From assembly GCA_019637115.1 (NCBI GenBank), contig JAHBWH010000040.1, positions 1 to 52,011 on the forward strand: DNA of 52,011 nucleotides. The letters are read 5' to 3'. A model generated the notes under the pieces. It searched no databases. It was not told the DNA's origin and was given only the letters and a program-made list of their open reading frames with translations. A program made the position numbers and the translations under genes. Origin of the DNA: Myxococcales bacterium (GTDB lineage: Bacteria; Myxococcota_A; Polyangia; Polyangiales; Houyiibacteriaceae). How positions within the stretch are numbered: position 1 is the stretch's first letter; every line of letters starts with the position of its first letter. Below, piece after piece: positions 1 through 52,011 of this stretch.

Positions 1-19
1 ACGCCGCGAGCGGCGCCCA

Positions 20-63
20 CGCCCACCCCACGCCCGGCCCTGGCCCGGTCGTTGGGGTGGGCG
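20..63. terminator. Inverted repeat, possible terminator
   Basis: An 11-bp perfect inverted repeat (arms 20-30 and 53-63, CGCCCACCCCA against TGGGGTGGGCG) encloses a 22-nt C-rich loop. It lies before the first gene and may end transcription of a gene left of the window. No T-tract follows, so the role is uncertain. Confidence 0.3.
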
Positions 64-118
64 GGCGCGGCCGCGTCTCTCTCCATTCGCGAGCAGCCCG
101 AACCTCGACGAGACGACC

Positions 119-2608
119 ATGCGCCACGCCACGATTCGCCCCCTCGCCCTCACCCTCGCGCTCCTCGGCGCCGCCGCGCCCAGCCGCTCCGACGCGCAGG
201 ACGGCGGCGTGGAAGGGGTGAGCCAAGCCGCGATCCTCGGCAGCGACGATCGGCAGCAGTGGTACGAAGCCTCGGCTGCGGTCCAAGAGCTCGTGCAGCG
301 CTCGACGGTGATGCTCGTGCCGGCGAACGCCGTGGGCACCTCGCCGAGCGGCGAGGCCGTGCTCCGCGGTCCGAGCCGCGCCCAGCTCGGCCTCTGCGCC
401 GACCAGCCATATCTCTGCGAAGAGGCCGTCGGCAACTGCAGCGGCACGCTCATCGACGAGCACACCGTCATCACGGCGGGCCACTGCTTGCACGAGGTAA
501 TCCGCTCGGGAGAGCGCCCCTGCAACAGTCTCGCCGTCGTCTTCAACTACCGCATGGAAGGCCCCGACCAGCGCGCGCAGATCCTCACCGAACGCGACGT
601 CTACTATTGCCACGAGGTGCTCGCGGCCTACTTCGACGAGCGAGACTCGCGCACCGTCGGCGACTTCGCGGTCTTCACCATCAAGCGTGACCGCCGCGGC
701 ACCGCCCCCAGCCCGGTCAGCGCCCCGCACACGCCCGCCCCGCTGATGCGCTCGCGGCCACGCGCGGGCACCTCGCTCCACGTCGTCGGCCACCCGCAGG
801 GGCTCCCCGTCAAGATCAGCCCCGGCGCCTTCACGCTCGGCAGCAACGTGAACTTCTACTCCGACGCCGACATCTTCGGCGGCAACTCCGGCGGCGGGAC
901 GTTCTTCGTCGAGGGCGGGCAGCTGGCGCTCGCCGGGGTCATCGCGTTCGCGCCCTTCAACTGCCTCAACGCGCCGCATCGCAAGGGCTATTGCTACGAC
1001 GCCCGCGACGGCTGCTTCCGAGAGGACGTCCTCCCGCACGCCCGCAACCGCGTGAACACGCACTTCTGGGTCGAGCCGATCCTCGAGGCGGTCTGCGACT
1101 CGTCGCACCGCTACCACGTGACGACGCGGCCCTCTCGCCTGTGCGGCACCAGCGGCGCGCACCCGCCGAGCCCTCCGCAGGGCGGCTCGTTCGGCAGCTC
1201 GCGAGGGTGCAGCGCGAGCGGCGGCCCCAGCGCAGACGGAGATCCCGGCGCGCTCGGGGGCTTCATCTTCCTGCTCGGCGCTGCGCTCCTGCTCGGCAGC
1301 CGCCGCGGCCCCTTGCCCGTGCGCTGCGCGTCGATGACGGCCACGGCGGCCATCGCGGGGCTCGTCGCGCTCCTCACGGGCTGCTCGCCCACGGCGGGCA
1401 CGCGCTCCGACGACCCCGATCCCCGCGAGCCGGTGGAGCCGAGCCACGAGCTGCTCACCCGCGACTACGTCGCCTCTGCCCTGCTCGCGCAGTCCGCGCG
1501 CCGACCCGTGGGCCTCGACCTCGACGGGGATGGCGAGATCGACAACGCCCTCGCGGAGCTGGTCACGACCCTCGGCGAGCTCGGCTTCGACCTCCAGGAT
1601 GTGCTCGACGAGACGATCGCCAGCGGCGACTACCTCCTGCTCGGCCGCTTCAGCGCGCGCAGCGAGGCGGGCATGATGCGCCTGCAGCAGGCCCGCGTGG
1701 ACGGCGCGCCCGACTTCACGGGGTACGGCGTCTTCCAGGCGCTGGACGCGCCCGAGCCCTACACCCTGCGCGGCACCGTGAGCCACGCGCTCCGCGCCGC
1801 AGAGGAGCTGGTGCCCTTCGAGGCGGAGGCGAGCGCGCTGCCCCTGCGCTTCCCCTTCGGCGACGGCGCGCTCGACCTCGTCCTCCATCGCGCGCGCTTC
1901 GAGGCGGAGCTCGGCGAGCACGAGGGCCGCGCCGAGCTCGGCGGCTTGCTCACGGACGCCGACGTCACCGCGCTGCTCGAGCCGGTGGCCGCCTCGTTCA
2001 CCGCGCGCGTCGCGGCGACCCCCGGGTGCCCGTCCGCCTGTGACGACCCGCTCGTGCAGATGCTGGTGCTCGCGCTCGACCGCGACCGCGACGGCCGCGT
2101 CACGGCCCGCGAGCTCCGCGACAACCCGCTGCTCGGAGGCGCGCTCGCCCCCGACGTGGACGTCGACGGCGACGGCACCCCCGACCACTTCTCGATCGGC
2201 CTGCGTGTCTTCTGGGTGCGCGCCGACGTCGAGGTCGCCGCCGGGAGCACCAGCCAAGGCCTCTCGCACGGGACGCTCCACAAGGACGCCGCGCTCGCGA
2301 TGTGCCGCCCGAACCAGTGCGCCACCTCGACGACGTGCGGCGCCTGCAACAGCACCGCGACGCCCGGCTGCGGGTGGTGCGAGAGCCTCGGATGCATCGC
2401 CCTCGATCGCGCCTTGGAGTGCCGCCCGGGCGAGTGGCTGACGACCCGCTCCGCGTGCGTCGACTGCGGCGGCCTCGACGCCGAGAGCTGCTCGCGGAAC
2501 GGATTCTGCGGCTGGAGCACGACGTGCAACGCGTGCATCAACGACTCCCGCTGCAGCGCGATCCCCGCCGCTTGCAGCGACCTGCGCCGCGCCCGCGGCT
2601 GCGACTGA
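119..2608 (+). CDS. Trypsin-like serine protease with MYXO-CTERM-like anchor fused to a Cys-rich lipoprotein
   Basis: Residues 1-27 are a Sec signal peptide (cleavage near SRSDAQ). Residues about 110-300 carry the chymotrypsin-fold triad: TAGHC (His), GDFAVF (Asp) and GGNSGGG (Ser). This part is a predicted secreted endopeptidase. At about residues 360-395 comes a MYXO-CTERM-like tail: GCSASGG, a helix and SRRG. The frame does not stop there. It runs into MTATAAIAGLVALLTGC at residue 406 (ATG at 1334), a complete lipoprotein signal with a lipobox Cys. The second half has EF-hand-like Asp loops (DLDGDGEID, DRDRDGRVT, DVDGDGTPD) and a Cys-rich end resembling a PSI domain (CGACN...CGWCES). The halves may be separated by proteolysis or by internal initiation at 1334. 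The ATG at 119 is chosen because it opens the signal peptide. No Shine-Dalgarno site is obvious at either start. Confidence 0.85.
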   Translation: MRHATIRPLALTLALLGAAAPSRSDAQDGGVEGVSQAAILGSDDRQQWYEASAAVQELVQRSTVMLVPANAVGTSPSGEAVLRGPSRAQLGLCADQPYLCEEAVGNCSGTLIDEHTVITAGHCLHEVIRSGERPCNSLAVVFNYRMEGPDQRAQILTERDVYYCHEVLAAYFDERDSRTVGDFAVFTIKRDRRGTAPSPVSAPHTPAPLMRSRPRAGTSLHVVGHPQGLPVKISPGAFTLGSNVNFYSDADIFGGNSGGGTFFVEGGQLALAGVIAFAPFNCLNAPHRKGYCYDARDGCFREDVLPHARNRVNTHFWVEPILEAVCDSSHRYHVTTRPSRLCGTSGAHPPSPPQGGSFGSSRGCSASGGPSADGDPGALGGFIFLLGAALLLGSRRGPLPVRCASMTATAAIAGLVALLTGCSPTAGTRSDDPDPREPVEPSHELLTRDYVASALLAQSARRPVGLDLDGDGEIDNALAELVTTLGELGFDLQDVLDETIASGDYLLLGRFSARSEAGMMRLQQARVDGAPDFTGYGVFQALDAPEPYTLRGTVSHALRAAEELVPFEAEASALPLRFPFGDGALDLVLHRARFEAELGEHEGRAELGGLLTDADVTALLEPVAASFTARVAATPGCPSACDDPLVQMLVLALDRDRDGRVTARELRDNPLLGGALAPDVDVDGDGTPDHFSIGLRVFWVRADVEVAAGSTSQGLSHGTLHKDAALAMCRPNQCATSTTCGACNSTATPGCGWCESLGCIALDRALECRPGEWLTTRSACVDCGGLDAESCSRNGFCGWSTTCNACINDSRCSAIPAACSDLRRARGCD

Positions 2609-2695
2609 GCTTCGGCCGCCCCGCGCCGTCGTCGGCCTTCGCTCGTCACCCGAGCGTCCGCGCCGACAGCGGCGCCGGCTTGGACACGGCAGCGT

Positions 2696-3031
2696 TCAGT
2701 CCGGCAGCTCGCACGCCTCGACGACCGGCAAGGCGCCTTCCTCGAAGCTCTCGTCACACACCTGCGACGCGATGACCGACTCGCAGCGGGCCCAGTCGAC
2801 CTCCGCCGCCCGCTCGCTGGCGCAGCGGCGTCGGAAGAACCCGCGGCAGTCCCCCTCGGATTCGAACGAGATCGAGGAGCTCTCGTCGCCATAGCGGCAT
2901 CCGGCCGAGAAGTCGCACTCGCACATCCGCTGGCAGAGCACGTCGGTCGCGTCCTCGCACAGCGATCCGCTGCTCCCACAAGCCGCCAACGCGCTCGCGG
3001 TGAAGGTCACCCACGTGCTCAACCATCGCAT
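2696..3031 (-). CDS. Small Cys-rich lipoprotein, function unknown
   Basis: A 111-residue protein with a short signal peptide ending in the lipobox LAAC (acylated Cys about residue 18), so it is probably anchored in the envelope. The mature part has about ten cysteines in spaced pairs (CEDATDVLC, CQRMCECDF, CRGF, RRRC), suggesting a disulfide-stabilised fold. I do not recognise a family. It converges with the protease-lipoprotein gene, leaving 87 bp between stops, and diverges from ArgJ. A TAnnnT box sits 6 nt upstream of its ATG and no ribosome site is present. Confidence 0.65.
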   Translation of the reverse strand: MRWLSTWVTFTASALAACGSSGSLCEDATDVLCQRMCECDFSAGCRYGDESSSISFESEGDCRGFFRRRCASERAAEVDWARCESVIASQVCDESFEEGALPVVEACELPD

Positions 3032-3037
3032 GGGCGG

Positions 3038-3043
3038 ACTCTA
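3038..3043 (-). promoter_or_regulatory. Candidate -10 box TAGAGT of the 3031 lipoprotein gene
   Basis: TAGAGT on the minus strand ends 6 nt before the ATG, so the transcript would begin at or beside the start codon. Confidence 0.4.
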
Positions 3044-3221
3044 CCTCTCTCGCCGACGCAGGCCCAAGCCTCGTGCGCTCCCGCGCAGCCCGCGCCGTCC
3101 AGCGCCGCTTCGAGCTCGCGCGTCGCTCGGCGCTGCCATGGTCAGGCCGCGCGAGGTCGCGCGCGTGTCGCGTCTCCGTCGCCGCTTGTCATCGTCGCCG
3201 GCGCTGGCATCCTCGCGCGCC

Positions 3222-4430
3222 ATGACCAAGCTCCGCGCGTCCAAGCTCTACGCCCCCGTCCCCGGCTTCCGCTTCGCGGCCTTGGCCGCGGGCATCAAGA
3301 AGAAGGAAGGCGCGCTCGACGTCGGGCTGCTCGTCGCCGACGCCGACGTCTCAACCGCGGCGGTCTTCACGAAGAACCGCGTGAAGGCCGCGCCCGTGCG
3401 CGTCGCCGCGCGACGCGTCCGCGGCGGCGTCGCGCGCGCCGTGCTGGTCAACGCCGGCAACGCCAACGCCTGCACCGGCGCCGCGGGCACCAAGGCGACG
3501 CTCGCATCGACCGCCGCGATCGCGCGAGCGCTCGGCGTCGATCCGGCGCGCGTCGTGCCGGCGTCCACCGGTGTCATCGGCGTGCCGCTCCCGGCCGAGA
3601 AGATCGAGGCGGTGGCCCCGCGCCTCGTGAAGAAGCTCTCCGAAGGCGGCGTGAGGCACTTCTCTCGCGCCATCCTCACGACCGACCGCGGCCCGAAGCT
3701 CGCGCGCGTCGACTTCGAGGTCGGCGGGCAGACGGCGACCGTCCTCGCGATCGCGAAGGGCGCGGGCATGATCCACCCGAACATGGCGACCACGCTCGCC
3801 TTCGTCGTCACCGACGCGAAGGTGAAGGCGGAGGATCTCTCGGTCGCGCTCCGCGCTGCGACCGAGCTCACCTTCAACCGCATCAGCGTCGACGGCGACA
3901 CGAGCACCAACGACGCCATCGTCGCGATGGCCTCCGGCGCCACCGGCGCCACCCTCCGAGGCGCGAGCCTCGCCGTCTTCCAGCGGGCGTTGGAGGAGGC
4001 GCTCGAGGGGGTCGCCCTCCAGATCGTCGCGGACGGCGAGGGCGCCGAGCACGTCGCGAAGATCGTCGTCGAGGGCGCGACGAGCGACCGCGCCGCGCTC
4101 CAGATCGCCCGCACGATGGCGACCTCGTCGCTCGTGAAGACGGCCATGCACGGACAGGACCCGAACTGGGGTCGCCTGCTCGCCGCCGCGGGTCGCAGCG
4201 GGGCGCGCTTCGATCCGGAGCGCGCCGAGGTGCGGCTCGGCGAGGTCGTGGTCTTCCGCGACGGCCTGACGACGATGGACGCCGCGACTGAGGCGCGCGC
4301 GGCGAAGGTGATGGCGAAGGCTCGCTACGAGATCGGCCTGCGGCTGCGAGAGGGCTCGGGCAGCGCGTTCTACTGGACGTGCGACCTCGGCCACGAGTAC
4401 GTCCGCATCAACGCCGACTATCGGAGCTGA
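3222..4430 (+). CDS. argJ: Bifunctional glutamate N-acetyltransferase / amino-acid acetyltransferase ArgJ
   Basis: ArgJ moves the acetyl group from N-acetylornithine to glutamate, or uses acetyl-CoA, in cytosolic arginine biosynthesis. The protein has 402 residues, the usual family length. It shows the family core KGAGMIHPNMATTLAF, in which Thr190 is the expected N-terminal nucleophile released by autocleavage between Ala189 and Thr190. Other conserved stretches are VLVNAGNANACTG near residue 75, DGDTSTND near 225 and GQDPNWGR near 310. The frame stays open upstream to 3000, but those 74 residues are Arg/Pro-rich and unlike the family, so ATG 3222 is taken as the start. No other arginine gene is nearby. 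Confidence 0.95.
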   Translation: MTKLRASKLYAPVPGFRFAALAAGIKKKEGALDVGLLVADADVSTAAVFTKNRVKAAPVRVAARRVRGGVARAVLVNAGNANACTGAAGTKATLASTAAIARALGVDPARVVPASTGVIGVPLPAEKIEAVAPRLVKKLSEGGVRHFSRAILTTDRGPKLARVDFEVGGQTATVLAIAKGAGMIHPNMATTLAFVVTDAKVKAEDLSVALRAATELTFNRISVDGDTSTNDAIVAMASGATGATLRGASLAVFQRALEEALEGVALQIVADGEGAEHVAKIVVEGATSDRAALQIARTMATSSLVKTAMHGQDPNWGRLLAAAGRSGARFDPERAEVRLGEVVVFRDGLTTMDAATEARAAKVMAKARYEIGLRLREGSGSAFYWTCDLGHEYVRINADYRS

Positions 4431-4602
4431 CGATCGGAGCTGGCGATCGACACGCGCCCGCGGCCCCGGCGCGGACGCTCGCCAGGGCCGGGTAGTCGCT
4501 CACGCGGCTCTCGACTCGAAGAGGGACCAGGCAGGACTCAACGAAGATTTCCACGTCGGACGAGGCGCGGTCGCTTGCCCGCGCGCGGTGAGCCGCGCTA
4601 TC

Positions 4603-4607
4603 GGAGG
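4603..4607 (+). promoter_or_regulatory. Ribosome-binding site GGAGG deciding the DUF1996 gene start
   Basis: GGAGG lies 4 nt before ATG 4612. It favours this start over the GTG at 4588. Confidence 0.5.
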
Positions 4608-4611
4608 CAGG

Positions 4612-5949
4612 ATGCGCTCCGCACGACCCCTCTTCGTCTCGACCCTCCTCACCCTCGCGTGCACACCGAACCTCTCGAACGGGACGTGCGGCGACGGCGT
4701 GCTCGACCCGACGGAGGAGTGCGACGACGGCAACACGGAGAGCGGCGACGGCTGCTCCGCGTTCTGCGTCGCCGAGGGAGAAGGTGGCAGCGTCTTCGAC
4801 CCGGCGCATCGCCACCACGAGCACCTCTCCCGGATGCCCTCGGCGGCCCCGGGCAGCGACACGGAGGAGTTCGGCTCGTTCCGCATCAAGTGCGCGTTCT
4901 CGCACCTCAACTACGACGACCCGCTCGTCTATCCGGGCCAACCCGGCGCCGCGCATCTGCACACCTACGTCGGCAACGTCGACATCGACCACTCGACCAC
5001 GGCGGAGTCGATCCACCGCGCGTCCGGCTCGACGTGCCAAGGCGGCCCGCTCAACCTCTCGGGCTATTGGGTGCCTACGCTCATGCGGCCGCACTACGCG
5101 CGCGGCGCGGACGGCACCTACCTCCGCGACGCCGCAGGCCAGCCGATCCCGACCGGCGAGTGGATGGTGATCTACCCCGTGGATACGTACCGCCTCGACG
5201 CGGACGGCGTCGCGCTGCGCGACGGGCGGGGGCGGCCGATCTTCAACGACAACCTCGGCCCGGACATCTACTACAAGCGCATCCTCGAGGGCTCGGAGGT
5301 GCGACCGCCGCCTGCGGGCCTCGCCATGATCGCGGGCGACCCGAACGCGACCCCGAGCCGGCCGCAGGCGGGCCACGTGATGCGGTGGAACTGCCACGAC
5401 GAGCTCGGCCGCGGCGAGCGCACCGACTCACAGAACCGGACCATCCCCCGCTGCCGCCCCAACCCCGATCCGGCGCGGATCGACCGCCTCCACTTCGGCC
5501 TCTTCTTCCCGCCCTGCTGGGACGGCGAGAACCTCTCGGCGCCCGACCACCGCTCCCACATGGCCTACATCGAGTACCACGAGCCCACGCGGACGTTCCG
5601 CTGCCCTCCCTCGCACCCGGTCGTGCTGCCCCAGGTCAGCTATCAATTCTTCTACCCGGTCACGGCGGACACCGTCGGCCCGACGGGTGACACCTCCGAC
5701 TGGCGCCTCTCGTCGGACGCCTACGAGGTCGGGCCCGACGCCCCCGGCGGCGCCTCGGCGCACGGCGACTGGATGATGGCGTGGAACGAGGAGATCTCGG
5801 GGACGTGGACGCGGCTCTGCCTGATGGAGCGCCGACACTGCGCCAACGGTGACCTCGGCAACGGCTTCCGGCTCTCGTCCGAGCGTCCGGGCTGGGACGG
5901 CCCGGGCGACCTGGTGCCGATGCCGCATCACCCCCACCACGACCACTGA
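4612..5949 (+). CDS. DUF1996 domain lipoprotein with Myxococcus Cys-rich repeat
   Basis: A 445-residue predicted lipoprotein (signal ending LLTLAC). Residues about 25-55 are one Myxococcus Cys-rich repeat (CGDGVLDPTEECDDGN...DGCSAFC). The rest matches DUF1996: FRIKCAFSHLNYDDPLVYPGQPG, then AAHLHTYVGN, a Cys (STCQGG), GYWVPTLM and a C-terminal half with the conserved W and H positions. Fungal and bacterial members are secreted and their biochemical role is unknown. The His-rich C-terminus (HHPHHDH) could bind metal, which is inference. The gene stands alone and is followed by a strong terminator hairpin. Confidence 0.85.
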   Translation: MRSARPLFVSTLLTLACTPNLSNGTCGDGVLDPTEECDDGNTESGDGCSAFCVAEGEGGSVFDPAHRHHEHLSRMPSAAPGSDTEEFGSFRIKCAFSHLNYDDPLVYPGQPGAAHLHTYVGNVDIDHSTTAESIHRASGSTCQGGPLNLSGYWVPTLMRPHYARGADGTYLRDAAGQPIPTGEWMVIYPVDTYRLDADGVALRDGRGRPIFNDNLGPDIYYKRILEGSEVRPPPAGLAMIAGDPNATPSRPQAGHVMRWNCHDELGRGERTDSQNRTIPRCRPNPDPARIDRLHFGLFFPPCWDGENLSAPDHRSHMAYIEYHEPTRTFRCPPSHPVVLPQVSYQFFYPVTADTVGPTGDTSDWRLSSDAYEVGPDAPGGASAHGDWMMAWNEEISGTWTRLCLMERRHCANGDLGNGFRLSSERPGWDGPGDLVPMPHHPHHDH

Positions 5950-6046
5950 ACCTGCTCCGCGAAGTCCACGCGGTCTGCCCCTGCGAGGAGGCTCAACCGC
6001 CTTCACGAGCCGCCCTCCTGGACGACAGCGAGCCCCTCTACGTGCG

Positions 6047-6086
6047 CTGACATGGGCCGCCGGAGTCGTCCGGCGGCCCGTGTCAG
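6047..6086 (+). terminator. Strong stem-loop terminator
   Basis: Arms 6047-6064 and 6069-6086 form an 18-bp stem with one G-U pair and the 4-nt loop GTCG, followed by AAACTTCTC. It lies about 98 nt after the DUF1996 stop and ends about 40 nt before the next gene start, so it probably separates the two units. There is no clear T-tract. Confidence 0.65.
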
Positions 6087-6126
6087 AAACTTCTCACCCG
6101 CCAACGGGCCGGGCGAAGCTCGCTGC

Positions 6127-7077
6127 GTGCGCCTCTTCGGTCTGACATTGCTCCTCGCGTCGCTCGCCCCCGCCGCCGCGGTCGCGTGCGAGCCCGAGGA
6201 CGCGCTCACGGAGGCGGCCGCGATCCTCGCGCTCGGCGGCACCCTCGACGACGCCCATCTCGGCGAGGCGCTCCGCGAGGTCGGCTCGGACCTGCCGAAC
6301 GTGCGCGCCGTGCGGGGCGACGACCGAACCGTGCGCGCCTCGCTCGACGCGCTCGCGCGCAACACCGACGCGCCGCTCGTCTGTGGCCGCGCGGAGGGGC
6401 CGCTCGGCGTCATCGTGCTCGTCTCGGCGCGCGGCGGCGCGCTCACGTTCGAAGAGGACGGAAGGCTGCGCGTCGCGCTCGCGCCCCACTTCCGCGAGCC
6501 GCGCGTGGTCATCGCGACCGGGGACGGCGCGACACGCGAGCGCCTCGTCGCGCCAGGTGACGCCTTCCGACTCCCCGCCGGCCTCCCGCGCCCCATCCAC
6601 GTGCAGCTGGTCGCGACCGGACCCGCGGGTCCCCGCCCCGTCGCCGAGCGCCGCCTCGGGGACGGCGATCCGATCTTCGACGCGGGCTCGCTCGACGGCG
6701 CCCTCGTCGCGCGCGTCGCGCGCGTCCGCGAGGCGGTCGAGGTCCGCGAACTGCGTGACAACCGCATCCTGACCGAGCTCGCGGAGCGCCACGCCGAGCG
6801 TGTCTGCGCGTCGGGCCAGGCACGTCACGAGGGCGAGGGCCTCGACCCCGAGGCCCGCGCCCGTCGCGCCGGCATCGTCGCGCGCCTCGTCGGCGAGGTC
6901 GTCGCGCGCGCGCGAAGCGAGGACGCCGCCTTCGAGGCGCTGATGACGAGCCCCTCGCACCGACGCGCACTGACGGACCCGCGCTTCACCGACGTCGGCG
7001 TCGGGGTGCGGCGCCGAGGCGGGACCACGTGCGTCGTCGTCGAGCTCGCGGCTTGGCCGCGTTTTCTCGGCCGGTGA
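6127..7077 (+). CDS. Secreted CAP-domain (SCP/PR-1-like) protein
   Basis: Starting at GTG 6127 gives a clean signal peptide (RLFGLTLLLASLAPAAAVA). The frame is open upstream to 6052, but that stretch lies inside the terminator hairpin. The C-terminal part, about residues 205-316, has the CAP fold landmarks: RDNRILTELAERHAERVCASG, a His (ARHEGEG), FEALMTSPSHRRALTDPRFTDVGVGV and a final strand TTCVVVELA. The N-terminal 200 residues look like beta-rich substrate or wall-binding sequence of no recognised family. Bacterial CAP proteins of this YkwD-like type are extracellular and mostly of unknown function. Confidence 0.8.
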   Translation: MRLFGLTLLLASLAPAAAVACEPEDALTEAAAILALGGTLDDAHLGEALREVGSDLPNVRAVRGDDRTVRASLDALARNTDAPLVCGRAEGPLGVIVLVSARGGALTFEEDGRLRVALAPHFREPRVVIATGDGATRERLVAPGDAFRLPAGLPRPIHVQLVATGPAGPRPVAERRLGDGDPIFDAGSLDGALVARVARVREAVEVRELRDNRILTELAERHAERVCASGQARHEGEGLDPEARARRAGIVARLVGEVVARARSEDAAFEALMTSPSHRRALTDPRFTDVGVGVRRRGGTTCVVVELAAWPRFLGR

Positions 7078-7227
7078 CCCCGCGCTCGTCGGAGATTCGG
7101 GCGGCAGCGCGAAGGTTCGCGACCACGTACGAGGCGAGGGCGACGCTGGGCCGAAGCGGTCGGCTCGTCGGTCGCGTTTCCGAGCCGTGACGCGACGGCG
7201 ACGAGCGCGGATGCTAGAACGTGCTTC

Positions 7228-8463
7228 ATGGCTTGTCGGTGGTTCGTGCTGCTGGTCTGCGGTGGCTTCGCGTGCGGCGGCGAGGCACGACCCGTGGCGC
7301 GCGACGGCGGCGTGCGCGACGCCGCGCCCTTCGACGGCGCCCTCGACGGCACCCCGCACGACGCCCCCGTCGGGCCCAACGACGCGATGCTCGATCCCGA
7401 CGCCGCCTGCGCGGTCGCGACCGAGCGCGCGGTCACCGAACGCGCGCCCGTCGACATCATCTGGATGATCGACAGCTCGGTGAGCATGCGCCCCGCGATC
7501 GAGCAGGTGCAGGCGGGCCTCAACGACTTCGCCGCGCTCGTCGGCTCGCGCGACCTCGACTACCGCGTGATCATGCTGACCCTCCGCGGTCGCGGCGAGA
7601 TCATGGTCAGCGGCGGCGGGCGACGTTTCCAGCTCTGCGTCCCGCCGCCCCTCGCGGGCGACGATGACTGCGGCGACGGCGAGCGTTTCTTCCACCGGCC
7701 CGTCGACGTCTACAGCACGCAGCCCTTCGAGCAGTTCCTCGGCACCCTCGGCCAGACGAACGGATACCTCGAGGGCCAGCCACACGGCGGCCCCCCTTGG
7801 CGCGATCTGTTGCGCGACGAGGCGACCAAGACCATCGTCTTCGCGTCGGACGACGACTCGCGCCTCTCGCCCGATCAGTTCGAGACCTACGCGGGCGGCC
7901 CCAACCCCTTCAACTCCCGCACCCTCGGCCCGGGCATCCTCCACGAGAGCTGGGCGGGCCTCTTCGACGGTTACACCTTCAGCGGCCTCTACGGTTGGGG
8001 CTCGGAGACCGACCCCGCCGCGCGCTGCGAGTTCCCGGACGGCACGCTCGCGGCCAGGGCAGGCGTCAACTACACGACGCTCGTCACACGCACCGGCGGC
8101 GCGCGCGCGCAGATCTGCGACGCCGCCGGGAGCTGGGCGGCGTTCCTCGACGCGATCACGACCGCCGTCGAGCGCACCTCGCGGGTCGACTGCACCATCC
8201 CGATCCCGACGCCGCCCGAGGGCGTCTTCTTCGACGCCAGCCGCATCAACGTCTTCGTCCGCGAGGGGGACGCCGCCGATCGCGTCGGCCGCGTGCCCGG
8301 CGTCGAGGGCTGCGACGGCGCGCGCGGCGGCTGGTACTACGACGACCCCTCCGCACCAACCGAGGTCGAGCTCTGCCCCGCCTCATGCGCGCGCGTCCAG
8401 GCGGCGCCCGGCGTGGAGCGTGGCGTGGAGATCCAGTTCGGCTGCCAGTCGGTCCCGATCTGA
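7228..8463 (+). CDS. von Willebrand factor A domain lipoprotein
   Basis: A 411-residue lipoprotein: signal MACRWFVLLVCGGFAC with acylation expected at Cys12 or Cys16. A Gly/Asp/Pro-rich linker runs to residue 70. The vWA domain begins at DIIWMIDSSVSM, where DSSVS is the MIDAS metal-binding motif. It continues through TIVFASDDDS and closes near LVTRTGGARAQICD. A C-terminal part (residues 320-411) has paired cysteines. Such proteins typically mediate surface or protein contacts through a bound divalent cation. The signal could direct it to either membrane. The near-match TAGAAC sits 7 nt before the ATG. Confidence 0.8.
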   Translation: MACRWFVLLVCGGFACGGEARPVARDGGVRDAAPFDGALDGTPHDAPVGPNDAMLDPDAACAVATERAVTERAPVDIIWMIDSSVSMRPAIEQVQAGLNDFAALVGSRDLDYRVIMLTLRGRGEIMVSGGGRRFQLCVPPPLAGDDDCGDGERFFHRPVDVYSTQPFEQFLGTLGQTNGYLEGQPHGGPPWRDLLRDEATKTIVFASDDDSRLSPDQFETYAGGPNPFNSRTLGPGILHESWAGLFDGYTFSGLYGWGSETDPAARCEFPDGTLAARAGVNYTTLVTRTGGARAQICDAAGSWAAFLDAITTAVERTSRVDCTIPIPTPPEGVFFDASRINVFVREGDAADRVGRVPGVEGCDGARGGWYYDDPSAPTEVELCPASCARVQAAPGVERGVEIQFGCQSVPI

Positions 8464-8525
8464 GCGGGGACGCGCTCACGTCGCTGGCGGGCGGCCCGGC
8501 GTGAAGACCCAGCGGCAGTCGGTCT

Positions 8526-8629
8526 GCTCGGAGCGGAGCGACGCTCGAAGGGCTCGGAGCGGAGCAACGCTCGAGGGGCTCGGAGCGGAGCGACGCTCGA
8601 GGGGCTCGGAGCGGAGCGACGCTCGAGGA
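8526..8629. repeat. Four tandem copies of a 26-bp palindromic unit
   Basis: Units start at 8526, 8552, 8578 and 8604 and differ at only a few positions. Each contains GAGCG-A-CGCTC, a short inverted repeat, so transcripts from either side would form serial hairpins. The array fills the gap between two convergent genes. Confidence 0.8.
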
Positions 8630-8680
8630 CCGCGCCCCCTGCGCGTCGGGGCGGCGCCCGCGTGGCCCAGGTGGCGCCGC

Positions 8681-9997
8681 TCAGATCATCACGAGGTCGT
8701 CTTCGTCGAGCTCTTCGAGGTTCGCCGCGTCGAGGGTGAGGCGCTGATCCAGCAGGCGCTCGTCGCCGAGGTTCTCGACGTAGTCGCGGATGGCGTCGAT
8801 GGCGTCGACGAGGCGGCGGAAGAGCGCGCGATCGAGGAAGAGCACCGTGGACGCGACGCCCGCGGTGACGGTCGCCGTCGTGGGCTCGTCGTTGAGCAGG
8901 CTGATCTCGCCGAAGACGTCGCCCGGCTTCAGCGTCGCGAGCATCACCTTCTCGTCGCCGTCGCGCTTCCAGACGTCGACCTCGCCCGCCAGCAGGAGGA
9001 AGAGCCCGCGGCCCGGCTCGCCCTCGCGGATGACGTGCGTGCCGGCGGCGACGTCGTGCGCCGAGAAGCGGCGGAGCAGATCGACGCGCTGCTCGCGCTC
9101 GAGCGGGCGAAAGAGCGGCGAGGTTGCGAGCACGTTCTGGATCAGGCGCTCGCGCGTGAACTTGTCGAGCGCCGCGGCCAGGGTCGTGACCTCGGCCGAC
9201 GCGGCCGCGAGCGCGTCGCGGTCGAACTCGAGCAGGTCGCAGTCTTGGGCGGCGTAGACGCTCGCCGTGCGGGGCTGCGCGCTGACGAGCGCCATCTCGC
9301 CGAAGATCGAGCCGTCGTGCAGCCGCGCGAGCTCGTGGTCCGCGCCGGTCTCGTCCGCGCGGACCACGCGGACGGTGCCTCGCACGATGACGAAGAAGCT
9401 CGTGCCGACGTCGCCCTGCTTCAGGACCGCGTCGCCGGGCCGCGTCCGCACCAGCTTGAGCGCGGCGAGGACCCGCGCGAACGCGTCGGCCGGGAGCTCG
9501 CTGAAGATGGGGATCGGCGGCAACTTCTCGGGGTAAGCGGCGATCGTGTCCATCGAGACCGCGATCTTCGCGGCCGCAGGGAGGAGCTGCTCGAGCGGCG
9601 GGGTCTGGGTGACGTCTAGATCGGCCGGGAGCTCGAGCCCCATGCTCGCGAGCGAGAGGCGCACGCCGCGACCGAGGCGTGGGCTCTCCTTGCCGTAGAG
9701 CTTCGCGAAGCTCGCGAGCAACCCCGCCTCGGGATCGAGCGCTTCGAGGATCTTCAGCGCGACGAGCGCGACCAGCGGATGGCCGGCGTTCGCGGCGTGC
9801 CGCGCGAGCGCGGTGTAGACGAGCGCCGCGGCCTGCACCTCGCCCATCGCGAGGAGGGTGTCGGCGACGCGCAACCGCGCCTCGAGGTCGTTCGGTTGGA
9901 GGCGAACGAGCAGGGCGTAAGCGTGGAGCGCGGCGGGGTACTCGGCGGCGAAGAGCTTCTGGTCTGCGTGCGCGCGGAGCTCGAGGACGGTCTGCAT
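8681..9997 (-). CDS. Protein with two cyclic-nucleotide-binding domains and TPR-like N-terminus
   Basis: A 438-residue cytosolic protein. Residues 1-100 are helical and TPR-like (DQKLFAAEYPAALHAYALLVRLQPNDLEARLR). Two Crp-type cNMP-binding domains follow. The first, about residues 170-290, contains GTSFFVIVRGTVRVV and GSIFGEMALVSAQPRTASVYA. The second, about 300-415, contains EGEPGRGLFLLLAGEVDVW and GDVFGEISLLNDEPTTATV. The phosphate-binding cassette Arg is visible in the first (QPRTA) but is replaced in the second (EPTTA), so the second may not bind cAMP or cGMP normally. There is no DNA-binding domain, so it is not a Crp-type regulator. Stand-alone proteins of this layout are common in myxobacteria and act as sensors or scaffolds. 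Confidence 0.85.
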   Translation of the reverse strand: MQTVLELRAHADQKLFAAEYPAALHAYALLVRLQPNDLEARLRVADTLLAMGEVQAAALVYTALARHAANAGHPLVALVALKILEALDPEAGLLASFAKLYGKESPRLGRGVRLSLASMGLELPADLDVTQTPPLEQLLPAAAKIAVSMDTIAAYPEKLPPIPIFSELPADAFARVLAALKLVRTRPGDAVLKQGDVGTSFFVIVRGTVRVVRADETGADHELARLHDGSIFGEMALVSAQPRTASVYAAQDCDLLEFDRDALAAASAEVTTLAAALDKFTRERLIQNVLATSPLFRPLEREQRVDLLRRFSAHDVAAGTHVIREGEPGRGLFLLLAGEVDVWKRDGDEKVMLATLKPGDVFGEISLLNDEPTTATVTAGVASTVLFLDRALFRRLVDAIDAIRDYVENLGDERLLDQRLTLDAANLEELDEDDLVMI

Positions 9998-10005
9998 CGG
10001 GCGGG

Positions 10006-10011
10006 AGGGTA
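10006..10011 (-). promoter_or_regulatory. Candidate -10 box TACCCT of the cNMP-binding gene
   Basis: TACCCT on the minus strand, 8 nt before ATG 9997. The spacer CCCGCCCG contains no purine-rich ribosome site. Confidence 0.4.
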
Positions 10012-10054
10012 CCAGGCGCGTGGGAGGGATGCGACGCGGAGCGGGGCAGGGAGC

Positions 10055-10077
10055 GGACTTGGACTTGGACTTGGACT
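10055..10077. repeat. Short hexamer tract GGACTT
   Basis: Three full copies and one partial copy of GGACTT, the left edge of a 2-kb repeat island that ends near 12056. Confidence 0.8.
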
Positions 10078-10113
10078 GTCAGGGCACGCAGGCACGTCTT
10101 CGCGTGGCTCACG

Positions 10114-10218
10114 GCGGGGGAGGACACGCCGCGCCACACCGGCGCGGCGCTGATGGGGCTGTAACTTCGTGACAGCCCCATCGGCCTTGACGGTGTGGCG
10201 AGGCGTGTCCTCCCCCGC
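10114..10218. repeat. 105-bp two-tier hairpin element
   Basis: Outer arms 10114-10141 and 10191-10218 match over 28 bp with one mismatch. Inside them a second perfect 11-bp inverted repeat (GATGGGGCTGT, 10152-10162 and 10172-10182) closes a 9-nt loop AACTTCGTG. The layout resembles a miniature inverted-repeat element or a structured RNA. No target-site duplication is clear. Confidence 0.75.
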
Positions 10219-10658
10219 CTGTCCGTTCGATGGACCTTCGGGTCTCCCGGTGCGAGTCGCGGTCGACGGGCTCGCGGCGCTCCCGGTGCCACGAGGCGCG
10301 GACCACGGGGCTTCGCACCCGGATTCGTTCAAGCGACCTTGGAGGCTGACGCGCGCCCGGCACCTTCGGACGTTCGATGGACATCACGCCTGAAAGTTGA
10401 AAGTAGGGTCGGAGGCGAGCGCCGTCGTGAGCTGCGCGCACGACAGCGCTCGCAGGGTTCGACGTGCGTGAGGTGGCGACGTCCCGTGTCGAGCGTGCGG
10501 CGGTCGTCCGGAACAGCGAGTGGGCTTGCCCGCTCCGCGCCGAAGCGCTGCGCTCCGCAGGCGGGTGACAGGACGCGAGCACGTGAAGGGACGCGGACTT
10601 GGTCCCGGCTTCGGTTCCGTCTCCGACTCCGCAACGCTGCGTGTACGCGCGCGTGCCC
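10219..10658. other. Non-coding stretch of the repeat island
   Basis: No convincing gene. All open frames are Arg/Pro/Ser-rich shadows. An 11-bp motif GTTCGATGGAC occurs twice (10225-10235 and 10372-10382). From about 10594 the sequence becomes a degenerate 6-bp periodic tract of CGGNNN/CCGNNN type that leads into the next array. Confidence 0.5.
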
Positions 10659-10791
10659 GTCGTGCCCGTCCACGTCCACGTCCACGTCCACGACGTCCAC
10701 GTCCACGTCCACGTGCCCGTACGTGCCCGTCCACGTCCACGTCCACGTCCACGTCCACGTCGTCCACGTCCACGTGCGCGTGCGCGTGCGC
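10659..10791. repeat. Hexanucleotide array GTCCAC
   Basis: About 14 copies of GTCCAC in four blocks, interspersed with variants GTGCCC and GTGCGC. Two phase jumps occur at block borders. The array reads GTGGAC on the other strand, the same hexamer that opens the array at 11718, so these two tracts are in inverted orientation. Confidence 0.85.
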
Positions 10792-10870
10792 GACCAAAGA
10801 TGTCCGTAGGCGTTTCGCGAGGGGTAGAGGCGCGAGAGCCCTCACCATGAAGAAACCGCGGCTTCGTCGC

Positions 10871-11061
10871 GCGACTCGGACTCGGCCGCAGTCTCGGTCT
10901 CGGTCTCGGACACGGACCCGGACACGGACACGGTCTCGGACACGGTCTCGGACACGGTCTCGGACACGGTCTCGGACACGGTCTCGGACACGGACCCGGA
11001 CACGGACCCGGACACGGACCCGGACACGGACCCGGACACGGTCTCGGACCCGGACACGCTC
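10871..11061. repeat. Hexanucleotide array CGGACA / CGGTCT / CGGACC
   Basis: Perfect 6-bp periodicity with a higher order of 12: about five CGGACACGGTCT units followed by about four CGGACACGGACC units. All frames are open, which produces false ORFs. The array lies just downstream of the four-helix-bundle gene, which reads on the minus strand. Confidence 0.9.
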
Positions 11062-11103
11062 GCGGCCGCCGACGCCGACGCGGCCGCCGACGCCGACGCG
11101 GCC
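11062..11103. repeat. 18-bp direct repeat next to the four-helix gene stop
   Basis: An 18-bp GC-only unit starting GCGGCCGCC occurs at 11062-11079 and 11080-11097, with a third partial copy. It links the hexamer array directly to the stop codon at 11104. Confidence 0.75.
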
Positions 11104-11451
11104 CTACCGCCGCGGATGAAGCAGCCGGTACGTCATCGCGCCCACCCGGTCGACCAGCTCCAGCGCATGCTCGACCTGCGCGCCGTCCGCGTAGCCCCAG
11201 CGCCCGATGATGTGAAGCGCCGTCCGCGTCTCGTACGCCGACCCGAGCGCCGTCTCGAGCCGCAGCCGCCGATTGCCCGCGCGATGCCCGAGCGCTTCCG
11301 CGAGATTCAACGCGATGCTCTGCGCAGCGCGCCGCAGCTGGTCCATGAGCGAACGGTCGTGTTGCGCCACCGTGCGAATCATCGGCGCCAGCGCGTCGAT
11401 GAGCTGAAGGGAGACTTCGAGGGCCTGGAGGGGGATTCGAGCCTGGGTCAT
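11104..11451 (-). CDS. Four-helix-bundle protein (S23 / 23S rRNA intervening-sequence protein, Avd-like)
   Basis: A 115-residue helical protein with the family signature DQLRRAAQSIALNLAEALG (about residues 37-55) followed by LETALGSAYETRTALHI. Relatives are encoded in intervening sequences of 23S rRNA genes, or serve as the Avd subunit that binds reverse transcriptase and template RNA in diversity-generating retroelements. No reverse transcriptase or rRNA lies in this window, so its partner is unknown; nucleic-acid binding is inference from the family. ATG 11451 is chosen because the open frame upstream to 11634 is low-complexity and the family begins here. An 18-bp inverted repeat covers codons 2-8. 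Hexamer arrays lie on both sides of the gene. Confidence 0.85.
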   Translation of the reverse strand: MTQARIPLQALEVSLQLIDALAPMIRTVAQHDRSLMDQLRRAAQSIALNLAEALGHRAGNRRLRLETALGSAYETRTALHIIGRWGYADGAQVEHALELVDRVGAMTYRLLHPRR

Positions 11452-11562
11452 GCGCCCGCCACGCGAAAGGGGCGTGACAGCTGGCGAGCGACCGAGACGC
11501 GTGATTTGGCCGGCTGGCGCGAGCCTTTCGCCCCCCGGGCAGGGCCCAGGCTCGAATCCCCC
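11430..11562. promoter_or_regulatory. Nested inverted repeat spanning the four-helix gene start
   Basis: Arms 11430-11447 and 11545-11562 are a perfect 18-bp inverted repeat. Inside them GCGAAAGG (11463-11470) pairs with CCTTTCGC (11524-11531). The first arm is coding (codons for TQARIP) and the second is 94 nt upstream of the ATG. A leader RNA could therefore fold over the start codon. Confidence 0.6.
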
Positions 11563-11717
11563 GGAGGGCCCGGCGTCGCAATCCCCGCGACGCCCCTTGG
11601 ACGAGTCAGCCCCCCACTTCTCCAACTTGGCCACCTCGCGTTCGACTGCGGAGCAGTCCCGACGTCACGGGTCTCGGGTGGCGTGTCTTCGGAGATGCTC
11701 GTCTAACGAGTACGCGC
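11563..11717. other. Non-coding flank between four-helix gene leader and hexamer array
   Basis: No gene and no clear promoter. Open frames here are Arg/Gly/Pro-rich continuations of frames from the neighbouring arrays. Confidence 0.45.
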
Positions 11718-12056
<339 letters not shown>

Positions 12057-12170
12057 GCGGAGATGTGACGATCCGTCAGCGTCCAGGTCCGCGGTGCGCG
12101 CGCGTCCAGAAACGTCCCCGCGGCAGCAGAGACGCGGAAGAGGGGTTCTTCAACGTCCTGTCCGCCGGTG

Positions 12171-12176
12171 TACGCT
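12171..12176 (+). promoter_or_regulatory. Candidate -10 box TACGCT for the dihaem cytochrome gene
   Basis: TACGCT is preceded at 16 bp by TTCAAC, a weak -35. It would give a leader of about 100 nt. The downstream gene has a recognisable ribosome site (GAAGGGA, 12272-12278). Confidence 0.3.
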
Positions 12177-12283
12177 CTCCGGGCTGGGCGGCCGAGGTCG
12201 AGGATCGGCGCCGGGCGGGAGATCGTCGAGGGCGACTGGAAGTCTCGCCACGTGATGACGACCAGGCCTCAGAAGGGATTCGC

Positions 12284-15250
<2,967 letters not shown>

Positions 15251-15274
<24 letters not shown>

Positions 15275-15319
15275 GCCTCGCATCACCCGCGCGACCCTGC
15301 GCCGACGAGGATCGGCGTG
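15251..15319. repeat. 23-bp direct repeat at the end of the cytochrome gene
   Basis: The 23 bp at 15251-15273, which encode the Arg cluster of the MYXO-CTERM, recur at 15297-15319 with one mismatch. Each copy holds CGCCGA...TCGGCG, a small stem. The downstream copy may help terminate transcription. Confidence 0.55.
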
Positions 15320-15479
15320 CACATCGCCCTCGTGGCGCTCCAGCGCTTGCGCCGCGCTCGGCGTGAGGAGCGCGGCGCCGATCTGCTCCTCCATATGGGG
15401 GAGACGCGTCCGCCGCGGCCGATGTCGACGAGCTCCGAGCCTACCCTCTATGGGGGAGGTGCCGGCGCGTCGCATCACG

Positions 15480-15485
15480 TAGCCT
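15480..15485 (+). promoter_or_regulatory. Candidate -10 box TAGCCT of the Cys-repeat lipoprotein gene
   Basis: TAGCCT ends 6 nt before GTG 15492, which supports the GTG as a leaderless start over the in-frame ATGs at 15516 and 15519. Confidence 0.4.
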
Positions 15486-15491
15486 TCGCGC

Positions 15492-18389
15492 GTGCCCGAC
15501 CGTCTTCAGCAACGAATGATGCTCTGCAGGATCGTGGGCGCGACGCTCGCGAGCGCTTCGATGATCCTCGCAGGCTGCGGTAGTCCGAGTGACATGCGAG
15601 GAGACGCCTCCGTCGGGCGCGGTTTCGGAGAGCCCTGCGAGCACACCGACGAGTGCGCGTCGGGCCTCTGCCTGGCGACGGGGCCGAGCTCCGCGGTGTG
15701 CACGCGCGTCTGCACCAGCCACGTGGAGTGCCCCGAGGGCCCGAGCTGGGGCTGCGTGCAACCAGAGCACTTCGAGGCGCGCGTCTGCGGCTGCGCCGCC
15801 GACTCCGACGAGGAGATCTGCGGCGATGGTCGCGACAACGACTGCGACGGCCGCACTGACGACTGCCGCCTCTGCGACGGCGTGCCCGTGCCGGAGGACG
15901 ACCCGCGGCACTGCGGGGCTTGCGGCGTGCGTTGCTCGGCCGATCAGCGCTGTTGGCAGGGCGCGTGCGTCTGCCGCGACGGCGACGCGCTGAACTGCGA
16001 CGGCGCGTGCATCGACCCGCGGACGAGCGCCTTCCACTGCGGCGGCTGTCGGCGGGCGTGCGAAGACGCTCGAGAGTGCGTGGATGGCGTGTGCGGATGC
16101 CCGGAGGAGCGACCGGACGCTTGCCGCGTGCAGGGCTGCGTCGACTTCCAGACCGACCGCATGAACTGCGGCGGCTGCGACCAGCGCTGCCCCCTCAACC
16201 AAGAGTGCGAAGGGGCCGCCTGCGGATGCCCTGGCGGGCTGAGCTACTGCGGCACGAGCTGCATCGACACGCGCACCAGCCTCACGAACTGCGGCGCGTG
16301 CGGCAACGCTTGCCCGAGCGGCACGATGTGCACGGGCGGCGAGTGTACGTGCCCGACCGGACAGCGGCTCTGCGGAGGCCGCTGCGTCGATACGCTGAAC
16401 GATCCCGCCCACTGCGGCGCGTGCGGGAACACCTGTCCGAGCACCACGAGCTGCATCAGCGGGACCTGCCGCTGCCCACGCGCCGATCACACCCTCTGCG
16501 ACGGCGTGTGTGTCGCCACGAGCATCGATCCGAGCCATTGCGGCGCGTGTGGAAACACCTGCCCGCTCGGGAGCCGCTGCATCTCGGGCTCGTGCCATTG
16601 CGACGGCGACCTCTGCGGCGGGCAGTGCATCCGCACGACGAGCGACCCGTCGAACTGCGGCGGCTGCGGCAACACGTGCCGGCCGGGCGAGAGCTGCGCC
16701 AGCGGGGCCTGCCGATGTCCGTCCGGCGTCTACTGCGGCGAGCTCTGCATGCCCGCGAACGACGCCGGCAATTGCGGCGCCTGCGGCAACGTCTGCGGCA
16801 CCGCGCAGTCGTGCTCGGCGGGCACCTGCCGGTGCAACACCTCGAGCCTGACCGCGTGCGGCACGTCGTGCGTCGACACGCGCACCAACGCGGCGAACTG
16901 TGGGGCCTGTGGCCGCGCCTGCCGACCCGGGGAGGTCTGCTCGGGCTCGACCTGCTCCTGCCCCACCGGGCAGACCTTCTGCGAGAGCGCCGGACGCTGC
17001 GTCGACACGCGCGTGGACGCGGAGCACTGCGGCGGCTGCGGCGTCACGTGCCGAGCGACCGAGGTCTGCGGCGTCTCGACCTGCCGCTGCCCGCTCTCGA
17101 CCGAGGCGTGGTGCGATGGCTCGTGCATCGACGTGGCGTCCGATCGAGACAACTGCGGGAGCTGCGGCAACACCTGCGCGGCCGAGGCCAGCTGCGTCTC
17201 GCGCGCCTGCCGTTGCCCCGTCGCGAGCCAGACCTCGTGCGGGAGCGACGGCTGCCGCGACCTCGGCGCCGATCCCCAGCACTGCGGCGCGTGTGGCCGC
17301 GCGTGCAGCGGAGGGCAGTATTGCGCAGCGGGCACCTGCCTCTGCCCGGTCGCGAGCGCCGGCACGCCGGTCGCGGCGGACTTCCCCGTCGGCACGGACC
17401 TCCTCCGGGATTCGGTCTTCGACGGAACCCGCCTCGCGGCCGTCTACGCCTACCCAGCCGAGGGCTTCTCGGAGCCCACGCTCGCGTGGGTGGACACCTC
17501 CGGCGTCGTGGGCTCTCGATACGTGGACGCGGACCTCCACTTTCGCGATCTCATCCAGCGCATCCGGATCACGCCTTCGGCGGTCGGGTGGAACGTCCTG
17601 CTCCGGGTCGAGCGCCTCGACTTCCCGGGGCCTCGCCACGTGCTCGTCCGCTTGGCGAGCGATGGCAGCCGGATCGCGGTCGTCGGCCTGGACTCCGCGG
17701 CGGCGCCGTGGGCGGAGGCCGACCTCGCGTACGTCCCGGGGATGGGCCCGGTCGTCACCTGGATCACGGGCACACCAGCCACGGCGTTCGTCCGGCGCCT
17801 GAACGAGGACGGAAGCAACGGCGGCAGCCAGGTCGTGCTCGGCAGCGTCTCGGGCATCCCCGCGATCGCGCACGACGGCGCAGACGAGCTCGCCGTGACC
17901 GTCGCCAACGGGGCGCCCAGCCCACGCTTGCGCACCTACTTCCTATCGACCGGGCTCTCGTTGCTCGGCACGCATGACGACACGGCGGCGGTGGCGCAGC
18001 AGCAGCGCCCCCACCTCGCCGGTCGAGACGGCCGCTGGCTCGTGATGATGCGCACCTCGACCACCCAGGTGCGCGTGCTCGAAGGCGCCCGCCTCGGCGC
18101 CGCGGCGACACGGGCGATCACGCGCTTGCAGCGCTTCGACTGGGCGGAGGGAGAGCTGCTCGTGCTGAGCGGCGGCGACGACCCCTACGGCCTCGTGGGC
18201 GCGACCCGGCCGGCGCTGCGACGCCACACCCCCGATACGTCGTTCACGGCGATCGACGCTCAGCTCGACTTCTCGACCTTCCGGGTCGGGCTCGGCGTCG
18301 CGCGGGTCTCGCGCACACGCGCGCTCGCGCTCCTCGTGGGCGACGAGCTCTACGGCGTCGAGATCGAGCTCTCCGACTGCCCGCGCTGA
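15492..18389 (+). CDS. Lipoprotein with twelve STIG1-like Cys-rich repeats and a propeller-like C-terminus
   Basis: A 965-residue lipoprotein (signal ending ILAGC). After an N-terminal Cys-rich region with EICGDGRDNDCDGRTDDC, twelve repeats of about 38-40 residues run to residue 625. Each is built on [HN]CGxC, then xxC, then CxxGxCxC (for example NCGACGNACPSGTMCTGG). This is the Stig1-like pattern common in myxobacterial surface proteins and it should form disulfide knots. The last 340 residues have regular strands (GTRLAAVYAYPAEGFSEPTLAWVD, GWNVLLRVERLD, LAVTVANG) that suggest a propeller. A surface adhesin or binding role is inference. It converges with the DUF4240 gene, with only 6 bp between stops. 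Confidence 0.82.
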   Translation: MPDRLQQRMMLCRIVGATLASASMILAGCGSPSDMRGDASVGRGFGEPCEHTDECASGLCLATGPSSAVCTRVCTSHVECPEGPSWGCVQPEHFEARVCGCAADSDEEICGDGRDNDCDGRTDDCRLCDGVPVPEDDPRHCGACGVRCSADQRCWQGACVCRDGDALNCDGACIDPRTSAFHCGGCRRACEDARECVDGVCGCPEERPDACRVQGCVDFQTDRMNCGGCDQRCPLNQECEGAACGCPGGLSYCGTSCIDTRTSLTNCGACGNACPSGTMCTGGECTCPTGQRLCGGRCVDTLNDPAHCGACGNTCPSTTSCISGTCRCPRADHTLCDGVCVATSIDPSHCGACGNTCPLGSRCISGSCHCDGDLCGGQCIRTTSDPSNCGGCGNTCRPGESCASGACRCPSGVYCGELCMPANDAGNCGACGNVCGTAQSCSAGTCRCNTSSLTACGTSCVDTRTNAANCGACGRACRPGEVCSGSTCSCPTGQTFCESAGRCVDTRVDAEHCGGCGVTCRATEVCGVSTCRCPLSTEAWCDGSCIDVASDRDNCGSCGNTCAAEASCVSRACRCPVASQTSCGSDGCRDLGADPQHCGACGRACSGGQYCAAGTCLCPVASAGTPVAADFPVGTDLLRDSVFDGTRLAAVYAYPAEGFSEPTLAWVDTSGVVGSRYVDADLHFRDLIQRIRITPSAVGWNVLLRVERLDFPGPRHVLVRLASDGSRIAVVGLDSAAAPWAEADLAYVPGMGPVVTWITGTPATAFVRRLNEDGSNGGSQVVLGSVSGIPAIAHDGADELAVTVANGAPSPRLRTYFLSTGLSLLGTHDDTAAVAQQQRPHLAGRDGRWLVMMRTSTTQVRVLEGARLGAAATRAITRLQRFDWAEGELLVLSGGDDPYGLVGATRPALRRHTPDTSFTAIDAQLDFSTFRVGLGVARVSRTRALALLVGDELYGVEIELSDCPR

Positions 18390-18395
18390 CGGCCG

Positions 18396-18875
18396 CTAGT
18401 CGTCACCCTCGTCGCCCTCGACGACGCGGCTGTCGAGCTCGGCCTCGAGGGCGTCCCAGAAGTCGTCCTCGTCGAAGCGACGGACGTAGCTCGCGTAGAA
18501 GGCGGGACCGATCGGCGGCGTCCGCCGCCCACCCCAGCGCCCCTCGTCGTCGCCGACGCGCTCGCGAGAGGCCTCCTCGAAGAGGACGACGAGCGCCTCG
18601 TCGTCGGCGCCGCAGGCCTTCGCCCAGACGTCGTAGCCTTGGCCCACGATCCAATCCGTGAGGTCCTCGGTCGCGTCCTCCGAGAGGCAACCGCCGAGGT
18701 CGGGCACGAGGGGTCCTTCCCACTTCGGCCGCACGTCTCCGCTCGCGTCGATGACGTCCGCGTAGCGCTTCACGAGCTCGTCCGCGTCGAGCTTCGCGAC
18801 GAGCGCTTCGAAGCGGTCGGGGTCGCGCTCGCTCGACTCGAGGAGGGACCAGAGGCGCTCATAGGGTCGGGTCAT
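18396..18875 (-). CDS. DUF4240 domain protein
   Basis: A 159-residue acidic cytosolic protein. Its first half follows DUF4240: YERLWSLLESSERDPDRFEALVAKLDADELVKRYADV, then a GGCLSEDATEDLTDWIVGQGYDVWAKA segment. The family has no known biochemical role; several members lie near toxin/immunity or SMI1-type genes. The C-terminus is strongly acidic (VVEGDEGDD). ATG 18875 is preferred over the longer frame to 19061 because the conserved region begins there and the extension overlaps the divergent phosphatase gene. A -10-like TATCGT lies about 20 nt upstream. Confidence 0.75.
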   Translation of the reverse strand: MTRPYERLWSLLESSERDPDRFEALVAKLDADELVKRYADVIDASGDVRPKWEGPLVPDLGGCLSEDATEDLTDWIVGQGYDVWAKACGADDEALVVLFEEASRERVGDDEGRWGGRRTPPIGPAFYASYVRRFDEDDFWDALEAELDSRVVEGDEGDD

Positions 18876-18999
18876 GAGGGGCTTCTCCGGCAGCGACGAT
18901 ACCGAGCGCGTCGGCGAGAGTCGATCCGAAGTCGCGCGATCGGCGCGCCGACCAGCTCGCGTGCGCGCGGAGCACGGGCGCGCGGCCCGGCGGCCCGTC

Positions 19000-19719
19000 A
19001 TGCTGCGGGCGGTGCCGCAGTCTGGCTCGTTCGTCTTTGGCGTATTGCTCTCGCTCGTCACCCTCGGGTACGCCGGGGTGGCCTTCGCTCTGCATCCACT
19101 GGCCCCGGACGTCGCCGCCGTCGTCCTCTACCTCGCCCTGGGCTTCGGGGTCGCCGCGCTCGCCTACCTCGCGCTCGGCCCGGGCCTCTTCGGCAAGCGG
19201 GAGGACGGATCCCGGGCCGTCTGGGGCTACGTCGTCGCGGGCCCCTTCTTCGTCGCGGTCGCCCTGGCGCGGCTCCTCCAGCGCGCGATCACCCGCGAGG
19301 CCCCCTGGGACGAGGTCGCGCCCGACCTCTATGTCGGGCGCCCCGTCACCCTGGCGGCGCTCCCCGAGCGCGCGGCGACCGTCGTCGACCTCACGGCGGA
19401 GCTGCTCGAGGCGCGCGAGGTGCGTGACGCGTGCCACTACGTCTGCCTGCCCGTCCTCGACGGCACCGCGCCCTCCCCGGAGGCGCTGGCCGAGCTCGCG
19501 CGGCGCGCGCTCGCCTCGCCGGCGCCGCATTACGTGCACTGTGCGGCGGGGCATGGACGCTCGGCGATGCTCGCCGCGGTCCTGCTCGTCGCGCGCGGGG
19601 AGGCGAGCGACGTCGGCGACGCCGAGCGCCTAATGAAGCGCGCGCGCCCGCGCGTGCGCCTGACGCGCGCCCAAGCCGAGTGCGCGCGACGAGCGCTCGC
19701 CCACCTATCCATCGGTTGA
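19000..19719 (+). CDS. Membrane-anchored dual-specificity-type protein phosphatase
   Basis: A 239-residue protein with three predicted membrane helices in the first 90 residues (FVFGVLLSLVTLGYAGVAFAL, VVLYLALGFGVAALAYLAL, VWGYVVAGPFFVAVALA), then a cytosolic phosphatase domain. The signature HCAAGHGRSA places the nucleophilic Cys at 181 and the P-loop Arg at 187 (CX5R). The general-acid Asp is probably in LPVLDGTAPS, the WPD-like loop. The substrate is unknown: phosphoprotein, inositol lipid or phosphatidylglycerophosphate are all possible for this fold. ATG 19000 is chosen because the upstream frame is Arg-rich and reaches into the divergent gene. Confidence 0.8.
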   Translation: MLRAVPQSGSFVFGVLLSLVTLGYAGVAFALHPLAPDVAAVVLYLALGFGVAALAYLALGPGLFGKREDGSRAVWGYVVAGPFFVAVALARLLQRAITREAPWDEVAPDLYVGRPVTLAALPERAATVVDLTAELLEAREVRDACHYVCLPVLDGTAPSPEALAELARRALASPAPHYVHCAAGHGRSAMLAAVLLVARGEASDVGDAERLMKRARPRVRLTRAQAECARRALAHLSIG

Positions 19720-20108
19720 GCGCCCTTGGGTCTCTCCGAGAGGCTCGTCCGCGCGCCGAGCCGAACGGAGCGGAGCCTCCGAGAGCCGTCCGTTGTAGCC
19801 TGGGCCTCCGCCGCAGTCTGGCGCCGTCGCGGTCCCGGTCGCCGCCGCGGCCCCGGCAAGCCGCCGCGACCGCCTGCCCCATCCCCATCGCGGCCCCGGC
19901 CTTGGGAGGCGCAGATCGCCTGCCCGCTGCGTCCACGCCGTAACGCCCCCGCGCGCGGGCCGACCGTTCGCGCGAGTGTCGGGCCCACGGGCGAGGCACC
20001 CTGGCCGCCCGTCGAGGTACGCTTCGAGTCGGCCAGCGCTTCTCCTCAGGGTCTTTCGCGAGGCCCTCCACTCGGCGAAGCCGACCCCTGACGCGCGGTG
20101 GAGCATCC
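19720..20108. other. 389-bp gap with degenerate hexamer-like DNA
   Basis: No gene is supported. Frames on both strands are Arg/Ala/Pro-rich and mutually shadowing. Between about 19800 and 19910 the minus strand is built of degenerate purine-rich 6-bp units (GGGGAT, GGACCG, GCGACG), resembling a decayed version of the arrays at 10.6-12.1 kb. GGTGGAG at 20098-20104 may be the ribosome site of the next gene. Confidence 0.45.
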
Positions 20109-21896
20109 TTGAGCGGCGACCCCCAGACGACCCTCCCGGCGAGCGAGCCTGCGACCCACGCCGTCGCGCGTCCGCGCCTCGGGCGCATCTTCGAGCTCGT
20201 GCGGCCGTACCGCGGGCGCCTGGTCGCGGCGACGATCTTTCTCGTGCTGGGCAGCGGCATCGGGCTCATCTACCCCCGCGCCGTGCAGATCGCCGTCGAC
20301 CGTGGGCTCTCCGAGGGCAACCTCGAGATGCTCGATCGGCTCGCGCTGCTCTTGACCGTCGCCTTCCTCGCGCAGGCGGTCTTCACGTGGCTGCGCCATT
20401 ACCTCATGAGCTGGCTCGGCGAGCGGGCCGTGGCCGACCTTCGCCGTCGCGTGGTCGACCGCCTCGTCACCTTGCCGCCGAGCTTTTTTCATCGGCACCG
20501 CACGGGAGAGCTCGTCGGCCGCATCGCGGGCGACGTGACGATCGTCGAAGGCGTCGTCGGCACCGAGCTCAGCATGGCGCTCCGCAACCTCGTGCAGCTC
20601 GTCGGCGGCGTGGTGCTCCTCGCGCTCACCGACCCGTGGCTCACGCTCGCGATGCTCGGCGTCGTCCCGCCGCTCTCGATCGGCATGATGATCTTCGGGC
20701 GCCGGATCCGCGCGATGAGCCGCGGCGTGCAAGACGCCGCCGCCGACACACACGGCCGAGTGCAAGAGGCCCTCGGGGCGATCACGACCGTCCAGGCGTT
20801 CGGCCAAGAGCGGGCCGAGGGTGAGCGCCACGCCGTCGGCGTCGAGCGCGTCTTCACCCGCGCCCTGGGCCTCGCGCGCTGGCGCGCGACCTTCTTCGCG
20901 ACCTCCTCGCTCGCGGGCTTCCTCGCCATCGGGCTCGTGGTCTGGCTCGGCGGTCGGCGAGTGGCCGCGGGTGAGCTCAGCGCGGGCGGGCTGACGGCGT
21001 TCCTCCTCTACACGACGATCGTCGCCGTCGCGCTCGCCAGCCTGACGAGCCTCTGGGGCAGCCTGCAGCGCGCCGCGGGGGCGACGCAGCGGCTCTACGA
21101 GATCATCGACACGGTCCCCGCCATCCAGAGCCCCGCCGCCCCGGCGGCGTTCCCGGACGAGCCCCGCCGGATCGCCTTCGAGGGCGTGCGCTTCGCGTAC
21201 GATGCGCGCCCCGACGTGGAGGTGCTCGCCGGCGTGGACCTGCACGTCGAGCCCGGCGAGACCGTCGCCCTCGTCGGCCCGAGCGGCGCGGGCAAGACGA
21301 CGCTCACGGCGCTCGTCCCGCGCTTCTTCGACGTCGACGCTGGGCGCGTCACGGTCGGCGGTGTCGACGTGCGCGAGCTGGACCTCGACGCGCTCCGCGC
21401 GCGCATCGCGATGGTCCCGCAAGACCCGGTGCTCTTCAGCGGCAGCGTCGCGGAGAACATCGCGTACGCGCGCCCCGACGCCTCGCGCGCGGACATCGAG
21501 GCGGCGGCGCGCCGCGCGAACGCACACGACTTCATCATCGGCTTCCCCGAGGGCTACGAGACGCGCTGCGGCGAGCGCGGCGTGCAGCTCAGCGGCGGCC
21601 AGCGGCAGCGCGTCGCGATCGCGCGGGCCATCCTCGCCGACCCGCAGATCCTGATCCTCGACGAGGCCACCTCGAGCCTCGACGCCGAGAGCGAGGCCGC
21701 GATCCAGGTCGCGCTCGCGGAGCTGATGAAGGGGCGGACGACCCTGGTGATCGCGCACCGCCTGAGCACGGTGCGCGACGCCGACCGCATCGTCGTCCTC
21801 GACGGCGGCCGCGTCGCCGAGGTCGGTCGCCACGACGAGCTGATGGCGAGCGACGGCGTCTACCGGAGGCTGGCGCTGCATCAGCTCGCGGCGTGA
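20109..21896 (+). CDS. ABC exporter, fused permease-ATPase (MsbA/LmrA type)
   Basis: A 595-residue half-transporter that works as a homodimer or heterodimer in the inner membrane. Residues 40-310 are the six-helix exporter domain (RGRLVAATIFLVLGSGIGLIYP, WLTLAMLGVVPPLSI, GFLAIGLVVWLGG). From about residue 355 comes the ATPase: Walker A GPSGAGKTT (Lys396), Q-loop VPQDPVLFSG, signature LSGGQRQR, Walker B ILILDEATSS with catalytic Glu, and H-loop AHR. Every catalytic element is present. Family members export lipid A, lipids, drugs or peptides, and no neighbour fixes the substrate. The start is the TTG at 20109; no ATG is available before the conserved region. Confidence 0.92.
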   Translation: MSGDPQTTLPASEPATHAVARPRLGRIFELVRPYRGRLVAATIFLVLGSGIGLIYPRAVQIAVDRGLSEGNLEMLDRLALLLTVAFLAQAVFTWLRHYLMSWLGERAVADLRRRVVDRLVTLPPSFFHRHRTGELVGRIAGDVTIVEGVVGTELSMALRNLVQLVGGVVLLALTDPWLTLAMLGVVPPLSIGMMIFGRRIRAMSRGVQDAAADTHGRVQEALGAITTVQAFGQERAEGERHAVGVERVFTRALGLARWRATFFATSSLAGFLAIGLVVWLGGRRVAAGELSAGGLTAFLLYTTIVAVALASLTSLWGSLQRAAGATQRLYEIIDTVPAIQSPAAPAAFPDEPRRIAFEGVRFAYDARPDVEVLAGVDLHVEPGETVALVGPSGAGKTTLTALVPRFFDVDAGRVTVGGVDVRELDLDALRARIAMVPQDPVLFSGSVAENIAYARPDASRADIEAAARRANAHDFIIGFPEGYETRCGERGVQLSGGQRQRVAIARAILADPQILILDEATSSLDAESEAAIQVALAELMKGRTTLVIAHRLSTVRDADRIVVLDGGRVAEVGRHDELMASDGVYRRLALHQLAA

Positions 21897-21908
21897 AAGC
21901 AGCACGAG

Positions 21909-21945
21909 AAGTCCCGTGCCCTTGCCCATGCCCGTGCCCATGCCC
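21909..21945. repeat. Short hexamer tract CCCRTG/CCCTTG
   Basis: About five 6-bp units (CCCGTG, CCCTTG, CCCATG, CCCGTG, CCCATG) lie just after the exporter stop. It is a small relative of the hexamer tracts near 10-12 kb. Confidence 0.7.
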
Positions 21946-21956
21946 CCCGCCTTCGT

Positions 21957-22108
21957 CCCCACGAGCCCCGTACCCCGCCCTCCGACGCGCGCGTCCCCGC
22001 GAGCCCCGCACCCCGCCCTCCGACGCGTGCGTCCCTGCGAGCCCCACGCCTCGCCCTCCGACGCCCACGTTCCCCCCGAGCCCCCGCACCCCGCCCGTCG
22101 ACGCGCGT
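21957..22108. repeat. Four tandem 38-bp units
   Basis: Units start at 21957, 21995, 22033 and 22071. All are C-rich on the plus strand and share a CGAGCCCC core; identity falls towards the fourth unit. No gene crosses them. Together with the adjacent hexamers they fill most of the gap between the exporter and the CWC gene. Confidence 0.8.
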
Positions 22109-22219
22109 CCCGAGCCCGATGCTCGTTCCACATCTCCACGGCCCTCGACGTCGCTCGACGACCTCCCCAACGGTTTCGACCGAGTCCGCCAACCGAGGAG
22201 CAAACGCAGCGGAACCCGA

Positions 22220-22426
22220 CTACGACTCGACGATGCGCAGCGTCGGCTCCGCCGCGTCCACGCAAGCCCGGCAGATGCACGCAGTGTCGCGTTGGTCCTC
22301 GGGGATCTTTGCGAGCAGCGACCGCGGGATCGTGACCGCGAAGCACCAACACGACGCCTCGCCCCGCGCGACCTCGCAGTCGTTCTCGCCACCACAGAGG
22401 GCGCAGCGCCGCGGATCCGAGCTCAT
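22220..22426 (-). CDS. Cysteine-rich CWC family miniprotein
   Basis: A 68-residue protein matching the Cys_rich_CWC family: CALCGG, CEVA, the namesake CWC (SCWCF) and a closing CICRAC. The family is small, cytosolic and thought to bind a metal through its Cys clusters; the function is unknown. The ATG lies 9 nt after a TATCCT box with no ribosome site, and the frame matches family length exactly, so the start is well supported. The gene is alone on its strand. Confidence 0.82.
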   Translation of the reverse strand: MSSDPRRCALCGGENDCEVARGEASCWCFAVTIPRSLLAKIPEDQRDTACICRACVDAAEPTLRIVES

Positions 22427-22435
22427 GCGTGGCCG

Positions 22436-22441
22436 AGGATA
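22436..22441 (-). promoter_or_regulatory. Candidate -10 box TATCCT of the CWC gene
   Basis: TATCCT on the minus strand, 9 nt before ATG 22426. The spacer CGGCCACGC has no ribosome site. Confidence 0.4.
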
Positions 22442-22567
22442 GCAACGGCGCTCGACGTGTCACCTCACTCACCACGGGTCGCGGCAAGGCGGCGGCGACG
22501 TCGGCCGCGCAGCAGCGACGACAGGAGCGACCGGCCGCCGCGCACCGCGACCGCTCTTCTACTGCAA

Positions 22568-22606
22568 AGCGGTTGCATGAGATCCCCAGGGGATCTACAA
22601 ACCGCT
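22568..22606 (+). promoter_or_regulatory. Promoter with 17-bp palindrome in its spacer
   Basis: TTGCAT (22573-22578) and TACAAA (22596-22601) are spaced by exactly 17 bp. The spacer region carries the perfect palindrome AGATCCCC-A-GGGGATCT (22580-22596), flanked by AGCGGTT (22568-22574) and its complement AACCGCT (22600-22606). Transcription would start near 22608, the A of the next gene's ATG. The palindrome is a good candidate for a repressor or MerR-like activator site. Confidence 0.5.
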
Positions 22607-22607
22607 C

Positions 22608-23387
22608 ATGCGCTGGTGGATCGCCTGTCTCCTCTGCCTCGGGCTCGCTTGCGAGAGCGGCGGCAGCGGCGCGCGGCTCGTCGAGGTCGAGCTCGTGGCC
22701 GAGCCACGGGGGATCGACGTCCGGCACAGCGTCGTCGGCGAGTGGGAGGTCGAGCTCGAGGAGGCGAGCGTGCTCGTCGGCCCGATCTACCTCCTCGCGC
22801 CGCCCGCGACCCCCTTGATGGCGCACCTGCGGTCGCTCTTCGTCTCGACGGCTCGTGCGCACGCGGGGGACGACAACCTCGACGGCATCCGCGTCATCGG
22901 CGAGCTCCTCGATCCCGTCCCGGTGAACGCCCTGATGGACGCGCCGATCCCGCTCGGGCTCACGCTCGCCGAAGGGGTGGAGCTCGACCGCATCGTCCTC
23001 GTCCTCGACACGCCGCGGGGCGCGCACGCGGCGCCAGACTCCCCGACCCGGGGCCACCATGCCTTCGTCCGCGGCGTCGCGACCCGCGGCGACCGCACGC
23101 TGCGTTTCTCCGCCGGCCTCGACCTGCCCAACGACCGGATCGCCCGCCGCATCGAGGGGTTGCGCTTCCCCTCTCCCGTCGTGCTCGACGACGGCTCTCG
23201 CGTCGTCGTCCGCCCGAGCCCGAACGAGTGGCTCCGCCGCGTCGACTTCGACGCGCTCGCCGACGCGCTCGTCGATCTCCCGGCCGACGAGGAGGCGTAC
23301 ATCGAGGCGCCCAGTCAGCTCCACAACGCCTGGTACCTCGGCCTACGCAACCCCTCGTCCTGGGAGACCCAGGTCGTCGCTCGTTGA
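22608..23387 (+). CDS. Lipoprotein of unknown function
   Basis: A 259-residue predicted lipoprotein (MRWWIACLLCLGLAC, acylation at Cys15). The mature part is beta-rich with alternating hydrophobic and acidic residues (LVEVELVAEPRGIDVRHSVV, GEWEVELEEASVLVGPIYLL). It has a TARAHAGDDNLDG segment whose His and Asp residues might bind a metal, which is a weak inference. I do not recognise the family. It converges with the dihaem cytochrome gene at 23424 (36-bp gap). Its likely control by the palindromic promoter immediately upstream is the most specific clue to its role. Confidence 0.7.
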   Translation: MRWWIACLLCLGLACESGGSGARLVEVELVAEPRGIDVRHSVVGEWEVELEEASVLVGPIYLLAPPATPLMAHLRSLFVSTARAHAGDDNLDGIRVIGELLDPVPVNALMDAPIPLGLTLAEGVELDRIVLVLDTPRGAHAAPDSPTRGHHAFVRGVATRGDRTLRFSAGLDLPNDRIARRIEGLRFPSPVVLDDGSRVVVRPSPNEWLRRVDFDALADALVDLPADEEAYIEAPSQLHNAWYLGLRNPSSWETQVVAR

Positions 23388-23423
23388 GAGGGGGCCGCTC
23401 GGCTCCGCCTCGCACGAACCCGT

Positions 23424-24824
23424 TCAAGGACAGAGCGAGGCGTCGAGGCTCTCCACCCACGCGCGGAGGATCGGCAGCGCGCGCACGTCGACGACGGATC
23501 GCCCGACGGGGGGCATCGGGCCAGGGAACTCCCCGAGCGTCGCGCCGACGCGCCGGAGGATGACCGAGTCCGCGGGGTAGGCCGGATCGATGCGCATCCC
23601 CATGTCGCTCGTGCCGGGGAACTGCGTGGGGACGCAGACGGTCCGCGTCTCTTCGAGCGGCGTCGACCACCGCAGATCGAGATCGAGCCCGACCGGCGCG
23701 AAGCCCCCGGGCGTGTGGCAATGCGCGCAGTTCGCGTGCAGGTAGGCGCGCGCGCGCGCCTCGAGGGGCGCGCTCGTGTCGAAGGGCGAAGGCATCGCGC
23801 GCCCCTCGGGGAACCAGCCCTCGAGCACCCCGAGCGCCCGCAGCGCGTCGAGCTGCGCGCCCGCGCGCCCCTCGTAGCGGACGGTGGTCGCGAGCTGCGG
23901 CGCCGTCGGCCCGAGCACCGGGTTGACCCGATGACAGGTCGCGCAGGTGTCGCGGGACGGGAAGAGATAGTCGACGTCGCGGCCGTCGGAGAGGGTGAAG
24001 CGCGTGGTCTCCGCGCCGTCGAGGAGGCGCGCGTCGTCCCCCTCGACGCGGTAGGTGAAGAGCACGAAGCCCTCCGGCCCGCTCACCGAGAAGCGCACCT
24101 CGAGCGGCGCGGGTGGATCGCTCGGCTCCGCGAAGAGCTTCACCAGCACCGTGCCGAGCGGCATCGTGATCTCCCCGTTCTCCTCGATGCGCGCGACCTC
24201 GCCGGGCGGGATCGCCATCCAGCGCCGCTTGACGGTGTCGTCGGTGAAGAGCTCCGACGCGACGCCGAAGGGCACGAGCTCTGCCGTCGGGACGAGCGGC
24301 GCGATCGTCTCGAAGCAGTCCGTCTCGGAGAGCCGCGCGGGGGGCGCCTCGCCTGCGATCACGCCGGTCAGGCAGCGCTGGGTCGTTACGCGCCCGGCGG
24401 GCATGGCGCCGACCTCGGGCCACGGCTCGGAAGCTCCAGGATCGACCCCACCGCAAGCGGCGAGGAGACAGCACACGATGAGTGGTGCTCGGCGGATTTG
24501 ACGATCCGTTTGCGCCGGTCCTCGGCGCCGCTCGGCGGCCCGACCGGCCTTCGGCCTATCTCCTCGAATATGCTCTGCATGTCCTTCGTCGATTCGGATC
24601 GCCGAGCGACGCCGAATCCTCGCCGGTACGGTATCGCCAACTCCGCCGAGCACCACGAGACGCTTCACGGCCGCCAGGGTATCAGGCGCACCACCCAGCG
24701 CTCCGACCTGCGCGACGTCACTCACAGCCCACGAACGGAGATGATCCAGATCATGGCGAGCCGCGAAGCTCCGCACATGGGGTAGCCTCGCATACCTCGA
24801 ATGGCGTCCGTTGATCGCGGGCAA
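23424..24824 (-). CDS. SO_2930/TIGR03806-type dihaem c-type cytochrome lipoprotein
   Basis: Family landmarks are clear: PFGVASELFTDDTVKRRWMAIPPG, FTYRVEGDDARLLDG, haem site CATCH, RARAYLHANCAHCH (second haem), MPPVGRSVVDV and a closing RAWVE. It is probably a periplasmic electron carrier or oxidoreductase anchored by lipidation (PLIVCCLLAACGG). The start is unresolved. The frame is open to ATG 24824, but the first 109 residues look non-coding. The natural signal peptide would start at the ATC codon 24497-24495, and the first ordinary start after that (GTG, 24476) leaves an implausibly short signal. The true gene most likely begins between 24476 and 24500. Confidence 0.78.
   Translation of the reverse strand: MPAINGRHSRYARLPHVRSFAARHDLDHLRSWAVSDVAQVGALGGAPDTLAAVKRLVVLGGVGDTVPARIRRRSAIRIDEGHAEHIRGDRPKAGRAAERRRGPAQTDRQIRRAPLIVCCLLAACGGVDPGASEPWPEVGAMPAGRVTTQRCLTGVIAGEAPPARLSETDCFETIAPLVPTAELVPFGVASELFTDDTVKRRWMAIPPGEVARIEENGEITMPLGTVLVKLFAEPSDPPAPLEVRFSVSGPEGFVLFTYRVEGDDARLLDGAETTRFTLSDGRDVDYLFPSRDTCATCHRVNPVLGPTAPQLATTVRYEGRAGAQLDALRALGVLEGWFPEGRAMPSPFDTSAPLEARARAYLHANCAHCHTPGGFAPVGLDLDLRWSTPLEETRTVCVPTQFPGTSDMGMRIDPAYPADSVILRRVGATLGEFPGPMPPVGRSVVDVRALPILRAWVESLDASLCP
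24741..24754. promoter_or_regulatory. Possible operator ATGATC-CA-GATCAT
   Basis: A perfect 6-bp inverted repeat with a 2-nt centre, in the divergent region about 145 bp before the CrtC-like gene. It could bind a dimeric regulator. Confidence 0.3.
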
Positions 24825-24884
24825 CTCGGCGTCCTCTGCGCATCTTTCCGTGCATGTTCATTGCGCGCACTGCGCCGTGACGTC

Positions 24885-24890
24885 TATCGT
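24885..24890 (+). promoter_or_regulatory. Candidate -10 box TATCGT of the CrtC/AttH-like gene
   Basis: TATCGT ends 7 nt before ATG 24898. Its position supports that ATG against the longer frame from 24811. Confidence 0.4.
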
Positions 24891-24897
24891 CCCGGCG

Positions 24898-26316
24898 ATG
24901 CCCCCGCCTTGGAACGTTTGGCCGTATCACCGCCCCGGATCTGCCGTGACCTTCCCCCGCGACGAGGGCTGGCATCGGCTCCTCCCGCGCCCCTTCGGCT
25001 CGATCGCCAACCCCTCGATGAGCGAGATGGAGTGGGTCTACCTCAACGCCCACGTGAAAGAGGTCGGCGGCGCAGAGCGGACCTTCATCGTCTTCGCCGC
25101 CTACTTCACGCAGGGGCTCCGTTTCCTGATCGTCCGCGCGTGGGACGCCGAGGATCGCTACCTCGGCGCGTGGACGGGGACGGCGTGGGGGCTCTTGCGC
25201 GCGTCGCCGGCGCACCTCGACCTCAGCTTCACGCACGGCGGCGGGACCGATCGCTGGGCCGCGCGGCAGACCGCTGGGGGCGCCCCCATCCCCTTCGCCT
25301 CGCGGCTCGACGCCACCGACGACGCGAAGACGTTCCACGTCCACCTCGACCTCGACTGCGTCAAGCGCCCCTACGAGGCGGGCGGGCGCGGCTATCTTCC
25401 CTTCGGCAAGAACGGCTCTTTCTACTATTACTCGCTCACCCGCTTGAACGCCGCGGGCACGCTCTCCTTGCCCACACCAGGCGGCGGAATGGAGCACGTC
25501 GAGGTGCTCGGCCTCGGTTGGTACGACCACCAATGGGGCCCCTTCTACGTGACGCCGTTCCGCAATGATCACCTCGAGCAATACGAATGGATGAGCATCC
25601 AGCTCGAGAGCGGAGACGAGCTGCTCCTGACCACGGTCTGGGAGTCCGGCGGGGAGACGCCGAGCCTCCCGGCATACGGAGGGGCGGGCCTGGTGCGCGC
25701 CGACAACACCTTCGACAAGCTCGTCGGCGCGCACCGGTGGCGGCGGACCCGCTTCTGGCGCTCCCCGCGCCAGCACGCGATCTACTCCGCGGGCTGGACC
25801 TTCGAGGCCCCCGAGTGGGGCACCTCGCTCGTCATCACGCCGCGTCACCCCGACCAGCTCACCCCCATCGTGGACGCGCCCCCGAGGACGCTCACGGGCC
25901 TCTTCAGCGTCGCCGCCTCCGGCTGGACCGGCTGGCGAGGCGACTTCTGGGAGGGGAGCTGCCACGTGACCGGCACCTTCGCGGGCGCGCCAGCGAAGGG
26001 GCTCGCGTTCGCCGAGCTCGTCAAGCGCTACGAGGATCCCAAGTTCCGCATCGAAGAGGTGCGCAACGATCCGGACCTCTGCGTGCTGATGTGGCGCGTC
26101 ACCAACCCAGACGAGCAGGTCCGGCTCACCTCTCGCTTCTTCCTCGAGGAGCCCGGCGGCGCCGTCATCCTCGACACGCCGGATCTCGAGGTCCCCGTGA
26201 TGGTCCTCGACGACCCCGGTCTCCCGAAGGGGCGCCCCCTCGTCGCGCGTGTCGTCGTCTCGGGCCCGGACGGCACGATCTCGGGCACCGAGACCCGTCG
26301 GATCACGCTCCGTTGA
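24898..26316 (+). CDS. CrtC/AttH-type lipocalin-like protein (possible carotenoid 1,2-hydratase relative)
   Basis: A 472-residue protein of the CrtC/AttH (hydroxyneurosporene synthase / lipocalin-like) superfamily. Early landmarks are EMEWVYLNAHVKEVGG and FIVFAAYFTQG. The diagnostic GLGWYDHQWGPFYV is near residue 218, followed by EWMSIQLESGDELLL. CrtC adds water to carotenoid end groups at the membrane; AttH-like members have other, unclear lipid-related roles. A desaturase-like oxidoreductase follows 204 bp downstream on the same strand, which supports isoprenoid or lipid chemistry but does not prove it. No signal peptide follows ATG 24898. Confidence 0.75.
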   Translation: MPPPWNVWPYHRPGSAVTFPRDEGWHRLLPRPFGSIANPSMSEMEWVYLNAHVKEVGGAERTFIVFAAYFTQGLRFLIVRAWDAEDRYLGAWTGTAWGLLRASPAHLDLSFTHGGGTDRWAARQTAGGAPIPFASRLDATDDAKTFHVHLDLDCVKRPYEAGGRGYLPFGKNGSFYYYSLTRLNAAGTLSLPTPGGGMEHVEVLGLGWYDHQWGPFYVTPFRNDHLEQYEWMSIQLESGDELLLTTVWESGGETPSLPAYGGAGLVRADNTFDKLVGAHRWRRTRFWRSPRQHAIYSAGWTFEAPEWGTSLVITPRHPDQLTPIVDAPPRTLTGLFSVAASGWTGWRGDFWEGSCHVTGTFAGAPAKGLAFAELVKRYEDPKFRIEEVRNDPDLCVLMWRVTNPDEQVRLTSRFFLEEPGGAVILDTPDLEVPVMVLDDPGLPKGRPLVARVVVSGPDGTISGTETRRITLR

Positions 26317-26364
26317 TGCCCGTTGATCCATTTTGATGCCTGTGACGCCCCGCTGCTCTCTCCC

Positions 26365-26385
26365 GATCGCGACTGGATCGCGATC
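26365..26385. promoter_or_regulatory. Inverted repeat GATCGCGA...TCGCGATC
   Basis: An 8-bp perfect inverted repeat around CTGGA, in the AT-richer gap between the CrtC-like and desaturase-like genes. It may be an operator for the desaturase-like gene or a weak terminator; no T-tract follows. Confidence 0.35.
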
Positions 26386-26507
26386 AACCGCGCCCGCAGA
26401 ACCGCGACGCGACGGAAGCAAAACGTCGTGTTTCTATCGCGTTTTCAATCCATTCCACCCAATTCAACCGTCGCTTGAAATGACATTGACCTTGGGTCAC
26501 CAACCTC

Positions 26508-26512
26508 CGAGG
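26508..26512 (+). promoter_or_regulatory. Ribosome-binding site GAGGA deciding the GTG start at 26521
   Basis: GAGGA is placed 8 nt before GTG 26521. This is one of the few genes here with an ordinary ribosome site. Confidence 0.4.
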
Positions 26513-26520
26513 ATGCGAGC

Positions 26521-28140
26521 GTGGCCAAGAAAAAGATCGTGATCCTCGGGGGTGGGTTGTCCGCGCTCTCGGCCGGCATCCACCTCCTCCAAGACGGGGG
26601 CTCCGAGAAGGTCGACGTGACCCTGCTCTGCATGGAGCATCGGCTCGGGGGCAAGGCCGCGAGCTGGCGCCTGCCGGACGGTCGGTTCATGGAGGTCGGC
26701 TTCCACGCGATCTTCGGCTACTACCGTGCGATTCAGAGGCTGCTCGCGCGCGGTGGCCACTCGGTCGACGACCCGCGCTACTTCACGACGAACGAGGGCG
26801 TCCACCTGATGTACGAAGAGGGCGCGCGGCGGGTCAACCGGCTCGACGTCCCGACCAGCCCCCACGACGTCGCCGCGCTCTTCAACGCCGGCTTCCTCCG
26901 CTACGAGGGGATGACGGCGCGCGAGAAGATCGCGGTGGGTCGGTGGATGTCGAAGGTTGGAGCGAAGCTGCTCCTGACGAAGGTCGACCCGCGCATCGAC
27001 GAGCACTCGTTCACGGCCTACTGCGTTCAGACCGGCCTCGATCTAGAGCTCACTCGAAAGAGCTGGTTCCGCTACGTGCTCGACCTCGCCTTCAATTACC
27101 CGGCGGAGGGGTCGGCGTACGTCGGCATGTACGGGTTCCAGCGCCTCATGGGCCCCGAGAAGAGCCGCGTGTACTACGCGAACGGGCCGCTCAGCGAGGT
27201 CATCGTCCGGCCCATCGCGGACCTCTATCTCTCGCTCGGAGGCAAGGTCGAGTATTGCCAGAAGGTGACGCGCATCGAGCTCGACGGCGCCCGCGTGACG
27301 GAGCTCGGCACCACGCGCATGGCGATCGTCGCGCCCATCCCGGGCGTCACCGACCACGTCACGCCGACGCCGATCGGCGGCAGCTACTCCCTCGACGAGG
27401 CCCCCTACCCTGTCGGCGATCCTGCCCCGCCGGCGGGGGAGCCGGAGCGCCTCCTGCGCGACGGCGTCGACTTCGACGAGGTGATCTGCACGCTCCCGGT
27501 CGACAGCCTCCGTGCCCTGCTGCGGACCACGTCGCGCTTCGAGGAGCAGGTGCTCGACAAGCCCGAGCTCCGGAAGATCTGGGCGCTGCGGAGCGTCGCG
27601 TCGATCTCCCTTCGGGTCTGGTTCCCCGAGAAGGTGATGCCGTCCGACTACAAGACGGTGGTGATGGGGACCCCCCAGCCGACGGCCACGATCATCGACT
27701 ACACGAACCGCGTGCGGGAGCTCCGCGAATCCGCGTGGGGATCGGTCGTCGAGTTCGAGGGGCAAGAGGGACTGCACGGCGAGCTCGGCGACCGAGAGCT
27801 CGTCTCCGAGATCCTCGACACCTTCCGCAGCTTGCCCTTCGTGAAGGCGTCCCGCGTCGACAAGGACGCGGTGCTGAACCAGAGCGGCGGTCATCACTAC
27901 GACTTCCGTCGGAACACCGCGCACCACATGCGCTACCTCTTGATGGAGCCCGGTCATTGGGCGCATCGCCCGATGCAGGAGGCGTCTCCGTACGAGAACC
28001 TGACGTTGAGCGGCGACTGGATGGCGGGGAGTCAGCCGACCGCCAGCATGGAGGCGGCGGTGCGCACGGGCTGCGTCGCCGCGCGGCTCCTTCGCGCGCG
28101 CTACGACCTCACGGCGACCGAGAGCTGTGATGGCGGCTGA
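26521..28140 (+). CDS. FAD-dependent oxidoreductase, carotenoid (zeta-carotene) desaturase-like
   Basis: A 539-residue flavoprotein of the amine-oxidase/phytoene-desaturase superfamily. The N-terminal dinucleotide-binding fold KKIVILGGGLSALSAGIHLL is followed by EHRLGGKAASWRLPDGRFMEVGFHAIFG, typical of CrtP/CrtQ/HpnE-like desaturases. The C-terminal FAD motif is LSGDWMAGSQPTASMEAAVRTGCVAA. It should oxidise a polyene or isoprenoid lipid at a membrane; the substrate is not determinable. No phytoene synthase or other crt gene is in the window. The GTG start follows a good ribosome site. The next gene starts 108 bp later on the same strand. Confidence 0.85.
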   Translation: MAKKKIVILGGGLSALSAGIHLLQDGGSEKVDVTLLCMEHRLGGKAASWRLPDGRFMEVGFHAIFGYYRAIQRLLARGGHSVDDPRYFTTNEGVHLMYEEGARRVNRLDVPTSPHDVAALFNAGFLRYEGMTAREKIAVGRWMSKVGAKLLLTKVDPRIDEHSFTAYCVQTGLDLELTRKSWFRYVLDLAFNYPAEGSAYVGMYGFQRLMGPEKSRVYYANGPLSEVIVRPIADLYLSLGGKVEYCQKVTRIELDGARVTELGTTRMAIVAPIPGVTDHVTPTPIGGSYSLDEAPYPVGDPAPPAGEPERLLRDGVDFDEVICTLPVDSLRALLRTTSRFEEQVLDKPELRKIWALRSVASISLRVWFPEKVMPSDYKTVVMGTPQPTATIIDYTNRVRELRESAWGSVVEFEGQEGLHGELGDRELVSEILDTFRSLPFVKASRVDKDAVLNQSGGHHYDFRRNTAHHMRYLLMEPGHWAHRPMQEASPYENLTLSGDWMAGSQPTASMEAAVRTGCVAARLLRARYDLTATESCDGG

Positions 28141-28235
28141 GAAGATTCGCGTTGGGGGCGCTCGCGCGTGCGACTCCTCTCATCCCGCGCGCCCGCAGGG
28201 CGAGAGCCCCCTTGGTCTCGCGTGCAGCGCGCGGG

Positions 28236-28241
28236 TAGGCT
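28236..28241 (+). promoter_or_regulatory. Candidate -10 box TAGGCT of the TIGR02265-like gene
   Basis: TAGGCT ends 7 nt before ATG 28249, which argues for that ATG rather than the frame start at 28168. Confidence 0.4.
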
Positions 28242-28248
28242 CGCGCTG

Positions 28249-28803
28249 ATGGGTGCCCTCGACGCGCAGGTGAAAGGCTACTCCCTCCTCTCCTACGTCA
28301 CCCCTTTGCAGCGTGAGCACCCCGCGCTCTGGGCGCGAATCGAAGGCGAGCTCGACGAGCCCTCCCGTCGCTTCTACGCCGAGCCGATCTACGCCAACAC
28401 CTGGTACTCCCGGCAGCACATGCACCGGCTGATGCGCGCCTTCGAGATCGCGGTGCACGGGGATCGGACCAAGCTTCGTGAGCTCGGCCGGATGGCGGCG
28501 CACTATCAGGTCAACCTGATCTACCGCATGTTCCTCAAGTTCGCGACGCCCGCGATGGTCTTCAAGCGCGCGTCGAGCCTCTGGTCACGGCAGTCCACGG
28601 TCGGCGCGTTCAGCGTCGTCACCGAGGGCAGCCATCACCTCGTGGGCGAGCTCCAAGACCCCGACCTGCCGATGGGGCTCCCGGACGTCATGGCCGGCTG
28701 GAGCGACGCGATCATCGAGATGTTTCGCTTCACGCCCGAGCCGACGACCTGGGAGCGCGTGGCCTCCGATCGCTGGCGCTTCTTCGTTCGCTGGAAGGTC
28801 TGA
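28249..28803 (+). CDS. TIGR02265/DUF2378-like myxobacterial protein
   Basis: A 184-residue helical protein with features of the myxobacteria-restricted TIGR02265 family: an N-terminal GYSLLSYV region, a central helical block (MHRLMRAFEIAVHGDRTKLRELGRMAA) and a beta-rich C-terminal half (STVGAFSVVTEGSHHLVGELQDPDLP, TTWERVASDRWRFFVRWKV). The family resembles haem-NO-binding-like folds distantly and has no known activity. The assignment rests on size and general pattern and is moderate. It lies between the desaturase-like gene and a sensor kinase on the same strand, but with its own likely promoter. Confidence 0.55.
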   Translation: MGALDAQVKGYSLLSYVTPLQREHPALWARIEGELDEPSRRFYAEPIYANTWYSRQHMHRLMRAFEIAVHGDRTKLRELGRMAAHYQVNLIYRMFLKFATPAMVFKRASSLWSRQSTVGAFSVVTEGSHHLVGELQDPDLPMGLPDVMAGWSDAIIEMFRFTPEPTTWERVASDRWRFFVRWKV

Positions 28804-28849
28804 CGCCCGTACCCCGGGCTCGGACGCGGCGCCAGTCCGGGCGGAGTGG

Positions 28850-28855
28850 TACGCT
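28850..28855 (+). promoter_or_regulatory. Candidate -10 box TACGCT of the hybrid kinase gene
   Basis: TACGCT ends 9 nt before ATG 28865. The spacer CCGACCCGC lacks a ribosome site. Confidence 0.4.
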
Positions 28856-28864
28856 CCGACCCGC

Positions 28865-30796
28865 ATGGGCGAAGTCGAGCCGAAGGACCTGCAGCGCGAA
28901 ACCGAACGCGTCCGACGGCGCATCGCGGAGCTCGACGACGGCGGACGGGGGCAAGCCGCCGTGGTCCTCGAGGCGCTCCTCCGGGCGCTACCGGGCGTGG
29001 TGATCCGCTTCGGCCCCGACCTCCGCATCCGGTTCGTCAGTCACCTCTTCCCTGGGCTCGACGAAGCCGACGTCCTCGGCGCGCACGCGCTCAGCTTCAT
29101 CCCGGAGGAGGACCACGAGCGCGCCCGCGCGACGATCGAAGGTGTCCTCCGGACCGGGGAGCCCGACGGCTACCTCACCACGGGGCCGGGCCCACACGGG
29201 GAGCGACGCCGCTACCAGGTCTTCGTCTCGCCAGCGCGCGACGTGGACGGCGCGGTCGGCGGGTGCTTCGTCGCACTGGACGTCACGCAAGCGCTCGAGG
29301 GAGAGCGGGCCCTCGCCGAGAGCGAGCGGCGCCTCCGGATCGCGCTCGCCTCGACCAAGCTGGGGCTCTGGAGCTGGGATCTCACGACCGGGGAGCTGCT
29401 CTGGGACGAGGGCATGAAGCAGGTGATGGGCCGCCCCGACGGGCTCACCCTCCCAGAGTACGTCGAGGTCGCGGTGCACCCGGACGACCGCGAGAGCGTG
29501 CGGCTGGCGGGCGAGCGCGCCATGCAGTCGGGCCGATTCGAGGGCATCACGCACCGCATCGTCCGCCCAGACGGCGAGGTCCGCTGGATGCTCACCGTCG
29601 GGGAGATCGAGCAAGACGCCGACGGCAACCCCATCCGCCTGATGGGCGGCAACCTCGACATCACCGAGCAGCGCGTGCTCGAAGAGCAGCTCCGCCGGGC
29701 GCAGAAGCTCGAGTCGGTCGGGCTGCTGACCTCCGGGGTCGCGCACAACTTCAACAACATGCTGATGGCGGTCATGCCGAGCCTCGAGCTCCTGCGCGCC
29801 GTGGTCCCGCCGACGCACCTCGAGCTGCTCGACGACGCCCTCGAGGCGACCGAGCGCGCGGCGGACATGGTCCGCAAGCTGATGACCTTCGCCGGTCAGC
29901 GGCGCCCGTCCGAGGCGGCGCCGTGCGACCTGGGCGCGATCGCCGCCCGGCTCGTCGCGATGTGCGAGCGGACCTTCGACCGTCACATCCGGCTCTCGTG
30001 CGAGGCGGGCGCCGCGAGCCACTGCGTGATGGCGGTCGCGAGCGACCTCGAGCAGGCGCTCTTGAACCTCCTGCTCAATGCGCGCGACGCCGTCCTCGAC
30101 TCTCGACGGGAGGCGCCGCGCATCGAGGTCCACGTGACGGGCGCGACGGAGGATCCCCGCCTCCCAGGGGTGCATCCGTTGCTCGTCCTGCGGGTGCGCG
30201 ACGAGGGCGTCGGGATGAGCGCGCACGTGAAACAGCACGCTTTCGACCCCTTCTTCACGAGCAAGGACGTCGGGCGAGGGACCGGCCTCGGCCTCGCGAC
30301 GACCTACGCCATCGTGCGCGACCTCGGGGGCTGCATCGAGCTCGAGTCCACCGAAGGGGTCGGCACGACCGTCACCGTCCTGCTCCCCGCCTGCCACGAG
30401 CTGCCTGTGCGCGAGGCGCCCTCCACCGTCCCCGCCAAGGTCGAGGGCCGAGTGCTCATCGTCGACGACGAGCCGGTGATCCGCCGCGTCGTCGCGCAGG
30501 TCCTCGAGGAGCAGGGGTTCGTGGTCGTGAGCGCGAGCGACGGCGCGGCGGCGTTCGCGGAGCTCGGGCGAGCCTCCTTCGACGTGATTCTGCTGGATCG
30601 ATCGATGCCAGGGGCCCCCGGTAGCGCGCTGCTCGGGGACCTCCGCCGCCTCGCGCCCAGAGCCAAGATCGCGTACTTCACGGGGCAGGACGTCACCGGG
30701 GCGGAGCGACGCGAGGTGGACGCGGTGATCGCGAAGCCGGCGCGCATCGACGAGATCGTCGAGGTCGTCGGCGCCCTCGCGGCAAATGCACGCTGA
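28865..30796 (+). CDS. PAS-PAS hybrid sensor histidine kinase with C-terminal receiver
   Basis: A 643-residue cytosolic signalling protein. Residues 35-145 and 150-275 are two PAS domains (LPGVVIRFGPDLRIRFVS; LASTKLGLWSWDLTTGELLWDEG, ending in a PAC-type MGGNLDITEQ). The NtrB/HisKA-like H-box GVAHNFNNML has the phospho-accepting His at 294. The ATPase shows N-box LLNLLLNARDAV, G1 VRDEGVGMS, F-box FDPFFTSK and G2 GTGLGLATTY. The receiver (about 530-643) has acidic DDEP, phosphorylation site Asp578 in DVILLDRSMPG and Lys in AKPARID. No membrane segment is seen, so the signal is cytoplasmic. It overlaps nothing and converges tightly with the DnaJ-like gene (4-bp gap). Confidence 0.9.
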   Translation: MGEVEPKDLQRETERVRRRIAELDDGGRGQAAVVLEALLRALPGVVIRFGPDLRIRFVSHLFPGLDEADVLGAHALSFIPEEDHERARATIEGVLRTGEPDGYLTTGPGPHGERRRYQVFVSPARDVDGAVGGCFVALDVTQALEGERALAESERRLRIALASTKLGLWSWDLTTGELLWDEGMKQVMGRPDGLTLPEYVEVAVHPDDRESVRLAGERAMQSGRFEGITHRIVRPDGEVRWMLTVGEIEQDADGNPIRLMGGNLDITEQRVLEEQLRRAQKLESVGLLTSGVAHNFNNMLMAVMPSLELLRAVVPPTHLELLDDALEATERAADMVRKLMTFAGQRRPSEAAPCDLGAIAARLVAMCERTFDRHIRLSCEAGAASHCVMAVASDLEQALLNLLLNARDAVLDSRREAPRIEVHVTGATEDPRLPGVHPLLVLRVRDEGVGMSAHVKQHAFDPFFTSKDVGRGTGLGLATTYAIVRDLGGCIELESTEGVGTTVTVLLPACHELPVREAPSTVPAKVEGRVLIVDDEPVIRRVVAQVLEEQGFVVVSASDGAAAFAELGRASFDVILLDRSMPGAPGSALLGDLRRLAPRAKIAYFTGQDVTGAERREVDAVIAKPARIDEIVEVVGALAANAR

Positions 30797-30800
30797 CGCT

Positions 30801-32492
30801 CTACTTCTTCTTGCCGAAGAGCTTCGAGAGCAGCCCGTCGTCGCCCTTGGGTGGCCGCTTGGACTCGACGCGCGAGGGCGGGCGCTTCGAGTCTGGCGGC
30901 GGTGGGCGGCTCGAGCTGCTCGTCCCCCGCATTCGGGCGAGGCGCACCATCCGCTGCGCCTCGACGTTCTTGGGGTAGAGATCGTGGACCTTCCGCCAGA
31001 GGGCGAAGCTCTCGCGCTCCTTGCCGGTGCGCTGCAGGAGCTCGGCCTTGGTCGTGAGCGCGCGCTCGCAGCGCTCGTCGCGCGCCAGCGCCGCGTCGAG
31101 CGCCCTCGTCGCCTCGGCGAGCATCACCTTGTCTTGCACGCCATGTTGCTTGAAGAGCACCTGCCCGCGCGCGGCGTGGTAGTCGGCCTCGTCCGGCGCG
31201 AGCGCGAGGATCTCGTCCACCAGCCGGAGGGCGCCCGCGAAGTCCCGACGCCGCAGGAGCACGTCGACCTTCTGGAACTGGAGCGCCGCCTCGAGCACCG
31301 CCTGCAGGGCCCTCTCGGCGCGCGGCGTGCCAGCGCCTCCTTGGACGTTCTTCAGGTACGTCCCGCGCTTCTCCACCTCCGCGAGCGTGTCGTGCGCTTC
31401 GGTCAGGTACCGGAAGATGCGCTCGGCGGTCAGCTTGAGCGCTTGCAGATCCGGCGCGAGCCGGTCGGGATGCCATTGCTTGACGAGCTTGAAGTACGCG
31501 GCGCGCACCTCGTCCGGTCCTGCGGTCTGGCTGACCCCCAACATCTGGAAGTAGTTCTGGTCCTCGATGGCGACCGCGCGCGCGGCGATCTCCTGCCAGC
31601 GGGCCGCGAGCTCGGGCGAGAGACCCGCCGGAGCGTCCGGGACGGGCTCTGGATCGCCCGGCCGACGGCCCCCCTCCGGGGTTCGCCGCGTCGAAGGCGA
31701 GGACGTCGGGGCCGGCGCGCGGGGCGCGGTCGACGCGCCGCTCGGCGCTCGGGCCGCTGGCGCCGTGACCTCCGCGAAGTCGTCGCTCGCGGCGGCGGCG
31801 CGCGGGGCGGGCGCCTCCGCGAACTCGTCGACCGCGGGCTTCGCCGAGGGCGAGGCGCCGGTCGCCGCGGTCCCTCCGGTGGTCACCTCCGTGAGCGATC
31901 GGCGGCCGACCTCGCCGGAGAAGATCTCGAGCTGTTTGGTGATCGCGAGCAGATAGAGCAGGCGCCGCGCGACCTTCTCGTCGACGGCGCTCGCGATGAA
32001 AGCGGGGGCCGAGCGGGGCTCGGCGCGCAGCACATCGAGCGACGCCTTCTCCTTGGGCAGGAGGTCGAAACGACCCAGCGCCTCCGAGGGCACCACCCGC
32101 AGCGGGTGCTCACCGAAGCGCGCGAGCACGGCGTCGACCACCTCGCGTCGCGCGCCACCTCGAAGGGACGCCGCGATGAGCGCGAAGGGATCCACGGCCC
32201 CTCGCACCTTGGTCTCTCCGACGAGGTCGCTCGCGTAGAACGCATAGGGCCCCGCCTTGCGCTGGAAGAGCGGCAAGAGGCCACGCTCGAGCGTGGCGGC
32301 GGGCTCGAGGAGGCGCGCGTCGATCGGCACCCCCTGCTGGAAGAGCACGCGGTCTTGGCCCGGCCGCCCATCCTCCGGCCAGAGCGCGAGCGTTCCATCG
32401 AGCGCCCGCTCCGTGATGGACAAGACCACGTGCGCGAGCGGGGTCCGGGCGAGGTCTCCTTGCGCGAGCGGCTGCGGTGCTTCGTTGCTCAT
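30801..32492 (-). CDS. DUF4388-type protein with DnaJ domain and TPR-like tail
   Basis: A 563-residue cytosolic protein. Residues 10-180 match the DUF4388/PATAN-like pattern common in Myxococcota (LARTPLAHVVLSITERALDGTLAL, DRVLFQQGVPIDARL). A Pro/Ala/Thr linker leads to a J-domain near residues 310-375 (NYFQMLGVSQTAGPDEVRAAYFKLVKQWHPDRLA) with the HPD motif needed to stimulate Hsp70 ATPase. TPR-like helices follow (FAGALRLVDEILALAPDEADYHAARGQVLFK). The C-terminus is Ser/Pro/Lys-rich, ending LFGKKK. Such proteins are linked to motility and polarity signalling in myxobacteria, which is inference here. ATG 32492 is chosen because the DUF4388 region begins directly after it. Confidence 0.82.
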   Translation of the reverse strand: MSNEAPQPLAQGDLARTPLAHVVLSITERALDGTLALWPEDGRPGQDRVLFQQGVPIDARLLEPAATLERGLLPLFQRKAGPYAFYASDLVGETKVRGAVDPFALIAASLRGGARREVVDAVLARFGEHPLRVVPSEALGRFDLLPKEKASLDVLRAEPRSAPAFIASAVDEKVARRLLYLLAITKQLEIFSGEVGRRSLTEVTTGGTAATGASPSAKPAVDEFAEAPAPRAAAASDDFAEVTAPAARAPSGASTAPRAPAPTSSPSTRRTPEGGRRPGDPEPVPDAPAGLSPELAARWQEIAARAVAIEDQNYFQMLGVSQTAGPDEVRAAYFKLVKQWHPDRLAPDLQALKLTAERIFRYLTEAHDTLAEVEKRGTYLKNVQGGAGTPRAERALQAVLEAALQFQKVDVLLRRRDFAGALRLVDEILALAPDEADYHAARGQVLFKQHGVQDKVMLAEATRALDAALARDERCERALTTKAELLQRTGKERESFALWRKVHDLYPKNVEAQRMVRLARMRGTSSSSRPPPPDSKRPPSRVESKRPPKGDDGLLSKLFGKKK

Positions 32493-32658
32493 GCCCAGCC
32501 GCGAGCATGCCCGACGGCGCGGGTCGGGGAAAGGGCGCGGACAGACCCCGGCGCGGATCGTCGTGCCGACCAACCTCGACCGGCCCTCCTGGAGGCGACC
32601 AGCCCTCGTCGTCCCTGCGGGCGCTCATCTCGCCGGCGCCCACCACGGCAGGGCGTGC

Positions 32659-33318
32659 TCAAGCGATGTCGGCGAATACGAAGCCGTCGCGCTCCACGAC
32701 CTCGCCCGCGCGGACCGCGAGCGGCGCGCGAAACATCGGGCCGTCGACGACGCAGGTGTGCGCCTCGCCTCGCTCGAAGCACGGGTCGACGCCCTCGGGG
32801 AGCGCGTCGAGGAGCGCGTCGTCGTAGGTCCGTCCGGCGAAGCTCCGGTCGAGCGCGCGCGGGTCGACCGTCGAGACGATCGCCCGCAGGCCCGACCGCA
32901 CCATCTCGCGCGAGAGCGCGCGGGTGTCGCGTCCCCAGAGCGGGAAGCGCGGCTCGATGCCGGTCTCTGCGAGGCGCGACTCGCGGTAGGCGCGCACGTC
33001 CTCGAGGAAGAGGTCACCGAAGACCATCGCGCCCACGCCCGCCGCACGCGCCGCCTCGCACGCGGCGCCCATCCGGGCCTCGTAGTCCTCGTTCGAGCAC
33101 GGCCAGGGCAGGGGCACGACGTGCACCGGGAGCCCGACGGCGTCGGCCTGGGCCCGCAGCACGGACTCCCGCACGCCGTGCATCGCGACACGCGCGAAGG
33201 CCTCGTTCGTCGTGCAGAGGAGCCCCACGATCTCGAGCTCCTCAGACGCTCGCGCGACGTGCAGCGCCCACGCCGCGTCCTTGCCGCTCGACCAGGAGAC
33301 CCACGCTCGCTTCCGCAT
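32659..33318 (-). CDS. Dph6-like ATP pyrophosphatase (diphthine-ammonia ligase family)
   Basis: A 219-residue adenine-nucleotide alpha-hydrolase. The ATP-binding SWSSGKDAAWAL at residues 8-19 is the PP-loop variant of the Dph6 family. Further landmarks are GLLCTTNEAFARVAMHGV, VFGDLFLEDVRAYRE, FPLWGRDT and a C-terminal GEAHTCVVDGPMF. Eukaryotic and archaeal members amidate diphthine on EF-2. Bacteria lack diphthamide, so the bacterial substrate is unknown. ATG 33318 is used because the family starts there. It diverges from the octahaem cytochrome gene, leaving about 105 bp. Confidence 0.85.
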   Translation of the reverse strand: MRKRAWVSWSSGKDAAWALHVARASEELEIVGLLCTTNEAFARVAMHGVRESVLRAQADAVGLPVHVVPLPWPCSNEDYEARMGAACEAARAAGVGAMVFGDLFLEDVRAYRESRLAETGIEPRFPLWGRDTRALSREMVRSGLRAIVSTVDPRALDRSFAGRTYDDALLDALPEGVDPCFERGEAHTCVVDGPMFRAPLAVRAGEVVERDGFVFADIA

Positions 33319-33423
33319 CCGCGGACCCTGGCTCCGTCCTGGCGTCGGCGCAGGTCGACGCGTGTGTCGCCTCGTCACCGAGACCGTCTTTCCTCCGCCA
33401 GGGTCGCGTGCCAGGGTCGCGGG

Positions 33424-35295
33424 GTGCCGACCTCAGGGGCCTCACGGAGAACCACGATCCCGCGCATCGTCTGGCTGATCCCGCGCATCACGTGGCTGAT
33501 CGCGCTGGTCGCGTCCGCCTGCGCGCGGGGAGGACCCATGCCGCACGAAGCGACCGGCCCCCTCCTGGCGAGCAACGCGGAGCGGAGCGACTACGCCGGC
33601 TCGGCGAGCTGCCAGCGCTGCCACGAGGCGATCCACGCGGCGTGGTCAGCGTCGCCGATGCACCAGATGACCCGCGAGATGGGCGCGCGCATCCGCGCCC
33701 CCTTCGGCGAGGAGCCCTTCCGCTTCGGCGACGCGCTCGTCTCCGCCGAGCGCCACGGGGAGCGCCACTACCTGCGGGTGCGGCGCCCCGGCGAGGAGCG
33801 ACTCTGGCGCCTCACGCGCGTGATCGGAGGCCGGTACCGCGAGGACTATGCGGGCGTCATCGCAGGCGGCACCGAGCCCGGCGCGCGCGAGGGCACCACC
33901 GAGGTGATCCTGCCGCTCAGCTGGGTCTTCGACCCCGGCGAGTGGCGGTACAAAGGCTACTCGGTGATGGTCCGCGAGCGCCCGCCGCACGCGCTCACGA
34001 CCGCGCGGGCGAAGTGGACCGAGACGTGCTCGTTCTGCCACAACACGGTGCCGCTGCTGTCGACACTCTACGACGAGCTGTCGACCGCGCGAATCGCGTA
34101 TCAGGGCTCGACCCCGAGCAACCTCCTCCCCGCCGCCCGGCAGCAACGCTTCGGCGTGCCCGACGACCGCGCGCTCGCGCGCGCGGTCGGCGCCGAGCTG
34201 GCCTTCCTCGGCGCGCGGCCGCCGCCCGCGGGGGACCTCGACGCCGTGCTCGCGCACGCAGCGCGCGAGACGCGGCGGCGCTTCGACGCGGGTCACCTGG
34301 TCGAGCTCGGGATCGGTTGCGAGGCGTGCCACCACGGCTCGCGCGCGCATGTCGACGACCCGCGGATCCTCCCGAGCTACGACGTCGTGAGCCCCTTCGT
34401 CGAGACCCGCCCCGTGCCCGGCCAGCGCGAGGTCGGCCACGTCGAGGCCCAGAACCGCACGTGCGCGCGCTGCCACTCGGTGCTCTTCTCGCGGTACCGG
34501 CCGACGTGGGAGGGCGGCGATCGCCGCGGCGAGGCGGGGGGCAGCCACGTGAACTCCGGCGAGGCGCGCGACTTCTTGCTCGGCGGCTGCGCGCTCTCGA
34601 TGAGCTGCACGACCTGCCACGACCCCCACGGCGTCGACGACCCGGCGCGCCTCGCCGCCTTCGCGACCCCGGCCGCGAACGGCACCTGCACGAGCTGTCA
34701 CGAGGCCTACGCGAGCCCCGAAGGCCTCCGCGCCCACGCCCACCACGACCCCGAGGGCGAGGCCGGGAGCTGCGTGGCCTGCCACATGCCGCGCAAGAAC
34801 CTGGGCCTCGGTTATGGGCTCACGCGCTACCACCGGATCGGCTCGCCGACCGACGCCGAGCGCGTCGAGAACGACCGGCCGCTCGAGTGCGCGCTCTGCC
34901 ACGCCGACCGGAGCGTCGCGACGTTGGTGGACGACATGGAGCGCCTCTGGGGCAAGCGCTACGACCGCGCGCGCCTCGCGGCCCTCTACGGCGCCCGCGC
35001 CGCGCGGACCCCGCGAGCCGGCGCGGAGCTCCCGCTCGACCTGGACGCCGCCGCGCTCACGCTCACGCGCGGCCAGCCGCACGAGCAGGCGACCGCGATG
35101 GCGCTCCTCGGCGAGCGCGGCGACGAGCGCGCGGTCCCCCTCCTGGTCGACCAGCTCGACCACCCCTACCCGCTGCTGCGCTACGTCGCGCGCGAGGCGC
35201 TGACGACGATCCTGGGCGAGCGGCCCCCCATCGACCTGAGCCAGCCCGGCGACGCGGCCGAGCAGCAAGCGCGCGCGTGGCTCCTGACGCGCTGA
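33424..35295 (+). CDS. Octahaem c-type cytochrome lipoprotein with HEAT-like C-terminus
   Basis: A 623-residue envelope protein from GTG 33424. The signal ends WLIALVASAC, consistent with lipidation. Eight CxxCH haem sites follow in order: CQRCH, CSFCH, CEACH, CARCH, CTTCH, CTSCH, CVACH and CALCH. The central CEACHHGSRAHV and CTTCHDPHG segments are typical of c554/NrfA-related multihaem proteins. The last 90 residues (HEQATAMALLGERGDERAVPLLVDQLDHPYPLLRYVAREAL) form a HEAT-type repeat, a protein contact surface. Electron transfer in the periplasm is inferred; no catalytic partner is adjacent. The frame stays open upstream to 32257, but only as a shadow of the Dph6-like gene. ATG 33538 is a shorter alternative that would lose the signal. 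Confidence 0.87.
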   Translation: MPTSGASRRTTIPRIVWLIPRITWLIALVASACARGGPMPHEATGPLLASNAERSDYAGSASCQRCHEAIHAAWSASPMHQMTREMGARIRAPFGEEPFRFGDALVSAERHGERHYLRVRRPGEERLWRLTRVIGGRYREDYAGVIAGGTEPGAREGTTEVILPLSWVFDPGEWRYKGYSVMVRERPPHALTTARAKWTETCSFCHNTVPLLSTLYDELSTARIAYQGSTPSNLLPAARQQRFGVPDDRALARAVGAELAFLGARPPPAGDLDAVLAHAARETRRRFDAGHLVELGIGCEACHHGSRAHVDDPRILPSYDVVSPFVETRPVPGQREVGHVEAQNRTCARCHSVLFSRYRPTWEGGDRRGEAGGSHVNSGEARDFLLGGCALSMSCTTCHDPHGVDDPARLAAFATPAANGTCTSCHEAYASPEGLRAHAHHDPEGEAGSCVACHMPRKNLGLGYGLTRYHRIGSPTDAERVENDRPLECALCHADRSVATLVDDMERLWGKRYDRARLAALYGARAARTPRAGAELPLDLDAAALTLTRGQPHEQATAMALLGERGDERAVPLLVDQLDHPYPLLRYVAREALTTILGERPPIDLSQPGDAAEQQARAWLLTR

Positions 35296-35305
35296 GGGCG
35301 TGACC

Positions 35306-37186
35306 TCAGGCGTCCGCTCGCGCGGCCTCGCGCTCGCGCTGGCGACGCCGCACGTTCTCGATCGAGTCGTCGGGGATCGCGTCGATCAGCCGCCGCGTGT
35401 ACGCCTCGCGCGGCTTCTCGTAGATGGCCTCGCTCGGGCCGAGCTCCACGATCTTCCCGCCGTTCATGACCGCCATCATGTCGGCCATGAACTTCACGAC
35501 GCCGAGGTCGTGGCTGATGAAGACGTAGGTCAGCCCGCGCTCTTCCTGGAGATCGCGCAACAGGTTGAGCACCTGCGCCTGGACGCTCACGTCGAGAGCG
35601 GAGACGCTCTCGTCGCAGACGATGAGCTCGGGCTCGACGGCGAGCGCGCGCGCGATGCCGAGCCGCTGCCGCTGCCCGCCGCTGAACTCGTGCGGGTAGC
35701 GCCGCAAGTGGTCGCGGGAGAGCCCGACCTCCTCGAGGAGCTTCGCCGCGCGCGCCTCTCGTTCGTCCGCGGAACCGCCGATCCCGTGGATCTGCATCGC
35801 CTCGCTCAGCATCGCGACCACGCGCATGCGCGGGTTCAGCGAGCCATAGGGATCCTGGAAGACGATCTGGATGCGACGACGCCAGCGCCGCAGCGCCTCG
35901 CCGCGCAGCCCGTGGACGTCGACGCCGTCGTAGCGCACGAGGCCGCTGGTCTTGTCTTGCAGGCGCAGGATCGCGCGGCCGGTCGTGGTCTTGCCGCAGC
36001 CGCTCTCGCCGACGAGGCCGAGCGTCTGCCCGCGAAAGACGTCGAAGCTCACGCCGTCCACCGCCTTCACGTGGTCGACGACGCGGCGGAGGACGCCCTT
36101 TCGGATGGGGAACCACACCTGCAGATCACGCACCGAGAGCAGCGGCTTCGTCTCCTCGGCGACGAAGGAAGCGTCGTCGCCCGGCGTGAAGTCGGTGCCC
36201 GGCGCGTAGCCGAGCTCGACGAGCGTCGACTCCGGGTGGAGGAGCCGGCCGCGGCCACGCGACAGACGCGCCTCGTCCGAGGCGTCGCTCCGCTCGGTGA
36301 TCGTGAGCGACTCTCCCTCGCCCTCGACGACCATGAAGTCGGCGATCGTGGGGAGCCGCCGCCACGGCGTGTCGAGCCGCGGGCGGCACGCGAGCAGGCC
36401 CTTCGTGTAGGGGTGCGCGGGCGCGGTGAAGATCTGCTCGACGGGGCCCGCCTCCATCAGCTTGCCCCGGAACATCACGGCGACGTCGTCGGCGATCTCG
36501 GCGATGACGCCGAGGTCGTGCGTGATGAAGAGGATGCCCATGCCCCGCTCGTCGCGGAGCTTTCGGATGAGGTCGAGGATCTGCGCCTGGATCGTCACGT
36601 CGAGCGCGGTGGTCGGCTCGTCGGCGATGAGCAGCTTGGGATCGCAGGCGAGCGCCATTGCGATCATCACGCGCTGCTTCTGGCCTCCGCTCATCTCGTG
36701 CGGGTAGCTCTCGATCCGGCGCGAAGGGTCGGGGATGCCGACCTCTTCGAAGAGCCGGATGACACGCTCACGCGCCTCGCGCTTGCTCGCCCCGAGGTGC
36801 AGCCGGATCGACTCGGCCACCTGATCGCCCACGCGGTGCACGGGGTTGAGCGAGGTGCCCGGCTCCTGGAAGATCATCGCGAGCTCCTTGCCGCGGAGCT
36901 TCTGCATCTCGTGTCGGGGGAGCTTCACCAGATCACGGCCGAGGAAGGCGATCTCGCCTCCCTCGACGCGCCCGACCAGCTCGGGCAGCAGCCGCATGAT
37001 CGAGAGGCTGGTGACCGACTTGCCGGAGCCCGACTCGCCGACGACCCCGAGCGTTCGCCCGGGTCGCACCGTGAGGTCGACGCCGTCCACCGCCTTCACG
37101 ACGCCCGCGTCGGTGAAGAACGAGGTCCGGAGGCCGCGGATCGCGAGGAGCGCGTCGTCTTGGGCGGAGGGGGCGGCGTTCGTCAT
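35306..37186 (-). CDS. Fused DppD-DppF-type peptide ABC transporter ATPase
   Basis: A 626-residue protein with two complete ABC ATPase domains. The first (15-260) has Walker A GESGSGKS, signature MSGGQKQR, Walker B LLIADEPT and H-loop ITHD. The second (355-600) has [24 protein letters not shown] and ISHD. Both carry the oligopeptide-transporter C-terminal extension ([31 protein letters not shown]). It energises import of di- or oligopeptides with DppB/C permeases and a binding protein, none of which is in the window. In the second domain the usual Walker B DEP is DES. The gene follows the NifU-C-like gene by 14 bp, so the two are likely co-transcribed. Confidence 0.92.
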
Positions 37187-37200
37187 CGCAGCGAGCCTGG

Positions 37201-37476
37201 TCAGTCCTGACGTGGCGCGCCAGGGTCGCTGCGGCGCGCCGCCTTCGGGACGGCCTTCTCGAAGACCAGCTCGACGCCCTCACCCGCCGCCTTGCGCAGG
37301 CCGGCCTCGAGCGCGCCGCGGACGTGGGGAGCGCCCGGCCCGAACGCGGCCTCCCCGTGGATCCTCACGACGACGCGCGCGTCGCTCGCGTCGACCAGCT
37401 CGATGTCCGCGCCGTCGGCCTGGAGCAGGGGACGCAGCACGTCCGCGATCATCGACTCCACGGCAGCTCGGTTCAC
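37201..37476 (-). CDS. NifU C-terminal-domain-like protein lacking the Fe-S cysteines
   Basis: A 91-residue protein with the Nfu/NifU-C pattern: [41 protein letters not shown], then [22 protein letters not shown]. In true Nfu proteins CxxC follows the HG segment and binds a [4Fe-4S] cluster. Here that position reads [10 protein letters not shown] and no cysteine exists anywhere in the protein. It is therefore unlikely to carry a cluster, and its role with the downstream transporter ATPase is unclear. GTG 37476 is preferred because a TACGCT box lies 6 nt before it and the fold begins at once. Confidence 0.72.
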
Positions 37477-37482
37477 GGCGGG

Positions 37483-37488
37483 AGCGTA
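37483..37488 (-). promoter_or_regulatory. Candidate -10 box TACGCT of the NifU-like / ABC ATPase operon
   Basis: TACGCT on the minus strand, 6 nt before GTG 37476. It would drive both genes. Confidence 0.4.
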
Positions 37489-37718
37489 CACCACGTGACG
37501 CGGCGGGACGAGGCCGAAACGCCTCGAATCCCGTCGAATCCCATGCACTTGCCCCGCCTCGGGCGGGCGGGGCGCGGGGCCGTGGGGCTCGGCTCGACCG
37601 TGAGAGGCCACACGTCGAGAACGTGGCTCACGGGCGATGCTCTCACGCGAGCGGCGCGTCGGGAGCGCCAGCTCTCCTTCGACGTTGGGTCGGTGTGTGA
37701 CCGACGGGAGCCCCCTTG

Positions 37719-39644
37719 ATGCTTCGAGAGTCTTCGTGGTTTCGGCACGACTGCCGCGTATCGACCGTGGCGGGCGCGCTCTTCGCCACTCTCCTCACCG
37801 CCTGTGATTGCGGCGGCGGCGGAGGCCGGCCACCCGCAGGCGACGGCGGGGGGAGCCGCGTGGACTCCGGGCCCTGCGTGGACGGCGCGATCAGCTGCGT
37901 TGGGCGCGAGCGCTTCGTGTGCGTGGACGGGACGCCGGTCTCCCAGGAGCTCTGCGAGCGCGCGTGCTCGCCGAACATCGGCTGCACCGAGTGCCTGCCC
38001 GGCACCCTCTACTGCAGCGGGCAGGAGGTCCGCCGCTGCGGCGACGACGGGACCACGTGGGAGGTCGAGCGCGAGTGCCCCGGCTTCGAGGCGTGCAGCA
38101 ACGGCGCGTGCGTCGACGCGTGCGCGCTCGCGGCCTCGGAGCGCAGCAACGTCGGCTGCATCTACTACGCGGTCGACCTCGACAACGAGTACACCACGCC
38201 GAACCTTCCGGGCATCAGCAGCACGCCGCCCGCGCAGCAGCAGTTCGCGGTCGTGCTCGCCAACCCGAGCGACGTGACGGTCCAGGCGAACGTCTTCCGC
38301 AGCGACGGGCAGCCCAACTCGCCCGCGCAGACGCTGCAGACGACGCAGCTCATCCCGCCCCAGGGCCTCGTCCGCATCGACCTCCCGGCCCGCGAGGTCG
38401 ACGGAAGCACGCCGACGGTCGAGGGGCCCGGCACCCACATCTCGAACCAGGCGTACCGGATCGAGACGAACTTCCCCGTCGTCGCCTACCAGTTCAACCC
38501 GATCATCGAGAGCGCCTCGAACGACGCCTCGCTGCTCATCCCGGTGCCGGCGCTCGACACGCACTACCGGATCATCAACTGGCCGACCGCCAATCCGGTC
38601 GATGTCTTCGGCAACACGGCCGGCATCCCCGACCACTCGTACGTGACCATCGTCGGCACCGAGCCCGGCACCCGCGTCACCGTGCGGCTCGGCGGCCCGA
38701 CGGTCGCGGGGACCATTCAGGGTGGCGGCACCGTCGAGGCCGGCCGCACTGGCGACACGCTCGAGTTCACGATCGGCCCCTTCGACGTCATCAACCTCGA
38801 GAGCACGGGGCTCGAGCCTGGCGCGGGCCTCGGCAGCACCCTCCGCGATCTCACGGGGACCTTGGTCACGTCGACGGCGCCCGTCGCGGTCTTCAGCGGC
38901 GGCGAGCGCGCGATCGCGCCGCGCGAGCGCACGGCGCCTGCACACCCGAGCGGCGCCCCCGAGCGCTGGTGTTGCACCGAGCACATCGAGGAGCAGGTCT
39001 TCCCGACGACCTCGTGGGGCCGCGACTTCGTCATCACGCGCAGCCCCGTCCGCAGCAACCACGCGACGTGGCGCGAGCCCGACATCCTCCGCGTGCTCGC
39101 CGACAAGAACGGGACGACGATCACGACGAACCTTCCCGCCCCGAACGACAGCTTCACGCTCAACGAGAACGAGTGGCGAGAGTTCTACGCCGACCGCTCG
39201 TTCGTGATGACCGCGTCGCAGCCGGTGAGCGTGATGCAGATGCTGGTCTCGCAGGAGTGGGTCGTGAGCTGGAAGTCGGGGCACGGCGGTGACCCCTCGA
39301 TGATCCTCTTCCCGCCCTACCAGCAATACCGCGACAACTACATCTTCCTCGCGCCCGAGACCTTCTCGACCAACTACGTCGTCATCGCGGCGCCGACGGG
39401 CACCACCGTCTACCTCGACGGGCGCGACGTAGAGATCGACGAGTTCACGCGCATCTGCACCTACGAGGACGCGGGCCTCATCGAGGGCCGCCCCTACACC
39501 GCCGTCACGTGCCCGATCAGCGGCGGCGTCCACCGCGTCGACAGCTCGCAGCCGGTCGGCGTGATGGTCTACGGCTACCACAACGTCGGCAGCTACGGGT
39601 ACGCCGGCGGGTCGAACCTCACGCAGATCAACCCGCTCATCTGA
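37719..39644 (+). CDS. IgGFc-binding-type lipoprotein
   Basis: A 641-residue lipoprotein (signal ending LFATLLTAC, acylation about residue 29). Residues 45-135 are a Cys-rich stalk with several pairs (CVGRERFVCVDG, CTECLPGTLYCSG, CSNGACVDAC). From about 145 the protein follows the IgGFc_binding N-terminal domain: GCIYYAVDLDNEY, QQFAVVLANPSDVTVQANVF, NQAYRIETNFPVVAYQFNP and the closing GVMVYGYHNVGSYGYAGGSNL. Members are surface adhesins in bacteria and mucin-like in animals; the ligand here is unknown. ATG 37719, with GGGAG about 9 nt upstream, is preferred to the TTG immediately before it. Confidence 0.85.
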   Translation: MLRESSWFRHDCRVSTVAGALFATLLTACDCGGGGGRPPAGDGGGSRVDSGPCVDGAISCVGRERFVCVDGTPVSQELCERACSPNIGCTECLPGTLYCSGQEVRRCGDDGTTWEVERECPGFEACSNGACVDACALAASERSNVGCIYYAVDLDNEYTTPNLPGISSTPPAQQQFAVVLANPSDVTVQANVFRSDGQPNSPAQTLQTTQLIPPQGLVRIDLPAREVDGSTPTVEGPGTHISNQAYRIETNFPVVAYQFNPIIESASNDASLLIPVPALDTHYRIINWPTANPVDVFGNTAGIPDHSYVTIVGTEPGTRVTVRLGGPTVAGTIQGGGTVEAGRTGDTLEFTIGPFDVINLESTGLEPGAGLGSTLRDLTGTLVTSTAPVAVFSGGERAIAPRERTAPAHPSGAPERWCCTEHIEEQVFPTTSWGRDFVITRSPVRSNHATWREPDILRVLADKNGTTITTNLPAPNDSFTLNENEWREFYADRSFVMTASQPVSVMQMLVSQEWVVSWKSGHGGDPSMILFPPYQQYRDNYIFLAPETFSTNYVVIAAPTGTTVYLDGRDVEIDEFTRICTYEDAGLIEGRPYTAVTCPISGGVHRVDSSQPVGVMVYGYHNVGSYGYAGGSNLTQINPLI

Positions 39645-39665
39645 TCGCCTCCGCGCGTTTCGACC

Positions 39666-39690
39666 GGGACCGCGGCGGCGCCGCGGTCCC
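39666..39690. terminator. Perfect 11-bp stem-loop between convergent genes
   Basis: GGGACCGCGGC (39666-39676) and its complement (39680-39690) enclose the loop GGC, 21 nt after the adhesin stop. It may serve both convergent genes. No T-tract is present. Confidence 0.6.
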
Positions 39691-39776
39691 TACACGGTCG
39701 TACCGGTCATGCAGCGTCGAGCTCGACCGCGACCGCCCGAGCGATCGTCGTCACAACCTGCGCGAGGGCGCACGGC

Positions 39777-40364
39777 TCAGAACGAGGAGCCGGGCTCCTT
39801 CAAGAACGCGGCCTCTTCGGGTGTCGTCTCGCGCCCGAGGATCGCGTTGCGGTGCGGGAAGCGCCCGAAGCGCGCGACGATGTCGCGGTGTTGGATCGCG
39901 AAGTCCACGTTGCCCTCGAAGGCAGCGTGGAGCGCCGCGAGCTCGCGCGCCAGCGCGACGCAGCGCTCCTGATCCTCGAGCGACTCGCTGTGCATGAAGG
40001 GCAATACGTGGAAGAGGCGCTCCTGCAGGCGCAGCGTGCTCACGTCCCCGCGCTCGAGCGCGGCGCGCGAGACCTCGAGCGCGCGCGCGTCGTGCGCGTA
40101 CATCCCCGGCGTCCCGCGGAAGAGGTTCCGCGAGAGCTGATCGAGGACGATCACGTAGGCGAGCGCGCCACGCGGGGTCTGCACCCAGGCCTCGCGGCGC
40201 CCACTCGCGACCTCGGCGTGCAACGCGCCGAAGCGCTCGCGGAGCAGGTCGTCGAACGCGGGATCATGCTTCCACCAGCGCGCTTGGATCTCGCTGGCGG
40301 CGAGCCCATCCGCGTCGAGCTCACCCAACCAGAAGGAGAGGACGTCTTCGATCTCGGTCGTCAT
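39777..40364 (-). CDS. DUF924 family protein
   Basis: A 195-residue helical cytosolic protein matching DUF924: EDVLSFWLGELD, the conserved RWWKHDPAFDDLLRERFG, IVLDQLSRNLFRGTPGMYAHDARAL and PFMHSESLEDQERCV. The family has a TPR-like all-alpha fold and no known activity. ATG 40364 removes an 11-residue extension not found in the family. Its 5' side faces the kinase gene at 40411, which is transcribed in the same direction, so read-through is possible (46-bp gap). Confidence 0.88.
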   Translation of the reverse strand: MTTEIEDVLSFWLGELDADGLAASEIQARWWKHDPAFDDLLRERFGALHAEVASGRREAWVQTPRGALAYVIVLDQLSRNLFRGTPGMYAHDARALEVSRAALERGDVSTLRLQERLFHVLPFMHSESLEDQERCVALARELAALHAAFEGNVDFAIQHRDIVARFGRFPHRNAILGRETTPEEAAFLKEPGSSF

Positions 40365-40410
40365 GGGGCGAGCCTCGCACGGTCGGCGCGCTCGCACGAC
40401 CCCCGCACCC

Positions 40411-41229
40411 TCATCCGAGCGCGGCGAGGAGCGCGCCCGCGTCCACGAAGCGCTCGGCGCGGTCCTTGGCGAGCGCGCGCGCGAGGATGGGGTCGAGGCC
40501 CTCGAACCCGCGCAGCCCGGCGCGGCGCGACGCGAGCGTCGGGACCGGATCCGTCGCGTGCGCGCGCACCCACGCGAGGCGGCTGTCGGCCTCGAAGGGG
40601 GGCACGCCCGCGACGCACTCGAAGAGCAGCACGCCGGCCGAGTACACGTCGCTCGCGGCGCTCGCGGGCTCGCCGAACCAGAGCTCGGGCGGCATGTACG
40701 TCGGGGTCCCGAGCTGGGTGCCGCCGCGCGTGAGCTCCGAGTGGTCCCCCCAACGGCCCGTGTCGGTGAACTTGGCGAGGCCGAAGTCGAGCAGCTTCAC
40801 GCGCCCGCCCATCATCACGAAGGCGTTGCCTGGCTTCACGTCGCGGTGCAGCACCCCGGCGCCGTGGACGGCCGCCAGCCCCTCGATCACCTGGCGCGCC
40901 AGCCCGAAGCCCTCGTGCGGCGCGATCCCGCGTGCGAGCACGGCGTCGAGCGGCTCACCGACGAGGTGCTCGACGACGAGATAGGGCACGCTCCCGTGCA
41001 CCCCGAAGTCCAGGACACGCACGACCGCCGGGTGCGCGATGCCGTTGAGCGCGCGCGCCTCACGCTCGAGCCGCCGCCGCTCGTCATCGCTCGGGTTCGC
41101 GCGATCGTGCAGCAGCTTCAGGGCCACGAGCGCGCCCTCCGGAGTCCGCGCCGCCCAGACCTGCCCCGACGCCCCCTCGCCGAGCGGCCGCTCGAGGCGA
41201 TAGCGCCCATCCACGATCTCGCCCTGCAC
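40411..41229 (-). CDS. Ser/Thr protein kinase, kinase domain only
   Basis: A 272-residue Hanks-type kinase without membrane or sensor regions. Glycine loop LGEGASGQV, catalytic Lys in VALKLL, HRDVKPGNAF (catalytic Asp), DFGLAK, activation loop GTPTYMPPE, and a C-lobe ending ALAKDRAERFVDAG. It phosphorylates unknown cytosolic substrates. GTG 41229 opens directly before GRYRLERPLGEG. TATGAA lies 6 nt upstream, a near-match to the TAnnnT boxes of other genes. It is divergent from a second kinase gene, leaving about 140 bp between starts. Confidence 0.88.
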   Translation of the reverse strand: MQGEIVDGRYRLERPLGEGASGQVWAARTPEGALVALKLLHDRANPSDDERRRLEREARALNGIAHPAVVRVLDFGVHGSVPYLVVEHLVGEPLDAVLARGIAPHEGFGLARQVIEGLAAVHGAGVLHRDVKPGNAFVMMGGRVKLLDFGLAKFTDTGRWGDHSELTRGGTQLGTPTYMPPELWFGEPASAASDVYSAGVLLFECVAGVPPFEADSRLAWVRAHATDPVPTLASRRAGLRGFEGLDPILARALAKDRAERFVDAGALLAALG

Positions 41230-41368
41230 GCGCGATTCATACCACGTCGCGCGTCCTCTCGTCGCGGGACCGAGGCGGGTCGGGTGCAGGTCATCAGGCG
41301 CCAACGTCGCACCGTTCGTCGCTCCGAGCTTGTCGAGGGAGGCGTGACGGGCGATCCTCGGGGCGTCG

Positions 41369-43366
41369 ATGTCGGGGCTCCCTGCAGCATCTGGTGACTC
41401 CGCGATCGGGCGCGTCTTCGGGGGTCGGTACCGAGCCCTCCGACCGCTCGGCGAAGGCGGGATGGGCAGCGTCTACGAGGCCGAGCACCTCTCGCTCGGC
41501 CGCCACGTCGCGCTGAAGGTGCTGCGGGACGAGCACGCGAGCTCGGCCGACCTCAAGGCCCGCTTCGAGCGCGAGGCGCGCATGCTCTCGCAGCTCTCTC
41601 ACCCGAACGTCATCACGGTCACGGACTTCGGCGTCGACGGCGCGCAGCCCTTCCTCGTGATGGATCTGCAGGGAGGGCGTGACCTGACCGATCTGCTCGC
41701 CGAGGGCCCGCTCCCGCCTGCGCGCGCGATCGAGCTCGCGCGACAGATCCTGCGCGGCGTCGCGCACGCGCACCGGCAGGGCCTCGTCCACCGCGACCTC
41801 AAGCCGCAGAACGTCCGCGTCGACGTGCTCGAGGACGGCTCGGACCACGCGGTCGTCCTCGACTTCGGGCTCGCGCGGACGCTCGCCTCCGACGCGACGA
41901 TGACGCGCACTGGCATCGTGGTCGGCACCCCCGCGTACATGGCGCCCGAGCAGGCGAGCGGAGGTCGCGCCGACGAGCGCGCCGACGTCTACGCGATGGG
42001 CGGTGTGCTCTTCGAGCTGCTCGCCGGGCGCCGCCCCTTCCCACAGCGCGAGGCGCACGAGCTCTTGCGCGCGCACCTGCTCACCACGCCGCCGACGCTC
42101 GCCGAGGTCGCCCCTCACCTCGACGTCTCGCCGGCCCTCGACGCGCTGGTCGCGCGGTCGCTCGCGAAAGAGCCCGCCGCGCGCTTCGCGAACGCGGCCG
42201 AGATGCTCGAGGCGCTCGACCGCGTCCCGGTCCCGACGCTCCGCGGCGCGCCGATGGGCCCCCCGATCGGCGCTCCGACGGCGCCGTTCAGCGGCCACGC
42301 GGAGGACTCCGACACCGTCGCGGCGAGCCCGAGCGGACCCGCGCGCGGCGCGGCCGCGCATGGGCCGGGCGCGCCGGCGGTCGCCGTGGGCACGCCAGGC
42401 GGACCGTGGCCTGCCCGGCCTGACGCGCCGAACGTCGCCACGATCGAAACGAACGGCGCGCCCGGGGCGCCGCGCCGGTGGTGGCTCGCCGTCAGCCTCG
42501 GCGTCACGCTCCTCGCCGCGCTCGGCGCGGCCCTGCTGCTCTGGGCGAGGCCGGAGTCACCGCCCTCGATCGCCGCCCCTTCCCCGGTCGGCGCAGGTAC
42601 GGCCACCGCGTCACGAGGCGCACCGACGCACGATCGAGGTGGCGCGCACGACCCCGCGCGCGCGACGACCCCTCCGCGCGATCGAGTCGCGCGCGACCAA
42701 GGGCTCGCGAACGACGGGGTCTCGAACGACGGGGTCTCGAACGACGGGGTCTCGAACGACGGGGTCTCGGACGACGGGGTCTCGGACGATGGGGTCTCGG
42801 ACGACGGGGTCTCGGACGATGGAGTCTCGGACGACGCCGAGCTGGACGGCGACGCGGAAGGCCTCGAGGCCGACGCGAGCGACGACGCAGACTCGACCGA
42901 GGCGTCGAGCCTCTGGTCCGACATCCCCCTCGAGCTGCAGCCCTTCCACCAGACGCTCGCGGATGGGCAGGCGCTGACCCGCAACCAGGAGCGGCGCCTC
43001 GGCGTGCTCACGCGGCGGATGCCGAGCGACCCGCGGCCCCCGCTCCTGCTCGGGCGGCACTACGTCTCGCAGCGCTCGTTCTCGACCTCGGTGCGTTATT
43101 TCGAGCAAGCGGTCGCGCGCGCGCCGCGCGCCCTCGCGCGGGATGCGTGGGCCGTCGACTCGCTGCTGACGCTCGTGGGCTCCGAGGCCACACACCGCCA
43201 GGCCGCCCCCATCGCGCGTCGCGCGATGGGGCCGCTGATGCGCGCCGAGCTGCGCACACGCATCGCCGAGGCGGATCCCGCCGAGCGCGCCCGCCTCAGA
43301 GCCTTCGCGCGCGGAGGGCCCCCGCGGGCCGCCACCAAGAAGGGCGGTCGCCGCCGGCGACGGTGA
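41369..43366 (+). CDS. Transmembrane Ser/Thr protein kinase with repeat linker
   Basis: A 665-residue Hanks-type kinase. The kinase domain is at residues 15-290: LGEGGMGSV, VALKVLRDEH, VHRDLKPQN, DFGLART, GTPAYMAPEQ. A Pro/Ala-rich linker leads to one membrane helix near 370-390 (WWLAVSLGVTLLAALGAALLLWA). Outside the membrane a stretch of eight NDGVS/DDGVS pentapeptides (about 448-487) is encoded by perfect 15-bp tandem repeats. A helical, TPR-like domain follows (RYFEQAVARAPRALARDAW) and the end is basic (GGRRRRR). The outer part probably senses or scaffolds in the periplasm. Confidence 0.9.
   Translation: MSGLPAASGDSAIGRVFGGRYRALRPLGEGGMGSVYEAEHLSLGRHVALKVLRDEHASSADLKARFEREARMLSQLSHPNVITVTDFGVDGAQPFLVMDLQGGRDLTDLLAEGPLPPARAIELARQILRGVAHAHRQGLVHRDLKPQNVRVDVLEDGSDHAVVLDFGLARTLASDATMTRTGIVVGTPAYMAPEQASGGRADERADVYAMGGVLFELLAGRRPFPQREAHELLRAHLLTTPPTLAEVAPHLDVSPALDALVARSLAKEPAARFANAAEMLEALDRVPVPTLRGAPMGPPIGAPTAPFSGHAEDSDTVAASPSGPARGAAAHGPGAPAVAVGTPGGPWPARPDAPNVATIETNGAPGAPRRWWLAVSLGVTLLAALGAALLLWARPESPPSIAAPSPVGAGTATASRGAPTHDRGGAHDPARATTPPRDRVARDQGLANDGVSNDGVSNDGVSNDGVSDDGVSDDGVSDDGVSDDGVSDDAELDGDAEGLEADASDDADSTEASSLWSDIPLELQPFHQTLADGQALTRNQERRLGVLTRRMPSDPRPPLLLGRHYVSQRSFSTSVRYFEQAVARAPRALARDAWAVDSLLTLVGSEATHRQAAPIARRAMGPLMRAELRTRIAEADPAERARLRAFARGGPPRAATKKGGRRRRR
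42710..42829 (+). repeat. Eight 15-bp tandem repeats inside the kinase gene
   Basis: Units AACGACGGGGTCTCG (first four) and GACGACGGGGTCTCG with small variants (last four) start at 42710 and encode [ND]DGVS. Copy number can change in frame, so strains may differ in linker length. Confidence 0.9.
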
Positions 43367-43535
43367 GGAGCGCGGCAGATCGCGCCCTTTGCGCCAGCTC
43401 CAACTCTGGCGATCCGTCGGCCGGGCATACGGCCACGACGCAACCGACCGCTGAGCTGATCCGTGCGAGCACGACGTCGCCCGCGAGACCGTGCCCCCGT
43501 CGTCGTCACGTGTCCCAGTGACAGCGAGCGGCAGA

Positions 43536-44096
43536 TCAGGTCGAGGGATCGTCGTAGATCGCGTCCACGTCGAGCGTGACGTCGATCGACGCGAGCGTCA
43601 CCTGCTGGCCGGGACCGTGCTCGCGGAAGGTCCAAACGTCGCCTTCGCGACGGAAGAGCTCGATGCGCCGCTCGTCCTGCGCGACGAGCACGTACTCGCG
43701 TAGCGACTGGAGGCGACGGTAGTGCCTGAACTTCTCGCCCCGATCGCTCTGCTCGGTGGTCGGCGAGAGCACCTCGACGAGCACGATCGGGTTGGTGATC
43801 GCCTCGGGGTCGTCGGTCGCGAAGCTCGGCGGCCCACACACCACCGACACGTCCGGGTACGTCGACCGGTTGCTCGACTCGATGCGGACGCGACCGTCCG
43901 AGGGCACCACGTTGCAGGGGCACCCCTCCAGCGCGCGCCCCAACGCCACCATCACGCGACCGGACAATCTGGCGTGCTCGTACGAACCGCCGGCCATCGC
44001 GAGCACGAGCCCGTCGAGGTATTCGTGCTTCTCTTCGGAAGACGCCTCGAAGGCCAGATACTCCGCGTACGAGAGCTTGGCAGCGGGCTCGCCCAT
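43536..44096 (-). CDS. Uma2 family (DUF820) endonuclease-fold protein
   Basis: A 186-residue protein of the PD-(D/E)XK-like Uma2 family: KLSYAEYLAFEASSEEKHEYLDGLVLAMAGGS, then YPDVSVVCG, VLVEVLSPTTEQSDRGEKFRHYRRLQSLREYVLVAQD. The Asp of YPDV, the Glu of VEVLS and a downstream Lys/Gln position correspond to the nuclease core. These proteins are numerous in some bacteria; nuclease activity is predicted and biological roles are unclear. The start follows a TACCCT box by 8 nt. The gene is solitary. Confidence 0.9.
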   Translation of the reverse strand: MGEPAAKLSYAEYLAFEASSEEKHEYLDGLVLAMAGGSYEHARLSGRVMVALGRALEGCPCNVVPSDGRVRIESSNRSTYPDVSVVCGPPSFATDDPEAITNPIVLVEVLSPTTEQSDRGEKFRHYRRLQSLREYVLVAQDERRIELFRREGDVWTFREHGPGQQVTLASIDVTLDVDAIYDDPST

Positions 44097-44104
44097 CGGG
44101 TTTC

Positions 44105-44110
44105 AGGGTA
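44105..44110 (-). promoter_or_regulatory. Candidate -10 box TACCCT of the Uma2 gene
   Basis: TACCCT on the minus strand, 8 nt before ATG 44096. The spacer GAAACCCG is not a ribosome site. Confidence 0.4.
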
Positions 44111-44382
44111 CCGAGCGCAGGGAAGAGCGTCGAGCCATGGCCGTTCGATGCGGGCGCGTGGCACGAGGAGCGTCGGCTCGCCGAGGCGTCCTCGTGCCCC
44201 GAAGTCCCACCTCACGTACGGGGCGCCGGCCCGACGTGTCTTCGAGGCCCGATGTGGCAGGCGGCATCTGGCGGGTGCACCACCACGGGCTCGCCGCTCG
44301 TGAAGCCAGTTCGCGACCCGGTGACGCCATCACCGATCGCGCACGGCGATCCTGCGGCCGATCGTCGATGAGAAGGGCTCGC

Positions 44383-45261
44383 TCACCGGCTACCGCCGAT
44401 GCTCCCGCCGCCGCCACGGGAGACGCTGATGCTGCCGCCCGGGTTGAGCCGCTGGAACTCCGCGCGACCTTCCTCGTCGGTCATGATGCGGAGGTGGTCA
44501 CACAGGAGCTGGAAGCCCACGGCGCCGTGGTTTCCCTGGTGGAGCACCTTGAGCCCCGTCGCGACCTGACCCGTCGGACACATCTGCGCCGGCAACCACC
44601 CGTTGTTGTTGTTGCAGTTCGGGCGCCGGAACTCGGCGACGTCTTGGCCTCGGGTCGAGATCTGCCGCGTGCTCGTCGCACCAGGCGGCACCGTGCCCCA
44701 GTAGAGGCGCACGCCCTTGACGCGATCGTTGTCGGTGAGCGCGCCGCTCGAGGGGCAGACCGCGATGCCGCGGACGAAGCGCATCTCTCCCCGCGGCGCG
44801 CCCTCGTAGATGTCCGCGGTCTGCGCGTTCGCCGTCGCGTTGTGCGAGCTCCACGAGCGGAGCGTCCGCGCCGAGAAGTCCCAACCGTCGGTCTGGTGGT
44901 TCCAGTGCGGCCAAATGAAGTTCGCCCTGACCGCGCGCGGCCGGTTGTCGTACTCGGCGGTCGTCAGCGAGACGAGCGGTGCCGTCCGATCGAGCTGGAT
45001 CACCGTCGTGCCGTTGCCGGTCGAACCTGCGACCGCGGACTCGAGCTGCGCGGCGTTCGGCCGCTCGAGCGAGAGCTGGTGGACCGGGGTGATTTGCGCG
45101 ACCGCGATGGCCGAGACCCCCAGCGCGACGAGGGCCCACGTGGCACGCAGTCGCCACATCGACGGCTTCGTCTGCGCCCGTGAGCCTCCGCTCGGCGCGT
45201 CCGCCGCGCGCTCCCCACGGACCTGGCTGCTCTTCGACTCACTTCGATCGTACGACGACAT
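44383..45261 (-). CDS. Membrane-anchored or secreted protein of unknown function
   Basis: A 292-residue protein with a charged N-terminus (about 35 residues) and one hydrophobic segment (WALVALGVSAIAVAQ), either a signal anchor or a late-cleaved signal. The exported part is beta-rich with two recurring Gly/Val blocks (VRGIAVCPSS...KGVRLYWGTV; ATGLKVLHQGNHGAVGFQLLCD) and two cysteine pairs. A CNNNNG stretch comes from a GTT microsatellite near 44604. The tail is Gly/Ser-rich (SRGGGGSIGGSR). The pattern recalls jacalin-like or tectonin sugar-binding proteins, but I cannot assign it. ATG 45261 has an excellent ribosome site (GAGGAGG, 5 nt away) and a TATCCT box 30 nt upstream. Confidence 0.65.
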   Translation of the reverse strand: MSSYDRSESKSSQVRGERAADAPSGGSRAQTKPSMWRLRATWALVALGVSAIAVAQITPVHQLSLERPNAAQLESAVAGSTGNGTTVIQLDRTAPLVSLTTAEYDNRPRAVRANFIWPHWNHQTDGWDFSARTLRSWSSHNATANAQTADIYEGAPRGEMRFVRGIAVCPSSGALTDNDRVKGVRLYWGTVPPGATSTRQISTRGQDVAEFRRPNCNNNNGWLPAQMCPTGQVATGLKVLHQGNHGAVGFQLLCDHLRIMTDEEGRAEFQRLNPGGSISVSRGGGGSIGGSR

Positions 45262-45380
45262 CCGGCCTCCTCGTGCTCGATGGAACGAAGAGGATACGCC
45301 GCGAGCGAGGCCGGCATTCACACATAAGTGCTTGTCATTGCACATTTTTTCGTCGAAACATCGTCACCGGGCGCCGACGA

Positions 45381-45400
45381 GATGACGAACGTTCGTCATC
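45381..45400. promoter_or_regulatory. Perfect 20-bp palindrome
   Basis: GATGACGAACGTTCGTCATC reads the same on both strands. It lies about 120 bp before the start of the 45261 gene and 42 bp after the subtilase stop. It is a likely binding site for a dimeric regulator of the downstream gene; without a loop it would make a poor terminator. Confidence 0.5.
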
Positions 45401-45442
45401 CGTGCGCAGTGCGGCCGCTCTGCACGTCTACGGCGCTCGCCG

Positions 45443-48015
45443 TCACACGAACGGCCGCCTCCGCCGCCGAACGAGCCCAAGCGCGACGAGCGCCGCGAAG
45501 AGCCCGCCGGCGCCGTCCCCCGTGGCGCGACAGCCGCAGCCGCCGCCTCCGGCGTCCCCCATGCCGCCATCGCCCAGGCCCGCGTCCGGCGGGAGGCTCG
45601 GCGTGGCCACGACCCGAACGAGGATCGCCGCCTCGGCGACGCGGCCGCTGGCGTCGCGCACGCGCGCCTTGAAGCGCCGCGGTCCGAGCTCGTCGAAGGT
45701 GATCGCGCGGGGCGTGACCGCGCCGTAGCCCGTGTCCCACGAACCATCGTAGTCGTCATCCCATCGGATCTGCAGCGCGTCCCCGTCCGGGTCGCTCGCG
45801 ACGGGCACGAGCTGCACCTCGGCGCCGCGCACGACCTCCGCCGGTTCGACGCGGAGCGAGAGCGTGGGCGCGCGACCAAGCCGGGTGCCGTCGAGCGCGC
45901 CCGAGGCGTCGAGTCGTCCGTAGCCGTAGTCGTCGTTCGGGACGACGCCCGTCACCGCGTCAGCCTCGGCCGTCTCGCGAAGGCGATCGAGCACGGCCTC
46001 GCCACGCAGCGGGCCACGCTCGACGAGGAGCGCGGCCACACCCGCGACGTGGGGGCCCGCGCCCGACGTGCCACCGAAGACCCAATAGGAGGCCTCGGGC
46101 GCGATGACGAAGCCGGGAGCCGAGGGGTAGAAATCGCCCGCCCCGAGGACGGACCACGGGTTGTCGGGCGCGACGATGCCCAGGCTGCCGAAGCCGTCGA
46201 TGCGGGGACCGCGCGCCGAGTAGGTGCGCACGGTGCCCTCGGCGACGTCGTCGGGGCGGGCGTACCACGGGCCGTCGGCCGCGGCGTACGACGGCACCGA
46301 GCCGACGCCCAAGCAGCGGTCGGCCGTGGCGGGCGCCGCGATCGTGGAGCGATCCGTAGCGACCTCGGCGTCCCACGCCGCGCCGAGCGCGAAGCCCGAG
46401 GCGTTGTCGGAGAGGAAGGCGTCGACGCTCGCGGCGGCGGCGCCGTCGGCGCGGCGCACGCGGAGCGCCCAATCACCCGAGGGGATCTCGGCGTCGAAGC
46501 TGTAGACGACGTGATAGACGTGGTTGAAGCCGCGGCTCGTCGCGCGCTCGACGCGCCAGACGAGCGCGCCGGCCGGCGTGATGCGCGTCGGCTCCTCGAG
46601 CGGGACGTCCGCGACGGTGCCGTCGGGGAGGACGAGCGCGATCGCGACCTCGTCGCTCGTGCGATGCAGCGCCGAGATCTCGAGCTGCATGATGCCCGCC
46701 GGGACGTGGAAGGGGACGTCGCGGACGCCCGAGACCTCGACGTACGCGTGCTTGCGGGAGCCGCCGATGTTCCCGGCCGGGCAGACGTGCGTGACGCCCC
46801 GCTCGAGCGCGCTCGCGTCGATGAGCGCGGAGACCGCGTCCGAGCCGTCGAGCGCGCTGCGGGTCCAGTCGACGTACTCGTGGAGCACGACGTCGGGCTC
46901 GTGGCCGAGCACGTAGAAGAGCGGCTCGGTCTGGTCCTCGCTCACCGAGAAGGTCTGCACCATCTCGGCGAGCGGCGCGATGCCGACGGAGCGCCGGCCG
47001 ACGAGCGGGACGTCGCCGACGAGGATGCCCGCGACCCCGCTGCCGTGCGCGGTGTCGGCGTAGCCGAAGAGGCCCCCCGTATAGTCGCGACGCAGCGAGG
47101 AGAGATCGACGCCGCGGCGGTACTCGTGCTGGTGCGGGAGCCCGTACTCGAGGTTCACCCAGACCGCTCGGAACTTCGAGGTGCCGAGCCGGACGAGGCG
47201 CTCTTCGGGGTCGAGCGCCCCGTCGAGGTCGAGGTCGTCCGCCACGAAGAGAGGCTCGCCGAAGGCAGGGTCGTCGTCGCCGAAGCCAGCGAGCGCGCCG
47301 AAGTCGCGCTCACCGTTGCCGTTGGTGTCGAGGTAGAGCCAGTCGACCGAGGGGTCGAAGGCGGCGCGCCGCAGCGAGCGCGTGTCCCGGCGCTCGAGGT
47401 CGACGTAGGCGATGGGGAGCGTGCGGGCGACCTCGGTCGGATCGATGACGCCGTCCCCGTCGAGGTCGATGCCGTCGACGTCGGGGGTGAAGCGGCCGTC
47501 GCCGTCGACGTCGATCCAGTCGTACCAGCCAGCGTCAGCGTGGAAGAACGCGGGGTGGAAGACGTCCGGCGCCGTGTCGATGTCGGCGATGAGCACGCCT
47601 CGGCCCATGAGCCGCTCGACGTCGCCGACGCCCCGAGCGCCCTCGAGGGCGATGCGTTCGGCGGAGCGCGCGAGCGGAGAGGGCCCCGTGGGTGCGGGGC
47701 GATGAACGCGCGCGACGATCGAGAGCGTCGCGAGCGCGCCGAGGTTCGCTGGGGAGATCCGACCCGAGACGAAGCGCCCGTGCGCGAGTGGCCGCCCGTT
47801 CACGTCTCGCACGCGGAGGCCCCGCTGCGCGAGCGCCGCGAGGGCGGAGGCGTCGACGGGTCCGTGAAGCTCGATCACGACCGGTTCGTCGAGCGAACGC
47901 AGCGAGGGGACGCCGTGGAGCCACGCCGGCGCGGGGGCGCGGCCTGCGCACGAACGAGGCTGGCGGAGCTCGCGATCAAGAGGAGAGAGAGCGCCAAGCG
48001 GTGCCAAGAGTCCAT
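45443..48015 (-). CDS. Subtilisin-like protease with MYXO-CTERM anchor, one apparent frameshift
   Basis: A secreted S8-family endopeptidase. The triad is Asp in IADIDTAPD, His in TAHGSGVAGI and Ser in GGTSGAGPHVAGVAALL. Asp-rich calcium-like loops (DVDGDGRFTPDVDG, DLDGDGVIDPTE) are inserted between Asp and His. A C-terminal domain precedes GGGCGCRATGD, a helix and RRRRRPFV (MYXO-CTERM). The signal peptide MDSWHRLALSLLLIASSASLVRA starts at ATG 48015 but is in another frame from the protease. One extra base in the run of five G at 47933-47937 (C on the coding strand) would join them into AAPPAPAWLHGV. The uninterrupted frame to 48238 has no usable signal. A sequencing error, a recent mutation or a slippery site are all possible. 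Confidence 0.85.
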
Positions 48016-48116
48016 GTCGCGTCGCGAGCCAGCACGCCGCATGCCAACGCCTCTTGCGCCGAACGTACGGCGCGACGCACGCACCGGTGCGCGCGACCGC
48101 TCGGTCCGTCAATCCG

Positions 48117-49942
48117 CTATCGGTGTCGGGGCCTCTCCCGGCGCTTCGAACGCGCGCGCGCACCGAGAAGCGCGACGAACGCGGAGAGCGCCCACGGGGC
48201 CGGCGCGGCTCCACCCTCGGAGACTGCGCAGAGGCCACCGCCGCTCGAGCGGCCGAAGTCCGGCGGGGGCGGCAGGGCAGCCGGCGCCGGAGTCACGTCG
48301 CCCTCGTCCCCAGCGGGCCCCTGCGCCACCGGCGACGCCAGGCTCGTGACCGCGGGAGGCGGCGGGTCGAGCTTCACCTCGAGCTTCTCCTCGAGGGGCG
48401 GCGGAGGCGCGGGCGGCCAGCCCGCAGGGGCGCGCGAGCCGGGCGTGATGCCGAGCGAGGGGATGGGATCGGCGAGGACCTCGCCCGGCCAGAGATCGCG
48501 GCGCGCCTCCCACATCGACTCCGCCGTCGCGAAGCGCCGAGCGACGTTGCGTTGTTGCGCCTCGCTCGCGCAGCCGGGGTGCTCGACCACGTACTGCACG
48601 TGGAAGCCGCTCTCGCCCGAGGCCGCGTGGGTGTTGAGCGGCGCGTGTCGCCAGCGTCGCGTCATCCGGAGCGGCGTCGCGGCGCGCTGGAGCACGAGGT
48701 CGTCGCGGAGGTCGGTGCCATAACGATGGCGGATGCGGCTGACCGTCCACCGCCGACGGTCGGAGGCGTCGGTGCGCCCAGTGCTCGACGCGACCATCGC
48801 TCCGAAGGGCCTGACGTCGGCGGGTCGCACGTGGCGCCCGACCAGGTGCGCGTACTCGGCGACCGCGGCGCCGGGCGTCCGACGAAAGAGCTCGTCCGTG
48901 ATCGCGTTGTAGAGCTCCGCGAACGAGCCCCGCGCGTCGCGGCGCATGCGCAGATCCGTCGGCGCCTCGACGTTGGGCCGGTTGGCGACGACGAAACGCC
49001 CCTCGGGACCACCGCGCCCTCCTCGATCGGCAGATCGCGTGTGCCGTCGGCGTGCACGAGCGCGGTGACGTCGAGGGTGGCCGCGCTCCGCTGACGCGCC
49101 TCGATCGCGCGGGCCTGATCGGGGTCGAGCGCGCCGAGCGGGCCGTGCCCGCCGGCGAAGCGGTGCGAGGCCGCGAGGTGCTCCGTCGGGACCCCGCTCG
49201 CGCTCCGGAGAGGCTCGGGGGGCATGTGGCAGCCGCGGCAGTCGACGGCGGCGACGTCGTCGAGGCGCTGCGCGTGCTGATCGCCCCACGCGGAGCCGCG
49301 CCACGCGCCGGCCTCATCCAGCCCGAAGAGGTGCGTCGTCCCACCAGTGTGGGTGCCGAGGAAGCCGCGATGACAGCTCGCGCAGAGCCCCGGCGTGCGC
49401 AGCGGCGCAGGGCTGAGGCGCGCGCGGTGCGCGGCGACCTCCGCGGGGACGTTCGGGTCGGGGATGGGGACGGACGCCGTCGAGAGCGTGTAGCTCGCGT
49501 TCCCGTCGGCGCGCGTCTCGACGATCCCGTGACAGACGAGGCAGGTCACGCCCGCGAGCGTGAGCGGGTCGTCCGGCTCGATCGGCGCGTCCATCGCGCC
49601 AGCGACGAGCATCACGGGGTCGTGGCACCCCGCACAATGCCGGCTGGCTTCGACGCCCACCTCGGCGCGGACCCGGTCGACGACCGCACGATACCAGGGG
49701 TTGTCGAACGACGAGCGCGCGTGCGCGCTGGCCGCGTGTTGGGCGGCAGCGTCACGGTGACACTCCGCGCACCGCGCGACGTCGGTGAGGAGCGCGACGT
49801 CCGCGTCCCGCTCGGCGAGCCGGGCCTGGGAGGGGGAGAGATCGACGGCCGCAGAGTCGGCCGGACTCGACCCCGTCGAGCAAGCCAACCACCACACGAA
49901 CCCGATCGCACACCAGCTCCGCACGCGCCTCCCTCCGGCCAT
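48117..49942 (-). CDS. Pentahaem c-type cytochrome with MYXO-CTERM-like tail, one apparent frameshift
   Basis: The first frame (from ATG 49942) has a lipoprotein-type signal (GFVWWLACSTG) and five haem sites: CAECH, CAGCH, CLVCH, CASCH and CRGCH. It then turns low-complexity after LPIEEGAVV. The other frame continues sensibly as EGRFVVANRPNVEAPTDLRMRRDARGSFAELYNAITDELF and ends GGGLCAVSEGG, a hydrophobic segment and RSKRRERPRHR, a MYXO-CTERM-like anchor. One extra base in the GGG at 49005-49007 would join both. The protein is likely periplasmic or outer-surface and acts in electron transfer. It lies directly upstream of the subtilase gene on the same strand (101-bp gap). Confidence 0.8.
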
Positions 49943-50073
49943 GTTGGAGACGCTCGACGCGCTCCGAGGAGCTACGACACCATGGCCGCCCGACCCCGCG
50001 TGCCTCCGAGCGAGAGAAACGTGACCACGATTCGGTCACCGGCCCGGTATCTGCGCGCCGGTCCGTTGGGCGT

Positions 50074-50718
50074 TCACGTCATCGCCGCGCGGGCCGCAGC
50101 GAGCCACGCCTCCGGGCGTTCATCCACGGACGCGAAGCCCGGGAAGCCCGCCCACGCGAGCGCACGTCGGAGGTGTGCGAGCAGGGTCTCGTTGGCGCCC
50201 TCCAGCGACGGATCCTCCGCATCGGCCGGCAGCCAGATCGTGAGCATGCCGCTGGAATAGCCCGCCTTGCCGAGCGCATCAGGGGCCAGGTGGAGGGCGA
50301 GCGGGGCGTCGTCGTGCTCTTCGAGCGCGTCGGCGATCACGTGCGCGGCGGGGGCGATCACCAGCGGGTCGGCGAGCCACACCGGCTCGCGCGCGCCCTT
50401 CGCGTGGAGGTCGGTCGCGCGTGCCCAATCGGGGTGATGGCCGCGGAGATCGACCGCGCCCGCCGTTCGCCAGAAGGTCGCGAGCACGGGCGGCAGCGGG
50501 AGGTGCTTCTCGAGCCGCGCGAGCGCCTTGCGATCCGCCGCGGTGGGCGCCGTCAGCGCGCGCCGGGGCTCGGCGAAGCGATAGCCCGTCGTCTTCAAGA
50601 AGGTCACGAGCCGTCGTAGCGCCGCGCCGAGGGCCTCCATCTCCGCGATCCACGCGTCCGCGTCTCGCAGCCAGATCGCGCGTCTTCGGACCGCCGGATG
50701 GAGCTGCTCGACCGTCAT
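50074..50718 (-). CDS. SMI1/KNR4-like domain protein
   Basis: A 214-residue protein with the SMI1/KNR4 (SUKH-like) pattern: ADRKALARLEKHLPLPPVLATFWRTAGAVDLRGHH, a central strand region (REPVWLADPLVIAPAAHVIADALEEHDDAPLALHLAPDALGKAG) and a C-terminal helix (ETLLAHLRRALAWAGFPGF). In many bacteria this fold provides immunity to polymorphic toxins; no toxin gene is adjacent, though a decayed HNH gene lies upstream. The long frame from 51879 runs into it, but ATG 50718 begins a normal-sized protein and the sequence just before it is not protein-like. Confidence 0.75.
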   Translation of the reverse strand: MTVEQLHPAVRRRAIWLRDADAWIAEMEALGAALRRLVTFLKTTGYRFAEPRRALTAPTAADRKALARLEKHLPLPPVLATFWRTAGAVDLRGHHPDWARATDLHAKGAREPVWLADPLVIAPAAHVIADALEEHDDAPLALHLAPDALGKAGYSSGMLTIWLPADAEDPSLEGANETLLAHLRRALAWAGFPGFASVDERPEAWLAAARAAMT

Positions 50719-50842
50719 CGGGAGCTGGATCCCCAGTTCGAGCGACGCGCCGTGCGTACGGCGGACCGACCGGCAAAAGCAGTTATCGCTGAGCACGCTC
50801 TCTCCTCCGTGTCCGAAGTGTCGGCCGAACACACGCCAGGCG

Positions 50843-51879
50843 CTACGCCCGCGGCTCGCGGCGCTCGCGCCCCTCGACGATGAGGATCGGCGTCCGCCCG
50901 AGCTCCCACCGCAGGTTCGGGGCCTCGCCGCGGATGCGCAGGCGAGTGCCGCGGACGGAGCCGAGCGAAGCGCTTCCACGAATGTCGGTGCCGTCGACAG
51001 CACCGCGTCGACGAAGCCGTCGCGCGTCGGAGTCGGAAGCGCCGCGGACGCCTTCGAGTGGATCGCGTCGACGCATCCGTCATCGGCGGAGTTGTCGGCG
51101 GAAGTCCCGAACATCTGAGACGCACCTGTAGAAGACGGGAAAACTCCGACCTCGGCGTCGAGGAGCGTGTCCTCCGCATCCTCGCGAGGGGCCCGCAGCA
51201 TCCGAGCGACGAGGGCGAGGCCCGACGGTCGCTCCGCGTCGGCCAGTATGGACCGGGCGTCGTCGCCCAAGGTCCCGAACATCTGAGACGACTCGGTGGG
51301 AGCCGAGAAATCTGCGCACGGAGCGCAGACATCCTCGTCGAGCGAGCCACCGTTCGCGAGCTGCCGAGAGTGCTCAGGCACCGCGTCATCCGCCGCCACG
51401 CCGGCCCACCGCGCCGCCTCGACGCCCGAGACCACCGCGACGACCGCCTCGGCGTGCGGCGCGTCGGCGAGCCGGCCGATCAAGGCGCGCAGCGAGGCGC
51501 CCGAGAGCGTGTCGCGCTCCACCCGCCAGAGCTCCTCGAGCACCTCGGGGTCGGGGGGCCTGAGCGGCCCGCGCCCGCCGAAGAGCCGCGCCGAGAGCTC
51601 GACGACCTCGATCTCCTCGCGCAGGTGTTTGTACGTCCGCTGACGCGCGCGCTCGATCCACGCCGCGACCGTCGAAGGCCGCGCGACCCGCGCGATGAGC
51701 TGCGCGACGCTGCTGCCGATGCGACCGCTGCGCACGGCGGCGTCGAGCGCGGGCAGCCGCCGCCCCTCTCGCGCGAGCATCATCCAGCCTTTCACCGCGG
51801 CCGCCGAGGTGCCGGGTCGGCCGGGACGCAGCCTGAGGGCGGGAGAAGCGGGCTTGAACGGCTCGTCGTCGGACATCAT
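50843..51879 (-). pseudogene. Decayed HNH endonuclease-like gene
   Basis: The first 190 residues resemble the helical N-terminal region of myxobacterial DUF222/HNH-type proteins (LREGRRLP-like segment, GRIGSSVAQLIARVARPSTVAAWIERARQRT, KHLREEIEVVEL). The HNH core with its Cys and His residues is missing. Instead there are acidic, low-complexity segments including SSQMFGT and GASQMFGT, encoded by a duplicated 17-bp DNA motif. Near 51000 a second frame gives RLRIRGEAPNLRWELGRTPILIVEG, which resembles the sequence that normally follows the HNH core, and it stops at 50843. A deletion plus a frameshift is the simplest reading. Confidence 0.55.
51105..51289. repeat. Two copies of a 17-bp motif TCCCGAACATCTGAGAC
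   Basis: Exact copies lie at 51105-51121 and 51273-51289 in the same orientation inside the decayed HNH gene, both read as SQMFGT on the coding strand. Neighbouring bases differ, so these are short dispersed repeats and not a recent large duplication. Confidence 0.65.
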
Positions 51880-51948
51880 CGGACCTCGGGGTCGAGCAGC
51901 GTGCTCGACTCTGCGGAAGTCGCGTGCGGTCCGGGGTTTGGGGCGGGC

Positions 51949-52011
51949 TCAGCTCAGGACGTCGTCGAGGGTCGACGCGAAGAGGACCCGTTCGGTGAAG
52001 CGGTCGAGCTC
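51949..52011 (-). CDS. C-terminal end of a further gene (partial)
   Basis: An open frame enters from the right edge and gives 20 residues, ELDRFTERVLFASTLDDVLS, before TGA at 51951-51949. The sequence is protein-like and codon use fits its neighbours. Too little is present to name it; the pattern of a helical C-terminus with VLFASTLDD is not diagnostic. Confidence 0.5.
   Translation of the reverse strand, partial: ELDRFTERVLFASTLDDVLS

Follow-up and report, generated by a model that had tools for sequence, protein, structure and literature searches.

An internal MYXO-CTERM-like tail joined in frame to a lipoprotein signal: a candidate polyprotein hairpin in Myxococcota

The window analysed here is a stretch of 52,011 nucleotides which forms the start of contig C335 in a draft Myxococcales genome (G000; 8.88 Mb, 434 contigs). 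Its first open reading frame raises a simple question. It encodes a protease with an export signal and an anchor-like tail, and then runs on without a stop codon into a complete lipoprotein: is this one protein or two? A first-pass annotation, made from the sequence without database searches, called the arrangement polyprotein-like, and suggested that a myxosortase-type cut could release the protease and leave a second exported lipoprotein. We compared the gene with its homologues, with unrelated genes carrying the same junction, and with the processing systems described for such signals.

A protease and a lipoprotein in one frame

The features of the gene are listed in Table 1. A single open frame on the plus strand, with an ATG start and no internal stop, carries the signal peptide, the protease, the MYXO-CTERM-like tail and the lipoprotein, and to this extent the first-pass annotation is confirmed.

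Table 1. Features of the open reading frame at 119-2608, in window coordinates.
Feature	Position	Strand	Basis
Two-part precursor ORF (829 aa)	119..2608	+	ORF reading and homologues
N-terminal signal peptide, SPase I-like, MRHATIRPLALTLALLGAAAPSRSDA	119..196	+	by eye
Trypsin_2 serine protease domain, residues 107-265	437..913	+	PF13365, E 1.7e-9
MYXO-CTERM-type Cys364 (GCSASGG)	1208..1210	+	Cys at equivalent place in 6/6 members
First transmembrane helix of hairpin	1256..1300	+	hydropathy 2.47; helix 378-393 in low-confidence model
Arg-rich predicted cytoplasmic loop RRGPLPVRCAS, without stop codon	1301..1333	+	R395, R396 invariant
Second transmembrane helix and lipobox LLTG-Cys422, from ATG 1334	1334..1384	+	C422 invariant; model helix 407-419
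Second lipoprotein, mature part: DxDxDG (EF-hand-like), beta-rich domain	1385..2317	+	free-standing relatives L125, L150
Cys-rich C-terminal repeat, weakly PSI/plexin-like	2318..2605	+	other proteins of the genome carry the repeat too

The protease domain matches its Pfam family above the gathering score, and His122 (in TAGHC), Asp182 (DFAVF) and Ser257 (GNSGG), which we take to be the catalytic triad, are invariant in an alignment of six family members. Comparison with solved structures by sequence gave a weak match to factor Xa. After the protease come, in frame, Cys364, a hydrophobic helix, Arg395-Arg396, the nine-residue loop GPLPVRCAS, a second helix and Cys422. The remaining 407 residues contain DxDxDG motifs and the Cys-rich end. 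No Pfam family scored above its cut-off for the mature part of the second lipoprotein, and no structure in the PDB matched the fold of the second half at an E-value of 0.001 or less. By sequence, its matches to solved structures were, among those listed, only calcium-binding EF-hand proteins, mostly calmodulin. AlphaFold2 modelled the whole chain poorly, with a mean pLDDT of 52.

The first of the two internal signals has the composition of a MYXO-CTERM tag, namely a cysteine (Cys364), a transmembrane helix and an arginine cluster (Arg395-396), as it does in all six members of the family. It differs from one in position, since 433 residues follow the arginine pair and the tag is not at the extreme C-terminus. 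Scored alone, the tail reaches 13.5 bits with TIGR03901, below the cut-off of 20, and a profile search of the whole 829-residue protein with TIGR03901 and TIGR03382 gave no MYXO-CTERM match; the tail is thus described here as MYXO-CTERM-like only. A curated cut-off is passed by four of the five homologous tails (and so by 4/6 in the family): L041 (21.1 bits) and L042 (25.2) with TIGR03901, and L044 (19.4) and L045 (22.0) with TIGR03382, whose cut-off is 15.85. The fifth, L043, falls below at 12.8 bits. The second signal has the basic stretch (RRGPLPVR), hydrophobic helix and LLTG-C422 lipobox expected of a lipoprotein signal, with the cysteine present in 6/6 members, and lies inside the chain rather than at the N-terminus of the primary product. 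Lipoboxes were called throughout by motif and hydropathy rather than by a signal-peptide predictor. Elsewhere in the window, ordinary terminal MYXO-CTERM tags are found at 15179-15265 (+), 45455-45547 (-) and 48147-48242 (-), scoring 25.4, 31.6 and 20.3 bits respectively.

Homologues were sought in 57 related genomes using each half as query. Five other loci have both halves in one frame, three on other contigs of this genome (C233, C376, C91), one in G001 and one in G006, with identities to the window protein of 59, 45, 41, 33 and 34%. We refer to these six proteins as family P. Every full-length member is fused and has the Cys-helix-Arg-helix-Cys hairpin. R395, R396 and C422 are invariant columns of the MAFFT alignment; the first cysteine is present in all six, though not in a single column. 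The loop between the helices can have only a few residues or as many as about 40, and both cysteines and the arginine pair are kept nonetheless. At the N-terminus, L042 and L045 have a lipobox in place of the SPase I-like signal, and L044 (C376) has a Cys-rich, EGF-like insertion (by eye) ahead of the conserved Asp. When the second half was used as query against 183 genomes of the order, no other full-length member turned up; 11 of the genomes gave matches, most in the Cys-rich end only.

Whether the homologues are fused or are adjacent separate genes is therefore clear for this family, and none of the members has a stop codon between the parts. The first-pass annotation had also argued that a single indel could not have created the fusion, both parts sharing one frame. 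This is wrong. ATG 1334 is part of an ATGA (1334-1337) whose TGA, read in the next frame, would terminate an upstream gene, and a single indel could thus in principle fuse an overlapping pair; loss of one stop codon is another possible route. It is thus the fusion of all six full-length members, and not the indel argument, which settles the reality of the reading frame.

Both halves also occur as separate proteins. Among 26 protease loci, 20 encode lone proteases which end in Cys-helix-Arg and a stop codon (L003, L005, L007-L019, L047-L050, L052). The other six are two fused members (L002, L004), two loci cut by their ends (L020, L046) and two homologues with other tails (L006, L051). The L003 tail exceeds both MYXO-CTERM cut-offs, and the remaining lone-protease tails were assessed by eye. 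L125 (in G145) and L150, which are related to the second half, are free-standing with their own N-terminal lipobox. The internal signals thus have counterparts at true protein ends in the same families. Since the halves are found both alone with terminal signals and joined, the single chain encodes separable proteins, as a polyprotein does.

The hairpin in unrelated protein pairs

All 69 matches to TIGR03901 in the genome were listed and the sequence downstream of each was read. Sixty-one of them lie within 21 residues of a stop codon, and three of the other eight run into a lipobox hairpin. Chance readthrough was rejected on these figures. One of the three belongs to family P (C91), and the other two define unrelated families, A (C167) and B (C50). 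The polyprotein-like description thus gains from an arrangement which is kept in all of family P and recurs in two unrelated families; the cleavage which it implies is predicted from sequence.

Four of the non-terminal matches are not convincing (C22, C98, C124:37001 and C334:78948). At the C22 locus (L121, ORF 1288-2508) the MYXO-CTERM tag of an esterase-like protein is in frame with an Ig-like stretch, both identified by eye, without a second signal; this junction is possibly degraded or misassembled.

Family A consists of an Amidase_3 protein followed by a weakly TolB-like lipoprotein. Of 37 genomes, 8 contain the fusion, and the hairpin is present in each of the eight fused ORFs, although the first cysteine motif of L158 is atypical. 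The loop of L152 (G001:C594) is enlarged by a tandem ENGPRC repeat, which suggests that the loop between the helices is tolerant of length.

Family B has no Pfam family, occupies one frame of about 1400 residues, and is spread over the phylum. Matches were found in 57 of 187 genomes, of which 48 were read; together with nearer genomes these gave 58 distinct fused ORFs. The hairpin is present in 58/58, in 57 by rule and in L222 by eye. The fused rows were chosen as one-frame ORFs, which means that the absence of a stop codon is by construction, and the informative counts are those of fused against split genes. The residue before the second cysteine is Gly in 44, Ala in 11 and Ser in 2 (n=57), and the net charge of the loop ranges from +2 to +13. 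In L229 and L239 the turn is a tight RRRR with no spacer. An Asp follows the second cysteine in 20 of the 57 hairpins. In E. coli, an Asp after the lipoprotein cysteine results in retention in the inner membrane.

Split versions of family B are few. Second halves alone (p2-only) occur in G044, G010, G005 and G013, and first halves alone (p1-only) ending at the MYXO-CTERM tag occur in G044 and G010; G043 and G006 have them as second copies, and two more p1-only rows, L183 and L187, are cut by contig ends. In G044 the stop codon of one split gene and the start codon of the other share one base. A tree built from 62 second halves places fused rows on either side of the root and has the four split rows nested, requiring three changes, a number as low as in 29 of 500 shuffled controls; the root is a midpoint root only, a number of branches are weak, and the control by shuffling is not a strong one. 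On the position of the fused rows and the three changes, fusion looks to be the older state of family B genes and splitting secondary.

The hairpin is under purifying selection in the fused frame of family B. Its pN/pS ratio is 0.17-0.38 in five close pairs of equal length, three of which come from among three near relatives; a sixth pair differed in length. GC content by codon position is 0.77/0.79/0.72 in the loop against 0.68/0.44/0.84 in the body. Both helices have the coding-type pattern and the loop is flat, even when Arg and Lys codons are removed. The flatness is partly due to the loop being Arg-rich; it fits a poorly constrained Arg-rich turn, and is not positive evidence that the linker is translated.

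Predicted processing and the alternatives

The reading which we favour, with a probability of roughly 0.6, is that the precursor enters the membrane as a hairpin and is cleaved next to each cysteine, so that two lipid-anchored proteins result. We infer the topology, the lipidation, both cleavages and the stoichiometry of the products as follows. The N-terminal signal would carry the protease through the inner membrane. With the protease outside, helix 1 would run from outside to inside, the Arg-rich turn would be cytoplasmic, and helix 2 would run from inside to outside, leaving the second protein outside as well. Both cysteines, the MYXO-CTERM-type one before helix 1 and the lipobox one after helix 2, would then face outward, and both would be lipidated. 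A myxosortase (MrtC here) would cut directly behind the first cysteine, and LspA directly ahead of the second, following modification by Lgt. The hairpin would be discarded, and each translation product would yield one C-terminally and one N-terminally anchored protein, in equal amounts. The mechanism proposed in the first-pass annotation had only the myxosortase step, and left out this second cut at the lipobox.

Myxosortase and LspA both act on this outer side, and the cut by LspA follows Lgt modification. The genome encodes both candidate enzymes: L196 scores 246.9 bits with NF040594 (myxosortase MrtC; cut-off 195) and L201 scores 80.1 bits with TIGR00077 (LspA; cut-off 73.95). The myxosortase scan covered five of the ten CPBP matches in the genome. 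Three CPBP proteins, L191, L194 and L198, contain low-complexity tandem repeats (ATRDER, SGSES and HSDSDS types), and repeat insertions are seen in several membrane proteins of this genome.

Cutting of the linker by the protease itself was rejected as a general mechanism. Families A and B share the hairpin and have no recognised protease, so the protease would not be needed for its excision. Two protease homologues, and the family B rows whose start was read, have a lipobox at the beginning of the first protein as well, which would then be lipid-anchored at both ends.

A broader version of the double-cleavage reading is that such genes encode true polyproteins throughout the Myxococcota, with a disposable, doubly lipidated hairpin whose ends are cut by two intramembrane proteases, one glutamic (myxosortase) and the other aspartic (LspA). 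We advance this tentatively, at slightly under even odds.

The main alternative, which we consider unlikely, is an uncut protein spanning the membrane twice, in which the hairpin stays and tethers two extracytoplasmic domains, its cysteines perhaps lipidated. A hairpin alone would account for the conserved helices and Arg loop, and the spacer-free RRRR turns of L229 and L239 fit a stable helical hairpin. It would leave unexplained why the sequence at each cysteine matches a cleavage signal, with Gly, Ala or Ser before the lipobox cysteine in 57/57 family B hairpins and four of six family P tails above cut-off, and why the same signals stand at the real termini of the separate forms.

More doubtful still is the use of one site only, so that either the protease keeps the hairpin (a cut by LspA) or the second protein does (a cut by myxosortase). 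Uncut helices are evidently tolerated to some degree, as some MYXO-CTERM protein reaches the surface in the absence of myxosortase, according to Guo 2025 (PMC11980579). Against a single cut, the two cysteines are equally conserved in families P, A and B.

That the gene is really two genes in one frame, with an internal start at ATG 1334, readthrough, or a leftover fusion of no consequence, is highly improbable. The first-pass annotation had offered internal initiation at this ATG as its alternative, and it does lie 16 residues before Cys422, so that for the window gene it is possible. The ATG is not conserved in family P, and L043 and L045 have no usable ATG, GTG or TTG. More widely, none of these three codons, the only starts counted, occurs in the stretch that runs from the Arg pair to 10 residues ahead of the second cysteine in 25/57 hairpins of family B, 2/6 of family P and 4/6 of family A; L229 is another hairpin without an internal start. 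With 31 of 69 scored hairpins thus lacking an ATG, GTG or TTG start, internal initiation is not the general answer. In addition, a signal starting at ATG 1334 would have no Arg or Lys, and no Shine-Dalgarno-like sequence is seen by eye in the 18 bases upstream. Adjacent pairs do occur: of 56 usable terminal MYXO-CTERM genes in the genome, six have a lipoprotein-like signal within 80 codons downstream, one in the same frame and five in other frames, and such pairs could be a source of fusions.

An assembly or sequencing error which removed a stop codon has a negligible chance, since, draft genome of 434 contigs though this is, four of its contigs carry a fused copy each, other genomes hold a further two, and for the other families this architecture is found in the single-contig genomes G043, G188, G254 and G308, which refutes this explanation for the class.

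Relation to known sorting systems

Double cleavage at the hairpin would combine two familiar routes. The MYXO-CTERM/myxosortase system (TIGR03901, MrtX, MrtC) has the same order of Cys, helix and Arg cluster, and MrtC is encoded in the genome; the difference is that the tag here is internal and the chain continues into a second signal. Lipoprotein maturation by Lgt and LspA likewise uses a basic stretch, hydrophobic helix and lipobox cysteine, and LspA is encoded, but here the lipobox is internal, behind an exported protein and a first helix. A bacterial polyprotein split at an internal signal sequence is known in fbcH of Bradyrhizobium, where the cytochrome b/c1 polyprotein is separated by signal peptidase. 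That case involves signal peptidase I and one cut, in contrast to two lipidation signals back to back. In Haloferax, Abdul Halim in 2017 reportedly found ArtA-dependent processing of a tripartite signal which is not at the C-terminus. The likeness is a sorting tag working inside a protein, and the difference is that the system is archaeal; we know of no second lipoprotein signal there. Searching the open-access literature for an internal lipobox or a bacterial polyprotein brought up no paper on either.

The closest precedent is MXAN_5598 of Myxococcus xanthus, which has an internal MYXO-CTERM motif and is read by Guo, Haft and Wall (2025; PMC11980579), who term internal motifs 'rare', as a possible gene fusion with an N-terminal part that continues to be processed and anchored at the surface. 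The same text reports that myxosortase cleavage of MYXO-CTERM is Cys-dependent in TraA and that MrtX is functional in E. coli, and type II secretion to the surface is proposed there for MYXO-CTERM proteins (Guo 2025; PMC11980579). MXAN_5598 resembles the window gene in having the tag mid-ORF. It differs in that its C-terminal part is described as an outer-membrane beta-barrel with OmpA domains, with no mention of a lipobox hairpin, whereas in the window gene the lipobox directly follows the tag, in an arrangement shared by three unrelated families, one of them phylum-wide. Internal MYXO-CTERM motifs are thus already on record, and the back-to-back lipobox and phylum-wide conservation appear to be new. 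The term 'rare fusion' does not cover a conserved second signal with this spread. That one type of hairpin joins protein pairs with no relation to each other in many Myxococcota points to a polyprotein of natural bacterial origin.

If these chains are cut at both cysteines, they would be natural bacterial polyproteins made with two back-to-back sorting signals, in several unrelated pairs across a phylum. LspA would then accept a lipobox which lies inside the chain and follows an exported domain, and annotation with one product per ORF would miscount the secreted proteins of Myxococcota with such fusions. Which enzyme lipidates the MYXO-CTERM cysteine is stated to be an open question, with Lgt the leading candidate, in Guo 2025 (PMC11980579). 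The fused genes would offer a built-in test of this, because the same chain has an Lgt-type lipobox shortly downstream.

One further locus in the genome, L109 (C57:52200-56300, ORF 689-3217), has an internal MYXO-CTERM tag, after which come repeats of Gly-Ser and His-Val-Asp-Val type, next an SPase I-like signal and finally a DUF3570 barrel (PF12094, E 1.5e-31), and is closer to the plan of MXAN_5598.
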